NCBI GenBank assembly: GCA_022764275.1
Contig: JALERH010000042.1
Location: 1-60,143, forward strand
Direction of reading: 5' to 3'
Source: Blautia sp.
GTDB lineage: Bacteria; Bacillota; Clostridia; Lachnospirales; Lachnospiraceae
Length of the DNA: 60,143 nucleotides
The position numbers and the translations under genes are program-made. Positions within the stretch are counted from its first letter, which is position 1; each line of letters starts with the position of its first letter. Below are positions 1 to 60,143 of this stretch, piece by piece. The notes beneath the pieces are model-generated. The model searched no databases, was not told the DNA's origin, and saw only the letters and a program-made list of their open reading frames with translations.

Positions 1-476
1 GAAATCATCGCAACACCTACAGGCAATGATTTTGTGACATTTGAAATTACAGACATTGCACCTATCGCAGTTGAACTACCATCGCCGAAAAGATTGATGC
101 GATTCTCAGCCTGATGGAATTCTCCAGCCGCATGAAGGACTATTACGACATCTACTATCTTGCGAGTAAGTTTGATTTTGAGGGCTCTGTTTTGACTGAG
201 GCACTGAGAAAAACCTTCGAAAATCGTGGCCACACTTTTACCGCCGAGCAATTTGAACAGGTTATGGCTTTTGATGAGGATGAGGCTATGCAGAAAAAGT
301 GGAAAGCATTTTGCCGCAAGATTGATACAAAAACTGATGATTACAGTACCGTACTGCGGACAATCAAAGATTTCCTGGCCAAACCAATCTTAGCGGCAGT
401 CCACACAACTTGCTTCGATGAACAATGGATTGCGGCAACAAATACATGGGGTCAAGGAGGTAAGTACGATGGCTAA
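1..476 (+). pseudogene. AbiEii-type nucleotidyltransferase remnant (internal deletion, frameshifted)
   Basis: Frame 1 from the left edge reads like the N-terminal half of an AbiEii/AbiGii nucleotidyltransferase (GNDFVTFEITDIAPIAVE) and hits TGA at 112-114. From about position 81 the next frame reads IAEKIDAILSLMEFSSRMKDYYDIYYL, the typical family C-terminal half. Family members carry roughly 50-70 residues between these two blocks, so a deletion at about 73-81 removed the middle and shifted the frame. The intact family acts as the toxin or effector of type IV toxin-antitoxin/abortive infection pairs. The gene continues beyond the left edge. The family call is from recognised motifs; the size of the loss is inferred. 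Confidence 0.75.
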
Positions 477-777
477 AATAATGGAAATTGTTGCGAAGGA
501 AACCAAGGGAAAAAGCTACCATACATACAAGTATAGCTATGATTCTGTTGGCTTGCCTTCCATAGATTATGATGATGACCCCAACAAAATAATGAAGTGG
601 AAAGACTCTGCTGAAACCGGATCTCCGAAGAGGTCTATTGATTTAAAGCCGTTGGCCGATCAGTTACAAAAGATAGGAGAACCCCCACTTCTTAAATATT
701 TCCTTGATGATTCACGCCAAAAAAAACTCCTTTGTGATTACTACCACGTAATAACCACAAAGGAGGAAAGATTTTAG
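469..777 (+). CDS. hypothetical protein, 102 aa
   Basis: ATG at 469 follows a strong ribosome binding site (AAGGAGG, 8 nt away), which is why I prefer it to the upstream ATG at 418. It overlaps the last 8 nt of the AbiEii remnant, so it was probably the next gene of the same unit. The product is charged and lysine/aspartate-rich, with no signal peptide or membrane segment. I recognise no domain. It could be a short accessory protein or a truncated fragment; the good start signal favours a real gene. Confidence 0.5.
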   Translation: MAKIMEIVAKETKGKSYHTYKYSYDSVGLPSIDYDDDPNKIMKWKDSAETGSPKRSIDLKPLADQLQKIGEPPLLKYFLDDSRQKKLLCDYYHVITTKEERF

Positions 778-804
778 GCAAAACCTATACAATATTTCAA
801 AAAC

Positions 805-1272
805 CTATCTAATATGTATTTTATTATATAAAAATTCAAGAAGTCCCTCACAACCCTCTACAACATCTGAATAGGTTTCATCAAAATTTCCTGTATACCA
901 CGGATCCGCTATATCTCTTCCTGATCCAGAAAAGGACAAAAGTTTATACACCTTTCCCTCAGGATCCCCTTTCAACATCCGGGTAAGGTTACGGATATTC
1001 CAAGTATCCATCCCTATGATATAATCAAATTTGTTATAATCATTCCATGTGATCTGTTTTGCTCTGTGAGGTACTAAAGGTACGTTCTCCTCACGCAATT
1101 TATTTACAGTGCCTCTATGAGGAGGATTTCCTATCTCCTCCGTACTGGTAGCGCTGGAATCAATGTTAAATTGATTCTCCAGCCCTCTTTCTTTAACCAT
1201 GTGAGTAAAAACGCTCTCACACATGGTAGATCTGCAAATATTTCCATGACAGCAGAACATTATATTTATCAT
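805..1272 (-). CDS. low-molecular-weight protein-tyrosine phosphatase
   Basis: A 155-aa protein of full family length. The P-loop CHGNICRS (C-x5-R-S, residues 8-15) carries the nucleophilic cysteine and the phosphate-binding arginine. The general-acid aspartate lies in DPWYTGNF near residue 125. The enzyme hydrolyses phosphotyrosine or similar phosphomonoesters in the cytoplasm. The start is supported by GGGGAAGAG before the ATG. A second, broken phosphatase lies head-to-head across a 190-bp spacer. The two proteins are clearly related but too divergent to be a recent duplication. Confidence 0.92.
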   Translation of the reverse strand: MINIMFCCHGNICRSTMCESVFTHMVKERGLENQFNIDSSATSTEEIGNPPHRGTVNKLREENVPLVPHRAKQITWNDYNKFDYIIGMDTWNIRNLTRMLKGDPEGKVYKLLSFSGSGRDIADPWYTGNFDETYSDVVEGCEGLLEFLYNKIHIR

Positions 1273-1460
1273 TTCTCTTCCCCTTTTCTGATTTCATGTT
1301 TTATACTGATCCATTCCCATAAGCTTTTCAATGGAATCACTCTTCTGAATCTATTTTTATTATACAACAAGTAAAGCACTTAGTCATTAACTGCTGTATA
1401 AATTCATGCCGCTATTTTGAATCCAACTGTATAGCCGTTTACTGTTTGTTCTGAAAAGTA

Positions 1461-1901
1461 TGCCGTTCACCTATGGCAGAGTTTATTTTTAAGGATATGG
1501 TGCAAAAGAAAGGACTTGCGGACTTGTTTTATATTGCATCTGCGGCCACCAGCACAGAGGAGATATGGAACGGAGTTGGCAATCCGGTGTATCCGCCTGC
1601 CAGAGAAGAGCTGGCAAAGCATGGTATTTCCTGCAAAGGAAAGCGGGCGGTACAGATAACGAAAAACGACTATAGCAAATATGATTATATTCTCGGAATG
1701 GATCAGTGGAATATGAAAAATATGATGAGAATCCTGCGCACCGATCCGGACAGTAAAGTAAAACTTCTGCTGGACTACTCAGAAAGGCCACGGGATATCG
1801 CAGATCCATGGTATACAGGAAATTTTACGCTGACATATTCAGATATTGTGGAGGGTTGGGAGAGTTTTCTGCAATACCTGGAAGAGAACGGTATAATATG
1901 A
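1461..1901 (+). pseudogene. 5'-truncated low-molecular-weight phosphatase
   Basis: The reading frame begins, right after an in-frame TGA at 1452-1454, with the end of a P-loop: TGC CGT TCA CCT ATG GCA GAG gives CRSPMAE. It then runs through a normal phosphatase body with SAATSTEE and DPWYTGNF. The start of the domain, including the nucleophilic cysteine of C-x5-R, is missing. An ATG at 1473 could start a 142-aa protein, but it would lack the active site and has no obvious ribosome binding site. I therefore call it a decayed paralogue of the neighbouring intact gene. Confidence 0.8.
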
Positions 1902-1918
1902 GTCACTTTGTATTTCAA

Positions 1919-1946
1919 GGACCCTGCAGTACGCAGGGTCCTTTTT
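1919..1946 (+). terminator. rho-independent terminator after phosphatase remnant
   Basis: A perfect 9-bp stem GGACCCTGC/GCAGGGTCC with a 5-nt loop is followed by five T. It lies 18 nt after the stop codon of the truncated phosphatase. Confidence 0.8.
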
Positions 1947-1950
1947 GTAC

Positions 1951-1968
1951 ACAGTGGGGTCAGGTACC
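1951..1968 (+). repeat. dispersed 18-bp motif, copy 1
   Basis: ACAGTGGGGTCAGGTACC followed by A/T-rich sequence. It lies between the terminator of the broken phosphatase and the 3' end of recQ. Four related copies occur near 51.2, 52.8, 56.5 and 59.6 kb, all on the plus strand. Confidence 0.6.
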
Positions 1969-2020
1969 AAAAACTTTCGTGTTTCCTTTCGCTCATGTCA
2001 GGATAAGTCCCAAAAGATTT

Positions 2021-4300
2021 TTAGAAAATTTCAGAGTCTACCTTATTTCCGATTTCAATATAATGAGCTACTATCTCCTTCTGAACTTCCGTTGGATACA
2101 TCAGAACCGTATAAGCGTTCCCGATTTTACTTATCTTTTCTACAGCCTCAATCCCTTTAGAAAGACCTGATTCAGTCTGAACCTGAACAACCCTACCATC
2201 GATCTGCCTCTCTTCGACATATCCCATCCCGGTAAGCAGCTTAAAGATATCTGTTCCGAAAATATGCTTCACATTATATGCGGATGTTATCCGATTCAGC
2301 TCATCTTTTATTTCAGAAACAAGGTATAAATCATGATACTCAAACTTATCTCCATCTTCCGGATTGAGATAAAAAGGAACTTTATGATTCTTGCGCTTTT
2401 TCTGAGATTTATCTTTTACATCTGCAAAGTCATCTTCATCCTTAATACTTGTAACTGCTTCAGGATTTTCATCTATAAATGCCGTCACCGCCTTTATAAA
2501 TCTATCGCCGTATTTCTCGTACTTTGCTTCACCCACACCGGAAACATTCAACATAGATGCTCTGTCACGAGGAGCTTTGATGCTCATATCGACCAATGTT
2601 TTATCACTAAAGATGATATATGGCGGCATTCCTTCTTCCCGGGCGATCGTAAGACGCATCTGACGGAGTACTTCAAATAATTCGTATCCTGCTTTCGTGA
2701 GAGAATCCGTGCTTCTTCTGCTACGTCTCTTCGCCTGACGTTCAGGTTCGCTGTCTCTATATGTTCGGATCAAAACATGTGCGTTCGGATCCTTAAGAGG
2801 TTCTATGTTGCCCATGCGGATCACACTGTATTTATCTGCGGTCTGATACAGATACCCTTCCAAAAGCAGCTGTCTAATAAGCAATCTCAGATTCGATTCA
2901 GATCGATTCTTTAGTGCACCGTATGTCCTATATTGAGTGGTTCCAAGCTCCTTTAATCTGGCTCTGTTTGCGCCAAGAAGTGTGCCGAGGATTATATTCA
3001 TACCATATCTTCCTTTTGCTTCCCACACACAGTTAATGACAAGCTTTGCATCTTCTGTCATATCAATCTCGGTGAACTCTCTATGACAATTTCCACAGCT
3101 GTCACACGGCTCATTGCGTTTCTCGCCAAAGTATTCGAGAATATAATTGCGAAGGCATCCCGAAGTCCGACAATAGCCTTCCATAACCTGAAGCCTTTTT
3201 GCATCACGCTGTTTAATGAGGTCAATATCTTCATATGGAATATCTGTAAAGTCCTTATGATCAAGCAGGAACTTGTTTAGCATAATATCCTGTGCCGAAA
3301 ACAGCAGTATGCACTGCGATGGCTCACCGTCTCTTCCGGCACGTCCGGCTTCCTGATAATAGTTCTCCATACTCTGTGGCATATTATAATGTATGACAAA
3401 CCTTACATTGGATTTATCAATGCCCATTCCGAATGCGTTTGTCGCAACGATTACCGGCGTTCTATCATAGATGAAATCGTTCTGACTTAACTTTCTGTCC
3501 TCGTTATTCATTCCGGCATGATATCTTGCCACGGAAACTCCAGCACCGGAAAGTAATTCAAATAGCAAATCCACATTTTTTCTGGTAGCACAATAAATAA
3601 TCCCGCTATCGTCCGGATGCTTCCCTATGTACTCCAGCACATAAGCATCCTTTTTCTTAATCGTTTCAACATCAAAATATAGATTTTCACGATCAAATCC
3701 GGTCACAACGATCTTCGGATCCTGCAATTTGAGCACGCAGGAGATATCTGTCTTTACTTCTTCTGTTGCAGTTGCGGTAAACGCACTAACGACAGGCCTT
3801 TTACAGAGGCCATCTATGAAATCCACAATTTTTAGATAACTCGGCCTAAAGTCCTGCCCCCACTGAGAGATACAATGCGCCTCATCCACTGTTACCATCG
3901 AAATATCCACTTTACCGACAAAATTCGTGAATTCATAACTTTCTAATCGTTCCGGTGCTACATACAGGATCTTATATGTTCCCTCCAAAGCTCTGGCGTA
4001 TACCTTTGATATCTGTGCTTCAGTCAAAGACGAATTGATATATCCTGCATGAATCCCTGCCGCATTTAAGGCTTTTACCTGATCCTGCATAAGGGATATA
4101 AGCGGAGATATAACAATCGTAATACCGGGAAGCAGCATGGCCGGTACCTGATAACAAATCGACTTGCCTGATCCCGTCGGCATGATTGCTAACACATCTT
4201 TCCCGGCAAGGATCGCATCAATGATTTCTTCCTGTCCGGTCTTAAAAGAGTCATATCCAAAATATATTTTTAAAGCTTCTTTTGCTTCCATACTCACCAT
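2021..4300 (-). CDS. recQ: ATP-dependent DNA helicase RecQ
   Basis: A 759-aa superfamily 2 helicase that unwinds DNA 3' to 5' in recombinational repair. Walker A PTGSGKS is at 41-47 and the DEAH box with CISQWG at 139-148. Helicase C motifs QEAGRAGRDG follow, and a RecQ zinc site (CRTSGC, CDSCGNC) lies near 380-405. An HRDC domain is near 525-605, and a further C-terminal winged-helix-like region extends beyond it. The first ATG is used; an ATG three codons later is an alternative. It appears intact although both flanks are decayed. Confidence 0.93.
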   Translation of the reverse strand: MVSMEAKEALKIYFGYDSFKTGQEEIIDAILAGKDVLAIMPTGSGKSICYQVPAMLLPGITIVISPLISLMQDQVKALNAAGIHAGYINSSLTEAQISKVYARALEGTYKILYVAPERLESYEFTNFVGKVDISMVTVDEAHCISQWGQDFRPSYLKIVDFIDGLCKRPVVSAFTATATEEVKTDISCVLKLQDPKIVVTGFDRENLYFDVETIKKKDAYVLEYIGKHPDDSGIIYCATRKNVDLLFELLSGAGVSVARYHAGMNNEDRKLSQNDFIYDRTPVIVATNAFGMGIDKSNVRFVIHYNMPQSMENYYQEAGRAGRDGEPSQCILLFSAQDIMLNKFLLDHKDFTDIPYEDIDLIKQRDAKRLQVMEGYCRTSGCLRNYILEYFGEKRNEPCDSCGNCHREFTEIDMTEDAKLVINCVWEAKGRYGMNIILGTLLGANRARLKELGTTQYRTYGALKNRSESNLRLLIRQLLLEGYLYQTADKYSVIRMGNIEPLKDPNAHVLIRTYRDSEPERQAKRRSRRSTDSLTKAGYELFEVLRQMRLTIAREEGMPPYIIFSDKTLVDMSIKAPRDRASMLNVSGVGEAKYEKYGDRFIKAVTAFIDENPEAVTSIKDEDDFADVKDKSQKKRKNHKVPFYLNPEDGDKFEYHDLYLVSEIKDELNRITSAYNVKHIFGTDIFKLLTGMGYVEERQIDGRVVQVQTESGLSKGIEAVEKISKIGNAYTVLMYPTEVQKEIVAHYIEIGNKVDSEIF

Positions 4301-4369
4301 TCCTTCATCCCCGCTTCTGATTCATTGTTTAACCTAGAACTTGATACAATAACCGCTGAATTAGCCTCC

Positions 4370-4624
4370 TCAAGATCCTTCCAATAAGTTTCTGCATTTC
4401 TTTTTGTACGCCTTCAGCCTTGCAGCGTACATTTTATCGAACTTTGGAATATGACGATCCACATAGTCATAGGCGATGACATTTTCCTTACCGTCATAAT
4501 CCCTGTTAAGTCGTCCGACATACTGCTCCACAACATTTTCCCCTGAAACAGGAGTTGCGCCCCCTCCTCGGGAGAGTTGTAAAAGCCGTCGTGCCAGCGA
4601 CTTGGTACAATTAAATAGTATCAT
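4370..4624 (-). pseudogene. C-terminal fragment of a DEAD/DEAH helicase
   Basis: The 84-codon frame contains PVSGENVVEQYVGRLNRDYDG. This is the motif VI region of large SF2 helicases, followed by the usual C-terminal block ENVIAYDYVDRHIPKFDKMY. Walker A and DEAH are absent, so only the last part of a much larger gene remains. A further protein-like minus-strand frame of about 30 codons (4633-4720) may be another scrap of the same insertion, but I cannot assign it. Confidence 0.65.
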
Positions 4625-4762
4625 CCGTATGCTTAAAAATCAATCCAATATATTTTCACACAAACAGCATCATTTTTCTGGTCAAATCCATATGACTTTG
4701 TCACAATAATCTTAGCGTTATTCAGTTATGAACATACATCAAAGCGAATTGCGGATATCCGA

Positions 4763-5227
4763 TTGACTCTAGCCGCAGAGGACTGCGGCGGTATATGGGG
4801 ATTTTATGATTATTTAGATGAGGCCACACCCTTTGATATGGATGGTGTGAATCGTTTGCTGAGCACCTGGATCTACCCCGTAAATAACCACAGCGACCTG
4901 GAAGATGAGGAAGATCTGAAAGAACTGGCCCAGATTCACCATTTCACCCGGTACAGCCGTTTTAACAAAAAAGAACTGGCCAAATGGCTGAAAGACAGTT
5001 TTCTGGAAACGCAGTTTATGAAAAACCTTTTGCAAGCCTCCACAGAAGAGGAATTCCGTACTTTTGAAAACGCGATAAAAGAAAACGGAATCATGATTCC
5101 TGAAGAACTGCTGAGCGAATCTCTGCTGCTCTGTACTTACGGCGCTTATGATCCTTATTGTTTTATTGATGATATGATCGTGGACAGCAATCGAAAAATA
5201 ACAACAATCGTCCGCCACAATTTTTAA
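4763..5227 (+). pseudogene. pRiA4b ORF-3-like protein, N-terminally truncated
   Basis: The frame contains AAEDCGGIWGFYDYLD, resembling the conserved PPEDCGGxWGY block of the plasmid pRiA4b ORF-3 (IS1096 TnpR-like) family. The upstream half of that domain, with its usual WRR motif, is missing. The only nearby start is a TTG without a convincing ribosome binding site, and the frame stays open upstream without recognisable sequence. The last 110 residues are an acidic helical extension I do not recognise. It could still be expressed as a 154-aa protein. Confidence 0.5.
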
Positions 5228-5321
5228 CAGGAATCCGTATTTTCTGTTAAAATCAGTTGGTGGATTATATATCATTTCTTTGCTAAAATATGTTAAAAAT
5301 CATTGCAAAGGTGGTATATGT

Positions 5322-6392
5322 ATGAGAAAATATTACATAGACAATATTCGCTGGATCACCATCGTTCTCGTGGTCATCTATCATGTGATCTACATGTTTA
5401 ATTCCGTCATAACAGAGGGTGTGATCGGCCCTGTCACGACGGTTCACTGGCAGGACACGATTCAGTACATCTTTTATCCATGGTTTATGGTCATTCTCTT
5501 TCTTATCAGCGGAATGTGTGCAAAGTATTATCTGGATAACCACAGCGACAAAGAATTTATCCGTGCGAGAACACGCAGGCTCCTGGTACCATCTACCATC
5601 GGTGTATTTGTATTTGGATGGATTCAGGGATATTTTAATATGGCAATCAGCGGTGCGTTCCACAATCTCCCGGAGACACTCCCTGTTTTTATATTATATC
5701 CGATCATGTCTGTTTCCGGCATCGGAGTGCTCTGGACCATTCAGGTCATGTGGATTCTGTCCATGATTCTGGTACTGATTCGAAAAATTGAAAAAGGCCG
5801 TCTCGGTTCACTTTGCCCAAAAACCAATATGGCTGTACTGCTTCTTCTTGGAATTCCGGTATGGGGCGCAGCCCAGATACTGAATACGCCAGTCATCTGC
5901 GTATACCGTTTCGGCATTTATGGCTTTTGCTTTTTGCTCGGATATTATGTTTTTTCTCATGAAGAAGTCACAGACAGGCTGAAGAAGTATTGTATCCCTC
6001 TGCTGATCTTAGCCTGCATTCTGGCAGTTGTATATGCGAAAACTTATTACGGACAGGATTATGCACATGCCCCTGTGGTGAACTGCCCCCTGGCGATTGC
6101 CTATGCCTGGATCACCTGTCTCGCACTCATCGGATGCGCAAAGCGCTGGTATGACAGAACCGATACGGTTTCCTCATTCATGACCCGGAAATGTTTCGGA
6201 TTGTATATCTTTCACTATCTGGCGTTATCCGCAGCAGCATACGGACTGACCAGGTATACGGAGATCACCGGTGCTGCCCTTTACCTGTTGTCAGCAATCG
6301 CATCGTTCGCGGGAGGATTCCTTCTGTATGAGATCATCTCAAGAATTCCGTTCCTTCGATGGTGTGTATTGGGAATAAAAAAGGAGAAGTAA
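5322..6392 (+). CDS. acyltransferase family integral membrane protein
   Basis: A 356-aa protein with about ten hydrophobic segments. It begins YYIDNIRWITIVLVVIYHVIYMF, the pattern of acyltransferase-3 (OafA/WecH-like) proteins, with an early membrane histidine. Such proteins transfer acyl groups to cell-surface sugars or other exported substrates; the substrate here is unknown. The start at 5322 has AAAGGTGG upstream and gives the typical family N-terminus, whereas an earlier ATG adds an unlikely 14-residue leader. The stop codon is immediately followed by the ATG of the XRE-AbrB regulator, so the two are co-transcribed. Confidence 0.82.
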   Translation: MRKYYIDNIRWITIVLVVIYHVIYMFNSVITEGVIGPVTTVHWQDTIQYIFYPWFMVILFLISGMCAKYYLDNHSDKEFIRARTRRLLVPSTIGVFVFGWIQGYFNMAISGAFHNLPETLPVFILYPIMSVSGIGVLWTIQVMWILSMILVLIRKIEKGRLGSLCPKTNMAVLLLLGIPVWGAAQILNTPVICVYRFGIYGFCFLLGYYVFSHEEVTDRLKKYCIPLLILACILAVVYAKTYYGQDYAHAPVVNCPLAIAYAWITCLALIGCAKRWYDRTDTVSSFMTRKCFGLYIFHYLALSAAAYGLTRYTEITGAALYLLSAIASFAGGFLLYEIISRIPFLRWCVLGIKKEK

Positions 6393-6812
6393 ATGTTTCA
6401 AGATAATCTCATCTCACTCAGAAAACTAAATAACCTGTCCCAGGAAGAACTGGCAGACAGACTGAACATCAGTCGTCAGACATTGTCAAAATATGAGACT
6501 GGTGAGTCGCTGCCGGATATTGAGAAATGTAAAGCCATTGCAGATATATTTGGTGTTTCCCTTGACGATCTGGTCAATTATGAGAGTGCGGACTCCGGGC
6601 TTGGAGTTCCGCCCAGGGGAAAGCACATTTTCGGCATGGTCAAAGTGGGAGATAAAGGCCAGATCGTCATTCCCGCAAAGGCCAGAAAATTATTTCAGAT
6701 CGAGCCGGGCGATAATCTGATCGTACTGGGGGATGAAGCACAGGGGCTCGCCATTATTAAAGAAAAAGATTTTCTTGTTATGGTAGAGCGGTTTCAGGAG
6801 ATAGCTTTCTGA
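6393..6812 (+). CDS. XRE-family HTH regulator fused to an AbrB-like domain
   Basis: A 139-aa protein. Residues 5-60 are a Cro/CI-type helix-turn-helix (LRKLNNLSQEELADRLNIS and RQTLSKYETG). Residues about 78-125 match a SpoVT/AbrB swapped-hairpin DNA-binding domain (VKVGDKGQIVIPAKARKLF, then GD and LIVLGDE). Two different DNA-binding folds in one short chain suggest a dimeric regulator. It starts directly after the acyltransferase stop, which suggests it controls that operon. Its 3' end overlaps the convergent ogt gene by 35 nt. Confidence 0.85.
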   Translation: MFQDNLISLRKLNNLSQEELADRLNISRQTLSKYETGESLPDIEKCKAIADIFGVSLDDLVNYESADSGLGVPPRGKHIFGMVKVGDKGQIVIPAKARKLFQIEPGDNLIVLGDEAQGLAIIKEKDFLVMVERFQEIAF

Positions 6813-7311
6813 CATCCACACCTTCCAGCTCAAGCAGTCTGATTTTCTTTTCAATCCCCCCGGCATATCCGGTCAGACTTCCATTTGACCCAATCACACG
6901 ATGGCAGGGAATGATAATGGAAATGGGGTTATGGCTCACTGCGCCGCCTATCGCCTGTGCAGACATGCTGGCGCAGTTTCGCTTTTTCGCAATTTTTGCG
7001 GCAAGTGCTCCATATGTAGTAACTTGTCCATAGGGAATTTCCAGGAGCAGCCTCCAGACCTCCTGGCGGAATTCGCTGCCCCAAGGAGCAAGAGAAAGTG
7101 TGGAAGCATCAGGCCTTTTCCCTTCGAAATAAAGCTTCAGCCACTCTTTTGCCGCTTCCAGTACGGGAAGATCCCCCTTCTGATGCATTTCTTCTTTTAT
7201 GGTACTTTTGAAATATTTTTGTCCGTCCAGCCAGACTCCTGACAGATGCTCTCCATCACTGGCAAGAGTTATCCCACCCAGAGGAGATTCAAAATGTGTC
7301 TGATAATACAT
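6778..7311 (-). CDS. ogt: methylated-DNA--protein-cysteine methyltransferase
   Basis: A 177-aa suicide alkyltransferase that repairs O6-alkylguanine. The active-site motif IPCHRVIG has the acceptor Cys136. The N-terminal ribonuclease-like region and the DNA-binding segment (EVWRLLLEIPYGQVTTYGALA) are both present. It is the last gene of topB-ykgJ-ogt: its ribosome binding site AGGAGGG lies inside the end of ykgJ, and the gap between the two genes is 6 nt. Confidence 0.93.
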   Translation of the reverse strand: MYYQTHFESPLGGITLASDGEHLSGVWLDGQKYFKSTIKEEMHQKGDLPVLEAAKEWLKLYFEGKRPDASTLSLAPWGSEFRQEVWRLLLEIPYGQVTTYGALAAKIAKKRNCASMSAQAIGGAVSHNPISIIIPCHRVIGSNGSLTGYAGGIEKKIRLLELEGVDVRKLSPETALP

Positions 7312-7317
7312 GCTTTC

Positions 7318-8004
7318 TCAGCCCTCCTGTGGTAAGGCAAGACTAAGAAGCTTTCTGCCCTCCTCCAGCCTTTCATAAAACTGCGGGTAAAAATCTCTGT
7401 TTTTCTCATATTCTTTCATATAAAAACGGTTTACCACATAGAGATTCAGATTCTTTATCAGCTCGGTATCTTCTGCCTGATACAATACCTCCTGCACGTC
7501 CAGCAGGAAGTAATGCCAGTCTGAAACAAATTTCTCATAATTTTTCAGATCCGGTGTGTCAATCCACTTTTTCACCTTGATTTTGCTTCGGTTCGTCTTT
7601 TTACACTCATGAATCTGGAGAAAATATCGAAAGCCCCCATCCTGATAGCATCTTCCCAGGGGAAAAAGCCTGCAGAAACCCGGTCGGAAGCTGTGAATGG
7701 AACATCTTCCTTCTTTATTTAAAAAAACGCAGCTTTCTTCTTTTCCTGTCATGCAGAGGTGAGGCAGAATATTTCCATCCGCAGCGTCGAACTGTATATA
7801 GCCGCAGCCTGCCAGCTCCTCTGCCGTCTTTCCCAGGTTCGCTGAAAGACGGAACACATCAAGCGGATCCAGAATCACAGAATCTCCCATGCCCGTACAG
7901 CAGTCGTGGCAGCCCTGACAGTCGTGACAGTCCGCTTTTACCATATCATTTGAATCATAGAGTTTCCCATCGGAAATCTCTTCCATCGAAACTTCCCGGC
8001 GCAT
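7318..8004 (-). CDS. YkgJ-family cysteine cluster protein
   Basis: A 228-aa protein rich in cysteines: CHDCQGCHDCCTG near residues 26-38, then CVFLNKEGRCSIHSFRPGFCRLFP. This is the signature of the YkgJ putative zinc- or iron-chelating family (formerly UPF0153). The biochemical role is unknown. It sits 26 nt after topB and 6 nt before ogt in the same operon, with a good AGGAGGG ribosome binding site. The company of two DNA-maintenance genes is suggestive but not proof of a DNA-related role. Confidence 0.85.
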   Translation of the reverse strand: MRREVSMEEISDGKLYDSNDMVKADCHDCQGCHDCCTGMGDSVILDPLDVFRLSANLGKTAEELAGCGYIQFDAADGNILPHLCMTGKEESCVFLNKEGRCSIHSFRPGFCRLFPLGRCYQDGGFRYFLQIHECKKTNRSKIKVKKWIDTPDLKNYEKFVSDWHYFLLDVQEVLYQAEDTELIKNLNLYVVNRFYMKEYEKNRDFYPQFYERLEEGRKLLSLALPQEG

Positions 8005-8030
8005 CGTTTGTCTCCCTCCTGTTCTCCCTC

Positions 8031-10229
8031 TCAGTCAAGCTTAATCCCGGACAGTGCCTGGGCAAAAGCATTGTTTACCGGTTCTTTTGCCTCTTTTTGC
8101 TGCTTACGCAGGTAATTCTGCACATCCCGTTTGCCCACTCCGGCACCTTCTTTTGCCCTTCGGGCCTGGAAAGCAGAAAGCTTCTCTTTGTAGCCGCAGG
8201 CGCATATAAAGGTTTCTTCTTTTCCTTTTACGTACATCTCCATACGCTTGTGGCACTTTGGGCAGCGGGCGTTTGTGGTACGGGAAACCGTCTCCCGGTA
8301 TCCGCATTCCCGGTCCTGGCATACCAGCATTTTGCTGTTTTTACCGTTGACCGCCAGCAGCTTTTTCCCACACCGGGGACATATCTTATTGGTCAGATTG
8401 TCGTGGCGGAAGGTTCCGTCACCGGTTTTGATTTCTTCCACAATATCGCAGGCATAGTCCCGTATTTCATGCAGAAAAGTCTCCTGGCGTATTTTTCCGG
8501 AAGCAATACCGGAAAGCTTCATCTCCCAGTCAGCCGTCAGCTCCGGCTTTTTCAGGTCCTCCGGCACCAGCTCCAGAAGCTGTTTTGCCTTGGAAGTAAT
8601 ATAAATCTCGTTTCCCTTCTTTTCCATAAGGAAGGAATTGAAAAGCTTCTCAATGATATCGGCTCTGGTGGCAACAGTTCCAAGGCCCCCTGTTTCCCCG
8701 ATGGTCTTTACTGCCTGTTTATCCCTTGTCTCCATAAATTTTACCGGATTTTCCATAGCCGCAAGAAGAGTCGCTTCGGTGAATCTTGCCGGCGGCTTTG
8801 TTTTACCCAAAGTCAGGGAAGCATTTTCCACTTTCAGATGCGTTCCCTCCTGAAGTTTTGGAAGACGCTGGTCTCCAGGGTTTCCTTCCTGTGTATCCTC
8901 CTCTTCTTCCTCATCAAAGCTGCCCTCATAGACTTCCTTCCAGCCCAGGCTTTTTACCACTTTTCCGCTGGCAGCGAAGGTTTCCCCTGCTGCCTGTGCC
9001 TCCATCGTCACCTGTTCGTAAACACATGGAGGATAAAGGACACTTAAAAAGCGGCGGACGACCATATCGTAAATTTTCCGCTCTTCATTTGTCATATGGT
9101 CAAGCTGTACAAACTGCTCTGTGGGGATGATCGCATGGTGATCCGTGACCTTTTTATCATCCACAAAGCTGGAATTTGCCTGGATAGGTTTGTTCAGGAG
9201 CACGCCGGCCAGCTTCCGATACGGACCTGTGCCACAGGCTTTCAGGCGCTCCTTAATGGTAGGAACCACATCTTTTCCGATGTATCTGGAATCCGTTCTC
9301 GGATAAGTGAGCACCTTGTGATTTTCATAAAGGCGCTGCATGATGTTCAGGGTTTCCTTCGCCGAGAATCCGTATTTCTGATTGGCTTCTCTCTGAAGCG
9401 TAGTCAGATCATAAAGACCCGGTGCCGGTGTTTTTTTCGGTTTCGTGTTTACAGACACCACTTCCAGAACTGTATGCTGTACTCTTCCCTTTATCTCTTC
9501 TGCCCGTTCCTTTGAAAAGGTGCGGTAGCCTTTGCTTTTTTCATCCCGCCAGGTCCAGCGCACATCCCCTGCCTGCAATGTAAGCCCGTAGTATTCCTTT
9601 GGAACAAACTTGCGAATCTCCTCTTCCCGTTTGGCGATCATGGCAAGCGTAGGGGTCTGGACACGCCCACAGGAAAGCTGAGCATTATATTTACAGGTAA
9701 GTGCCCGTGTCCCGTTCATTCCTACCAGCCAGTCTGCCTCGGCACGTGCCACTGCTGCCCTGTACAGGTTATCGTATGCATGACCATCCTTCAGATTTGC
9801 AAATCCTTCTTTTATCGCTTTGTCTGTCACAGAGGATATCCACAATCTGCGGATAGGCTTATGGCACTGCGCTTTATCCAGAATCCACCTCGCCACAAGC
9901 TCCCCTTCCCGCCCTGCATCGGTAGCAATAATGATGTCTTTCACATCTTTGCGGTAAAGCTGTGCTTTCACCACATTATACTGCTTTGCTGTCTGCCGGA
10001 TGACCACCAGCTTCATATGCTCCGGCATCATAGGGAGGGTAGACATCTCCCACTTTTCATATTTTTTGTCGTATTCCTCCGGGTCGGCCAGTGTTACAAG
10101 ATGGCCAAGAGCCCAGGTTACCACGTATTCTTTTCCTTCCAGAACTCCGCCATTCTTTCCCGAGCATCCCATTACCCTGGCAATATCCCGGGCCACAGAC
10201 GGTTTCTCTGCAATTACCAATGATTTCAT
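8031..10229 (-). CDS. topB: DNA topoisomerase III
   Basis: A 732-aa type IA topoisomerase, which relaxes and decatenates DNA by single-strand passage. The TOPRIM domain includes IATDAGREGE (101-110). The catalytic tyrosine is Tyr309 in TYPRTDSRY. Two C-terminal zinc-ribbon-like clusters follow (CPRCGKK with CGYRE, and CPKCHKR with CACGYKE), plus a lysine-rich tail. The size matches firmicute TopB. It is the first gene of the topB-ykgJ-ogt operon, with GAGGAGAC before the ATG. Confidence 0.95.
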   Translation of the reverse strand: MKSLVIAEKPSVARDIARVMGCSGKNGGVLEGKEYVVTWALGHLVTLADPEEYDKKYEKWEMSTLPMMPEHMKLVVIRQTAKQYNVVKAQLYRKDVKDIIIATDAGREGELVARWILDKAQCHKPIRRLWISSVTDKAIKEGFANLKDGHAYDNLYRAAVARAEADWLVGMNGTRALTCKYNAQLSCGRVQTPTLAMIAKREEEIRKFVPKEYYGLTLQAGDVRWTWRDEKSKGYRTFSKERAEEIKGRVQHTVLEVVSVNTKPKKTPAPGLYDLTTLQREANQKYGFSAKETLNIMQRLYENHKVLTYPRTDSRYIGKDVVPTIKERLKACGTGPYRKLAGVLLNKPIQANSSFVDDKKVTDHHAIIPTEQFVQLDHMTNEERKIYDMVVRRFLSVLYPPCVYEQVTMEAQAAGETFAASGKVVKSLGWKEVYEGSFDEEEEEDTQEGNPGDQRLPKLQEGTHLKVENASLTLGKTKPPARFTEATLLAAMENPVKFMETRDKQAVKTIGETGGLGTVATRADIIEKLFNSFLMEKKGNEIYITSKAKQLLELVPEDLKKPELTADWEMKLSGIASGKIRQETFLHEIRDYACDIVEEIKTGDGTFRHDNLTNKICPRCGKKLLAVNGKNSKMLVCQDRECGYRETVSRTTNARCPKCHKRMEMYVKGKEETFICACGYKEKLSAFQARRAKEGAGVGKRDVQNYLRKQQKEAKEPVNNAFAQALSGIKLD

Positions 10230-10355
10230 AGTCTGTCTCCTCGTTTTTCGTCTCTGGAAAGTATACCATATCTGCGGTGGGGCCGCCAGACGTTTTATGT
10301 TTTTCCTTCCACAGAAAAGTTTATATTTTTTTCACGATATTTTACGAAAATTTGT

Positions 10356-10384
10356 TTGTAAACCATGCATATGAATGCTATGAT
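10356..10384 (+). promoter_or_regulatory. predicted sigma-A promoter for the lipid kinase gene
   Basis: TTGTAA (10356-10361), a 17-bp spacer and TATGAT (10379-10384) lie about 45 bp before the ATG at 10429. Confidence 0.5.
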
Positions 10385-10428
10385 AGAATACAAAACAATC
10401 TGACACTTTTTGTGTCCACGGAGGAAGC

Positions 10429-11361
10429 ATGTATTACTTTATCATAAACCCCAACTCCCGCTCCGGAGCTGGTGGAAGTATCTGGAATCAGCTTCGCAGG
10501 GAGCTTCTGTTAAAAGGCATTTCTTTTGAGAGCTATCTCACCCGGTATGTGGGACATGCCACAAAGATTGCCGGGCAGATTACCCAAAAGGCCACACCGG
10601 AACACCCGGTCACTCTTATCGCAGTAGGAGGTGACGGAACCATCCAGGAAGTTCTGAATGGAATTTTTAATCTGGATTCTGTAATCTTTGGCTATATTCC
10701 TACTGGCTCCGGCAATGACTTCTGCCGCGGCATGCAGCTTCCACAGGAACCGCTCGCTGCCCTGGACTCCATCCTGAAAAAAGAACGGATGATAGAAATG
10801 GATCTTCCTTTTACGATTCAGAATGGCAAACGATACCGTTTTGGAATCAGTACCGGACTGGGTTACGATGCTGCAGTCTGTCAGGAAGTACTGGCAACCC
10901 CTTTTAAGAAAGTCTTTAACCGATTAAAGCTTGGAAAGCTGATTTACCTTTTTATTGCCCTGAAACAGCTTGTCTTTCTGAATCTGGCGCCTATGACCAT
11001 TACGCTGGATGGCAATCGCAGGTATCATTATGACCGGGTTTATTTCGCAGCGGTGATGAACCAGAAATACGAAGGCGGAGGATTTATGTTCTGTCCGGAT
11101 GCCCGACCTGATGATGGGATGTTAGACGTGATCGTAGCTGAAGGAATCAATCGTCTGAAGCTTCTCTTCTGTCTTCCCACTGCTTTTTTCGGAAAGCATA
11201 CCCATGTGAAGGGAATACATATTTTCAGATGCAGAAGCATAGATATTCATAGCAGTGTTCCTCTTCCGGTACACAGAGACGGCGAGTCAGGAGGCATTCA
11301 GAATGAATTTTTTGTGACTTTTGAAAAAAAGCCTTTAAAAATCATAATGCCTGTGTTATAA
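10429..11361 (+). CDS. diacylglycerol kinase / YegS-family lipid kinase
   Basis: A 310-aa protein with a DAGK catalytic domain: INPNSRSGAGG at the N-terminus, VGGDGT at 66-71 (nucleotide-binding glycine-rich motif) and PTGSGNDF at 91-98. The family phosphorylates diacylglycerol or other lipids at the inner membrane face to recycle phospholipids. The ATG at 10429 follows GGAGGAAGC. The PAP2-type membrane phosphatase downstream makes a plausible kinase/phosphatase pair, probably one operon. Confidence 0.9.
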   Translation: MYYFIINPNSRSGAGGSIWNQLRRELLLKGISFESYLTRYVGHATKIAGQITQKATPEHPVTLIAVGGDGTIQEVLNGIFNLDSVIFGYIPTGSGNDFCRGMQLPQEPLAALDSILKKERMIEMDLPFTIQNGKRYRFGISTGLGYDAAVCQEVLATPFKKVFNRLKLGKLIYLFIALKQLVFLNLAPMTITLDGNRRYHYDRVYFAAVMNQKYEGGGFMFCPDARPDDGMLDVIVAEGINRLKLLFCLPTAFFGKHTHVKGIHIFRCRSIDIHSSVPLPVHRDGESGGIQNEFFVTFEKKPLKIIMPVL

Positions 11362-11445
11362 TCTCTGCTGACAATTGGATTGTTACAAAATTCACATTTA
11401 AAGTTTATGTCCCTGCTGCGGACACCCGAAAAAGGAGTTGAAATT

Positions 11446-12135
11446 TTGGTCAATTTTATCAAAAAGTATAAGCATGGCCTGGTGATTCTCATTTACAGTA
11501 TCGTGTATCTTATTATGTTTTTCTACCTGGAGCACCGCACAGTATATGGTTATCATGTGGTTGATACTGTTTTTGATAACTACATACCATTCTGTGAATT
11601 TTTCATTGTGCCTTATCTCCTGTGGTTTCCTTACATGATCGGAACGGTATGGTATTTCATTTTCCGAAATGAAAATAAACGGGAATATTACCAGCTTATC
11701 ATGAACCTGATGATGGGCATGACGGTCTTTTTGATCGTTTCTTATCTCTATCCCAATGTCCTTCATCTTCGTCCCACGGAATTTCCACGGGAAAATGTTT
11801 TTACCAATATGGTACGCTGGCTTTACAGGACAGACACCTCCACCAATGTTTTGCCAAGCATTCATGTGTTTAATTCTCTTGCCATCCACATGGCACTGAC
11901 AAACTGTGAAGCTTTAAAGGAACGTAAGTGGATCCGACGCGGTTCTCTGGTACTGACGATACTCATCATCATGTCCACTATGTTTTTAAAACAGCATTCT
12001 GTCATTGACGTTTGTATGGGTGCTACACTGGCACTGTTTGGATATCTGCTTTTCTATCCTCAGAAAGCCCAGGAAGGTTCCCGCAGAAGGGTTGCTGTGG
12101 CAAATGCAGGAAAGAGCAAACGGAAGAATTATTAA
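11446..12135 (+). CDS. PAP2-superfamily membrane phosphatase
   Basis: I place the start at TTG 11446 because AAAGGAG lies 8 nt upstream; longer versions from 11380 lack a binding site. The 229-aa product has about six membrane segments and a PAP2-type catalytic pattern in reduced form: LRPTEF, PSIHVFNS (histidine of motif 2) and KQHSVIDV (His and Asp of motif 3). This suggests a lipid phosphate phosphatase or inositol-phosphoceramide-synthase-like enzyme acting at the membrane. It lies 84 nt after the lipid kinase and ends at a strong bidirectional terminator. Confidence 0.8.
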   Translation: MVNFIKKYKHGLVILIYSIVYLIMFFYLEHRTVYGYHVVDTVFDNYIPFCEFFIVPYLLWFPYMIGTVWYFIFRNENKREYYQLIMNLMMGMTVFLIVSYLYPNVLHLRPTEFPRENVFTNMVRWLYRTDTSTNVLPSIHVFNSLAIHMALTNCEALKERKWIRRGSLVLTILIIMSTMFLKQHSVIDVCMGATLALFGYLLFYPQKAQEGSRRRVAVANAGKSKRKNY

Positions 12136-12163
12136 TTCGTCTGAAAACAGACGCACCTAATTT

Positions 12164-12201
12164 AAAAGAGCCATGGAGTTTCACTTCCATGGCTCTTTTT
12201 T
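12164..12201. terminator. bidirectional rho-independent terminator
   Basis: The stem AAAGAGCCATGGA/TCCATGGCTCTTT has an 8-nt loop. It is flanked by T runs on the plus strand and by A runs that serve the minus strand. It separates the convergent PAP2 and glycosyltransferase genes. Confidence 0.85.
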
Positions 12202-12206
12202 CGTTC

Positions 12207-13223
12207 TCAGTTAAATCCGTAGAATTTCTGGCAGATCTTATATGCTGCCACAGATACTTTTCTTCCCCCTCTGCCCGGCAGGTTCATAAAATTTCCCATC
12301 AGGCTGTGACGAAGCTTACCATACAACGCCCGGTTCGTTGTACGGATGTAGTCCAGAAGTTCTTTTTTCTTTTCCAATGCTTCATCTGTACCGGAGCGAA
12401 TCAGCATGATTGAGGAAATAGTCGTGATAATATCCAGGTAACTGATCATGTATGCTCTGGTTCTCTTGTTCATCGGCCCGCAGCTTGTGTAAGAGCTGAC
12501 CATCAGCTTGTTTACCCGAAGCTGCTGATCGATTCGGCGGATCATCACCTGCTCGTTTACAGACTGATCCTCTCTGCCAATAAAATAGCGGTAAAAATTG
12601 GTGTCCAGATAGTACATGTTTTCCACATACGGAAGTGGATCAAAAGCAAAAATGTTATCCACATAGAAGGTATGCTCCGGAAGCTTCAGTCCGCAGTCCA
12701 GCAGAAGTTTGGTACGATAGATCATGGAATGCATCAGCAGATATTTACCCTTTGGCATATGCTTTACCTCATTCCAGGAGAAAATCTGATTCACCGGAAG
12801 GCAGTGGCGATACTGCATGACTCTCTTCTTGGAAGCGCCCTGTTTCTCGTATACAAAATTGCTGATCAGAAGATCCACGGTTTTCGGTCCGCGGGTCAGT
12901 TCTTCCAGCGTACGAAGAATCAGTTCGTAGGACTCCTGGTTTACCCAGTCATCACTGTCTACCACTTTGAAATACAGACCTGTGGCGTTTCGGATTCCTG
13001 TATTCACTGCTGCTCCGTGTCCCCCGTTTTCCTGATGGATTGCCCGTACAATGGTTGGATATTTTTCAGCATATTCGTCTGCAATTTCTGCAGTTCTGTC
13101 TTTAGATCCGTCATCTACAATGAGAATTTCCACTTCTTCTCCCCCAGGCAGAAGAGAATTGATACATTTTTCCATGTATGCCTCTGAATTGTAACAAGGT
13201 ATAGCGATACTTAACAGTTTCAT
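12207..13223 (-). CDS. family 2 glycosyltransferase
   Basis: A 338-aa GT-A fold enzyme. SIAIPCYNSEAYMEKCI opens the nucleotide-sugar domain; DDGS is at 37-40 and the metal-binding DSDD at 89-92. No membrane anchor is evident, so it is probably a cytoplasmic or peripheral enzyme building a surface glycan. The ATG at 13223 follows GGAGGAAATCAA; a longer frame upstream is only mutY read in another frame. Start and mutY stop overlap as ATGA, implying translational coupling. Confidence 0.9.
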   Translation of the reverse strand: MKLLSIAIPCYNSEAYMEKCINSLLPGGEEVEILIVDDGSKDRTAEIADEYAEKYPTIVRAIHQENGGHGAAVNTGIRNATGLYFKVVDSDDWVNQESYELILRTLEELTRGPKTVDLLISNFVYEKQGASKKRVMQYRHCLPVNQIFSWNEVKHMPKGKYLLMHSMIYRTKLLLDCGLKLPEHTFYVDNIFAFDPLPYVENMYYLDTNFYRYFIGREDQSVNEQVMIRRIDQQLRVNKLMVSSYTSCGPMNKRTRAYMISYLDIITTISSIMLIRSGTDEALEKKKELLDYIRTTNRALYGKLRHSLMGNFMNLPGRGGRKVSVAAYKICQKFYGFN

Positions 13224-14275
13224 TTGATTTCCTCCTTCATGTATCTCACATACGCCCCAAAAGCGGACGGTATGGCATATTTCTGTTCTGATTCTTTCTT
13301 TTTCGCAAAAAGTATTCCTCTTGCATCTGTCTGTTCCAGTGAGGACACCCGGATCAGATACCCGGTCATTCTCCACTCAATATGGGAAAAAATATGTTTG
13401 GCCTGCGGAAGCTCCTGAATGTACAAAGGCTCCAGATTCATGCTTTCTGCATACTTCAGTGCCTCCTCCCTGGAAAGATGCCCCTCTGTATTCGGCAGCT
13501 CATACAAACCTGCCAGAAGTCCTTTTGACGGACGCTTCCGGATGGCAGTGCTTTCTCCGTCCCGGATAACAAAAACCGTTCGGTTTTCTATATTTCTGGG
13601 CTTTTTCGGCGCTTTTACCGGATATTTTTCCGTTGTTTTATGAAGACCTGCCATGCAGAAGTTCTGTACAGGGCATTCCTCGCATTTTGGCTGCCCGTTG
13701 GGGACGCACACAACCGCTCCCAGTTCCATCATCGCCTGGTTAAAATCACCGGGACAGTCTTTTGGGATGATTTCCAGTATCTCCTGCTCAATCTTTTTTC
13801 GCAGGGAAGGTTTCATGATATCCTCCGGATTTTCGGTAATTCTGGTCATAACGCGCAGGACGTTTCCGTCCACCGCCGGCACGGGAATCCCATATGCAAT
13901 GGATGCGATTGCCCCCGCCGTATAGCTTCCTATTCCCTTTAACGACAGAAGGAGAGAATAATCTTCAGGCAGCCGGCTGTCGTATTTTTCTTTCATCTGA
14001 ATGGCTGCCTGCTGCATGTTTCGCACCCGGCTGTAATAGCCAAGCCCTTCCCACAGCTTTAAAAGCTTCTCCTCCGGACACTCTGCAAGGGCATTCACGT
14101 CGGGCAGCTCCGTTACAAATCTGGTAAAGTATGGCTTTACCGCTTCGACTCTTGTCTGCTGCAGCATAATCTCCGAAACCCAGGTATAATATGCATTGTT
14201 TTTGTCCCTCCATGGAAGGATGCGCTTATTTGCCCGGTACCATTGTAAAAGCGGCTGCACAAATTCTTCAGACAT
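13220..14275 (-). CDS. mutY: A/G-specific adenine glycosylase
   Basis: A 351-aa base-excision enzyme removing adenine opposite 8-oxoguanine. Catalytic Glu35 is in SEIMLQQT, and a helix-hairpin-helix (LKGIGSYTAGAIA, 112-124) precedes Asp136 in VDGNV. The iron-sulfur cluster cysteines are 190, 198, 201 and 207. The C-terminal third is the NUDIX-like domain that recognises 8-oxoguanine. It overlaps the end of sfsA by 8 nt and the glycosyltransferase start by 4 nt, forming a tight three-gene operon. Confidence 0.94.
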   Translation of the reverse strand: MSEEFVQPLLQWYRANKRILPWRDKNNAYYTWVSEIMLQQTRVEAVKPYFTRFVTELPDVNALAECPEEKLLKLWEGLGYYSRVRNMQQAAIQMKEKYDSRLPEDYSLLLSLKGIGSYTAGAIASIAYGIPVPAVDGNVLRVMTRITENPEDIMKPSLRKKIEQEILEIIPKDCPGDFNQAMMELGAVVCVPNGQPKCEECPVQNFCMAGLHKTTEKYPVKAPKKPRNIENRTVFVIRDGESTAIRKRPSKGLLAGLYELPNTEGHLSREEALKYAESMNLEPLYIQELPQAKHIFSHIEWRMTGYLIRVSSLEQTDARGILFAKKKESEQKYAIPSAFGAYVRYMKEEIK

Positions 14276-14966
14276 AATTCGTTTCCTCCAGATTAATCGG
14301 TACAGGATTCTCTATCTCAATCAGGTCTTTTTCAATATGACAGTCATAGGCAAGAATCTTTACCCCTGCACTTTTCGCTCTTCTTAACGTTTCCCCAAAC
14401 TCATGATGCGTATTCCAGTTAGGCTCAAATCTCACGATTCCCTTCATCTGGATGACAAAGAGCAGGTACGCCTCGTAACCGTCTTCCATACAGCGGATCA
14501 GCTCCTCCAGATGCTTCACACCCCGCAGGGTGGGCGCATCGGGAAAACGGGCCACATTCTTTTCTTCCAGCGTAACGCCCTTCACTTCGATAAAGGCTTT
14601 TCGGACTGAAGACTCCACATACAGATCAAAACGGGAGTTTCCATAGGTTTTTTCCGTCTGCACCGTCACAGGCTCGGGAAAAAGTCCTCCTGAACAGATC
14701 CATTCTCTGGCTGCCTTATTCGGAATCTGGGAATCCATATTGATCCATCTTCCTGCCTTATTTACGCATATCAGATCGTATTTTGTTTTTCTCGCAGGAT
14801 TGCTGCTTTCCTCCAGGACAACCTCTGTTCCCGGGATCAGAAGCTCTCTGCAGCGCCCTGTATTTTTCACGTGAACCGTCTCCATTTGTCCATCCAGCTT
14901 TACATGTGCGATAAACCGGTTGGGACGGTCCAGAAAAACAGCGCTGGCAATTCTGTCGTATTTCAT
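14268..14966 (-). CDS. sfsA: SfsA-family DNA/RNA nuclease
   Basis: A 232-aa protein matching SfsA along its whole length. It has an N-terminal OB-like region (RFIAHVKLDGQMETVHVKNTGRCRELLIPG) and a PD-(D/E)XK-like nuclease core (SRFDLYV, then FIEVKGVTLEE). SfsA was first described in sugar fermentation control and later as a DNA-binding nuclease. It is the first gene of sfsA-mutY-glycosyltransferase, with GGAGGTAG before the ATG. Confidence 0.92.
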   Translation of the reverse strand: MKYDRIASAVFLDRPNRFIAHVKLDGQMETVHVKNTGRCRELLIPGTEVVLEESSNPARKTKYDLICVNKAGRWINMDSQIPNKAAREWICSGGLFPEPVTVQTEKTYGNSRFDLYVESSVRKAFIEVKGVTLEEKNVARFPDAPTLRGVKHLEELIRCMEDGYEAYLLFVIQMKGIVRFEPNWNTHHEFGETLRRAKSAGVKILAYDCHIEKDLIEIENPVPINLEETNYV

Positions 14967-15048
14967 GAATTTTTTTCTACCTCCGCTGGGGATTCACAGA
15001 TGCCCCCTATTATCTTTTTATCATACCATAAAATCGTAAAAAAGCCAG

Positions 15049-15077
15049 TTGATTTTTCTTCTTTTCTCCGATAGAAT
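15049..15077 (+). promoter_or_regulatory. predicted sigma-A promoter for HAD phosphatase
   Basis: TTGATT (15049-15054), a 17-bp spacer and TAGAAT (15072-15077) lie 42 bp before the ATG at 15120. Confidence 0.55.
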
Positions 15078-15119
15078 GATTTTATTGCGTTATATACTTC
15101 ATATCGAAAGGATTTTAAA

Positions 15120-15737
15120 ATGGACAGTATTATCTTTGATGTAGATGGCACTCTCTGGAATTCCACTGAAATTGTGGCACGCGCCTGGACGGATTATCTC
15201 AGCACCCAGAATATGGAAATGGAGATTACCAGCGGACAGCTTCAGTCCCTGTTTGGCAGGCTTCTTCCCGATATTGCCAGAATAATTTTTCCGGATCTTC
15301 CGGAAAGTGAACAGATGCGTCTCATCGATGGCTGCTGTGAAGCAGAACATCTGGCACTTTTAAAAGAATGTGCTCCTGTGTATGAGGGACTTGAAGAAGC
15401 TCTGAAGACGCTGTCACGGACTTTTCCCCTTTTTATTGTCAGCAACTGTCAGGCTGGATACATTGAGCTCTTCCTGGAAAAGACCGGTTTTACCCCTTAT
15501 TTCAAAGGTCATCTCTGTCCCGGTGACACAGGAGAAGCCAAAGCGGAAAACATTATGAAAATCACCCGGGATTACCATCTTACCTCTCCTGTTTACGTAG
15601 GGGACACCCTGGGGGATTATCAGGCCTGCCGGAAAGCCGGTGTACCCTTTGTTTTCGCCTCCTATGGCTTCGGACAGGTAGAGACACCGGACTACTGCAT
15701 AGAAAAGCCGCTGGATTTACTGAATATCTGCCGATGA
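15120..15737 (+). CDS. HAD-family phosphatase (phosphoglycolate phosphatase-like)
   Basis: A 205-aa haloacid-dehalogenase phosphatase. Motif I is DVDGT at residues 7-11 with the nucleophile Asp7. A helical cap follows, then IVSNC (motif II) and VYVGDTLGDYQACRKAGV (motif IV). This layout is typical of phosphoglycolate or beta-phosphoglucomutase-like enzymes; the substrate is not decided by the sequence. AAAGGATTTTAAA precedes the ATG. It is monocistronic, with its own promoter and terminator. Confidence 0.87.
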   Translation: MDSIIFDVDGTLWNSTEIVARAWTDYLSTQNMEMEITSGQLQSLFGRLLPDIARIIFPDLPESEQMRLIDGCCEAEHLALLKECAPVYEGLEEALKTLSRTFPLFIVSNCQAGYIELFLEKTGFTPYFKGHLCPGDTGEAKAENIMKITRDYHLTSPVYVGDTLGDYQACRKAGVPFVFASYGFGQVETPDYCIEKPLDLLNICR

Positions 15738-15785
15738 AAAAAAGCCCATGGACTTCGCCAGAGACAGAAGTCATGGGTTTTTCTT
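15738..15785. terminator. bidirectional rho-independent terminator
   Basis: CCCATG-g-ACTTC (15745-15756) pairs with GAAGTCATGGG (15767-15777) with one bulged base. A-rich and T-rich flanks serve both strands. It sits between the convergent HAD phosphatase and small membrane protein genes. Confidence 0.75.
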
Positions 15786-16078
15786 TATTTTTTACATTTT
15801 GTTTTCAGATAGTAGATCATGCCGCCGAAAATGACGACCAGAACCACGATATAACCAATTTTAGCAGGAAGGCCTGTTGTAAACATATTGATTCCCGTGG
15901 CAATTCCCAGAAGGATCATAGCGATTCCTGCCCCTTTTTCCATCTTGGCTTCATCGTAAAGCTTCTTTCGCAGTTCATCGTTTCCACCTTTCATAAAAAT
16001 GCTTCCGTGTCCGGTGAGTATCATAATTCCTATGATCAGCGCACCTGCTGTCAAAATAATATCCAATGTTGTATCCAT
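15785..16078 (-). CDS. small membrane protein, three TM segments
   Basis: A 97-aa protein with three hydrophobic segments (about 6-24, 49-66 and 72-90) and a charged loop KGGNDELRKKLYDEAKMEKG between the first two. The layout resembles the DUF3784 group of small firmicute membrane proteins, but I am not sure of that assignment. AGGAGAG precedes the ATG. No function can be inferred from the neighbours. Confidence 0.6.
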   Translation of the reverse strand: MDTTLDIILTAGALIIGIMILTGHGSIFMKGGNDELRKKLYDEAKMEKGAGIAMILLGIATGINMFTTGLPAKIGYIVVLVVIFGGMIYYLKTKCKK

Positions 16079-16175
16079 GCTTTTTCTCTCCTGTATTATG
16101 CTGTCCTATGTAATCAATCGCAGCGCTGTCTGAAACAGCGCTGCAGATTTCTCTGTTTATCCTGCTCCTGCACTT

Positions 16176-17936
16176 TTAATAGAAACAGATAATCGGCACA
16201 TTGTATTGAATGATACTGTACAATGCAGCTGCGCTGTCATATGGCAGATTGATACATCCGTGGGAACCGCCGGTCAGGTAACGGTCTCCTCCGAAATACG
16301 GCTGCCAGGTGGCATCATGAAATCCGATTCCTCCATTAAAAGGCATCCAGAAGGTTACCGGCTGTTCGTATTCATAAGTTCCATCCGGTTTCTGCGCACC
16401 TCTAAGCACATCCGGGCTCTTTTTATTATACAGGGTAAAAATACCCTCCGGGGTCTGCCGGTCTGCATAGCTCATATTTCCGGAAACAATGTCAGAATCG
16501 AAAATAATAGAGCCGTTCTGGTAATAATACATATGCTGGCTGCTCAAATCCACTTCAATATAGGTATTGCCAAGATCGTTGTACCCGCGGGAGTTTGCGG
16601 TCATGGAATAGACAGGATCTCTCGTAATCTGTGCGCCGGTACTGATCTCATTGGCAAGCTGCTCCACCTCAGCACTCTGGTCAATCTTCCAGCCATATGC
16701 GGAGCCGTAAACATATACGGTTCTGCCGCTTGTGGTATGGAATTCTCTCTGCGTTCCTACGGTGTCATATCTCTGTGCAAGCTGCGCCACATAATCCGTG
16801 ATGTGCTGCTTAAAGGATGCATCGTCCTTTACAAGCTGCCCTTTTTCATCGAACTGCAGCCAGTCTTTCAGGGTATTTCCGTCAAGGACAACCGTTTCCT
16901 CTCCAAAGGTGTAGGTGATACTGGCTCTCGTATAATTATTATACGCATCCCGCATCGCGATCAGATCCGGACTGTCACTGGTCACCTCTGCCTTTTCATA
17001 TACATCCTCTGTCGTATTGAAATCAATGGAAGTCTGGCTCCCTGAAACCGCTTCATCCAGAGCCTTATATGCTTCCTTTACTTTCAGCTCGCTTCCCTCT
17101 GTCTCCGGTACAATGGTAAATTCTGCTCCATTCAGAGCCACATATGCATCTTCCGGAGCTACCTGGTTTTCTTTCTGTGCACAGCTAAGCTCCTTCACCT
17201 CAGATTGCAGCAGGTTCTTATCAAACGTTACATTTTTCGATGTACTATAGCTCTTTGTCTCAAAAAATCCACGGATCCACTCATAAGGCTTTTGCTGTTT
17301 CAGAAGATTCAGAACCTCGCCGTCAGACTGATAACGGTAATTGATAGCACTGCCGCTTATGATCTGCGGTTCCTGATTTCTGGAAAGAACCTCGATGGAA
17401 TAGTTTTCCACCTGCCCTGCAATGGCCTGCTCTGCTTCATAAGCTGTCTTATGGGAACAGTCAATCCCATTGATAAACGTTCCCTCGAAAAACCTGTCGG
17501 AATAATAATACGTCACCGCACCATAGGCACATCCCGCTGTTACTGCCAGCATCGCTGCCACAATGCCCGTTATCTTAAGACCTTTATGCTTTTTCTTCTT
17601 CGGCAGCATAGCCGGGGTATCAAATTCCTCATCGGAGATAGGAACATATGTGATTTTCTTCGGTCTTGCAGATTTCTGTACCACCGGCTTAGGCTCCGGT
17701 GTATTCTGATGCATTTCTTTTCCCCTGGGGGCTTTCTTTCTGCGGGAACGGTCAGGATCTGTCTCAATCAGCTCCACCTTCAGTTCGGGCTGCTCTTCCT
17801 CATCTGGAAGGTCGTCAAAATCCATGTCGTATTCCTCGTCGTCATCAGGCGTATCCAATATCTCATCCATGGCTTTATCGATTTTCTCCTCGATATCTCC
17901 CGGACTCCCCTTTTCCGTTCTTTCTTCGCTGCTCAT
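16176..17936 (-). CDS. L,D-transpeptidase with peptidoglycan-binding domain
   Basis: A 586-aa membrane-anchored cell-wall enzyme. Residues 1-110 are acidic and cytoplasmic, a single TM helix lies near 117-138, and an extracellular PG_binding_4-like region follows. The C-terminal YkuD domain has GGSHGCINLP with His559 and the catalytic Cys561. Such enzymes make 3-3 peptidoglycan cross-links or related transpeptidations that resist most beta-lactams. Start ATG has GAGGAG upstream. Confidence 0.92.
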   Translation of the reverse strand: MSSEERTEKGSPGDIEEKIDKAMDEILDTPDDDEEYDMDFDDLPDEEEQPELKVELIETDPDRSRRKKAPRGKEMHQNTPEPKPVVQKSARPKKITYVPISDEEFDTPAMLPKKKKHKGLKITGIVAAMLAVTAGCAYGAVTYYYSDRFFEGTFINGIDCSHKTAYEAEQAIAGQVENYSIEVLSRNQEPQIISGSAINYRYQSDGEVLNLLKQQKPYEWIRGFFETKSYSTSKNVTFDKNLLQSEVKELSCAQKENQVAPEDAYVALNGAEFTIVPETEGSELKVKEAYKALDEAVSGSQTSIDFNTTEDVYEKAEVTSDSPDLIAMRDAYNNYTRASITYTFGEETVVLDGNTLKDWLQFDEKGQLVKDDASFKQHITDYVAQLAQRYDTVGTQREFHTTSGRTVYVYGSAYGWKIDQSAEVEQLANEISTGAQITRDPVYSMTANSRGYNDLGNTYIEVDLSSQHMYYYQNGSIIFDSDIVSGNMSYADRQTPEGIFTLYNKKSPDVLRGAQKPDGTYEYEQPVTFWMPFNGGIGFHDATWQPYFGGDRYLTGGSHGCINLPYDSAAALYSIIQYNVPIICFY

Positions 17937-18012
17937 CTATGACACTCTCCTCAATCTATATCGCTCAAAATTCTGCTGTCTGTTATTATAGCATACATTT
18001 CTCTATAAGTGT

Positions 18013-18053
18013 AAAAAAATGTGTCAGGATTATTCTATCCCGGCACATTTATT
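18013..18053 (-). terminator. terminator after the M19 dipeptidase
   Basis: On the minus strand AAATGTGCCGGG and CCTGACACATTT pair imperfectly around a 10-nt loop, followed by a run of T. It lies 37 nt after the dipeptidase stop codon. Confidence 0.65.
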
Positions 18054-18089
18054 TTATCCGAAAAGAAACAGGTCTCTGTAATCTATATT

Positions 18090-19043
18090 TTACAGGATTT
18101 CTTTCATGACACGAAGTGCATTGTTCTGCCACATTTTATCAATCACTCTGGATGGCATCCTGTGTTTCTGCAGTGCTTCTTTTAAGCGCCACATCTCATC
18201 ACAGCTGTTGATCTGCATTTTTCCTCCGGTTCCGTCCAGATCCGTTCCAAGCGCCAGCACGTCTTCGCCGCCCACTTCATAAATATGCTTCACATGATGC
18301 AGCATATGTGAGATACTGCTCTTTTTATCCGTCCCAAGAAAGCCCGGGCAGAAATTCAGCCCGATCACACCGCCTTTTTCTGCAATGGTTTTGATCATCA
18401 CATCCGTAAGGTTTCTGGAATGAACGGTAATGGAGCGGGAATTGCTGTGTGATGCAATAAAAGGCTTACTGGAATGGCGCGCCACGTCCCAGAAGCCGCC
18501 GTCCGAAAGATGGGAAACATCAATGATCATTCCCAGCCGGTTCATCTCCTCGATCATCTCCAGGCCAAAAGGCTTCAGACCGCTTGACATGATTTCCGGA
18601 TTGTCAGAATTCGGATAACCGATGGCATTTTCATGATTCCAGGTAAGGGTAATGAGACGGATGCCTCTTTCATAAAAATGATGCAGCTTTTCCATGCTGC
18701 TTCCCACTGCCGCACCATCCTCCAGTGTCAGAAGCGCTCCTACCTTCTTCTCTTCCATACAGCTTTCCAAATCTTTCCAGCTTTGTACCCAGACAAGCCT
18801 GCCCTCACAGAGCTCCAGATTTTTCTCAAACACATCGATCATATGGTCAGCCTTTTTAAATGCTTTTTCATCGCGGAAAAATTTCGGATATACTCCCGCA
18901 TCAAAAAAAGTAGAAAAGCATTGCAGAAGCGAGCCGGCTTTTTCCAGGCGCTCCAGGTCCACGCTGTATGGGTTATGGACAAGGTTTCCCTTGTGCATTG
19001 GCATGGCAAGCTTTGATATGGTATCACAGTGCAAATCGATCAT
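18090..19043 (-). CDS. M19 (renal dipeptidase-like) peptidase
   Basis: A 317-aa zinc metallopeptidase of the amidohydrolase fold. IDLHCDTI at the N-terminus gives the first metal histidine/aspartate pair, LEDGAA has the bridging glutamate, and DVSHLSDGGFWDV and ASHSNSRSI supply later ligands. The family cleaves dipeptides, sometimes with D-residues, which fits cell-wall peptide turnover. The ATG at 19043 follows GGGAGGA by 9 nt; a TTG three codons upstream sits too close to that site. It probably shares a transcript with the upstream MATE gene. Confidence 0.88.
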   Translation of the reverse strand: MIDLHCDTISKLAMPMHKGNLVHNPYSVDLERLEKAGSLLQCFSTFFDAGVYPKFFRDEKAFKKADHMIDVFEKNLELCEGRLVWVQSWKDLESCMEEKKVGALLTLEDGAAVGSSMEKLHHFYERGIRLITLTWNHENAIGYPNSDNPEIMSSGLKPFGLEMIEEMNRLGMIIDVSHLSDGGFWDVARHSSKPFIASHSNSRSITVHSRNLTDVMIKTIAEKGGVIGLNFCPGFLGTDKKSSISHMLHHVKHIYEVGGEDVLALGTDLDGTGGKMQINSCDEMWRLKEALQKHRMPSRVIDKMWQNNALRVMKEIL

Positions 19044-19093
19044 CTTTTTCAATCCTCCCGTAGCTTCCTTCGTTTCTCATTGGTACCTTTTTC

Positions 19094-20434
19094 TTACAGG
19101 CACAGTTTTTTCTTCATATCCTTCATGACAAAGAAATACATAAAAATCAATAACACCGTAGCCACGACCCATGCAATTGGGCTGGCCATACAGGACAGAA
19201 AATAGCTTTTTCTTCCTGATGCGATCACTGCCGTCACGCCTCTTCCCAGAAGTTCTGCCACGCCGGACATCATAGGAAGGACGCCATAGCCCATTCCCTG
19301 TATTCCGTTTCTGTAGCAGTTGACCACATACAATGGAACCAGGAACATTCCCACACATTTTACATAAGTATCTACCATAGGAAGAACCGTATCAAAACTG
19401 TCTGAGATGAACAGGTAGCAGAAATATTTTCCCCAGAAGATCAGCACCAGCCCCGCTGCAGCCGCATAAACCACTCCGATCATATCTGCAGCCCGAAATC
19501 CCTGGCGGACACGCTCCAGTTTCCGCGCGCCTATGTTCTGTGCATTGAAGGTGGACATGGCCGTTCCGATTGCCACAAACGCCTGAGTGAAAATATTCTC
19601 AATTTTTGATCCCGCCGTAAATGCGGCAATCGGATACGATCCAAGAATATTCAGAGATGTCTGTACCATCATCGTTCCGATTGCCGTAATCGAATACTGA
19701 AGCCCCATGGGGATTCCCACGCGAATCTGGTTAAAGGCCAGATTTTTTCGAAATCTCCAGTCGTCACGTGTCAGATGCAGTTCCGGAACGGCTCTTATAA
19801 TGTAGAGCAGGCAAAGCACCCCGGAAACACCCTGAGAGATTACCGTTGCCCATGCGGCACCTGGCGCACCCATATGAAATACCACGATAAATACCAGATC
19901 CAGCACAATATTTAATAGCGCAGCAATAATCAGGAAATACAGCGGGGTTTTACTGTTTCCCAGAGCCCTCAGGATACTCGCCAGCAGATTGTACAATACC
20001 TGGGCAAAAATACCCCCGCAGATAATCATAATATATTGATATGCTTCTCCGAATATGTCATCCGGTGTATTCATAAATTTCAGAAGGGAATGCATCCCAA
20101 GCATGCTCATGGCCGTAAGGATAATGGAAACCACAATGGATATGATTGCGGCATTTCCCACAGTCTGGCGCATCTCCTGCATTTTTCCCGCGCCCAGCTT
20201 CTGAGATGTCAGAACCGTAATTCCTGTAGTGAGTCCCAGAAGAAAACCGATGATCAGAAACGTAATGGTTCCGGTAGAGCCTACCGCGGCCAATGCTTTT
20301 GTTCCCACAAATTTTCCTACAATGATGGTATCCACCATACTGTACAATTGTTGGAAGACATTCCCTATAAATACTGGAATCATAAAATTAAGTATAATCT
20401 TCATCGGTTTCCCGACTGTCATGTCTGTCCGCAT
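19094..20434 (-). CDS. MATE-family efflux transporter
   Basis: A 446-aa polytopic protein with about 12 TM segments. It opens with MTVGKPMKIILNFMIPVFIGNVFQQLYSMVDTIIVGKFVG, the typical multidrug-and-toxin extrusion signature, repeated in weaker form in the second half. It is expected to use a Na+ or H+ gradient to export cationic compounds; the substrate is unknown. GGGAGG precedes the ATG. Confidence 0.92.
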   Translation of the reverse strand: MRTDMTVGKPMKIILNFMIPVFIGNVFQQLYSMVDTIIVGKFVGTKALAAVGSTGTITFLIIGFLLGLTTGITVLTSQKLGAGKMQEMRQTVGNAAIISIVVSIILTAMSMLGMHSLLKFMNTPDDIFGEAYQYIMIICGGIFAQVLYNLLASILRALGNSKTPLYFLIIAALLNIVLDLVFIVVFHMGAPGAAWATVISQGVSGVLCLLYIIRAVPELHLTRDDWRFRKNLAFNQIRVGIPMGLQYSITAIGTMMVQTSLNILGSYPIAAFTAGSKIENIFTQAFVAIGTAMSTFNAQNIGARKLERVRQGFRAADMIGVVYAAAAGLVLIFWGKYFCYLFISDSFDTVLPMVDTYVKCVGMFLVPLYVVNCYRNGIQGMGYGVLPMMSGVAELLGRGVTAVIASGRKSYFLSCMASPIAWVVATVLLIFMYFFVMKDMKKKLCL

Positions 20435-20555
20435 CTGTCAGCCTCCCACAAAATTCAAAATTTCCTGTGCTTTTTTCGCACCAGACGGATTATAGTAAAA
20501 AATGATTCCAGTTGCAAGCATTCTTTTTCAAAATCTGCATTTTCTCTGAAATTAC

Positions 20556-20583
20556 AAAAACCCCTGCAGAAACAGGGGTTTTT
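20556..20583 (-). terminator. rho-independent terminator after gpmI
   Basis: A perfect stem AAAAACCCCTG/CAGGGGTTTTT with a 6-nt loop lies 35 nt after the gpmI stop. It isolates gpmI from the MATE gene. Confidence 0.85.
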
Positions 20584-20617
20584 GTTGTAATTATCACGAA
20601 TATTCTATGCTGTATGC

Positions 20618-22159
20618 TTATTTTTCCACCAGGAGAGATTTTCCGGTCATTTCTTCCGGCTGCTCCATGCCCATAAGCTGAATCAGAGTCGGAATAATGT
20701 CTGCAAGGCAGCCATTCTCGCGAAGAGTGTATTTCGGGTCTGCATTTACCAGGATAAATGGTACCGGATTGGTCGTATGTGCGGTAAACGGATCGCCGGT
20801 ATTGTAATCTACAAGCTGCTCTGCATTTCCATGGTCCGCACAGATAAACATCTGTCCATCTACTTCTTTGATCGCTTCCACGGCTCTGCCCACACACTCA
20901 TCCACCGCCTCAACTGCTTTGATGGCAGCTTCTTCCACGCCTGTATGTCCAACCATATCCGGATTTGCAAAGTTGATGATAATGACATCATATTTACCGG
21001 ATCTGATTGCCTCTACCAGCTTGTCGCAAACCTGCGGAGCACTCATCTCCGGCTGCATATCATAGGTCGGAACCTTCGGAGATTTTACAAGAATTCTGTC
21101 TTCGCCTTCATTCGGCTCCTCAACGCCGCCGTTAAAGAAAAATGTTACATGTGCATATTTTTCTGTCTCAGCGATACGTGCCTGGGTCATCTTATGTGCT
21201 GCCAGATACTCACCAAAGGTATTGTGAAGCTGTACCTTATGGAATGCCACCAGTTTATTCGGGATGGTGTCATCATACTCCGTAAAGCATACATATGTGA
21301 GGTCCAGTCTCTGGCCTCTCTCAAAGCCGGTGAAATCATCGCAGCAGAAAGCTCTGGTAATCTCACGTGCACGGTCCGGACGGAAATTAAAGAATACAAC
21401 GGAATCCTTATCGGAAATGGTGGTCACCGGTTTTCCGTCTTTTTCGATTACAGTCGGAAGAACAAACTCGTCTGTCTTGCCGTTGTCATAAGATGCCTGT
21501 ACAGCTTCTGCAGCATCGGTGCCTTTGACACCTTCGCCCTTTGTCAGAGCTTTGTATGCAAGCTCTACACGATCCCAGCGGTTGTCGCGGTCCATTGCAT
21601 AGTAACGTCCGGAAACAACACCGATCTCTCCAACACCGATTTTTTTCATCTCAGCCTGGAGTTCTTCGATATATCCTTTTCCGGATGCCGGAGGTGTATC
21701 ACGACCATCCAGGAAGCAGTGTACATAAACCTTCTTTAATCCCTCTCTCTTCGCCATTTCCAGAAGACCGTACAGATGGGTGTTATGGCTGTGTACGCCG
21801 CCGTCTGAGAGAAGTCCCATGAAATGGATTGCAGAGTCATTTTCTTTTGCATTTTTCATAGCAGCAAGGAGTGCTTCATTTTTAAAGAAGTCCCCATCCT
21901 GGATTTCTTTCGTAATTCTGGTAAGCTCCTGATATACGATACGGCCTGCACCCATGTTCAGATGTCCTACTTCGGAGTTTCCCATCTGACCATCCGGAAG
22001 ACCTACTGCAAGTCCGCTGGCATAACCCTTTACAAAAGGATATTCCTTCATCAGATTGTCCATAACCGGGGTCTTCGCCTCATATACGGCGTTTGCCTCA
22101 TGCTTGTCATTCAGGCCATATCCATCAAGAATCATTAAAACGGTTGGTTTTTTGCTCAT
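20618..22159 (-). CDS. gpmI: 2,3-bisphosphoglycerate-independent phosphoglycerate mutase
   Basis: A 513-aa manganese-dependent mutase interconverting 3- and 2-phosphoglycerate. The metal site starts at LDGYG (Asp12), and the phosphoserine nucleophile is Ser62 in MGNSEVGH. C-terminal metal ligands lie in NFANPDMVGHTG and ADHGNAE. It is full length with a strong AAAGGAG site. It is the next glycolytic step after the gap-pgk-tpiA cluster a few kb away, but it has its own terminator. Confidence 0.96.
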   Translation of the reverse strand: MSKKPTVLMILDGYGLNDKHEANAVYEAKTPVMDNLMKEYPFVKGYASGLAVGLPDGQMGNSEVGHLNMGAGRIVYQELTRITKEIQDGDFFKNEALLAAMKNAKENDSAIHFMGLLSDGGVHSHNTHLYGLLEMAKREGLKKVYVHCFLDGRDTPPASGKGYIEELQAEMKKIGVGEIGVVSGRYYAMDRDNRWDRVELAYKALTKGEGVKGTDAAEAVQASYDNGKTDEFVLPTVIEKDGKPVTTISDKDSVVFFNFRPDRAREITRAFCCDDFTGFERGQRLDLTYVCFTEYDDTIPNKLVAFHKVQLHNTFGEYLAAHKMTQARIAETEKYAHVTFFFNGGVEEPNEGEDRILVKSPKVPTYDMQPEMSAPQVCDKLVEAIRSGKYDVIIINFANPDMVGHTGVEEAAIKAVEAVDECVGRAVEAIKEVDGQMFICADHGNAEQLVDYNTGDPFTAHTTNPVPFILVNADPKYTLRENGCLADIIPTLIQLMGMEQPEEMTGKSLLVEK

Positions 22160-22271
22160 AATGCTCTCCTTTTATGTGTGGTGAAATTTTCTTTTGACTT
22201 TTCGTTTCTACTTATATATAGTATCAAAAATCTCAGATTTTTCAATTCCAAATTTCGAATTATTTTTCGTT

Positions 22272-23567
22272 TTATTTTCCATATACGCGGATCGTACGGG
22301 AAATTTTCTTCACAGAAGCCCTGTTGGAAAGCTCCTCGATGGCGGTTTTGAAGTCCCCCTCCCGAACCTTTGCCGTAATGACCACGACTTCAGCACATCC
22401 GTCGTCCACCTTGTCTCTCTGGATGATCTGAGCCACACTGACACGATATTTGGCAAACACTTCTGTCATTTCGGCCAGTACACCACAGCGGTCCTCCACG
22501 TGAAGGCGGAGGAAATAACGGTTGTAGGTATCCTCCATTCTTTTCACCGGAAGCTCCTTATAGCAGGTACAGCCAATCCGACCACAGCAATCAGCCTGGA
22601 TATTGCGCACAATGTCAAATACATCCCCCACAACCGCACTGGCAGTAGGAAGTTCTCCCGCGCCTCTGCCGAAAAACATCGCATCCTCCACAGCATCCCC
22701 ATGCACAAAGACAGCATTATAAGAATCATTTACCGCTGCAAGAGGATGGGAGCTTGGAATCAGCATTGGGCAGACATAGGCTTCTACGCCATCTTCCGTA
22801 TTCCGTGCAACGCCAAGGAGTTTGATGGCACAGCCCATCTCCTTTGCATAACGGATATCCTTGGCGGAGATCTTCGTAATTCCTTCTATATATACGTCAT
22901 CAAATACGACCCTGGAATTAAAGGCAACAGATGCCAGAATAGCAACCTTTCGTCCGGCATCCAGACCGTCGATATCTGCGGTAGGATCGGCTTCCGCGTA
23001 ACCAAGCTCCGTAGCCAGAGCCAGTGCATCTGCAAATTCCATGCCTTCCTGGCTCATTTTGGTCAGGATAAAGTTGGTGGTTCCGTTTACGATTCCCATA
23101 ACTTCTGTCAGGTGATTGCCTGCCAGGCACTGCTTCAGAGGACGGATGATCGGAATTCCTCCTGCCACTGCGGCCTCAAAAAGGAAGTCCACATGAGAAG
23201 CCCCTGCAGCATCCAAAAGCTCCTTGCCATCTGCTGCAATCAGGTCTTTATTTGCAGAAACCACATGCTTTCCTGCCTTTAATGCCTCCAGGATATAACG
23301 TTTGGCAGGATTTATCCCGCCTATCAGTTCAATCACGATCTCTATGGAAGGATCTGTGATGATATCTTCCCAGCAGTTCGTAAGAATCGATGCATCCTCC
23401 ACCTTCGCTGCGGCTTTTTCCAGGTTACGCACCAGGATTTTGGCAATCTTTACCTTGCAGCCGATTTTAGCCGTCATCTCCTCTTCCTGTTTTTTTAATA
23501 CTTTATAAACACCCGTTCCCACGGTTCCAAGCCCTAAAAGGGCTGCTTTTATGACTTTCTCTTCCAT
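22272..23567 (-). CDS. hom: homoserine dehydrogenase
   Basis: A 431-aa NAD(P)-dependent enzyme making homoserine from aspartate semialdehyde, on the route to threonine and methionine. The Rossmann motif LGLGTVGTG is at 11-19. The catalytic region contains NGTTNFI and ELGYAEADPTADIDGLDAGRK. An ACT regulatory domain occupies about residues 355-430, consistent with feedback control. It has its own promoter and a leader with a hairpin. Confidence 0.95.
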   Translation of the reverse strand: MEEKVIKAALLGLGTVGTGVYKVLKKQEEEMTAKIGCKVKIAKILVRNLEKAAAKVEDASILTNCWEDIITDPSIEIVIELIGGINPAKRYILEALKAGKHVVSANKDLIAADGKELLDAAGASHVDFLFEAAVAGGIPIIRPLKQCLAGNHLTEVMGIVNGTTNFILTKMSQEGMEFADALALATELGYAEADPTADIDGLDAGRKVAILASVAFNSRVVFDDVYIEGITKISAKDIRYAKEMGCAIKLLGVARNTEDGVEAYVCPMLIPSSHPLAAVNDSYNAVFVHGDAVEDAMFFGRGAGELPTASAVVGDVFDIVRNIQADCCGRIGCTCYKELPVKRMEDTYNRYFLRLHVEDRCGVLAEMTEVFAKYRVSVAQIIQRDKVDDGCAEVVVITAKVREGDFKTAIEELSNRASVKKISRTIRVYGK

Positions 23568-23607
23568 CAGGAGCTCCCTTCTGTTTTCGTCCCTCAGTTG
23601 TAATTAC

Positions 23608-23627
23608 GGCTGTTATTCGTAACAGCC
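23608..23627 (-). promoter_or_regulatory. hairpin in the hom leader
   Basis: A perfect GGCTGTTA/TAACAGCC stem with a TTCG (CGAA on the RNA strand) tetraloop lies 41 nt before the hom ATG. An overlapping AGCCAC/GTGGCT palindrome follows just upstream in the transcript. It could be a protein-binding site or an RNA element. Confidence 0.45.
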
Positions 23628-23639
23628 ACTGTGGCTTTA

Positions 23640-23668
23640 ATAGTAGGGCAGAAACCAGATTTTGTCAA
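23640..23668 (-). promoter_or_regulatory. predicted sigma-A promoter of hom
   Basis: On the minus strand TTGACA (23663-23668), 17 bp and TACTAT (23640-23645) predict a start near 23633. It overlaps the 3' end of the adjacent small membrane protein gene. Confidence 0.65.
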
Positions 23669-23892
23669 GCTTCCTTCTCCTTTTCCTCCAGCTTTTTCTG
23701 CAGATAAAGGATGTAGTGGATGCAGGCGCAGAGAAAGGCTGATAACAGTACAGCAAAAATTGCAGCCTTTATCATATAAATCTCTGCTGCACTTTTCGAA
23801 TCCGGAGCTCCGGTTACCATGCAATAAAACATGATAAAGGCAAGAAAGAGTGTGGCTGCTGTAGAAATTAATATCTTCAAAAACTTTTTCAT
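23665..23892 (-). CDS. small two-TM membrane protein
   Basis: A 75-aa protein with two hydrophobic helices (about 5-27 and 40-62) and a short charged tail ending LQKKLEEKEKEA. The start has GGGAGAAG six nt upstream. I do not recognise a family. Its stop codon lies within the hom promoter, so it is probably transcribed separately or reads into hom. Confidence 0.55.
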   Translation of the reverse strand: MKKFLKILISTAATLFLAFIMFYCMVTGAPDSKSAAEIYMIKAAIFAVLLSAFLCACIHYILYLQKKLEEKEKEA

Positions 23893-23994
23893 TGTCTTCT
23901 CCCTTCTTTAGTGTCGTTATAAATACACTGTTCTTAATTCAATTTTACCGTGATAATGAGTTTATAGCAAGAACAAATTGGACAGGATAGAAAC

Positions 23995-24297
23995 ATGATC
24001 AAATATGACCCGTTGTGGGAGACCATGAAAAAGCGTCATATTACCCAGTACGATATGTACACCCATTATGGTGTGGACCGTTCTCTGTTAGACCGTTTTC
24101 GAAAAAATAAGAATGTGGAAATATTCACCCTTGACAGAATCTGTACGATTCTTAAGTGTAATATCGAAGATGTGGTGGAGCATGTACCGGATGAACGGAT
24201 TATACCGGATGTACCGGTATCAGAAACGGCAGGCACGCCAGAGGATGACGCGAAAAAGCTCCCGGATGAAAAAGTTGAAAAAGAAGATAAGAAATGA
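23995..24297 (+). CDS. Cro/CI-like helix-turn-helix regulator
   Basis: A 100-aa protein. Residues about 8-65 form an XRE/HTH_26-type domain (WETMKKRHITQYDMYTHYGVDRSLLDRFRKNKN and ICTILKCNIEDVVEHV), common in Lachnospiraceae. The last 35 residues are acidic/lysine-rich and probably disordered. A weak AGGATAG binding site precedes the ATG. It diverges from the small membrane protein gene, which it may regulate. Confidence 0.75.
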   Translation: MIKYDPLWETMKKRHITQYDMYTHYGVDRSLLDRFRKNKNVEIFTLDRICTILKCNIEDVVEHVPDERIIPDVPVSETAGTPEDDAKKLPDEKVEKEDKK

Positions 24298-24416
24298 AAA
24301 GATGGGAAATAAATAAATTGAATTCAGCCAGCGTATTTTTTTGACGCAACTGAATGTAAGTTAGTGATTTGCGCTCTGTTAGAACATATTGTACTTATTT
24401 GATTTTTGTCCAATAA

Positions 24417-24480
24417 AAAACGTCACTCAACGCTTTTCCGGAATATATCTTCCGAAAGTCATTGCGTTTCGTGACGTTTT
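24417..24480 (-). terminator. long hairpin terminator after tpiA
   Basis: The outer stem is AAAACGTCAC/GTGACGTTTT. Inner pairings are AACGC/GCGTT and TTCCGGAA/TTCCGAAA, and T-rich sequence follows on the minus strand. It lies 33 nt past the tpiA stop. Confidence 0.75.
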
Positions 24481-24512
24481 CATTATTTATTCAGTTCGCC
24501 AAATTTCTGTCA

Positions 24513-25265
24513 TTATTTATTGTAGTTGACAATAGCACCGAAATCTGGTTTAAGGGACGCGCCGCCTACAAGTCCGCCGTCGATATCTGCCTGAGCAAAT
24601 AATTCCGGAGCGGTCTTTGCATTTACAGATCCGCCGTACTGGATACGGATTGCTTCTGCTGTAGCTTCATCATAAATCTCAGCGATGCATGCACGGATAC
24701 CTGCGCAAACTTCCTGAGCCTGCTCAGTTGTAGCAGTCTTGCCGGTTCCGATAGCCCAGATTGGCTCATATGCGATAACAGCTGTCTTTGCCTGATCTGC
24801 GGTTACACCCTGGAATCCAACCTTAACCTGCTGACGGATGAAATCCATGGTCACACCCTGCTCTCTCTGAGTCAGAGTCTCCCCACAGCACATGATCGGA
24901 GTAATGCCGTGCTCGAAAGCTTTCAGCATTTTCTTATTAACGGTCTCATTGGTCTCTGCGAAGTATTCTCTTCTCTCAGAATGTCCAAGTACAACGTATT
25001 TTACTCCAACGTCTGTGAGCATAGCCGGGGAAATTTCTCCGGTGAATGCACCTTTTTCTTCGAAGTACATGTTCTCAGCACCAACCTGGATGTTAGAGCC
25101 TTTTGCAGCTTCTGCTACCGGGATGATATCGATAGCCGGTACGCAGAATACTACGTCAACGTCATCGTTTGCTACCAATGGTTTTAAGGTTTCTACTAAT
25201 TTAACTGCTTCGCTTGGTGTCATGTTCATTTTCCAGTTACCAGCGATAATTTTCTTTCTTGCCAT
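24513..25265 (-). CDS. tpiA: triose-phosphate isomerase
   Basis: A 250-aa TIM-barrel enzyme interconverting dihydroxyacetone phosphate and glyceraldehyde 3-phosphate. It starts [13 protein letters not shown] with catalytic Lys12. The catalytic histidine is in VLGHSERR, the glutamate in [11 protein letters not shown], and the phosphate grip in GGSVNAKT. The ATG at 25265 follows GAGGAGAATATAA; the longer frame upstream is non-homologous leader. It lies downstream of pgk across a 203-bp repeat-containing spacer. Confidence 0.96.
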
Positions 25266-25315
25266 TTTATATTCTCCTCTAAGTTTTTTAAGGAAGTTCG
25301 AATCACGAAACTCGC

Positions 25316-25467
25316 ACTTCGCCTTCGGCTCGTTTTCGTTAAGTTGCTTTCGTTGTTCCCTCAACTAACCTCGCATTCGCTCTGCTCATGCTCGCTAAGG
25401 TTCGGGAACGGCCTCGCACTAAACTCAAACTTCGCCTTACGGCTCGTTTTCGTTAAGTTGCTTTCGG
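25316..25467. repeat. direct repeat pair and palindrome in the pgk-tpiA spacer
   Basis: Two nearly identical copies of a 37-39 bp sequence lie at 25316-25352 and 25429-25467; both contain CGGCTCGTTTTCGTTAAGTT. Between them an imperfect palindrome runs from GTTCCC to GGGAAC with inner AACCT/AGGTT arms. The whole element lies between the pgk stop and the tpiA ribosome binding site, so it is likely transcribed. Confidence 0.75.
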
Positions 25468-25468
25468 C

Positions 25469-26662
25469 CTATTTATCATTAGCTGCTGCTACGCCCGGAA
25501 GCTCTTTTCCTTCCAGGAATTCCAGAGATGCACCGCCACCTGTGGAGATGTGGGTCATCTTATCGCCATAGCCAAGAATATTTACAGCTGCTGCAGAATC
25601 ACCGCCGCCGATGATCGTGGTAGCATCTGTATCAGCCAATGCCTTTGCAACTGCTTCTGTACCATGAGCAAAGTTCGGCATCTCGAAGCATCCCATCGGT
25701 CCATTCCATACAACAGTCTTCGCATCTTTTACTGCATCTGCGAAAATCTTTTCTGTCTCAGGTCCGATATCCAGTCCTTCCCAGCCGTCCGGAATCTCGC
25801 CACGTTTTACAACCTGGATATTGCAGTCATTGGAGAAGTCATCACCGATTCTGTTGTCAACAGGAAGAAGAAGTTTTACGCCCTTCTCCTCTGCCTTCTT
25901 CATCATATCCAGTGCATACTGAAGGTAATCATCCTCACACAGGGATCTTCCGATATGTCCGCCCATTGCTTTGGAGAAGGTATAGGACATACCGCCGCCG
26001 ATGATCAGAACGTCAACCTTGTCAAGAAGGTTGTTGATAACAGAAATCTTGCTGGAAACCTTAGCACCGCCAAGGATTGCAACAAAAGGTCTCTCAGGAT
26101 TGTTTACTGCGTTTCCTAAGAAATCGATTTCTTTCTGCATCAGGTAGCCAACTACTGCAGTATCAACAAACTGAGTTACACCAACGTTGGAGCAGTGTGC
26201 TCTGTGAGCAGTACCGAATGCATCGTTTACAAAAACATCGCACAGGGAAGCAAGTTCTTTGCTGAATGCTTCACCGTTCTTTGTCTCTTCTGCACGATAA
26301 CGGGTATTCTCCAGAAGGATCACATCTCCGTCGTTCATAGCTTCAACAGCTGCTTTTGCGTTTGGTCCTACAACTTCCGGATCCGCTGCAAATTTTACTT
26401 CCTGGCCAAGCAGCTCACTGAGACGTTTTGCTACAGGTGCAAGAGATAATTCCGGTTTCGGCTCTCCCTTCGGCTTTCCAAGGTGAGAGCAAAGGATGAT
26501 CTTTCCGCCATCAGCGATTAACTTCTTGATGGTAGGAAGAGCAGCGACAAGACGGTTTTCATCTGTAATCTTACCGTCCTGAAGAGGTACGTTGAAGTCG
26601 CATCTTACAAGGACTCTTTTGCCTTTTACGTTGATATCATCAACAGATTTCTTATTCAGCAT
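25469..26662 (-). CDS. pgk: phosphoglycerate kinase
   Basis: A 397-aa glycolytic enzyme transferring phosphate from 1,3-bisphosphoglycerate to ADP. The N-terminal signature is [24 protein letters not shown] and [10 protein letters not shown] bind phosphoglycerate, and GGGDSAAA and [13 protein letters not shown] lie in the nucleotide domain. AAGGAGGCATAAA precedes the ATG. It follows gap after a strong hairpin, so it may be partly insulated from gap transcription. Confidence 0.97.
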
Positions 26663-26696
26663 TTTTATGCCTCCTTATTAATATTTAAATACGAAA

Positions 26697-26725
26697 AGGG
26701 TCCGGTCCTATTCAGACCGGACCCT
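26697..26725 (-). terminator. terminator between gap and pgk
   Basis: A perfect 11-bp stem AGGGTCCGGTC/GACCGGACCCT with a 7-nt loop is followed on the minus strand by TTTTC. The short T tract may allow partial read-through into pgk. Confidence 0.8.
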
Positions 26726-26801
26726 CGCTGAGTTGCCGTTTATCCCGGAGGAGATGCCCCGAAAGCCCTCCCTTGGGCGATTAGCTTCTGCTCAGTATGA
26801 A

Positions 26802-27821
26802 TTATTCGCTAAGCAGTTTGCCAAAGTGTTTGATTGTACGAACCATCTGGCTTGTGTAGGAATTCTCATTGTCATACCAGGAAACTACCTGAACCTCAGT
26901 TGTGCCATTCTCAAGCGGCAGAACCATTGTCTGAGTAGCATCGAACAGAGAACCAAATCTCATGCCAACGATATCGCTGGATACAATCTCATCTTCGTTG
27001 TAACCGAAGGACTCGTTGGAAGCTGCTTTCATAGCTTCGTTGATCTGCTCTTTTGTTACGTTTCCTTCTACAACTGCTGTTAAGATAGTTGTGGAACCTG
27101 TTGGGGTAGGAACACGCTGAGCGGAACCGATCAGTTTGCCGTTCAGTTCTGGAATAACAAGGCCGATAGCTTTTGCAGCACCGGTGCTGTTCGGAACGAT
27201 GTTAACAGCTGCTGCACGGGATCTTCTTAAATCGCCTTTTCTCTGTGGTCCGTCAAGTGTCATCTGATCGCCTGTGTAAGCGTGGATTGTGCACATGATA
27301 CCGGATTTGATCGGAGCAAGGTCATTTAATGCTTTAGCCATTGGAGCTAAGCAGTTTGTTGTACAGGAAGCTGCGGAAATGATATGATCTTCTTTTGTAA
27401 GAGTCTCATGGTTTACATTGTAAACGATGGTCTTCAGGTCGTTTCCAGCCGGAGCGGAAATGATAACGTGTTTAGCACCAGCATCGATATGAGCCTGAGC
27501 TTTTGCTTTGGAGGTATAGAAGCCTGTGCACTCCAGAACTACGTCTACGCCGATTTCTCCCCATGGAAGCTCTGCAGCGTTTGCTTTCGCGTAAATTTTG
27601 ATTTCTTTTCCGTCAACGATGATGGAATCCTCAGTAGCGGATACTTTGTCACAAAGAGCGTATCTTCCCTGAGTAGAATCATATTTTAATAAGTGAGCCA
27701 GCATCTTCGGGGATGTTAAATCGTTGATCGCTACGATTTCGAATCCCTCTGCGCCGAACATCTGACGGAATGCAAGACGACCGATACGTCCAAATCCATT
27801 AATTGCAACTTTTACTGCCAT
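26802..27821 (-). CDS. gap: glyceraldehyde-3-phosphate dehydrogenase
   Basis: A 339-aa NAD-dependent dehydrogenase. [13 protein letters not shown] is the Rossmann motif, Cys153 in SCTTNCLAP is the catalytic thiol, and [11 protein letters not shown] lies near the C-terminus. AGGAGGAATTTATC precedes the ATG. It heads the gap-pgk-tpiA glycolytic cluster and has a good sigma-A promoter. Confidence 0.97.
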
Positions 27822-27897
27822 GATAAATTCCTCCTATGAATTAAATGGTGAATAACTTGATATTTCTCTTTGTTAAAGAAACACCAATCTGTATTGT

Positions 27898-27926
27898 ATT
27901 GTACCTAATTCCGAACAAAAATTCAA
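27898..27926 (-). promoter_or_regulatory. predicted sigma-A promoter of gap
   Basis: On the minus strand TTGAAT (27921-27926), 17 bp and TACAAT (27898-27903) lie 77 bp before the gap ATG. A second ATTGTA five bases downstream is an alternative -10. Confidence 0.6.
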
Positions 27927-28027
27927 GACTATTTTATAAAAAACATTGTAAAATCCCCCAAAAACCACCACGCGCATGCTATAATAAAAATACTGATGCA
28001 CAAAATCGTTCAGAAAGGAATTTTTAT

Positions 28028-28846
28028 ATGATGAATCATATCTTATGGGACTGTCACATGCACTCTTCGTTTTCCTCAGATTCCCCGACCTCCATGGAGG
28101 ACATGATTCTGGAAGGCATTGCAAAGGGGCTTCACGGCATCTGTTTTACAGAACATCTGGATCCGGATTATCCCCAAACGCCGGAAGGTCTGGATTTTTC
28201 TCTGGATATCCCGGCATACCTGGCAGAATTTTCCCGGCTGAAAGAAAAATATACAGAAAAAATAGAGCTGCGTTTTGGTATCGAACTTGGGCTTCAGATA
28301 CACCTGAGTGAAATGTTCTGCAAGCTTCTTGAAGAATTTCCTTTTGACTTTGTCATTGGTTCCTCTCATCTGGTACATGGAGCCGATGTTTATTATCCCC
28401 GGTTTTTCCAGGGACGTAAAGAAACTCTCTGCTATATGGAATATTTTGAATCTGTTTTGGAAAACCTGTCCTTCTTTGATAGGATGGATGTATACGGACA
28501 TCTTGATTATGTGGTGAGATACGGTCCCAATCAGAACCGTTTTTATTCTTATGGAAGATATAAAGATGTGATCGATGAGGTTCTGAAAAAGCTCATTGAA
28601 AAAAATATCGGTCTGGAGCTTAACACCGGCGGCTATCACTACGGACTTGGTGCGCCCAACCCCTGCCCCGGGATCATCCGCCGCTATCGCCAGCTTGGCG
28701 GAGAAATCATCACCATAGGGGCAGACGCACACACTCCTGACAAAATCGCATTCTCTTTTGGCAAAGCCTCTGAGGTACTCAGGGAATGCGGTTTCAGATA
28801 TTATACTGTTTTTAAGGACAGAAAGCCGGAATTCATCCCGTTATAA
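28028..28846 (+). CDS. PHP-domain phosphatase (histidinol-phosphatase HisK-like)
   Basis: A 272-aa PHP metal-dependent phosphoesterase. WDCHMHSSFSSDS gives the HxH metal motif, FTEHLDPD the next ligands, ELGLQ the glutamate and GADAHTPDKI the C-terminal DxH. It resembles HisK histidinol phosphatase, but no other his genes are near, so the substrate is uncertain. I chose ATG 28028 (AAAGGA upstream, extended -10 TGCTATAAT at 27977-27985) and reject a 61-codon upstream extension. It diverges from gap. Confidence 0.85.
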   Translation: MMNHILWDCHMHSSFSSDSPTSMEDMILEGIAKGLHGICFTEHLDPDYPQTPEGLDFSLDIPAYLAEFSRLKEKYTEKIELRFGIELGLQIHLSEMFCKLLEEFPFDFVIGSSHLVHGADVYYPRFFQGRKETLCYMEYFESVLENLSFFDRMDVYGHLDYVVRYGPNQNRFYSYGRYKDVIDEVLKKLIEKNIGLELNTGGYHYGLGAPNPCPGIIRRYRQLGGEIITIGADAHTPDKIAFSFGKASEVLRECGFRYYTVFKDRKPEFIPL

Positions 28847-28875
28847 AACTCTGAAGTCATTTTTTGTGAATGCTT

Positions 28876-31242
28876 TTATTTCATTAGCTTTTCAATAACA
28901 ACCTTCATCCAGTTTTTCTGTTCCCCATCCAGGGATTTTTTATACATTTTCCGGATCCATTCCGTAATGGCATCGATTGCAATTGGTGAAAAAGTCATGA
29001 GCAGGAATACCAGGATGATCATGCCAAATTCCAGTGATCCCAGAGTCAGCAGATTCTGCAGGATCACTGCTGCCAGAAAGAAGATGCACTGCATACTGTA
29101 AATGATCAGTTTTCGATAACGGTTCAATGGTGCATATACGGTTTTCAAAGCAGCCATATAGTTCCAGCCAGTCACCAGAACACATGCCGTGCTCAGCATT
29201 TCATTGGAATGGTATACATTCTGGCAGACCAGCATCACGGTAAATACGCATCCCGTAATGGTCACGGCTGCCGGAAAAGCATTCATAAATACATGTCTCA
29301 GGAAAGTATGATCAATTTTGTCATAGTTATTTTCCTGTGCGAGAAGGAATGTAGGAATTCCCACTGCGCAGGCACTGATCAGAGACATCTGAATCGGCTC
29401 AAAGGGATATGCCTCTCCGAAAAATATGGTGATCAGAGCCAGCAGCACGGAAAAAATCGTCTTTATCAGAAACATGGAAGCCGCAGTACGGATATTGTTC
29501 ACCACGCGGCGTCCCTGATTGACAATGTCCGGCATGGATGAAAAATTAGAATCCAAAAGCACCACATTTGCAATGTTTTTGGCTGCATCACTTCCCTCTG
29601 CCATCGCAATGCTGCAATCCGCCTCTTTTAATGCGAGAACGTCATTGACACCATCTCCTGTCATGGAAACCGTATGTCCCTGAGATTTCAGTGCCAGCAC
29701 CATTGCTTTTTTCTGCTGAGGAGTCACACGCCCGAACACACTATACCCGGCAACTGCTTCTTCCAGCTCTTCCTGCGTCACAAGCGTGGTGGCATCCACA
29801 TATTTCTCTGCATTTTTCAAACCTGCTTTTTTTGCGATAGCGGAAACCGTCACTGGGTCATCCCCGGAAATTACTTTCAGATCTACGCCCTGTCTGTCAA
29901 AAAATTCCAGCGTCTCCTGTGCATCCTGCCGGATCACATCCGTAAGAAGCAAAAGTGCCACAGGAGTCAGTTCCTGCACAAGTCCTGTTCCTTCGCATTC
30001 CAGCGGGCTGTGTGCCAGAACCAGAACACGAAGTCCTTCTCTTGCGTACTCTGCGCATTTTTCCAGCAGCGTTTCGTTTTCTTCCGGAAAAAGGAACTGT
30101 GCTGCTCCCATCAGGTATGTTCCTTCATTTATGAAGGAAGCTCCACTGTATTTTCTATCTGAAGAAAATGGGATTACATTCCCCACCGTCATATCCCTGC
30201 GTGCCCGAAAACGTTTGTGAAGCGCATCTGCCGTAGCATTCTGATCTTTCAAAACTGCCATCAGGTTTCCCATAACCTTTTCGATTTCCTCTGATGTACA
30301 GTCCGATGTATATGGTTCTATTCCGTCCACACACATAGTGCCTTCGGTGATGGTTCCTGTTTTGTCCAGACAAAGAGTGTCCACTCTTGCCAGTGTTTCA
30401 ATACAGTACAGCTCCTGAACCAGTGTTTTCTTCTTTGCAAGGGTAAGCGCCCCAAGTGTCAGAGCCACACTGGTCAGAAGCACAAGCCCTTCCGGAATCA
30501 TTCCAAGAACGGCAGCAACTGTGCTGACAACAGAATCTTTGATATTATCCCCTACGATATAGTACTGCTTGTAAAAAAGCAGCAGTCCCAGAGGAACAAT
30601 GATAATACTAATTACCTTTAAAATGGCATTCAGAGAATTCCGAAGCTCAGAATTATGGCGTTTGAATTCCTTTGCCTCACTGGTAATCTGAGAGGCATAA
30701 TTGTCTTTTCCCACGTGGACAACCTGACAGCATGCTTCTCCCGCCGTAACAAAGCTTCCGGAAAAAAGATCATCTCCTGCTTCCTTTGTAAGATTATCTG
30801 CCTCACCAGTCAGAAGAGATTCATTTACCTCAAGATTTCCTTCCAGGACTTTACAGTCCGCGGGAATCTGCTCTCCTGCTTTCAGATAGATCAGGTCATC
30901 TATTACAAGTTTTTCCGTGGAAATGCTCCATTTTTTTCCATCACGCAGCACCACAGTCCTGGATTCTGTCAGGATCGCCAGCTTATCAATCGTCTTTTTT
31001 GCCCTGATTTCCTGAATGATCCCAATAATCGTATTGATCAGAATGATTCCCACGAACATGGAATTCTTGTATGATCCTACCAGAAGGACCATGACCATAA
31101 GAACCACATTCAGAAAGTTAAAAAACGTCAGCGTATTTTCTTTTATGATCTGCTTGTACGTCCTCGTGTTAGGGTTTTCGTTGGAATTAATTTTTCCTTC
31201 TGCAATTCGTTCCTGTACCTGTTCATTTGTAAGTCCTGTCAT
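28876..31242 (-). CDS. cation-translocating P-type ATPase (CtpE-like)
   Basis: A 788-aa P-type ATPase. The actuator motif LLTGEAD is near 144-150, MIPEGLVLL marks TM4 (248-256), and the phosphorylated Asp293 is in CLDKTGT. MTGDGVNDVLALKEAD is the hinge. About ten TM segments are present, with no N-terminal heavy-metal domain. The PEGL motif and overall layout resemble CtpE, reported as a calcium transporter in mycobacteria; the ion here is inferred, not shown. Transcribed alone. Confidence 0.9.
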   Translation of the reverse strand: MTGLTNEQVQERIAEGKINSNENPNTRTYKQIIKENTLTFFNFLNVVLMVMVLLVGSYKNSMFVGIILINTIIGIIQEIRAKKTIDKLAILTESRTVVLRDGKKWSISTEKLVIDDLIYLKAGEQIPADCKVLEGNLEVNESLLTGEADNLTKEAGDDLFSGSFVTAGEACCQVVHVGKDNYASQITSEAKEFKRHNSELRNSLNAILKVISIIIVPLGLLLFYKQYYIVGDNIKDSVVSTVAAVLGMIPEGLVLLTSVALTLGALTLAKKKTLVQELYCIETLARVDTLCLDKTGTITEGTMCVDGIEPYTSDCTSEEIEKVMGNLMAVLKDQNATADALHKRFRARRDMTVGNVIPFSSDRKYSGASFINEGTYLMGAAQFLFPEENETLLEKCAEYAREGLRVLVLAHSPLECEGTGLVQELTPVALLLLTDVIRQDAQETLEFFDRQGVDLKVISGDDPVTVSAIAKKAGLKNAEKYVDATTLVTQEELEEAVAGYSVFGRVTPQQKKAMVLALKSQGHTVSMTGDGVNDVLALKEADCSIAMAEGSDAAKNIANVVLLDSNFSSMPDIVNQGRRVVNNIRTAASMFLIKTIFSVLLALITIFFGEAYPFEPIQMSLISACAVGIPTFLLAQENNYDKIDHTFLRHVFMNAFPAAVTITGCVFTVMLVCQNVYHSNEMLSTACVLVTGWNYMAALKTVYAPLNRYRKLIIYSMQCIFFLAAVILQNLLTLGSLEFGMIILVFLLMTFSPIAIDAITEWIRKMYKKSLDGEQKNWMKVVIEKLMK

Positions 31243-31349
31243 CGTCTAATCCTTCACCACCATTATTTTCTATTTGTCTACTCAATATAACGATTCCCGG
31301 CCGCAGAAGGATTCAGGACTCTTCGAAAAATGCAATGATATTTTGATAA

Positions 31350-31796
31350 TCAATATTCTTCCGCTTCGTCTTCTTCTCCTTCATGGATGTCAGATTTCGG
31401 TTTCTGAAGACCTTTGATCTCAATATGATGCTTTTCGGCATAATCCCACAATGCCGCATGGATAGCTTCCTCAGCCAGCAAAGAACAATGTACCTTTACC
31501 GGCGGAAGCCCGTCGAGTGCCTCCATAACCGCTTTGTTTGTCACCTGCATGGCTTCCTCGATGGTTTTGCCTTTTACCATTTCCGTTGCCATACTGCTGG
31601 TAGCAACTGCCGCACCGCAGCCGAAAGTCTTAAATTTGCAGTCTTTGATGATATGTGTCTCATCGTCGATATCCAGGAAAATTCTCATGATATCGCCGCA
31701 TTTTGCGTTTCCTACTGTTCCGACACCGCTTGCGTTCTCTATTTCGCCTACATTACGTGGATGCTGAAAATGATCCATTACTTTATCACTATACAT
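31350..31796 (-). CDS. iscU: iron-sulfur cluster scaffold IscU/NifU N-domain
   Basis: A 148-aa scaffold on which [2Fe-2S]/[4Fe-4S] clusters are built. The three cluster cysteines are Cys33 (AKCGD), Cys60 (FGCGAA) and Cys104 (VHCSLL). The last 15 residues are very acidic. It lies 57 nt after iscS with a strong AGGAGG site, the last gene of the rrf2-iscS-iscU operon. This minimal two-component arrangement is usual in anaerobic Clostridia. Confidence 0.94.
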   Translation of the reverse strand: MYSDKVMDHFQHPRNVGEIENASGVGTVGNAKCGDIMRIFLDIDDETHIIKDCKFKTFGCGAAVATSSMATEMVKGKTIEEAMQVTNKAVMEALDGLPPVKVHCSLLAEEAIHAALWDYAEKHHIEIKGLQKPKSDIHEGEEDEAEEY

Positions 31797-31853
31797 ATTT
31801 TTTTCCTCCTGACAAGTGTTTTTCTTCTAATTCTTCAAATAGAAGATTATTTT

Positions 31854-33038
31854 TTATTTGTTATGCTTCAGAAAATCTTCGTACAACGGTGACATACTTC
31901 TTAAGTTTGCTACAATGTCTTTCAGCTTATCTACCACAAAATCCGCATCCTCCATCGTTGTCTCCTCACTGAGAGTCATACGGAGAGAGCCATGTGCAAT
32001 CTCATGAGGCAGTCCGATCGCAAGAAGCACATGTGACGGATCCAGAGAACCGGATGTACATGCGGAACCGCTGGATGCACAGATTCCGTAATTGTCAAGC
32101 ATCAGCAGCATGGACTCGCCCTCCACAAACTGGAAGCTGACATTCACATTGTTCGGCAGACGTTTTGTACGGTCACCATTCAGTTTCACATATGGTATCT
32201 CAGCCAGAATTCTGTTGATGATATGGTCACGAACCTGAATTTCCTTTGCAGTACGCTCCTCCATGGTACGTGCCGCACGCTCAGCCGCTGCACCGTATCC
32301 CACGATACCCGGCACATTTTCTGTACCTGCACGGCGTTTTCTCTCCTGTGCACCGCCATGCACAAAAGAACGGATTTTTACGCCTTTTCGAATGTATAAG
32401 AAACCGATTCCTTTCGGTCCGTTCAGCTTATGTCCGCTTGAGCTCAGCATATCAATTCCCAGCTCATCAACCTTGATTGGCACCTGTCCGAATGCCTGTA
32501 CGGCATCCGTGTGGAAAAGAATGCCATGCTCTTTTGCAATCGCTCCGATTTCCTTAATCGGCTCAATGGTACCGATTTCGTTGTTTGCAAACATAACGGA
32601 AATCAGGATGGTCTCCGGTGTGATGGCTTTTTCCAGCTCTTCCAGTTTTACCATACCGTTCTCATCCACGTCCAGATAGGTGATTTTTGCACCGCGCTCT
32701 TTTTCCAGATACTCGCAGGTATGGAGAATGGCATGATGCTCGATTTTTGTGGTGATAATGTGGTTTCCCTTTGATTTGTATGCTTCAAACGCTGCCTTCA
32801 GTGCCCAGTTATCTGCCTCGGAACCACCGGCTGTAAAATAAATCTCTTCTTTTTTTGCCCCAAGAACCTCTGCGATCTGTTCGCGCCCTTTGGTGATGGC
32901 CGCTTTGCTCTTTCCTGCAAAGTCATAGACACTGGAAGGATTTCCATACAGCTCCGTAAAGTAAGGAAGCATTGCCTCCACAACCTCCGGCGCTGTTTTT
33001 GTCGTCGCCGCATTGTCCAGATATATCATTTTTCCCAT
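31854..33038 (-). CDS. iscS: cysteine desulfurase (IscS/NifS)
   Basis: A 394-aa PLP enzyme that takes sulfur from cysteine for iron-sulfur clusters. The N-terminus is IYLDNAATTKTAPEV, Lys204 in SSGHKLNGPKG binds PLP, and Cys327 in SSGSACTSG carries the persulfide. TAGGAGGATG precedes the ATG. It lies 22 nt after the rrf2 regulator. Confidence 0.95.
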   Translation of the reverse strand: MGKMIYLDNAATTKTAPEVVEAMLPYFTELYGNPSSVYDFAGKSKAAITKGREQIAEVLGAKKEEIYFTAGGSEADNWALKAAFEAYKSKGNHIITTKIEHHAILHTCEYLEKERGAKITYLDVDENGMVKLEELEKAITPETILISVMFANNEIGTIEPIKEIGAIAKEHGILFHTDAVQAFGQVPIKVDELGIDMLSSSGHKLNGPKGIGFLYIRKGVKIRSFVHGGAQERKRRAGTENVPGIVGYGAAAERAARTMEERTAKEIQVRDHIINRILAEIPYVKLNGDRTKRLPNNVNVSFQFVEGESMLLMLDNYGICASSGSACTSGSLDPSHVLLAIGLPHEIAHGSLRMTLSEETTMEDADFVVDKLKDIVANLRSMSPLYEDFLKHNK

Positions 33039-33060
33039 TTTTTCATCCTCCTATTTATGA

Positions 33061-33537
33061 TTAAGACTGCCGTTTTGCAGGAGGACATCCCGCTTCGCTG
33101 CAGTTTTGATTCTCTTTTTGTACCTTACGGTTTTCCTCGATGAGCTCAGACAGCATCATGTGATCCACAGCCTGTGTGATACCGTCGTTTATGCGTTTCC
33201 AAACGTATTTTGCAACACAGATATCCGCTCCTCGGCACAGCCCTTCTCCTTCATTTCCAGGACACGCCACAGCTTCCAGGCCTCCCTCCAGCACGCGAAG
33301 GATATCTCCCACTGAAATCTCCTGTGCTGGTCTGCCCAGGCGGTAACCTCCGCACGCTCCGCGGCTGCTCTGGACAAAACCGGCTTTTTTCAGCAATGCC
33401 ATAAGCTGTTCCAGATACCCTACGGATATCCCCTGTCGTGTCGCAATACTCTGGATGGAAACAGACTCATTTTCACTGTGCAGGCCCAGATCAATAAGTG
33501 CCCTCAGGCCATATATCGCTCTTGTTGAAAGTTTCAT
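33061..33537 (-). CDS. Rrf2-family regulator, IscR-like
   Basis: A 158-aa winged-helix regulator. The N-terminus KLSTRAIYGLRALIDLGLH and the recognition segment QSIATRQGISVGYLEQLMALLKKAG are characteristic. Cys92, Cys101 and Cys107 are placed like the cluster ligands of IscR, so an iron-sulfur sensor is likely. It leads the iscS-iscU operon. A perfect palindrome between its promoter and start predicts autoregulation. Confidence 0.93.
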   Translation of the reverse strand: MKLSTRAIYGLRALIDLGLHSENESVSIQSIATRQGISVGYLEQLMALLKKAGFVQSSRGACGGYRLGRPAQEISVGDILRVLEGGLEAVACPGNEGEGLCRGADICVAKYVWKRINDGITQAVDHMMLSELIEENRKVQKENQNCSEAGCPPAKRQS

Positions 33538-33556
33538 CCATCCACCTCATTTTAAT

Positions 33557-33575
33557 TCCAAGTGTTTTACTTGGA
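33557..33575. promoter_or_regulatory. palindromic operator before rrf2-iscS-iscU
   Basis: A perfect inverted repeat TCCAAGT-GTTTT-ACTTGGA sits just downstream of the predicted start site. This position suits repression by the Rrf2 protein. Confidence 0.7.
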
Positions 33576-33585
33576 TTTCGAATTC

Positions 33586-33614
33586 ACTTTACCAGATAAT
33601 AGTGGTTCTGTCAA
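33586..33614 (-). promoter_or_regulatory. sigma-A promoter of the rrf2-isc operon
   Basis: On the minus strand TTGACA (33609-33614), 17 bp and TAAAGT (33586-33591). The operator palindrome starts 10 bp after the -10 box. Confidence 0.7.
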
Positions 33615-33660
33615 GGAGATATTTTGCATATACTGACAAAAAAGGTACAGGTTTATTGTT

Positions 33661-34980
33661 ATGTCAAAAAAGCGCTTTTTACAGGGGACTCTGATTCTCA
33701 CCTGCACCGGGCTTCTGAGCCGTTTTATCGGATTCTTCTATAGAATATTCCTGTCTCATGCCATTGGTGCGCAGGGTCTTGGAATTTACCAGCTCGCCAT
33801 GCCTCTGCAGGGTGTTGTCATGGCTCTTTGTGCCGCCGGAATGCAGGCAGCCATTTCCCGTCTGTGTGCCTCCCGAATGGCTCTTGGACAGGAAAAAGAA
33901 TCCAGAAATTATTTTTTTCTGGGTACCGGAACAGCTGTTTTATTTTCCGCAGCAATTTCTTTTCTGGTCTACGAAAATGGGGAATTCTTTGCCGTACAGA
34001 TTTTAAAGGAGCCCAGAACCTTTTCTCTCATACGGCTTTTATCTTTCAGTTTTCCCCTGGGTGCCCTCCATTCATGCATCAACAGTTATTATTATTCCAG
34101 GAAACAGACTGCCCTGCCTTCCGGCATACAGCTTCTGGAACAGATTGCAAGAGTTGGAAGCAGCTATGTTCTGTATCTCATCTTTCTTTCGGAAGGACGT
34201 GCGGTTACCCCCATAATCGCCATCGGAGGAGCACTTTTCAGTGAAATCGTGGCCGCCCTTTCCTCTCTTATCGCAATCGGAGTGGATTTTAGACGCAGCC
34301 ATTACAGAATCCGGCAGATCACCCATCCTCTGTCAGGAATCAAAAGCATGTTGGAAATGGCCTTTCCCCATTCCATGAATCGGCTGCTGCTCACTCTTCT
34401 TGGCAGCATGGAAGTGATTCTTATTCCTCAGCGGCTTCAGCTCTTTGGCCTGGGCAGTGAAGAATCACTGGCAATATACGGTGTATTTACCGGAATGGCA
34501 CTGCCCCTGATCCTGTTTCCCTCTACTGTCACCAATTCTGCCTCTGTTATGCTCATGCCGTCTGTTGCAGAGCTCCAGGCGCTTGGATATAAAAAACGAA
34601 TCCACTATGTGACAGGCCGCACCAGCCGGTACTGTTTTCTGCTGGGTGCAGGCTGCACTTTGTTTTTCTTCGTCTTTGGAAAAACACTGGGGGGATTTCT
34701 GTTCCAGAGCCCCACTGCCGGAGTTTACATAAAAACTCTGTCCTTTATCTGCCCTTTCCTCTACATGAACACTGCCCTGACCAGTATTCTGAATGGCCTG
34801 GGCAAACCCAACACCTGCCTTCTTCACAGTGTGGCAGGCATCAGTATCCGTATCTGCTTTGTCCTTTTTGCCATACCCAGGATGGGAATCCGCGGCTATT
34901 TTTATGGAATGCTGTTATCCGAGCTGCTGCAGTCCATCCTCCACCTTACGTCCCTCTTTCGGATAGAAGGGAATTCCTGA
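33661..34980 (+). CDS. SpoVB/MurJ-like polysaccharide flippase
   Basis: A 439-aa protein with 12-14 TM segments of the MOP exporter superfamily. The N-terminus KKRFLQGTLILTCTGLLSRFIGFFYRIFLSHAIGAQGLGIYQLAMPL matches the stage V sporulation protein B group, which flips lipid-linked cell-wall or spore-cortex precursors. The ribosome binding site is weak. It diverges from the rrf2 operon with only 123 bp between, so the Rrf2 operator lies in its upstream region too. Confidence 0.85.
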   Translation: MSKKRFLQGTLILTCTGLLSRFIGFFYRIFLSHAIGAQGLGIYQLAMPLQGVVMALCAAGMQAAISRLCASRMALGQEKESRNYFFLGTGTAVLFSAAISFLVYENGEFFAVQILKEPRTFSLIRLLSFSFPLGALHSCINSYYYSRKQTALPSGIQLLEQIARVGSSYVLYLIFLSEGRAVTPIIAIGGALFSEIVAALSSLIAIGVDFRRSHYRIRQITHPLSGIKSMLEMAFPHSMNRLLLTLLGSMEVILIPQRLQLFGLGSEESLAIYGVFTGMALPLILFPSTVTNSASVMLMPSVAELQALGYKKRIHYVTGRTSRYCFLLGAGCTLFFFVFGKTLGGFLFQSPTAGVYIKTLSFICPFLYMNTALTSILNGLGKPNTCLLHSVAGISIRICFVLFAIPRMGIRGYFYGMLLSELLQSILHLTSLFRIEGNS

Positions 34981-34997
34981 AAGCCTGAATTTTCCTA

Positions 34998-35026
34998 TCG
35001 ACAATTTCCAGAGATTGGTTTATAAT
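34998..35026 (+). promoter_or_regulatory. predicted promoter of the DAHP synthase gene
   Basis: TCGACA (34998-35003), 17 bp and TATAAT (35021-35026) lie 37 bp before the ATG. Confidence 0.55.
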
Positions 35027-35063
35027 ATGGGACTGAAAGTGAAATTGCAAAGGAGAAAGAACT

Positions 35064-36095
35064 ATGGGATTCGAATTTATAAAAAAATTACCTACACCCG
35101 AAGAAATCCGCAACCAATATCCCATTGACGCAAAGATTCAGGCACTCAAAGAAAAGCGTGACCAGGAAATCCGCGATGTGTTCACAGGAAAATCCGATAA
35201 ATTTCTTGTTATCATCGGGCCCTGCTCCGCAGACAATGAAGATGCTGTGTGCGATTATCTTTTAAGGCTTCGTAAAGTCCAGGATAAAATTGCCGATAAA
35301 GTTATGATCATTCCCAGAGTTTATACGAACAAGCCCCGTACCACAGGAGAGGGATATAAGGGAATGGTTCACCAGCCGGATCCTGAGAAAAAGCCTAACA
35401 TGCTTGCCGGCCTCATCGCTATTCGTAAGATGCATATCCGTGCCATTGAGGAGAGCGGATTTACCTGTGCAGATGAGATGCTGTATCCGGAAAACTATCG
35501 TTATCTCTCAGACATTTTATCCTACGTGGCAGTAGGCGCACGTTCCGTAGAGGATCAGCAGCACCGTCTTACCGTCAGTGGTATGGATGTACCGGCGGGT
35601 ATGAAAAACCCTACCAGCGGCGACTTTAGCGTTATGTTAAATTCTGTTGTGGCTGCCCAGGGCGGTCACCGTTTTATATACCGTGGATGGGAAGTAGAGA
35701 CTACAGGAAACGAGCTGGCACACACAATCCTTCGTGGTGCTGTAAATAAGCATGGTGAAGCCATCCCGAACTATCATTATGAAGATCTCCGTCTTCTTTA
35801 TGAGAAATATGCTGCAAAAGATTTGAAGAACATGGCCACTATCGTGGATACCAATCATTCTAATTCCAACAAGCAGTACGAGCAGCAGGTCCGTATCGCC
35901 AAGGAGATTCTTCACAGCCGTCTTGTGGATTCGGATATCCACAATCTCGTAAAAGGTCTTATGATTGAAAGCTATATTGAGCCTGGCAATCAGAAGATTG
36001 GCTGTAATCATATTTATGGAAAATCCATCACAGACGCATGTCTGGGCTGGGATGAATCCGAAAAACTTTTATACGATATTGCAGAAATGTGCTGA
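35064..36095 (+). CDS. 3-deoxy-7-phosphoheptulonate synthase, class I
   Basis: A 343-aa type I DAHP synthase condensing PEP and erythrose 4-phosphate, the first step of the shikimate pathway. Characteristic blocks are LVIIGPCSADNEDAV, IIPRVYTNKPRTT, YKGMVHQP and VDTNHSNSNKQ. The length and N-terminal extension match AroF/AroG-type enzymes. AAAGGAG precedes the ATG. It stands alone between its own promoter and terminator; no attenuator is visible in the short leader. Confidence 0.95.
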   Translation: MGFEFIKKLPTPEEIRNQYPIDAKIQALKEKRDQEIRDVFTGKSDKFLVIIGPCSADNEDAVCDYLLRLRKVQDKIADKVMIIPRVYTNKPRTTGEGYKGMVHQPDPEKKPNMLAGLIAIRKMHIRAIEESGFTCADEMLYPENYRYLSDILSYVAVGARSVEDQQHRLTVSGMDVPAGMKNPTSGDFSVMLNSVVAAQGGHRFIYRGWEVETTGNELAHTILRGAVNKHGEAIPNYHYEDLRLLYEKYAAKDLKNMATIVDTNHSNSNKQYEQQVRIAKEILHSRLVDSDIHNLVKGLMIESYIEPGNQKIGCNHIYGKSITDACLGWDESEKLLYDIAEMC

Positions 36096-36103
36096 TAATC
36101 ATG

Positions 36104-36130
36104 ACCACCGGCTCAGCCGGTGGTTTATTT
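36104..36130 (+). terminator. terminator after DAHP synthase
   Basis: ACCACCGGC/GCCGGTGGT with a 3-nt loop is followed by TTTATTTT, 8 nt after the stop. Confidence 0.8.
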
Positions 36131-36145
36131 TATCGCCATACAGTC

Positions 36146-36190
36146 AAAAAAAAACGCCGCACCCAACGAGAAATCAGGTACGGCAGCTTT
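36146..36190 (-). terminator. terminator after xerD
   Basis: On the minus strand GCCGTACC and GGGTGCGGC pair imperfectly across a 12-nt loop, followed by nine T. Confidence 0.65.
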
Positions 36191-36207
36191 TTCCAAAGAA
36201 TATCTGC

Positions 36208-37092
36208 TCAGCATCTCGGATGTGCCTTCATATACACATCCCGCATTTTACTCATATTCATGCTCAGATAAACCTGAGTTGTAGAAATGTCTGAGTGTCC
36301 CAGCATCTCCTGTACACTCTTGATGTCAGCGCCATTCTGCAGCATATGCACTGCAAAGGAGTGACGCAGGGTATGAGGCGTGATATCCCGCTTAATTCCC
36401 GCATCATCTGCATAGCTCTTCAAAACTTTCCAGAAGCCCTGACGGCTCATAGCTTTTCCCGAACAATTTGTAAACAAAGCAGTCTCGCTGCTGTCCTTTA
36501 CAAATACCTTCCGTGCCTTCTCCATATATAAGAGCAGAGCATCCCTGCTCACATTACCGATGGGAATGATCCGCTCTTTTCCATTCTCATGGCAGACCAC
36601 ATATCCAAACTGCAGATTCACATCCTGAGTTTTCAGATGAATCAGCTCACTGACACGCATCCCCGTAGCATACAAAAGCTCCAGCATCGCTTTATCCCGG
36701 ATTCCCTTCGGCGTTGTCAGATCTGGTTGTTTCAGAAGATTATCCACTTCCTCGACTGTCAGGATCTCCGGCATTTTTTTCTCAACCTTTGGAGGCTTCA
36801 GATTGTCTGTAGGATCTTTTTCAATTTTTCTCTCCTTAAACAGATACTGAAAAAAGGCTCTCATGGAAGCCACGCTCCTGGAAATCGTAGAGGAAGCAAA
36901 ATTTTCTCTCTCCATATAATCCAGATATCCTTCCAAATCAATTTCCCGAATATCCCTGACTTCCCGAATCCCCCGATCGCTTAAAAAGCTTTCCATTTTT
37001 TTCAGATCACGCTGATAAGACACCTCCGTATTATGGGATGTCCTCTTTGTATTATGCAGATAACTGATAAATTCCCGTATGTCTCTTTCCAT
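36208..37092 (-). CDS. xerD: tyrosine recombinase XerD
   Basis: A 294-aa site-specific recombinase of the size and layout of XerD, which resolves chromosome dimers at dif. The N-terminal SAM-like domain covers 1-100. Catalytic residues are Arg146 (TGMRVSEL), His240 and Arg243 (PHTLRHSF), His266 (LGHSD) and Tyr275. The gene lies next to spoIIM, an arrangement also known in Bacillus, and away from any mobile element, so a housekeeping XerD is more likely than a phage integrase. Confidence 0.92.
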   Translation of the reverse strand: MERDIREFISYLHNTKRTSHNTEVSYQRDLKKMESFLSDRGIREVRDIREIDLEGYLDYMERENFASSTISRSVASMRAFFQYLFKERKIEKDPTDNLKPPKVEKKMPEILTVEEVDNLLKQPDLTTPKGIRDKAMLELLYATGMRVSELIHLKTQDVNLQFGYVVCHENGKERIIPIGNVSRDALLLYMEKARKVFVKDSSETALFTNCSGKAMSRQGFWKVLKSYADDAGIKRDITPHTLRHSFAVHMLQNGADIKSVQEMLGHSDISTTQVYLSMNMSKMRDVYMKAHPRC

Positions 37093-37312
37093 TCTTTTTA
37101 CTTCCTGTCTTCATAGATTGTAAAAAGTACTTCTTTTGTAACCGTTTCCCGTTACGCTTCTTTCGAAAATGTATTTGTATTATACTTGGAAATTAACATA
37201 AAATCAAACCCTTTTTTCGACGGAAAATCCCATAAAATCAGGCATTTCGCCGTCCAAACACCAAATATCGACAGCCTTATGGCAACTGCCACTATATCTT
37301 GTAAAAAAATTT

Positions 37313-37933
37313 TTAAAAAATTTTCAGGATGCTCAGAATTTTCTCTACCACCCAGGGATTCACGTAACATTCCAACAGGCTTCCTGCAAAAAAAAGTGCT
37401 GTATAAGCCAATGCTCTGATACAGAATCGATTCACATTCTGCGGAAAGATGCCATGATTTTTCCACATTCTCATGGATTCCGTATATATGGAATCCATAG
37501 CCATAAACGTAACCGGAATATAAATAAGATACTGTGGAAACAACAACCCTGTACTGATCGCCCCTCCTGCCAGCCCAAACTGCAGTAACGACATGGCAAA
37601 AAGCGCCCCCAGTTCACCCCCCAGTATCACCATTCCCAACACGGCGATTGGAACTCCAAAGACTGTGAATCCACACAAGATACACAGCAGAAAATATCCG
37701 CCCCGCAGTCTGATAATCTCCAGCAGATACTCTGTCCCGGAAACATTTCCGGTTCCAAAGGAGCTCAGCAGATAAACAGATGCCAGTGCCTTCTGTTTCC
37801 ACTTAAGCTTCCAGGCCAGATTCGGCAAAAGCATTCCCAGTAAAAAACCGCATAAAAAAAGAATCCATGCAGGGAAACTGCCTTTTTTCTTTCTCTCTGA
37901 TTTCTTTCTTTCCATAACTTCACCCTGTACCAT
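37313..37933 (-). CDS. spoIIM: stage II sporulation protein M-like membrane protein
   Basis: A 206-aa protein with about five TM segments. The pattern GTEYLLEIIRLRGGYFLLCILCGFTVFGVPIAVL and FGLAGGAISTGLLFPQYLIYIPV fits SpoIIM, a subunit of the DMP engulfment complex. The start is either 37933 or the ATG at 37915, which follows AGGGTGA. Synteny with xerD supports the assignment. It also lies next to rny. Confidence 0.75.
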   Translation of the reverse strand: MVQGEVMERKKSERKKKGSFPAWILFLCGFLLGMLLPNLAWKLKWKQKALASVYLLSSFGTGNVSGTEYLLEIIRLRGGYFLLCILCGFTVFGVPIAVLGMVILGGELGALFAMSLLQFGLAGGAISTGLLFPQYLIYIPVTFMAMDSIYTESMRMWKNHGIFPQNVNRFCIRALAYTALFFAGSLLECYVNPWVVEKILSILKIF

Positions 37934-37962
37934 TCTACGTCCCAGGCCAGGGATTTATACAA

Positions 37963-37995
37963 AAAAAGAGCCAAGTTTTTCAACTAAGCTCTTTT
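37963..37995 (-). terminator. terminator after rny
   Basis: AAAAGAGC/GCTCTTTT arms with an inner AGTT/AACT pairing, followed by T-rich sequence on the minus strand. Confidence 0.6.
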
Positions 37996-38053
37996 ATAAA
38001 TGTAGAGGTTACTTATTTCATATCAATATCAACCTTTGTAGATCGGAAGAACA

Positions 38054-39610
38054 CTATTTTGCATAGTCAACCGCTCTGCTCTCACGAATGACATTAACCT
38101 TAATCTGACCCGGATATTCAAGTTCAGCCTCAATCTGCTTCGCAATATCTCTTGCCAGAAGAACCATATCTGCATCCGTAACATGTTCCGGTACAACCAT
38201 AACCCGAACCTCTCTTCCAGCCTGAATAGCAAAGGACTTGTCCACGCCTTTAAACTGATTTGTGATGTCCTCAAGTTGTTTCAGACGATTGGTATAGGTT
38301 TCCAGTGTCTCTCTTCTCGCACCGGGGCGTGCTGCCGAAATGGCATCAGCTGCCTGAACGATACAGGCAATCAAGCTCTCCGGTTCCACATCGCCATGAT
38401 GGGCTGCCACTGCATTGATCACAACAGCAGATTCCTTGTACTTCTTACAGAGATCCACACCAATCTGAATATGGGAGCCCTCGACCTCATGGTCAATGGA
38501 TTTTCCAATGTCATGGAGCAATCCGGCACGCTTTGCAAGACGGACATCTACGCCGATCTCTCCGGCAAGTATACCAGACAGCTGTGCTACCTCAATGGAA
38601 TGCTTCAGGGCGTTCTGTCCATAACTGAAACGGAATTTCATACGTCCCAGTAATTTCAGAAGCTCCGGATGGATACCATGAACCCCAACATCCATTGCTG
38701 CTGTCTCACCATCTTCGCGAATCTGCGCCTCCACTTCTCTCTGCGCTTTCTCCACCATCTCCTCAATCCTGGCCGGATGAATACGTCCGTCCACAATCAG
38801 TTTCTCCAATGCTACTCTTGCTACTTCACGTCGAATAGGATCAAATGCGGATAAGACAACTGCCTCCGGGGTATCGTCAATGATCAGATCCACACCGGTA
38901 AGGGTTTCCAGGGTACGGATATTACGTCCCTCACGTCCGATGATACGTCCTTTCATCTCATCACTGGGAAGCTGTACAACAGAAATCGTTGCTTCGGACA
39001 CATGATCGACAGCGCATTTCTGAATGGCATTGACCACGTACTCCTTTGCTTTTTTCCCTGCTTCTTCCTTTGCTCTCCCCTCAAGCTCTTTGTAAAGCCG
39101 TGCAACATCCACCTTTACATCGTCTTCCACACTTTTGAGCAATTCTTCTTTTGCCTGTTCGGAGGTCAGACCGGAAACACGTTCCAGTTCCTGTACTCCT
39201 TTCAGCTCGAGTTCTTCCACTCTCTTCTCTTTCTTCTGCAATTCAGCAAATCTCGCTGTGCATTCTGCCTCACGCTTCTCGACTGCATCTGCTTTCTTAT
39301 CGATAGCTTCTTCTTTCGACAAGACACGTTTTTCGTACTTCTGCAGTTCGTTTCTTCGTTCCTTAGTTTCTTTCTCCAGTTCATTTTTTGTCCGGAGAGA
39401 TTCTTCCTTTACTTCCAATAAAGTTTCACGTTTCTTTGTCTCGGCTGCCTTCAAAGCTTCATCTATGATGCCTCTGGCTTTTTCCTCTGCTGAACCAATC
39501 GTTTCTGCGTCTTTTTTGACTTTATTCTCCACAGCAACTTTGCAAGTAACAGGAACTGCAATAATGAGCGCGACTACCACAGCGACAACTGCAACTATGA
39601 TTGTTGTCAC
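38054..39610 (-). CDS. rny: ribonuclease Y
   Basis: A 518-aa membrane-anchored endoribonuclease that starts mRNA turnover. An N-terminal TM helix (2-22) is followed by a long charged coiled coil (about 30-190). A KH domain comes next ([27 protein letters not shown]), then an HD domain with [17 protein letters not shown]. The start codon is GTG with AAGGAGG seven nt upstream. Its position next to recA-recX is common in Firmicutes. Confidence 0.96.
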
Positions 39611-39695
39611 AGGAGCACCTCCTTATTATTTAGTTTTCATTGTACAAATACAACAATACAAGTTTATCTGTTTTTGAGAATTATGTCAAGTTTTT

Positions 39696-40229
39696 CTATG
39701 GAATTGTTTCACATTTTTCTCTGTCAAAGCTGTCATCTTCTCCGTTATCCCGCTTTCTGGAAATCTCCATTTTCTCCAGGACCTGGGAAATATCTCCCCA
39801 GGAAAACCCTCTCCGCTGCAGATAGCCGTACAATCTGCGTATTTCCTTATCATCCAGACAGCTTCCCGGGGCATATTTCTTCTCTATGGCAGCCTGGATC
39901 AATGCCTGTTCATCCGGCTCCGTGAGTTCTGCCGCCCTTTCCCATGCACGCTGTGCGGTTTCCCTGTCCACGCCCTTCTGGCATAGCTCCTGCAGGAGCT
40001 TCTGCCGGCTTTTCGTACCTATGCGGTAAGAAATATAATTCTCCGCATACCGGTCATCATCCAGATATCCATAGGACCGCACATAAGCAAGTGCATCCTC
40101 CACTGCCTCTATGGAAAAACCTGCCTGACGCAGCCGGTCAGACAGGCCTTTTTCCGTACGGTCCATATGTTCCAGAAGAAGCAGGGCCTTTCTTCGTGCT
40201 TTTTTCTGTTCTTCCGGTGTCAATGGCAT
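39696..40229 (-). CDS. recX: regulatory protein RecX
   Basis: A 177-aa helical-repeat protein that modulates RecA filaments. Typical RecX features are ALLLLEHMDRTEKGLSDRLRQAGF, AYVRSYGYLDDDRYAENYI and RRLYGYLQRRGFSWGDISQVL. It starts 3 nt after the recA stop codon, so both come from the SOS-controlled recA promoter. Confidence 0.92.
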   Translation of the reverse strand: MPLTPEEQKKARRKALLLLEHMDRTEKGLSDRLRQAGFSIEAVEDALAYVRSYGYLDDDRYAENYISYRIGTKSRQKLLQELCQKGVDRETAQRAWERAAELTEPDEQALIQAAIEKKYAPGSCLDDKEIRRLYGYLQRRGFSWGDISQVLEKMEISRKRDNGEDDSFDREKCETIP

Positions 40230-40232
40230 AAA

Positions 40233-41387
40233 TTACACCTCATCCATGAACTCTGCAGAAGTGTCTGCTGCCTCAGGTTCAGCGATCTCCTGTGCAGCTA
40301 CAGTTTCTTCAGCAGCCTGAGATGCTTTCTTTGCTGCCCGGGTAGTTTTTACTTCTTCCTTCTTCTCTTCCGTCTGTGTTCCCTCTTCCTCTGGAAGCAG
40401 ATGATAGTGAATACGCACTTTCTTTTCAATCTCATCACAGATATCTGGATGCTCTTTCAGGAAAATCTTGGCATTCTCACGTCCCTGGCCAATCTTATTT
40501 CCTTCGTATGCATACCAGGCTCCACTCTTATTTACAATGGAATTCTCTGCTGCCAGATCCAGAATATCTCCTTCTTTGGAAATACCGGTGCCAAACATGA
40601 TATCAAACTCTGCCTGCTTAAAAGGCGGGGCAACCTTATTCTTCACTACTTTGATCCGGGTATGGTTACCCACCATTTCACCGCCCTGCTTCAGAGTCTC
40701 CACGCGGCGCACATCCATACGTATGGAAGCATAAAACTTCAGGGCACGACCTCCTGTGGTGGTCTCCGGATTTCCAAACATCACGCCGACCTTTTCACGA
40801 AGCTGGTTGATAAAGATGACGACACAGTTGGATTTACTGATAACGGCAGTCAGCTTACGCAGTGCCTGTGACATCAGTCTGGCCTGCAGACCCACATGGC
40901 TGTCTCCCATGTCGCCGTCAATCTCCGCCTTTGGAACAAGAGCAGCAACAGAGTCCACAATGATGATATCAACCGCACCGGAACGTACCATCGTCTCGGT
41001 GATCTCCAGGGCCTGCTCTCCATTATCCGGCTGGGAAATATAAAGGTTATCGATATCTACTCCGATATTTTTTGCATAGACAGGATCCAGCGCGTGCTCT
41101 GCATCAATAAAGCCTGCGATACCGCCTCTCTTCTGCACTTCTGCCACCATATGTAAGGCAACTGTGGTCTTACCACTGGACTCCGGTCCGTAGATCTCCA
41201 CGATTCTGCCCTTCGGAACACCCCCTACTCCAAGGGCAATATCAAGGCTCAGTGAGCCTGTTGGAACTGCCTCTACCTGCATGTTTGACTGAGAGTCTCC
41301 CAGCTTCATCACGGAACCCTTGCCATACTGCTTTTCAATCTGTCCAAGCGCTGCTTCCAGCGCTTTCTTTTTATCTTCATTTACCAT
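40233..41387 (-). CDS. recA: recombinase RecA
   Basis: A 384-aa strand-exchange protein. Walker A GPESSGKT is at 67-74, [15 protein letters not shown] is Walker B, and [21 protein letters not shown] carries L1/L2 elements. The last 50 residues are an unusually Ala/Glu/Thr-rich tail. It is transcribed with recX from a promoter carrying an SOS box. Confidence 0.97.
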
Positions 41388-41423
41388 CTATAGTATTCTC
41401 CTTATCCTTATTTCTCTGTAATT

Positions 41424-41437
41424 CGAACCTATGTTCG
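41424..41437. promoter_or_regulatory. SOS (LexA) box of recA
   Basis: CGAACCTATGTTCG fits the firmicute SOS consensus CGAAC-N4-GTTCG perfectly. It lies 15 bp downstream of the -10 box and 37 bp before the recA ATG, a position for repression by LexA. Confidence 0.92.
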
Positions 41438-41452
41438 TGTTTTCTGTATACT

Positions 41453-41481
41453 ATAGTATTATACTTTTCCCAGTATGTCAA
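41453..41481 (-). promoter_or_regulatory. sigma-A promoter of recA-recX
   Basis: On the minus strand TTGACA (41476-41481), 17 bp and TACTAT (41453-41458). A TATAAT inside the spacer is an alternative but badly spaced. Confidence 0.7.
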
Positions 41482-41582
41482 GCATTTCCTCAAAATTTAC
41501 CGGATTATCGTTCGACAGGAAGTGACTCTTTTCCAGCCTGCACCTATCTCTGCCTTCTTGGGCAATCTCTCCACATTCTTTG

Positions 41583-44500
41583 TCATTGCTCATAGAATGA
41601 CACCATTCCTCTTCCATTTTCCTTCGATTTATACAGTGCCTTATCCGCTGCCTCATACAGGCGATTAAAGGTTCTGTGTTCCTCATCCGCAATGGCCACT
41701 CCCATAGACAGGCTTGTACCGCCATCCGCTGAAGTAACTGTTAAATTCACCTTTTCAAATATCTGTTTTGCCGCCGAGAAGATTTCAGAAACAGGTCTGT
41801 CCTTTTCAAAAAACAGTGCTGCCGCAAATTCGTCTCCTCCCATCCTGCATGCCATTCCTTCCTCGTCCATCGATGCACTCAGAGCCTGCGCGACCAGGAT
41901 CAGGAACTCATCCCCGGCCCTGTGCCCCAGTGTGTCATTGTATTCCTTGAAACGGTCAATATCCATCATAAACATCACTGTCTTTGTGTCCTCATTCAGC
42001 AGCTTTGCTTCCACATCATTCTGGAAAGCGGTATGATTCATAAGCCCAGTCAGAGGATCCTGGCGGTAAATGCTTTCCCAGCGTTTCAGTCTGGTCTGAG
42101 CTTTCTGGGTTTCAACAGATATGATTTTTTTTACCGCATGCGTACTGGCACTGTCGACAATAATAACCTCCGTGCGTTCCGAGCGTTCCGCTGAGTCATA
42201 ATATTTTTTTCCATAGCATAATACATAAACCATACTTCCGTCTTTTCTGAGAATACGATGTTCAATATAGGCAGTCGGATTCTTTGCGAGCAGTTCATTG
42301 ACCATACAGAGATACTCTGTCCTGTCTTCCGGACTGATCAGATCCATCTGTCCCAGATGTCGTTCTTTCACATCTTCCATGGAATAGCCCGTCATCTGTT
42401 CAAATCTTTCGTCTGCCTGTACGATTTCCATCTTTTCATTCAGCACATACCGACTGTAGCAGACCGGATAGACCAGACTGTTCAGCTTTCCATCCGCCCC
42501 GTCCATCTTTTCCTTACTTTCTGCCTGTCTGTTCTCAGCTGCTTTCCGGAACAGATCATCCGGCTGCATTTGATTCTTACCCTGTTCTTTTCCGGCAGGC
42601 TGACCCCCGGATATTTCCTGCAGCATTTCCAGGAATTCGGCAACGATGGTGGGGTCAAACTGAGTTCCTGCACAGCGTCTCAGTTCTTCCCTGGCCTTTT
42701 CTTCCGGCATTGCGGCACGGTAGCTTCTTGTGTTGACCATGGCATCATAGGCATCCACAACAGAAATCATACGTGACAGCAGAGGGATTGTCTCACGGCT
42801 GAGTCCATCGGGATAGCCTTTTCCATCCCACCTTTCATGATGGTGGAGAATCATATCGGCAATTCCCCGCAGCTCCTGTGCGCTGTTTGCAATCTGGTAT
42901 CCCTTCTGAACATGTGTCTGCATCACTTTCCACTCTGCCTCATTGAGCTTTCCGGGTTTATTCAAAATTTCCAGTGGAACCCCTATCTTTCCAATATCAT
43001 GAAGCAGGCAAAGTAATGATAAATTGCTTAGCTGCAGATCACTCAGCCCCATCCTTTTTCCCAGCATGGCTCCCAGGTTCTGCGTTCTCTTTACATGTGC
43101 CTCTGTATCACTGTCACATTCCTCCAGAGCACAGACCAGCGAAGTCAGAAAATCCGAATGACCAGACTTGCGGTTGAGAAGCTTTTTGGTCTGCATTCCC
43201 TGAAATGCCTGATCAATTGCCTTCATAATATCCGGTTCTTTCTCCGTTGCCATACTGACAGCATACTGCACGCTCCACTGGCAGTTTTCCTGCATTCTGG
43301 ACAGACACTCCAAAACCTGTTCTTCGTCAAAATGATAACACAGCGCAATCAGATTTGCATCCCGTCCCCGGACAAAATAAGAACCTTCCGGCAGAAACTG
43401 TCTCATCTTGCCTGACAGCTCCTGTATTACCTGATCCCCCCTGCTGTGTCCGAAACTGTTATTGATATCCGTAAGATTATTGATATCACATACCGCAACT
43501 GCTGTGGGATAACCGAATACGACAGGATTTTCACTGACAAACAGCCGGAAACTTTCCCAGTTCTGAAAACCAGTCAGTACATCTGTTTCCAGTGATGCAT
43601 CTGACAGAACAAATAAATGGCCCATCATTTCGTTTTTCTCGTTTTTCAAAAGACGGTATTCACAGCGAACCGGTTTCATCTCCGCTCCCTTATCGACGTA
43701 GCACTGAAGAGTATAGCTGTCCTGTGTCTGGTCAAATTTGATTTTTTCAGGGAAACCACATCTGTTCATAAACTCCCGCGTTGTCATATTCTCCTCGAAA
43801 GACAGCTCCGGAAACAGCCTGCTTACTTTCTCATTATGCAGAATAAGATAATCTTCATAGTCAAACAGAGCGATTCCCTGATCGATATTTTCAAAGATCA
43901 GATTTCTAAAATGATTCAGCATGCCGTGTGTGGCATAGGCAAAGCAGTTCCAGTAGAGAAACCCTGCCACAATACTGTATCCACATATGGAATAATCCAG
44001 TAAATTCAATACGGTGGATCCCGGAAGAAACAAAAAGACCGCATTGATTCCTACTGTTGCCAGGATCACCCAGACTGCATAACGGTACTGTCTTCGGTAA
44101 TCAGAAGGAATCCTGCATACTTTGAAAATCAGTAATGCCACCACCAGTATCAGAAGAAGATATGTATAGGCAAGATGCATCTGATACAGCGGCATCATCT
44201 GATAACTGTACTTCGCAATCGGTGTCCCACGGTATTCATAATGCAATGCGATTTCCCAAAAGGGATTCAGCATCAGCACCAGTGTATCGAAGACCAGATA
44301 TGCACCAATCATCTTCATCATAGTCCTGCCTGTTTTCTTCATCTGATGTTTGGTAAAGCAGACCGTAAACAAAAGAAGTGAGACCAGTGCCCAGTCAATA
44401 CTTGCAAAATAAATACTTGACATAAAGGACACCAGAAAATAATCCTCAGACAGAATACTGGCCAGGTAGCTGAAATCCACTACCGCAGCTCCTATACAGG

Positions 44501-44618
44501 CAACTCCCAGAAAGGTGCCGGTTTTACATCTTTTTTTCAGTGATTTCACTGCCAGAAAAATATCCAGTATCCCCAGCAGCAATGACAGGATACTGTAGAT
44601 TATATAAAGTGCCTGCAT
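41583..44618 (-). CDS. multidomain cyclic-di-GMP protein: 7TM, degenerate GGDEF, HD-GYP, PAS, GGDEF
   Basis: A 1011-aa membrane signalling protein; ATG 44618 follows GAGGAAGAG. Residues 1-225 contain seven hydrophobic segments like the histidine-kinase 7TM sensor domain, and a PAS-like region covers about 235-345. A GGDEF-fold domain at 345-480 has RGRDA in place of the signature (417-421), so it is probably inactive. An intact HD-GYP domain (485-670) has LLHDIGK with H540/D541 and GYP at 601-603. A PAS domain (715-825) and an intact GGDEF (927-931) follow. It should both degrade and make cyclic-di-GMP. Confidence 0.9.
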   Translation of the reverse strand: MQALYIIYSILSLLLGILDIFLAVKSLKKRCKTGTFLGVACIGAAVVDFSYLASILSEDYFLVSFMSSIYFASIDWALVSLLLFTVCFTKHQMKKTGRTMMKMIGAYLVFDTLVLMLNPFWEIALHYEYRGTPIAKYSYQMMPLYQMHLAYTYLLLILVVALLIFKVCRIPSDYRRQYRYAVWVILATVGINAVFLFLPGSTVLNLLDYSICGYSIVAGFLYWNCFAYATHGMLNHFRNLIFENIDQGIALFDYEDYLILHNEKVSRLFPELSFEENMTTREFMNRCGFPEKIKFDQTQDSYTLQCYVDKGAEMKPVRCEYRLLKNEKNEMMGHLFVLSDASLETDVLTGFQNWESFRLFVSENPVVFGYPTAVAVCDINNLTDINNSFGHSRGDQVIQELSGKMRQFLPEGSYFVRGRDANLIALCYHFDEEQVLECLSRMQENCQWSVQYAVSMATEKEPDIMKAIDQAFQGMQTKKLLNRKSGHSDFLTSLVCALEECDSDTEAHVKRTQNLGAMLGKRMGLSDLQLSNLSLLCLLHDIGKIGVPLEILNKPGKLNEAEWKVMQTHVQKGYQIANSAQELRGIADMILHHHERWDGKGYPDGLSRETIPLLSRMISVVDAYDAMVNTRSYRAAMPEEKAREELRRCAGTQFDPTIVAEFLEMLQEISGGQPAGKEQGKNQMQPDDLFRKAAENRQAESKEKMDGADGKLNSLVYPVCYSRYVLNEKMEIVQADERFEQMTGYSMEDVKERHLGQMDLISPEDRTEYLCMVNELLAKNPTAYIEHRILRKDGSMVYVLCYGKKYYDSAERSERTEVIIVDSASTHAVKKIISVETQKAQTRLKRWESIYRQDPLTGLMNHTAFQNDVEAKLLNEDTKTVMFMMDIDRFKEYNDTLGHRAGDEFLILVAQALSASMDEEGMACRMGGDEFAAALFFEKDRPVSEIFSAAKQIFEKVNLTVTSADGGTSLSMGVAIADEEHRTFNRLYEAADKALYKSKENGRGMVSFYEQ

Positions 44619-44713
44619 AATGCTCTTCCTCTTTTCCCGTGAACATACATTGATACGGATATCGTACTTTCCAGAAAAGGGCATCGCCTCCTGCGATGCC
44701 CAAATCTTTTTTC

Positions 44714-44962
44714 TCACCCCTGCGACAGAACGCTGCGCACGTGGTCTACCTCTTCTCTTGTAGCTTTTGATGCCGGTACATAATAGCCTTTTGTACGGGC
44801 AATCTGATAAATTTCTTCCTGCGACATTTCACACTGGTTGCGCATTTGCTTTAATGTCTGCTTTAACTGGGGATTCTCGGTCTGCGGGATCATCTCGCCA
44901 TACCGTGTCAGCTCTCCGTTTATTCCCGTCAAAGTATCAACCACCATGGTTTTTTCATTCAT
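44714..44962 (-). CDS. coat-F-like spore coat protein
   Basis: An 82-aa helical protein similar to the coat F family (VDTLTGINGELTRYGEMI, LRNQCEMSQEEIYQIARTKGYYVPA type pattern, ending in the usual YY-P-A segment). These ferritin-like helical proteins are found in the spore coat. It follows a second small coat protein gene by 12 nt, and the two probably form an operon made in the mother cell. The coding start has AGGTCAGGA upstream. Confidence 0.75.
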   Translation of the reverse strand: MNEKTMVVDTLTGINGELTRYGEMIPQTENPQLKQTLKQMRNQCEMSQEEIYQIARTKGYYVPASKATREEVDHVRSVLSQG

Positions 44963-44974
44963 TTTCCTGACCTC

Positions 44975-45160
44975 CTACTGTAAAAACTGCATTAACTGCT
45001 GCTTGCTCTGCATTGCGGACTGGGCGGATTTCTGAAAGAACTGTTTCACTTCCGTATCCGTCGCCTGTTGGGCATATGCATCCATTTTACAGTGGGTGGT
45101 CTCAAAACCGCCGATTAAATGACGCAGATTCTGTAAATCCAATTCCGATATTTCTGTCAT
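44975..45160 (-). CDS. small coat-F-like spore coat protein
   Basis: A 61-aa protein starting TEISELDLQNLRHLIGGFET and ending FFQKSAQSAMQSKQQLMQFLQ, the pattern of the small partner proteins of coat F genes in Clostridia. AGGAGGTAGTATC precedes the ATG. It lies 12 nt upstream of the larger coat-F-like gene. Confidence 0.75.
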   Translation of the reverse strand: MTEISELDLQNLRHLIGGFETTHCKMDAYAQQATDTEVKQFFQKSAQSAMQSKQQLMQFLQ

Positions 45161-45271
45161 GATACTACCTCCTTATATGTGATACAATAGCTAGTATCTC
45201 AGAAAACACGGAGAATATACGCATAATTTCATTCCCAGATAAGACTGTTTTCCGGTCTTCAGGAATCCATT

Positions 45272-46714
45272 CTAGCCGATCAGCCAGTTATACATTTCCT
45301 CATACTGACGTGCAGAATTACCCCATGAGAAATCTTTCGCCATAGCACGATCCACAATCTTATTCCACTCGCGCTTCTTATCATAGTAAACGCGCTCTGC
45401 ATAACGGACCGCAGCCAGCATCTCATGTGCATTATAATTACAGAAGCTGAAGCCTGTTCCGGTTCCTTCAAATTCGTTATATGGTTCTACGGTATCCTTC
45501 AGACCGCCTGTTTCCCTGACAATCGGAATGGTTCCATAGCGAAGGCTCATAAGCTGGCTTAAGCCGCACGGCTCAAACAGAGACGGCATCAGGAATGCAT
45601 CTGCCGCACCATAAATTCTGTGAGACATTGCCTCATCATAATAAATCTGAGCAGAAACCTTTCCATGGTATTTCCAGTCGAAATGACGGAACATATTTTC
45701 ATAACGTTCGTCACCGGTTCCCAGAACCACCAGCTGTATAGCATCCTGGCATAACTGATCCATCACATAGGCAATCAGGTCAAAGCCCTTCTGATCTGTC
45801 AGACGGGAAACGATACCGATCATCATGATCTTCGGATCCTGTGCCAGTCCCAGATCCTTCTGGAGCTGCAGCTTATTCTTTACTTTCTCTTTGCGGAAGG
45901 TCGTTGCATTATATCTGGTACTCAGACACCTGTCTGTCTCCGGATTAAACTCATTATAATCGATACCATTTACAATTCCTCTCAGACTGTTTGCCCTTGC
46001 CCTGAGCAGTCCGTCCAGACCCTCGCCATAGAACGGGGTCTTGATTTCCTCCGCATACGTATTGCTCACGGTGGTGATGGCATCTGCAAATACCATACCA
46101 CCTTTTAAGAAATTGCCGTCCTTATATGCTTCCAGCTTGTCCGGTGCAAAGTAGTAATCAGAAAGACCGGTGATGGATTTGATCGTCTGTACATCATACA
46201 CACCCTGGAATTTCAGGTTATGTATGGTCATGATCGTCTTAATTCCCCAGAAAAATTCATTCTGCTGGAAGGAATCATGAAGATAAACCGGAATAAGTCC
46301 TGTCTGCCAGTCGTGACAGTGGATCACATCCGGGCGGAAACCGATGACCGGCAGCACGGAAAGAACTGCTTTTGAGAAAAAGGCAAATTTCTCCAGATCC
46401 CACGGTGCACTGTCGTAAGGCTTCGGTCCGCTGAAATAATACTCATTATCAATAAAATAAAACTGAATGCCGTCATACTGCATCTGGAGGATACCCACAT
46501 AACAGTTTTTATAGCTGATATCCATATAAAAATGCGTGACGTATTCCATTTTATCTTTCCACTCCTGTTTCATACAGGCATATTTCGGTAAGATTACACG
46601 AATGTCAAAGTACCGCTTATCAAAACATTTTGGCAGTGATCCTGCAACGTCTGCCAGTCCTCCTGTTTTGATAAAAGGCACTGCCTCTGAAGTAGCAAAT
46701 AGAATTTTCTTCAT
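45272..46714 (-). CDS. glgA: glycogen (starch) synthase
   Basis: A 480-aa GT5 glycosyltransferase extending alpha-1,4-glucan from ADP-glucose. KTGGLADVAGSLP at 16-28 carries the substrate-binding Lys16. The C-terminal catalytic block is FLMPSLFEPCGLSQLMSLRYGTIPIVRETGGLKDTV. CAAGGAGGGAG precedes the ATG. No other glg genes are nearby. Confidence 0.95.
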   Translation of the reverse strand: MKKILFATSEAVPFIKTGGLADVAGSLPKCFDKRYFDIRVILPKYACMKQEWKDKMEYVTHFYMDISYKNCYVGILQMQYDGIQFYFIDNEYYFSGPKPYDSAPWDLEKFAFFSKAVLSVLPVIGFRPDVIHCHDWQTGLIPVYLHDSFQQNEFFWGIKTIMTIHNLKFQGVYDVQTIKSITGLSDYYFAPDKLEAYKDGNFLKGGMVFADAITTVSNTYAEEIKTPFYGEGLDGLLRARANSLRGIVNGIDYNEFNPETDRCLSTRYNATTFRKEKVKNKLQLQKDLGLAQDPKIMMIGIVSRLTDQKGFDLIAYVMDQLCQDAIQLVVLGTGDERYENMFRHFDWKYHGKVSAQIYYDEAMSHRIYGAADAFLMPSLFEPCGLSQLMSLRYGTIPIVRETGGLKDTVEPYNEFEGTGTGFSFCNYNAHEMLAAVRYAERVYYDKKREWNKIVDRAMAKDFSWGNSARQYEEMYNWLIG

Positions 46715-46780
46715 CCGAAAAACTCCCTCCTTGGTAATTTTATGCTAACCCGATTTTCCTTATTATAACCCAAAAAGGAG

Positions 46781-47587
46781 TTATTGGAAAGTCCGATTTT
46801 TATATTCCAGTCTTATTTTATCCGCGATCAGCGCAATAAATTCGGAGTTCGTCGGTTTCCCCTTTCCTGTGCTTACCGTGTAACCGAACAATTCGTCAAT
46901 AGTGTCCATTTTTCCTCGGCTCCATGCCACCTCAATGGCATGACGGATTGCGCGCTCCACACGGCTTGGAGTCGTCTGGTGCTTTTTTGCAATGGTTGGA
47001 TAGAGAATTTTTGTGATGGAATTCAGCATTTCCATATCATTTACAGAAAGAATGATTGCATCTCTCAGATACTGATAACCTTTGATATGGGCCGGAACAC
47101 CAATCTCATGTATGATGTTTGTCACATCCGCTTCCAGATTTCCCTCCGTAAAGCCTGTGTTTTCTTCTCTTGGAAGCTGCCTGCTGACTTCCCGGAATTT
47201 CTTTTCTCCGATACGGCGGATATGTTTGATTCGATTTAACAGCATCTGATTATCAAAAGGCTTCAGCATATAATAATCGGCCCCGAGGTTGAACGCATCT
47301 TCTGTAATGCGCTCCTGCCCCACAGCGGAAACCACAATAAAGGATGGTACTTTTTTTATGGTACTGTCATGCGTAAAGCGCTCCATTACAGAAAGTCCAT
47401 CTACCTTCGGCATGATAATATCCAACACCACCACATCCGGTTCTTTTTCCCTGATAATATTACAGATTTCTTCTCCATTATGTGCTTTTCCAACCAATTT
47501 AAGGTCTTCATCCTCTTCGATCATACGACCCAGTACTTCTACCATTTTCTCGTTATCGTCTGCGATTGCCACATTTAATTTCTCCAT
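46781..47587 (-). CDS. spo0A: sporulation master regulator Spo0A
   Basis: A 268-aa response regulator. Receiver domain with acidic pocket Asp10/Asp11 and phosphoacceptor Asp56 ([12 protein letters not shown]); C-terminal DNA-binding domain from about 150 with [24 protein letters not shown] and the recognition region [18 protein letters not shown]. It controls entry into sporulation. AGGAGGAGAC precedes the ATG. spoIVB, the usual upstream neighbour, is absent here; a short HTH gene and lemA lie upstream instead. Confidence 0.96.
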
Positions 47588-47813
47588 GAGGCCTGTCTCC
47601 TCCTAACTCAACAACATCCTTGCAGGAAATCCGCAGGAATCTGCTATTACTTTCCAATACCTGTGTACACAAGCTATATTATAGTAGATGGCTGATGGGG
47701 AAATCAAGCCGAAAGTGGCTGCTTTACTGGATTTTCGTTCGATAACTTTCGACTTTTCCTTCCCCTGTTTGTGACAAAACAATCGCTTTTCTGAGCGGAT
47801 TTTTATCCTTTCT

Positions 47814-48074
47814 TCAAGTTTTCTTACCGGAAACCAGTTCCAAACGGTACCCTCTTTTCTGCCAGTCATAAATGATCGCATTTAACACGCCTGTGTTCTC
47901 TGCATCCGAAACAAGGAAATCGCGTATATCATCAATATCCCGTTGAATGCTGCGTTCATTCACATCGTAAATGAGCGCTTCCTCATTCTTTCTCACAACT
48001 TCTCCTCTGACAAATTTCGAGTAAATGCCAAGGATACGGTCTATTTTTCCTTTTTTCTCTTTCACTTTATACAC
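47814..48074 (-). CDS. stand-alone HTH protein related to WYL regulators
   Basis: An 86-aa protein. Residues 8-52 (KIDRILGIYSKFV, NERSIQRDIDDIRDFL) match the N-terminal winged helix of clostridial WYL-domain regulators, and IIYDWQKRGYRLEL matches the segment just before the WYL domain. It then stops, so the ligand-sensing WYL part is missing. It overlaps the end of lemA by 8 nt and is translated from the same transcript. It may be a functional mini-regulator or a decaying one. Confidence 0.65.
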   Translation of the reverse strand: MYKVKEKKGKIDRILGIYSKFVRGEVVRKNEEALIYDVNERSIQRDIDDIRDFLVSDAENTGVLNAIIYDWQKRGYRLELVSGKKT

Positions 48075-48648
48075 CTCTCATATCCGTCTTTTTCTCCACT
48101 GCCTCCAGATACTCCCTCTGACGAAAACCAAAGATACCTGCCAGCAGCAATGTGGGAAATCTCCGAATTTCCCGGTTATACTTTGTCACGCTGTCGTTGT
48201 AAATAAGGCGGCTTGTGCACACCATTTTTTCGTAGCGGTCCAAGGCGTTCATGCCTCTGGCATAGTTTTCATCTGCTTTCAGCTTTGGATATCGCCGGGC
48301 TACTATATAAATACGCCCGAGAGTCTCGGAAATCACACTTTCCTGCTTCAAAACATCATACGGTTTAGATTTCGCCGTAATCACACTTTGGTGGGATTTG
48401 ATTGTTTCGATCATTGTCTGGGACTCATGGGCATCATATCCCCTGGTAAGGTTAAGCAGCACAGTCAAAGCGTCAAAACACGCGGAAAGCTGTACACCGA
48501 TCTGGCCCATTGCATTATTGATATTCTCATGCATGGTTACCAGCCTTCGGTGAACTGAAACGCCCCATCCCGCCAGGCATACTGCAATCACACCTATCAT
48601 TATCATTGCCATCCCCGTCTCCTTCCTTTTCTTCAAATATAAAGTCAT
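48067..48648 (-). CDS. lemA: LemA-family membrane protein
   Basis: A 193-aa protein with one N-terminal TM helix (about 13-31) and a long helical domain with LemA hallmarks: RRLVTMHENINNAMGQIGVQLSACFDAL, RYPKLKADENYARGM, RLIYNDSVTKYNREIRRFPT and FGFRQREYLEA. The role of LemA is poorly known. The first ATG has AGGAG 6 nt upstream but sits very close to the transcription start. An ATG 12 codons later with AAGGAG is an equally good start. Its promoter carries the same operator block as the LytTR regulator gene. Confidence 0.88.
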   Translation of the reverse strand: MTLYLKKRKETGMAMIMIGVIAVCLAGWGVSVHRRLVTMHENINNAMGQIGVQLSACFDALTVLLNLTRGYDAHESQTMIETIKSHQSVITAKSKPYDVLKQESVISETLGRIYIVARRYPKLKADENYARGMNALDRYEKMVCTSRLIYNDSVTKYNREIRRFPTLLLAGIFGFRQREYLEAVEKKTDMRGV

Positions 48649-48662
48649 TATGGCTCCTGTAT

Positions 48663-48734
48663 ATTATAAAGCGCCCCCTTTTTTCAAGGGAGCGCCTGGT
48701 ATGAATCGTACTGAAATTGTATTGAATCGACAGT
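48663..48734 (-). promoter_or_regulatory. lemA promoter with LytTR-type operator
   Basis: A 39-bp block (48696-48734) matches the one before the response regulator with two differences. It contains CGATTCA twice (minus strand; 48723-48729 and 48702-48708), 21 bp apart. TATAAT (48663-48668) follows after exactly 33 bp. No good -35 box is present, fitting an activator-dependent promoter. A GCGC-rich hairpin lies between operator and -10 and may terminate the kinase transcript. Confidence 0.7.
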
Positions 48735-48738
48735 CTGC

Positions 48739-50010
48739 TCAAAGCGACATTCTCAGAATAAATTTTCCTTCCCTGGTAAAAAATGTGTAAACACCTCCGT
48801 ACCGTTCCACAATAGCACAAATACTCTGCACTCCAATTCCATGGCCTGGACGGTCGGACACGGGAATTCCCTTTTCAAAGCGGATATCATCTGAACAGGG
48901 ATTTACAATCTGCAAAAAAAGCCTGTTTTTCTGTTCATAAAACTCAACATCAATCGTGCAGGTATTTCCCTCAGCAGCAAAAGGCAGGCAGGCATGAAGA
49001 GCGTTTTCCAGTGCATTGGAAAAAAGCACACACAGATCACTGTCCGATATGATCATAAAGGCGGGGAGTGTTCCCTTTATGTTCATGGTAATCCCTGCCT
49101 GCTTTGCCCTCCCTGAAAAGGCTGACAGAATCAGGTTGGCCGCTTCGTTTTCACAATACCTCTGTACCTTCTGGGTTTCAATTTCCCTGCAGATATCCGA
49201 GATATAGGACAATGCCAGTTCATCCTGCCCATTGCCAATACAGCTGGACAGATATTGAAGATGATGCCGCAGATCATGGCGATACCTTGCGGCAAGAGCC
49301 TGAGATTCCCGAAGGACATCAATTTCCCGTACTGCCTGGGCAAGCTGGATTCCCAGACTGTTCTGTACCTGCTGTAGACGGCTTCTCTCCTGTTCTTTGG
49401 CGGAACTGTACAGCAGGAATGCCAGATAGGCCACACAGCACACAAAAGGCATAAATTCCACTATGACCGGATTCCCGCTGTAAAGAAGGTCCGTGTATAC
49501 CTGCGTCAGATAATCAAATCCGTAATACAGAGCCGGAATCACACCGAATTGCAGCTGCTCTTTAGCAGGGTACTTCGATATTTTCCTTACAGAGGGAGCT
49601 ACAAAACGAATCAGCAGCAAAAGCACCGGAACCGTTACGACCAGTTCTATGATATCCTGCATCACCGCACCGCCGGACAGCACTTCTGCCACCAGCAGGG
49701 CAATCCAGCGCCGCAGCTGACAGCACAGGTAAGCGCACATAACAGAGACTGCTGACCATAACATTCTTCTGGTCAGGATGTATAATACCACCATTAATGG
49801 AAGATGAACGACGAGGGGATATATCTTCCTCAGAAATTGCGTATCCCAGAAATAATATATTGTTCCCTGAAAAAAAGGCAGCATTGCCATGGCAGACCAG
49901 AATATCCGGCGGCTCCGGCGGGTATGCAGCGTATCACAGAAGGACACAGACAAGACGATTCCGAATATGCTCACCGACACATCATTTAACAGGGATATCC
50001 ACACATTCAT
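48739..50010 (-). CDS. GHKL-type sensor histidine kinase (AgrC-like)
   Basis: A 423-aa membrane kinase. Residues 1-205 have about six hydrophobic segments as sensor, followed by a coiled coil and the phosphoacceptor His245 in RYRHDLRHHLQ. SNALENALHAC is the N box and GHGIGVQSI the G box of the ATP domain; this is the HPK10 class partnered with LytTR regulators. Its ATG overlaps the regulator stop by 4 nt. No AgrB/AgrD-type peptide genes lie nearby, so the signal is unknown. Confidence 0.92.
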   Translation of the reverse strand: MNVWISLLNDVSVSIFGIVLSVSFCDTLHTRRSRRIFWSAMAMLPFFQGTIYYFWDTQFLRKIYPLVVHLPLMVVLYILTRRMLWSAVSVMCAYLCCQLRRWIALLVAEVLSGGAVMQDIIELVVTVPVLLLLIRFVAPSVRKISKYPAKEQLQFGVIPALYYGFDYLTQVYTDLLYSGNPVIVEFMPFVCCVAYLAFLLYSSAKEQERSRLQQVQNSLGIQLAQAVREIDVLRESQALAARYRHDLRHHLQYLSSCIGNGQDELALSYISDICREIETQKVQRYCENEAANLILSAFSGRAKQAGITMNIKGTLPAFMIISDSDLCVLFSNALENALHACLPFAAEGNTCTIDVEFYEQKNRLFLQIVNPCSDDIRFEKGIPVSDRPGHGIGVQSICAIVERYGGVYTFFTREGKFILRMSL

Positions 50011-50741
50011 ATTGTCACCTTCCCGTCCTGGAAGGCATATTCCAGAAATGCATTTTTGATCTCATTATACTTTCCCCGGGGAATGGGAATTTCCGCCAAA
50101 CAGGACATGGTGATAGCGCGGTAAGAGATCTTCTGTACATATTCCAGATTGACCAGAAAGGATCTGTGCGGACGCAGAAAGTTCCCGTAATGTTCCAGCT
50201 GTCTGCCAAACTCATCCAGACTTCCGATACATTCCAGAACCTTTCCACTGGTCAGGTGGATAAATAAAGTACGATGGAATACCTCGCAGTATTCCAGCTG
50301 GCAAGGATCAATGCGGTGGATTCCGTTTTTGCAGCGTAAGATGAGACTGCTCATCTGTTCTTTTTGGCACGTCATGAGAACGGAGTCCATCAGGTGAAAA
50401 AAGGTCTCCTTTCTCACAGGCTTAAGCTGATAAAAATATGCTCCCACTGTATAGGACTCAACTGCAAACTCTGACGAGGAAGTCAGAAAAATAATCTTGA
50501 CATTTCTGTCATACTTTCTGATTTCCGCAGATGCATTGATTCCTGTTTCTCCCGGCATCAGGATATCCAGAAACAGGATATCATACCTGACACCTTTTTC
50601 AATCTCGGCCAGCAGATCAAAGGGGCTTTGAAAAGCCTTACAGTTCATCTGCTGACCGCGTTCCACACGGTATTGCTCAAGAAGCATACGAATCTCATTC
50701 AGTTCAGAGAGATCATCGTCGCAAAATGCTATTTCCACCAA
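50007..50741 (-). CDS. LytTR-family response regulator
   Basis: A 244-aa regulator. Receiver domain with acidic residues at 8-10, phosphoacceptor Asp59 (FLDILMPG) and Lys107; LytTR DNA-binding domain from about 135 (YCEVFHRTLFIHLTSGKVLECIGSLDEF, LRPHRSFLVNLEYVQKI). LytTR proteins bind paired direct repeats one or two helical turns apart and usually activate transcription. It is co-translated with the kinase and preceded by a matching repeat operator. Confidence 0.93.
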   Translation of the reverse strand: MVEIAFCDDDLSELNEIRMLLEQYRVERGQQMNCKAFQSPFDLLAEIEKGVRYDILFLDILMPGETGINASAEIRKYDRNVKIIFLTSSSEFAVESYTVGAYFYQLKPVRKETFFHLMDSVLMTCQKEQMSSLILRCKNGIHRIDPCQLEYCEVFHRTLFIHLTSGKVLECIGSLDEFGRQLEHYGNFLRPHRSFLVNLEYVQKISYRAITMSCLAEIPIPRGKYNEIKNAFLEYAFQDGKVTI

Positions 50742-50832
50742 ATCAGGTCACCTCTGTTCTTCCGTTTTCTACAATTATACTTTATCCTTTGTGTATTTTC
50801 AATTGCGCCGGCCGGAGGTTTTTACCAGTAAT

Positions 50833-50904
50833 ATTATAAAACTCCCTCGTCGTCAAATGGGGCGTCTGGTATGAATCGTACTGAAAATGTCTTGAATCGA
50901 CAGT
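50833..50904 (-). promoter_or_regulatory. response-regulator promoter with LytTR-type operator
   Basis: The second copy of the 39-bp block (50866-50904) has CGATTCA at 50893-50899 and 50872-50878 on the minus strand, 21 bp apart. TATAAT (50833-50838) lies 33 bp further on. The start codon is about 90 bp downstream. This predicts autoregulation. Confidence 0.7.
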
Positions 50905-51229
50905 TGTCCGGGGCTGCGCTTTTTCTTTTGGGCCTGTACGCAAGAAAATACCTTTCTGTAGAAAAAATTCCGGGATTTCAAGGAAAAACAGGACATTTTA
51001 GCTGTCTATAGTACCTATGGCCATAAATATTTGTTCCCAGACCCAGAGAATCGCTGAACACTGGGTCTGGAGCGTATACTTGCTTGATATAGAGAAAATT
51101 TCAAGTAAAATGAGCTTATTTTCGCGTGATTTTCCGAAATTTTGGGCATGGATGACTCCTGATTTTTATATATGCCCAATAGAATATAACATTCTTATAC
51201 TATCTGCGCCACATTCTGCAAGAATCAAC
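50905..51229. other. non-coding spacer with a hairpin
   Basis: No convincing gene. It holds a perfect 10-bp inverted repeat CCAGACCCAG/CTGGGTCTGG (51037-51046 and 51061-51070, loop 14 nt) without a T run. A stretch at about 50960-51025 resembles one near 58930-58995. Confidence 0.5.
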
Positions 51230-51246
51230 ACATGGAGTCAGGTACC
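51230..51246 (+). repeat. dispersed motif, copy 2
   Basis: ACATGGAGTCAGGTACC followed by ATAAA. Related to the copies at 1.95, 52.8, 56.5 and 59.6 kb. It lies 88 bp before the nuclease gene. Confidence 0.55.
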
Positions 51247-51334
51247 ATAAACGAAGAAAAAGTTCCTGTTGAAATATCCTCATCAGTCTCCTATAATAAA
51301 TACATGGATTCCTCCGTTAAAAAGGAGGAGTAAA

Positions 51335-52240
51335 ATGTCAGAATGCAGGAAATTACAGGAACTGACCATCAAGGACAATTTCATGTTTGGAGCCGTGATG
51401 GTGGACGAGGAACTCTGCAAAGAGTTCCTGGAACTTGCTTTAGGATTTCGGATTGCAAAGGTAACGGTAAGTAAGGAGAAAAGTATCGTTTACCATCCTG
51501 AGTACAAAGGGGTGCGTCTGGATGTGATCGCCGCTGATGAGAAGCAGACTCATTACAATGTGGAGATGCAGGTACTCCGGAAGAAAAATCTGGGAAAGCG
51601 GAGCCGTTATTACCATAGCCAGATTGATATGGAGCTTTTGAGGACCGGAATGGAGTACGGACTGCTTCCGGATGCATATGTGATCTTCATATGTGATTTT
51701 GACCCGTTTTATAAGAAAAAATACAAGTATACTTTCGATACTGTCTGCAAAGAAGATGGTACCGTTTCCCTGGAAGATGGAAATCATACCCTTTTCCTCA
51801 GTACCTGCGGAGAAAATGAAGAAGAAGTACCGGAGGGACTTGTAAAGTTTCTGAAATATGTAAAGGCGGGACTAAGCGAAAGCACGGAGAATTTTCAGGA
51901 TGGGTTCGTTCAGAAACTTCAGGATGCGGTCAGAAATGTAAAAGCAAGCCGTGAAATGGAGGAGCGCTATATGCTGTTGCAGGAATTGCTCAAAGAAGAG
52001 CGGGAAGCCGGAAGAGCCGAAGGTAGGGCTGAGGGCAGAGCACAAGGTAGAGCTGAAGGTAGAGCTGAAGGTAAAGCTGAGTCAATACTCGAACTTTTAT
52101 CCGACCTGGGAGATATCCCGGAAGACCTTCAAAAGAGGATTTCAGTCGAGAAAGATCCCAATGTTTTGAAATCTTACTTAAAGATAGCCTCTGCTTCTAA
52201 GACGATAGATGAGTTTCGGAAACGAATTGATCAGCCTTGA
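51335..52240 (+). CDS. Rpn/PD-(D/E)XK nuclease family protein
   Basis: A 301-aa protein; ATG 51335 has AAAGGAGGAG upstream. The N-terminal 200 residues match the Rpn recombination-promoting nuclease / PD-(D/E)XK transposase family: TIKDNFMFGAVM at the start, catalytic RLDVIA (Asp63) and NVEMQ (Glu77, Gln79). A linker holds a six-unit GRAE repeat (residues 226-249), and a helical tail follows. Such genes vary between strains and are linked to mobile DNA, but many are domesticated. Confidence 0.85.
   Translation: MSECRKLQELTIKDNFMFGAVMVDEELCKEFLELALGFRIAKVTVSKEKSIVYHPEYKGVRLDVIAADEKQTHYNVEMQVLRKKNLGKRSRYYHSQIDMELLRTGMEYGLLPDAYVIFICDFDPFYKKKYKYTFDTVCKEDGTVSLEDGNHTLFLSTCGENEEEVPEGLVKFLKYVKAGLSESTENFQDGFVQKLQDAVRNVKASREMEERYMLLQELLKEEREAGRAEGRAEGRAQGRAEGRAEGKAESILELLSDLGDIPEDLQKRISVEKDPNVLKSYLKIASASKTIDEFRKRIDQP
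52010..52081 (+). repeat. 12-bp in-frame tandem repeat encoding GRAE units
   Basis: Six units of 12 bp (GGTAGAGCTGAA and variants) encode G-R/K-A-E/Q. Units 4 and 5 are identical, so the array can probably change length by slippage without shifting frame. Confidence 0.85.
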
Positions 52241-52494
52241 TCTTGGTGTAAAGAGCAAATCTAAGGGCATTGTGCCTGTCTCTATGGCGCTGCTTTTTTT
52301 CAGTGACCAGTCGTAAGAGATTACAAAACCAGAAAACATGTTAATAAAGTTGACGGAGGAATTCATGCGATTCCAAAGATAACAGATTAAAATACAAAAG
52401 ATATGAAATTGGAGGTATGACGTAAACTATCATTATTAAACGGTCAAACTTAATAATGATTGGAATGCCTCGACAGACTTTTGTGAATTGCTAA
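52241..52494. other. non-coding or decayed spacer
   Basis: No gene recognised. Ribosome-binding-like GGAGG sequences at about 52358 and 52413 are each followed by an ATG whose frame closes within a few codons. This looks like coding DNA after decay. Confidence 0.4.
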
Positions 52495-52683
52495 ATGCCT
52501 GTTTCCTCACCAGCAGGAGCATTGCCGCAAGTGCGTGAAGGATGGGGAGAATTTTTCTCCGCAAACCTGATCGGGGATCCGGTAATGACAGGGCGGAACA
52601 AAGAATATTTCACCTCAACGTGTCAGTACTTTGATGAAGTGATGACAGAATACCTGTTGGATTACTATCGGCAGACACTTTAA
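52495..52683 (+). pseudogene. orphan C-terminal coding fragment
   Basis: A 62-codon frame with protein-like composition (EGWGEFFSANLIGDPVM, then YFDEVMTEYLLDYYRQ). It begins directly after an in-frame TAA and has no ribosome binding site. It looks like the 3' end of a lost gene of a family I cannot identify. A near-perfect palindrome follows 6 bp after its stop. Confidence 0.35.
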
Positions 52684-52688
52684 TACAA

Positions 52689-52715
52689 GGGGATGGCGTC
52701 AGTGACCCCATCCCC
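52689..52715. repeat. 27-bp near-perfect palindrome
   Basis: GGGGATGG-c-GTCA-g-TGAC-c-CCATCCCC with one mismatch. There is no T run, so a terminator is less likely than a binding or recombination site; weak termination of the preceding fragment is possible. Confidence 0.6.
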
Positions 52716-52832
52716 GCTAAACATGCTCAGTCTTTATATCCATTGGGGTTCTTTGACTGAACCAGCTTCACTTTTCAAGGGCATTCAAAAACGTGTATGG
52801 AGTTTCTCCACGTACTTACCGACAAAATGTGC

Positions 52833-52850
52833 ACAGTGGAGTCAGGTACC
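52833..52850 (+). repeat. dispersed motif, copy 3
   Basis: ACAGTGGAGTCAGGTACC followed by ATAAAC. GTACTTAC lies about 20 bp upstream, as it does at copy 4. It sits 50 bp beyond the end of the antiporter gene. Confidence 0.6.
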
Positions 52851-52900
52851 ATAAACTCTCAAACTCTTCGCGAAGAATGGCATTTATTCTGAAGTAAGGC

Positions 52901-54103
52901 CTATTTCCCCTCTTTTTCCAAAAATCTTTTATAAGTGCTGTCTATTCCCAATGCTCCTAATGGTGCGGTAATAATAATCGCCAAAACTGCGACTGATAAA
53001 ACTATTTTTCCACAATCCAGTCCTGATGCAAGGGGCACCGACCCAATAGCTGCCTGAACTGTTGCTTTTGGCAAATACGCAATGACACAGAACAACCTTT
53101 CCCGCCAGTTAAGTTTTGTTTTTGCTGTACAGACCAAAACACCGCCTGCTCTGAAAGCTAAAGCGATCAGAATCATAAAAACAGCTGCAATCCCGGCACT
53201 TAATGTATATCGTATGTCTACTGCTGCACCAACCAACACAAAGAGCATAACTTCTGCTGCCAGCCATAGTTTTCCGAATTTTTCTGACAATCTTTTTGAA
53301 ACAAATGCAGTACTCTTTAGTTTTATTACACATGCCATACTGACAACTGCCAGCAATCCTGATATTGACACTTTTCCTTCCAACCAGCCTTCAATTGCGA
53401 TCAGAAGGAATGAAAAACCCAGTACTATGATCACTTTCATGCTATTTCTGACACAATGCCTGTGAGCATAGGAAGTTTCAAAAAAAAGATACAATCCATA
53501 GCCAGCAACGGCTCCCAATAGTATTCCCAGAATAATGGAAACAGGAATATTTACAAAATCAGTGATATCTGCTCTTCCGCCTTGCGCCATGCTTAAAAAT
53601 GTTGTAAACAGGACAATAACAAAAATATCATCACACGAAGCCCCGGCCATGATCATTTGAGGAATTGCTTTTTCTGTGCCATATTTCCTTTCCATAAGGC
53701 TTACCATTCGAGGTACCACAACAGCAGGAGAAACTGCTGCCAGGACTGCACCCATAACTGCAGCCTCTATCCGGCTGATTCCAAGTATTACCGGAGCAAA
53801 CAGCACATATCCGATTATCTCACAGGATGCAGGTACGAAAGATAACAGAATCGCTGATCGTCCTGCTTTTTTCAGATCATTAAGGTCTAACGACAGCCCT
53901 GCTTTCAACAGAATGATAATCAGAGCCATTTTCCGAAGTTCTGCCGAAATCGAGAGAATGGATGGGGCAAGAAAATCCAGCACATATGGACCTAAAAGAA
54001 TACCTGTAACAAGCATTCCAATAATCCGTGGAAGCTTTAAGCGTTGGCAAATGGCTCCCATAGCCAATCCAACAAGAAAGATGAGTGATAATGATGTTAA
54101 CAT
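52901..54103 (-). CDS. cation:proton antiporter
   Basis: A 400-aa protein with 11-12 TM segments of the CPA antiporter fold: LKLPRIIGMLVTGILLGPYVLDF, AAVSPAVVVPRMVSL and the aspartate pair GASCDDIFVIVLF typical of Na+/H+ exchange. It should expel Na+ or K+ in exchange for protons. The ATG lies 13 nt after AAAGGAG, longer than usual; a nearer ATG is in another frame. Confidence 0.88.
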   Translation of the reverse strand: MLTSLSLIFLVGLAMGAICQRLKLPRIIGMLVTGILLGPYVLDFLAPSILSISAELRKMALIIILLKAGLSLDLNDLKKAGRSAILLSFVPASCEIIGYVLFAPVILGISRIEAAVMGAVLAAVSPAVVVPRMVSLMERKYGTEKAIPQMIMAGASCDDIFVIVLFTTFLSMAQGGRADITDFVNIPVSIILGILLGAVAGYGLYLFFETSYAHRHCVRNSMKVIIVLGFSFLLIAIEGWLEGKVSISGLLAVVSMACVIKLKSTAFVSKRLSEKFGKLWLAAEVMLFVLVGAAVDIRYTLSAGIAAVFMILIALAFRAGGVLVCTAKTKLNWRERLFCVIAYLPKATVQAAIGSVPLASGLDCGKIVLSVAVLAIIITAPLGALGIDSTYKRFLEKEGK

Positions 54104-54149
54104 ATAATTTCATTTTCTCCTTTGAGCGCAAAAAGGCTGACACATTCTG

Positions 54150-55337
54150 CTACAGACTGCTTAAGATAATATTTCTCAGTTTTCGTGTCAAAGCGAATGT
54201 ACCTGCATCTTTTTTCTGGGTTCCCATCAGAAAGGTCATATTTTCGTTCGGATAATTGGCAAAATACATTCCGAGCCATCCATCCCATCCATATTCGCCT
54301 TCTTTTGTCAGCATGCCGCAGCGGGATGGTTTCCTGCAGACACGCATCAGATTTGCATAGGAAAATCCGTCCAGGCCAATCCAGTTTTCAAAGGCAGCCT
54401 GCTGCAATGGCATCAGTTCCCCACTGATAAAATGCTTAACCGTTTCGGGCCGCAGAATCTGCCTGCCCTCCAGACTTCCGCCATTTCGAAGCATTCTCGC
54501 AAATTTCATATAATCATCAAGAGTAGAAGCAAGTCCTGCACCGCCCGCCTCATAGCCAGGTTCCTCTGCCATATCATTGCGGATACCAAGGTTGTTCCCG
54601 GTATAACGTACCATTGTACGGGAACCGTCTTTGTTTGCAATGGTTTCATATGCTGCAGCAAGTCTGTCCCTCTTTTCCGGTGGTACCCAGAATGCGGTAT
54701 CTTTCATTCCAAGGGGTTTGAAAATTTCATTTTCCATAAATTCCGAAAGCTTCTTCCCGGATACCTTTTCAATCACTGCCCCGAGAACGTCCGCGGAAGT
54801 TCCATATACCCAGGAAGTTCCGGGCTCAAACAAAAGGGGACAATCCGCAAGACGTTCTGCCAGTTCCTGGGTGGTCACAGGATCGTCTGTATGCAGTCTC
54901 CCGCACACTTCCTGAAAAACCGCGTCCGCAGCCTTCCCCGGTATGGTAACGTCATCCGGATATACAAGTCCTGATGTCATACGCAGCAGGTCGTGCACCA
55001 GAATTGGCCGGGAAGCTTCCACCAAATCCCCGTCACGGGCTACTTTCATATGGGCAAAAGCCGGCAGAAATTCACTGACAGGCTGGCAGAAATCCAGGCA
55101 CCCCTGTTCCATCAGAATCATGGCCGCCACTCCCGTGACAGGCTTCGTCTGGGAATAGAGGCGAAAAATCGTATCCCGGGACATCCTGCGATTTTCCTCC
55201 CGATCCGCCATGCCCTCCTGGCAATAAATGATTTCCCTGTCATCCTTTTCCACCAGAAGGTTTACACCTGTCACCTCACTGCTTTCAACGGATTCTCTCA
55301 TTACCTTCTGAATCTGTTCCACGATATCGGTATGCAT
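54150..55337 (-). CDS. serine hydrolase, class C beta-lactamase family
   Basis: A 395-aa penicillin-binding-protein-like hydrolase. The catalytic S-x-x-K is Ser62-Gln-Thr-Lys65, the second motif is Tyr in WVYGTSADVLG, and GYEAGGAGL follows. No signal peptide is seen, so it is probably a cytoplasmic esterase or peptidase, not a resistance enzyme. ATG 55337 follows GAAAGGAG; 23 upstream in-frame codons are rejected. It lies 21 nt from the end of the EamA gene, probably co-transcribed with it. Confidence 0.9.
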   Translation of the reverse strand: MHTDIVEQIQKVMRESVESSEVTGVNLLVEKDDREIIYCQEGMADREENRRMSRDTIFRLYSQTKPVTGVAAMILMEQGCLDFCQPVSEFLPAFAHMKVARDGDLVEASRPILVHDLLRMTSGLVYPDDVTIPGKAADAVFQEVCGRLHTDDPVTTQELAERLADCPLLFEPGTSWVYGTSADVLGAVIEKVSGKKLSEFMENEIFKPLGMKDTAFWVPPEKRDRLAAAYETIANKDGSRTMVRYTGNNLGIRNDMAEEPGYEAGGAGLASTLDDYMKFARMLRNGGSLEGRQILRPETVKHFISGELMPLQQAAFENWIGLDGFSYANLMRVCRKPSRCGMLTKEGEYGWDGWLGMYFANYPNENMTFLMGTQKKDAGTFALTRKLRNIILSSL

Positions 55338-55428
55338 AGTTTCTCCTTTCAAAAAATCAGCAGACATTTTCACTATTATAGCACTGGAGAGCAGATTTGT
55401 AAGCATTATTTATTACAGTTGATTCATT

Positions 55429-56307
55429 TTATCTCCATTTCCCGTTTATCTCACTAATCAGAGCCGAACCAAGAATCAACACGGCTCCTGCGACTCCAAA
55501 TACAGATAACTTCTCATGAAGCACACCCGCAGAAAGAAGTAATGCAAATACCGGATCAATATAGCTCAAAACCGCTATGGATTGAGCCTTCAGATCTTTC
55601 ATGCTTCCGAAGTATAATGCATAGGCTATCCCAGTATGTACAATGCCTATTATCAACACCATAACAACAGCCATTGTATCTAACGCAATTGCTGACCAGT
55701 TCTCGGTCAGGAGCAAATATGGAATAAGAATAATTGCAGATGAAGCGAGCTGTATGATCGTCTTTTCATATACATCTTTTATTTGAACCTTCTTGTTCAT
55801 AATAACAACCAGGGAATAAAAAACAGCGGCTCCCAGTCCACAGAGAATTCCTGTAATATCCTGTGCGTTGATTCCAGCGTTATCCATCATGCCGGATACA
55901 AATACCATTCCAATGATAGATGCAATCGCACAGAACCCCTTCTTTATAGTGATACGTTCTTGGAATGTAATCGGAGAAAGTAAAATCACAATCGTTGGCT
56001 GCATATAATAGCACATAGTAGCTGTTGCTACTGAAGTGTAATTATAAGCTTCAAACAGGAGAATCCAGTTCAATCCCAAGATTGCACCCGTAACAGTAAG
56101 CATCAGCAGCTTCTTTTTTTCAATTCTATGTGTCTTATGGCCTTTTACAGCAAAAAAGATGAATAAAAAGGCACTTCCAAGTAGGCCACGAAAGAATGCG
56201 ATCATCCCCGAAGATAATGGAATATATTTTCTAAAAATACCTATCGTGCCAAAAATTAGCATTGACGAAATAAGCATCATATATGATTTCATATTTTTCT
56301 TGCTCAT
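55429..56307 (-). CDS. EamA/DMT-family transporter
   Basis: A 292-aa protein with ten TM segments in two EamA repeats: MLIFGTIGIFRKYIPLSSGMIAFFRGLLGS in the first and a second starting near residue 145. Both end in the typical helix pattern VLHEKLSVFGVAGAVLILGSALI. It exports or imports small metabolites; the substrate is unknown. The start is ATG 56307 (AAAGGTG upstream), preferred to a GTG four codons earlier. Confidence 0.9.
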   Translation of the reverse strand: MSKKNMKSYMMLISSMLIFGTIGIFRKYIPLSSGMIAFFRGLLGSAFLFIFFAVKGHKTHRIEKKKLLMLTVTGAILGLNWILLFEAYNYTSVATATMCYYMQPTIVILLSPITFQERITIKKGFCAIASIIGMVFVSGMMDNAGINAQDITGILCGLGAAVFYSLVVIMNKKVQIKDVYEKTIIQLASSAIILIPYLLLTENWSAIALDTMAVVMVLIIGIVHTGIAYALYFGSMKDLKAQSIAVLSYIDPVFALLLSAGVLHEKLSVFGVAGAVLILGSALISEINGKWR

Positions 56308-56438
56308 TGCAGAACACACCTTTATATATCCTGATTTTTCTATACTCTATATACTACCATATTGCATTCCCTTAGACAAGAAATCGCCACTTAATGTAAA
56401 AGCCTGTTTTCTTCATTTACCTGTCCTCATTACGGAAA

Positions 56439-56464
56439 AGTCCCTCGCCTTGCGGCGAAGGACT
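56439..56464. repeat. hairpin in the EamA-GH31 spacer
   Basis: AGTCCCTCGCC/GGCGAAGGACT with one mismatch and a 4-nt loop. It may be part of a small repeat element. The rest of the 320-bp spacer holds only dispersed motif copy 4. Confidence 0.5.
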
Positions 56465-56545
56465 ATACTTTCAACCCGACCATTTATATACCACATATCG
56501 GTCAGTGGTAAACTTTCTTTGTACTTACATTCTAGCAAGTGCAGC

Positions 56546-56563
56546 ACAGTGGGGTCAGGTACT
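56546..56563 (+). repeat. dispersed motif, copy 4
   Basis: ACAGTGGGGTCAGGTACT, preceded by GTACTTAC about 25 bp upstream as at copy 3. It lies 65 bp past the GH31 stop. Confidence 0.6.
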
Positions 56564-56627
56564 CATTCTTATGAGCGCATGTAATACACACGACATCAAT
56601 TCTTCGTGATTTTATCCATATGAATTG

Positions 56628-58700
56628 TTACAGACTCACAGTTACATTCAGTATCTTTTCGCCCTTTATTTCCACACTTCCATCTGCATTTACAGTGAAG
56701 ATTGTATAATTGGCAGTATTGTCATAATCCTTACCATAACCGTCATCATCATACCATTCATAAACAGCTGTATCTGTAACATATCCCAGCAGCTCCAGAG
56801 TACTGAAATCTACTTCATCCACATATTCTCCTCCGGAAGACAGCGGAAGCACATGATTGGGGCGTATAAAGACAGCCACTTCATCAAGAGCAATGGGTAC
56901 ATAATGATGGCCGGCCGGAAGGATTTCCTCTGTACGTTCTGTCAGGCTCTTAAATTTTACCAGTTTCATGGTTTCAGGCAGATAAACATAGCGTCCCTCT
57001 GCATTCTGTTTGTAGACAGGTGCCACCATAATACTGTCACCCAGCAGAAGCTGGTCTTCCACCTTCGCCGCAAAAGCATCCTCCGTATAATCAAATGCCA
57101 GCGGTCTGAAATACATCTCATCTCTGAGCGCCGCTTTCATATATTCACTGTAAATATAGGGCAGCAAACCATAACGCAATCCGATGATCTTTTTCATGGA
57201 TTCCATGCTTCCAAAACGATAAACTTCCTGTCTTCTGGTTCCTTTAGCCGAATGATTTCTCATCAGTGGTGTGAAGATTCCGAATTCCAACCAGCGAAGA
57301 AGCAGATCCTCTGTAGTATCCGCTGAAAAACCTCCCAGATCCGCGCCTGTATAAAGAATACCCATCATGTTCAAAGAAGGCATCATATGCATATTTAATT
57401 CAATATGAGACCACCAGGAAAGATTATCTCCCTGCCAGATACCACCGTAACGATGCATACCCGGATAAGATGAACGGGAATACATCAGAACTCGTTTATC
57501 CGGTTCCAACTCCTCAAACGCTTCTCCTGCCGCACGGGTCATATTGTAGCCAAACAGGTTATGTACTTTATCATGGCGGACCATGGTTCCCTTTCCATCT
57601 ACATTATGATAGAAGCTCTTATAATCTTCCTCATTGTTGGACAAAGTTCCCGTAACCGCCTGGAATTTTTCGAATGTATCCAGATCCATATTTTGCCCCT
57701 TGAATTCCTGCACCTCGTCAATAGCCCGGGCAATGCGTTTTTCCGAATAGAATATAGCCGGTTCGTTCATATCATTCCAGAAACCATCGATTCCCTGATC
57801 CAGCAGGGACTTATATTTGTGACCGAACCATCTTCTGGCATTTGGATTGAGCATATCCGGGAAATGTACCAGACCGGGCCATACAGCTGCCACGAAATCA
57901 GATCCGTCCGCTTCTTTACAAAAATACCCCTTCTCTACACCTTCCTCATAGATATCATAGCCTTCTTCGATTTTGACACCTGCATCGATAATAGGCACAA
58001 GATGAATATGCTGTTCTTTCATCTCTTCCACAAAGGATGGGAAATCAGGAAATGCCTCATCATTAATTGTAAAATCCTTGTATCGTTCCATATAATCAAT
58101 ATCCAGATATACACTGTCAAGCGGGATATGGTTATCACGGTGTTTCCGGACTACTTCACGTACTTCATCGGCTGTCAGATAGCTCCAGCGGCTCTGACCG
58201 TAGCCAAACGCCCACTTGGGTGCAATGTAGCTGCGTCCGATCAATTGACGAAAGGCTTTTGCGATTTCCTTCAGACTGCCGCCTTCCAGTACATATAGAT
58301 CAAGGTTCATATCTTCTGCCGTGATTGTGATCGTATTATGCTCCGTATAGCCGATGTCAAAAGTCAGCTTTCCAGGATAGTCAATAAACAGGCCAAAACG
58401 TTCCCGGCCATCCATAATGATAAAATTGTGAGAAGCGTATAAAGACGAACGATCCTCTCTGTGATTTGGTTCATCAGAGTTATTGCTGATGTAATACCAG
58501 CCTCTTTTGTTAATACCTCGGACATTTTCACCAAGCCCGTATACCACATCTGTGGGAGTCATCTGATAAGTAAAACCATTGTCAATTACTGTAATGTAAG
58601 ATGGCACACCTTTGCCTGCTGCAGCCTGTCCCACTACCGCCTCTGTGCAGAAAGGTGTTCCGTAAGAATATTTTGTAATCTTGCATTTCTTTGTATTCAT
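56628..58700 (-). CDS. GH31 alpha-glucosidase
   Basis: A 690-aa glycoside hydrolase family 31 enzyme. The nucleophile Asp310 is in GFWNDMNEPA and the acid/base Asp425 in IWQGDNLSW. An N-terminal beta-sandwich precedes the TIM barrel and a C-terminal beta domain follows. It releases glucose from alpha-linked oligosaccharides; no signal peptide, so imported sugars are its likely substrates. ATG 58700 follows AAAGGAG and overlaps by 4 nt a 36-codon upstream frame, suggesting translational coupling. Confidence 0.93.
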   Translation of the reverse strand: MNTKKCKITKYSYGTPFCTEAVVGQAAAGKGVPSYITVIDNGFTYQMTPTDVVYGLGENVRGINKRGWYYISNNSDEPNHREDRSSLYASHNFIIMDGRERFGLFIDYPGKLTFDIGYTEHNTITITAEDMNLDLYVLEGGSLKEIAKAFRQLIGRSYIAPKWAFGYGQSRWSYLTADEVREVVRKHRDNHIPLDSVYLDIDYMERYKDFTINDEAFPDFPSFVEEMKEQHIHLVPIIDAGVKIEEGYDIYEEGVEKGYFCKEADGSDFVAAVWPGLVHFPDMLNPNARRWFGHKYKSLLDQGIDGFWNDMNEPAIFYSEKRIARAIDEVQEFKGQNMDLDTFEKFQAVTGTLSNNEEDYKSFYHNVDGKGTMVRHDKVHNLFGYNMTRAAGEAFEELEPDKRVLMYSRSSYPGMHRYGGIWQGDNLSWWSHIELNMHMMPSLNMMGILYTGADLGGFSADTTEDLLLRWLEFGIFTPLMRNHSAKGTRRQEVYRFGSMESMKKIIGLRYGLLPYIYSEYMKAALRDEMYFRPLAFDYTEDAFAAKVEDQLLLGDSIMVAPVYKQNAEGRYVYLPETMKLVKFKSLTERTEEILPAGHHYVPIALDEVAVFIRPNHVLPLSSGGEYVDEVDFSTLELLGYVTDTAVYEWYDDDGYGKDYDNTANYTIFTVNADGSVEIKGEKILNVTVSL

Positions 58701-58807
58701 TTGAAAATTCTCCTTTTGTTTTCGATAACATAGGCACCAAGAATCGTCCCCAGAATCTCTGAGTCCCATTTCTCATTTCTGATCGCGGAATAATTGAAGT
58801 TTCGCAT
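58697..58807 (-). CDS. 36-aa small ORF coupled to GH31
   Basis: ATG 58807 has AGGAGGGG upstream. The frame runs to a TGA that overlaps the GH31 ATG (ATGA). The N-terminal residues MRNFNYSAIRNEKWDSEILG resemble the start of some Fic-family proteins, but the rest is missing. It may be a gene-fusion relic kept as a translational leader, or a chance leader peptide. Confidence 0.45.
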   Translation of the reverse strand: MRNFNYSAIRNEKWDSEILGTILGAYVIENKRRIFK

Positions 58808-58844
58808 TCCCTTACCCCTCCTGTTTTTCCCTTAAATAATGCCC

Positions 58845-58892
58845 AATAATAAGGGAATAGTCAATAGTCCAAGAGAATAATCCCTTATTATT
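58845..58892. promoter_or_regulatory. 12-bp inverted repeat upstream of GH31
   Basis: A perfect AATAATAAGGGA (58845-58856)/TCCCTTATTATT (58881-58892) pair with a 24-bp spacer. It lies 38 bp before the small ORF and GH31, a likely site for a dimeric sugar-responsive regulator. Confidence 0.5.
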
Positions 58893-58995
58893 CTGGCTCT
58901 TTCTTGGGGAATAGTGGATGAAAACTGGATAAAAAATCTGGGGTTTTACGGTAAAACAGAGCATTTCAAGATACTTTTTGTATCTATAGCAGTGG

Positions 58996-59640
58996 CTATT
59001 GTATCATGAATTCAAAATCAATGTTTCTGTCCTGCACCTGGTATTTCTCGCTAAGCCTTGGCCCGCAGCTCTCAGAACCAATACCTCGGTTTTTACAGGC
59101 AATAATCACCTCTGTCGTATCAGATTGCTGCAACTCGAATGCGTGCTGTTTTTCATCCGGCTCCTCCATAGTGAAATGCAATGCAGAAAACTCAAATGGC
59201 TGCTCACCCTTAAAGCAAATGCATTCCTCCCCTTCCAATGTCACCCATTTTACCCCTATATGGTTTCCACATTCCTGGGGACGAATATATGGCTCATATT
59301 CTTCTGTCACAGTGCTCTTCCATATTCCCATTCTGGCATGTTCCTGATAATCAATATAGCACTCCCGTTTTCCCTTTCCAAAATATTCCATCTTCTCCAT
59401 ATCCGGATTCAAAGCGAATCGCATAGCAAATCTTGGAATCTCATTAATTTCTGTTTTCAAATTCAGATCCAAATCTGTTTCTTCTGAGGAAGAACGATTC
59501 ATCGCCTGCAGCATGCTGTTTTTCTCTGCAATAATCCGTACACAGATTCCCAGGGAATTCACCGTATATTCCACCTTAACCTGAAATACAGGCAGTCTGC
59601 TGTTTGCTCCCAGTACACCTTCACGAACCACAGTGGGGTC
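58996..59640 (-). pseudogene. 3' fragment of a GH2 beta-galactosidase
   Basis: The frame encodes only the C-terminal beta-galactosidase small-chain domain: RFAMRFALNPDMEKMEYFGKGKRECYIDY and YEPYIRPQECGNHIGVKW. The catalytic barrel is missing. Homology-like sequence begins right beside dispersed motif copy 5, and the open frame runs through the motif to 59673 only by chance. It is therefore a 5'-truncated relic, its loss coinciding with the motif. Confidence 0.8.
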
Positions 59641-59647
59641 AGGTATC
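59630..59647 (+). repeat. dispersed motif, copy 5
   Basis: ACAGTGGGGTCAGGTATC followed by ATAAA. It sits at the junction of the truncated beta-galactosidase and another truncated minus-strand frame. Confidence 0.65.
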
Positions 59648-59711
59648 ATAAATTTTGCACAGTTACACAGCATTTTTCTACTCCAATTGGCTGAAAACTA
59701 AAAAACTCCAT
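59646..59711 (-). pseudogene. 5' stub of an unidentified gene
   Basis: ATG 59711 follows GGGAGGTAATAGTA, a good ribosome binding site. The 21-codon frame (MEFFSFQPIGVEKCC...) is cut by a stop inside motif copy 5. It looks like the start of a gene whose body was lost at the motif; the family is not recognisable. Confidence 0.35.
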
Positions 59712-59783
59712 TACTATTACCTCCCTGGTTTTTCTGTTCACATCAACTATTTTCTCTTCATCAATCTCAATAAGAAATCACAA

Positions 59784-59930
59784 TTATAGCATATTGATAA
59801 CTACCAACTCTGCAAAAGCCAGTAACAGCCCTAATATGCATTTCCATGTCATTTTTTCATGAAATAGTACCGCTGCCATGATTGTTGACAGGGTCAGTCG
59901 GTAATTGTCAAGATAGTTGTCAGTAAAATC
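59784..59930 (-). pseudogene. C-terminal fragment of a DMT/EamA-like transporter
   Basis: The minus-strand frame ends TLSTIMAAVLFHEKMTWK and ILGLLLAFAELVVINML before TAA at 59784-59786. This is the usual last-helix pattern of EamA transporters (FHEK then a hydrophobic helix). The upstream part is absent, and a tandem-like DNY repeat marks the break. Confidence 0.5.
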
Positions 59931-59949
59931 TTGATTTTTATTTGTCACA

Positions 59950-60072
59950 TTTCATCAGGGCTGCTGAATTCTACGCTGGGTTACAATCATCTGTCAATGA
60001 CAAGGCAAGTTGCTGCGCAATCATTGACAGATGATTGCAACCCAGCGTTTCGTGTAGCCAAGCCCGATGAAA
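59950..60072. repeat. long imperfect inverted repeat, possible MITE or recombination site
   Basis: Inner arms CGCTGGGTTaCAATCATCTGTCAATGA (59974-60000) and their complement (60021-60047) pair over 27 bp with one mismatch around a 20-bp loop. Outer arms TTTCATCAGGGCT (from 59950) and AGCCCGATGAAA (to 60072) pair with one mismatch, separated by short unpaired segments. There is no T tract and no protein-coding sense. Confidence 0.75.
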
Positions 60073-60078
60073 AAGGGA

Positions 60079-60143
60079 TTATGAAGCCACAGCTTCCTTT
60101 TCCTTACTTATATTGGTGATTTCGACCTTTGTCTCCGGATTTA
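60079..60143 (-). CDS. possible C-terminal end of a gene beyond the right edge
   Basis: A minus-strand frame open to the window edge ends NPETKVEITNISKEKEAVAS before TAA at 60079-60081. Composition is protein-like, but only 20 codons are visible and no family can be named. Confidence 0.3.
   Translation of the reverse strand, partial: NPETKVEITNISKEKEAVAS

Follow-up and report, generated by a model that had tools for sequence, protein, structure and literature searches.

We identified a LytTR two-component system of the AgrA/ComE class in a 60,143-nt stretch of Blautia sp. DNA (the window), and the conserved arrangement of its genes and predicted operator makes it likely that this system drives lemA, the gene of a LemA family membrane protein. 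On the minus strand, the locus runs in the order operator 1, TATAAT, LytTR regulator, GHKL kinase, operator 2, TATAAT, lemA, a gene for an 86-aa protein, and spo0A. Its features are as follows:

50866..50904, minus strand: operator 1, upstream of the response-regulator gene, with CGATTCA half-sites at 50872-50878 and 50893-50899; its counterpart in relatives is found in G022 (L064:4897)
50833..50838, minus strand: -10 box (TATAAT) for operator 1, set 33 bp from its proximal half-site; no -35 accompanies it
50774..50802, minus strand: second promoter-like site, TTGAAA-17-TATAAT (11/12), operator-independent and before the regulator gene, a consensus match only
50007..50741, minus strand: LytTR response regulator, 244 aa, TTG start (Pfam Response_reg 8.2e-14, LytTR 6.9e-13)
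48739..50010, minus strand: sensor histidine kinase, 423 aa, with GHKL ATPase domain (Pfam HATPase_c_5 1.8e-16)
48696..48734, minus strand: operator 2, placed right after the kinase stop and upstream of lemA, with half-sites at 48702-48708 and 48723-48729
48670..48696, minus strand: hairpin of 11 unbroken pairs (two G-T), between operator 2 and its -10
48663..48668, minus strand: -10 box (TATAAT) for operator 2, again 33 bp from the nearer CGATTCA
48067..48648, minus strand: LemA family membrane protein, 193 aa as called (Pfam LemA 1.8e-29)
47814..48074, minus strand: 86-aa protein, overlapping the end of lemA (Pfam: no match)

The regulator combines receiver and LytTR domains and adjoins a GHKL-type kinase, and paired direct repeats about 21 bp apart lie at a fixed distance upstream of the target promoters, an arrangement that places the system in the AgrA/ComE class. 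Judged by eye, the N-terminus of the kinase is probably membrane-located. Membership of the LemA protein in its family (PF04011) is clear, at 103 bits against a cut-off of 26.2. The true start of lemA is likely an internal ATG at 48612, behind AAGGAG; this start is favored because initiation at the first ATG would mean a leader some 8 nt long, and also by the ribosome site and the N-termini of the relatives.

The two operators are 39-bp blocks identical at 37 positions, each with CGATTCA twice at a pitch of 21 bp (CGATTCA-N14-CGATTCA, spanning 48702-48729 and 50872-50899). Re-extraction from the sequence bore out to the base the geometry given in an earlier note on this DNA, namely two differences, a 21-bp pitch, and TATAAT 33 bp on. 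The flanks agree at only 19/30 positions on the promoter side and 6/30 on the other, so the pair is not a long duplication. Within the window, the two blocks are the only perfect matches to the repeat pattern; at up to three mismatches there are six matches against a mean of 8.1 in shuffles, and such weak matches are therefore uninformative. The whole 2.63-Mb assembly likewise holds two perfect sites and no many-copy spread, with one further place at one mismatch and 15 at two. A degenerate extended pattern searched genome-wide at up to three mismatches returned the same two sites alone, as did a consensus derived from relatives at the same tolerance (typed after viewing the relatives' sites and differing from each window site at three positions), with none in the reversed control. 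A chance repeat was rejected on the basis of these two lone copies with unduplicated flanks. The assembly is 92.3% complete, so further genomic sites could be missing from it.

The operator downstream of the kinase gene is a recurrent feature of related loci. A regulator search at E<=1e-30 matched 40 of 200 genomes of the family, and among those 200, besides G000, G174, G022, and G056 alone reach at least 60% regulator identity. Scanning genome contigs for the regulator gave 16 loci, ten of which (L046-L055) have a best-segment identity of 66-76%, and G340 (63%) and G315 (60%) were added via the pattern search and further regulator comparison. L047 and G174 look like one record and were counted once, leaving 15 loci: the window, L046-L055, G022, G056, G315, and G340. 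A kinase match adjoins the regulator in all 15, including L055, in which the regulator gene is broken between two frames. An operator lies just 3' of the kinase gene in 13 of the 15, the window included, some copies being degenerate: that of L053 has a worn left half-site (18.8 bits), that of G340 (L097) scores 18.5 bits, and that of G315 (L101), located by reading the sequence, keeps half-sites and distances around a replaced spacer. No recognizable after-kinase operator is present in L052 or G056, and no LemA was seen there.

We aligned 25 operator sites from 13 genomes, including copies beyond the after-kinase position; these sites are not independent, since extended sequence is common to L050, L051, L053, and L054. 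Of the 14 positions counted, eight (T3, T4, C10, G18, C21, G22, T24, and T25) are invariant in all 25. The relatives thus keep the order LytTR regulator, GHKL kinase, operator, lemA, together with the half-site pitch and the distance to the -10, and the lemA-side block is conserved. This conservation, along with extra copies that precede similar genes, supports the earlier proposal of a LytTR-type operator.

The promoter elements behind the operators are equally constant. A -10 matching at least 4/6 positions lies 32-33 bp downstream of each of the 25 sites, and 20 of them reach at least 5/6 at that distance, as against 2% of shuffles; the sites were chosen without use of the -10. The single best -10 match falls away from the expected place at three of the 25 sites, two of which (L046:3180 and L051:2989) have a better one at 42 bp. 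The earlier statement that there is no good -35 box holds for the window sites and for the alignment as a whole, in which the slot (set for a -10 at 33) matches TTGACA at 3/6 positions or fewer in all 25. The slot does carry a conserved CC..TT, around positions 40-44 from the first base of the distal CGATTCA, with C at position 40 and T at position 43 in 23 of 25 sites each.

A hairpin is nested between operator 2 and its -10, with a predicted fold of -20.5 kcal/mol (z -5.5). Similar hairpins accompany the after-kinase sites of L050, L051, L053, and L054 (z -5.4 to -8.8), and those of L055, L099, and the other L053 copy are weaker (z near -3). At L051:850, the predicted fold is -18.5 kcal/mol (z -2.5), and none of the remaining 16 of the 25 sites falls below -2. 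Lying behind a gene end, the operator-2 hairpin may terminate the regulator-kinase transcript from within the lemA promoter. A weakness of the terminator reading is that only a short T run follows the hairpin, and a terminator scan of the window did not list it.

We propose that the membrane GHKL kinase would phosphorylate the LytTR regulator, a dimer of which would bind both half-sites, whose CGATTCA cores 21 bp apart face the same side of the helix. The bound dimer may then recruit RNA polymerase to a promoter with a good -10 and no -35, switching on lemA and the genes co-transcribed with it. In the window genome and in G022, the operator copy before the regulator gene could add an optional positive feedback loop. 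Repression at these boxes, or action at one box alone, is a conceivable mode for such a regulator, as AgrA is described as lowering bsaA expression from a site that closely follows the bsaA promoter (PMC4227749, in the part consulted). Here, however, the box lies upstream, no usable -35 is present in 25/25 sites, and the -10 sits at a near-constant distance, which is the arrangement expected of an activator, and we consider repression or one-box action improbable.

The boxes might instead belong to another DNA-binding protein, such as a WYL-like helix-turn-helix (HTH) protein or a different LytTR regulator, and the HTH gene, which overlaps lemA at its end and probably shares an operon with it, is a natural candidate. 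Yet the operator persists in the loci of relatives that have no HTH match, the only match among eight other genomes lies within a full WYL protein on another contig, and five of the six genomes (of 397) that match the operator pattern carry a close regulator, the match in the sixth (G304) falling inside a reading frame; we therefore regard this explanation as quite unlikely. The near-identity of the window copies could also reflect a repeat element or a recent duplication without regulatory role. That explanation is very remote given two unduplicated-flank copies genome-wide and given G315, which retains half-sites and distances despite its changed spacer and a regulator of only 60% identity. 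Activation of lemA by the LytTR regulator remains our preferred reading.

The earlier note had gone further, predicting a self-activating switch with lemA and the HTH gene as its output, and this held in part. An operator precedes the regulator gene in the window and in G022 (L064), two of the 15 loci, and is absent from the others within the 400 bp searched upstream (118 bp for G056, whose wider locus, L065, shows none). Self-activation as a general property is therefore rejected. Promoter matches of 10 of 12 consensus positions occur within 250 bp upstream of the regulator in four of the other 14 loci, and the TTGAAA-17-TATAAT site of the window may serve basal expression. With operators before only 2/15 regulators and separate promoter-like sites, feedback can be no more than an optional extra on top of basal expression.

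As to the output, LemA recurs and its HTH partner does not: no match to the 86-aa protein was found beside the operator in the loci of relatives, and the HTH as part of a conserved output is rejected accordingly. The protein resembles the N-terminal HTH part of WYL regulators, with 45% identity to that part of a WYL-domain protein in G174, its one match in the eight other genomes searched. A single-sequence fold prediction was poor (mean pLDDT 53.9). Immediately behind the lemA-HTH pair and on the same strand lies spo0A (46781-47587), so transcription from the operator promoter could run through into it.

Of the 15 orthologous loci, 11 encode LemA (Pfam-checked for five); it was not seen in L052, L055, G056, or G315, for L052 and L055 within the fetched stretch. 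That it was not found in L055 and G315, which do have an operator, indicates that the target set varies. Approached from the other side, a close LemA (E<=1e-35) occurs in six of the 200 family genomes (G000, G022, G174, G127, G164, and G103), and a regulator match lies within about 4 kb of it in all of these except G103; the linked regulators of G127 and G164 are 39% identical each. G340 is a further linked case from outside the 200-genome sample, in a set of 44 genomes chosen mostly for regulator matches. In G103, which has a close LemA (52%) and no regulator at E<=1e-30, the 14 kb around LemA contain neither a regulator match nor an operator scoring at least 12 bits. We therefore reject the use of LemA to mark the system, which LemA does not need, and we describe the linkage as strong but not exclusive. 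Control of lemA in the window locus does not depend on exclusivity, so G103 leaves the likelihood of that claim unchanged. At L107 of G103 (4935-7226), the LemA gene is followed by a larger, envelope-like gene with a signal-like N-terminus.

Multiple other genes were found behind operators in the relatives. Clostripain-family proteases (Peptidase_C11), which are secreted, are encoded behind operators in L046, L050, L051, G315, and L098, the last being a second cluster in G340. A DUF2207 gene stands behind the operator in L055 and further downstream in L048, a TM2 gene behind that of L046, and genes for Big_2 proteins in L051 and L053, while SPFH/Band_7 and TPM proteins appear further along the run of genes in one genome, G315. 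Two operator copies lie on contigs other than that of the regulator: on G340 contig 22 (L098), an operator of its own precedes a lipoprotein-LemA-C11 series in which the LemA reading frame is cut short, and on G174 contig 36, a copy precedes an ion-transport gene. The lipoprotein label is a reading of N-termini by eye, a Yip1 match in G022 falls below its cut-off, and in L047 and L048 one operator has no assigned first gene behind it. In the window genome, the regulator gene and lemA, the latter together with the small HTH gene, are the only outputs observed. Taken by its protein families, the operator gene set looks like a cell-envelope regulon, which would give the system a role in the envelope.

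A family-wide search for the operator pattern matched six of 397 genomes, with two hits in all in the reversed-pattern control (G039 and G101). G000, G022, and G174 have two or three sites each and a close regulator orthologue, which five of the six matching genomes carry. The single match in G304 (L102, 20.8 bits) overlaps a called reading frame, as does the G315 contig 14 match (L100, 23.3 bits), and both probably arose by chance; the single match in G340 (L098) is believable as a real target. The after-kinase operator of G315 was missed by this search owing to its different spacer. At E<=1e-60, the regulator is found in two of 291 genomes sampled from the class (G000 and G022), both in the family. 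Loci L046, L047, L052, and L053 are labelled Lachnospiraceae, yet L048 and L055 are labelled Oscillibacter, so the system may reach beyond the family. A genome of the same genus, G263, has neither a close regulator (best 31%) nor a close LemA (24%), which marks the system as accessory.

More divergent systems may share the geometry with a changed half-site. In G164, perfect 10-base repeats at a pitch of 21 occur in the interval from lemA to the regulator gene, and the -10 matches that face lemA are weak; a looser pair in G127 was read by eye and was not flagged by a scan for pitches of 20 to 22, among whose listed matches many are A/T-rich and look like chance. In G174, the locus of a paralogue (L063) carries a 9-base repeat at a pitch of 21 with TATAAT 33 bp on, and no gene of at least 70 aa directly behind it. 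We consider these repeats suggestive of a common design.

LytTR Regulatory Systems consist of a LytTR protein without a receiver, paired with a membrane protein that holds the regulator back. The regulator described here has a receiver domain and a histidine kinase and so falls outside that group, although systems of the HdrRM and BrsRM type are similar in their LytTR activator, direct repeats, and positive feedback (PMC6193735). In the same source, as far as consulted, LytTR direct repeats are mostly separated by 12 bp and lie some 10 bp ahead of the -35, and positive feedback is described (PMC6193735); SilA uses 10-bp repeats with an 11-bp spacer (PMC2766830). An AgrA dimer binds paired direct repeats at promoters whose spacing is suboptimal (PMC4227749). 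The promoters of AgrA, ComE, SilA, and HdrR resemble ours in having a LytTR regulator and direct repeats of 9-10 bp that are 11-12 bp apart; by our arithmetic, repeats about 10 bp before the -35 plus a 17-bp spacer correspond to 33 bp before the -10 (PMC6193735). They differ in that the half-site here is CGATTCA, CC..TT replaces a -35-like hexamer, and the targets are LemA and envelope-type proteins. The part consulted of one further paper (PMC6222199) concerns an OmpR-type regulator.

The closest precedent for a LemA connection is Fsr of Enterococcus faecalis, termed a paralogue of Agr (PMC3667150). In that study, EF0468, which belongs to the LemA family, showed a 3-fold change in one of the four comparisons of strains; by the paper's rule that all four strains be affected, it is not a direct FsrA target in the part consulted (PMC3667150). 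Our search of the open-access literature found no description of a LytTR-LemA coupling, most subscription papers and bioRxiv preprints lying outside its scope. As its geometry matches the published one, the mechanism would be ordinary for the LytTR class, and it is the target set centered on LemA that looks new.

We tentatively suggest that, in a small share of the sampled family, a LytTR system is dedicated to a LemA-centered envelope module that includes secreted clostripain-type proteases, lipoproteins, DUF2207, TM2, TPM, and SPFH proteins, with the CC..TT motif as what would be a further promoter element. If so, LemA would, for the first time in the literature searched, have a regulator whose operator is defined, and it would act alongside proteolysis at the surface or in upkeep of the membrane. 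The molecular function of this widespread membrane protein was called uncertain in 2013 (PMC3667150, in the part consulted). The predicted operator and the recurring gene set (clostripain-family proteases, DUF2207, TPM/SPFH) make that function a testable regulon question, and the lemA-side box conserved in most relatives examined offers a handle on when LemA is made.

Elsewhere in the window, a perfect 20-bp direct repeat (51233-51252 and 52837-52856) brackets an Rpn-family nuclease/transposase gene (51335-52240), and one more copy of the repeat, with one mismatch, is present in the assembly on contig 75.
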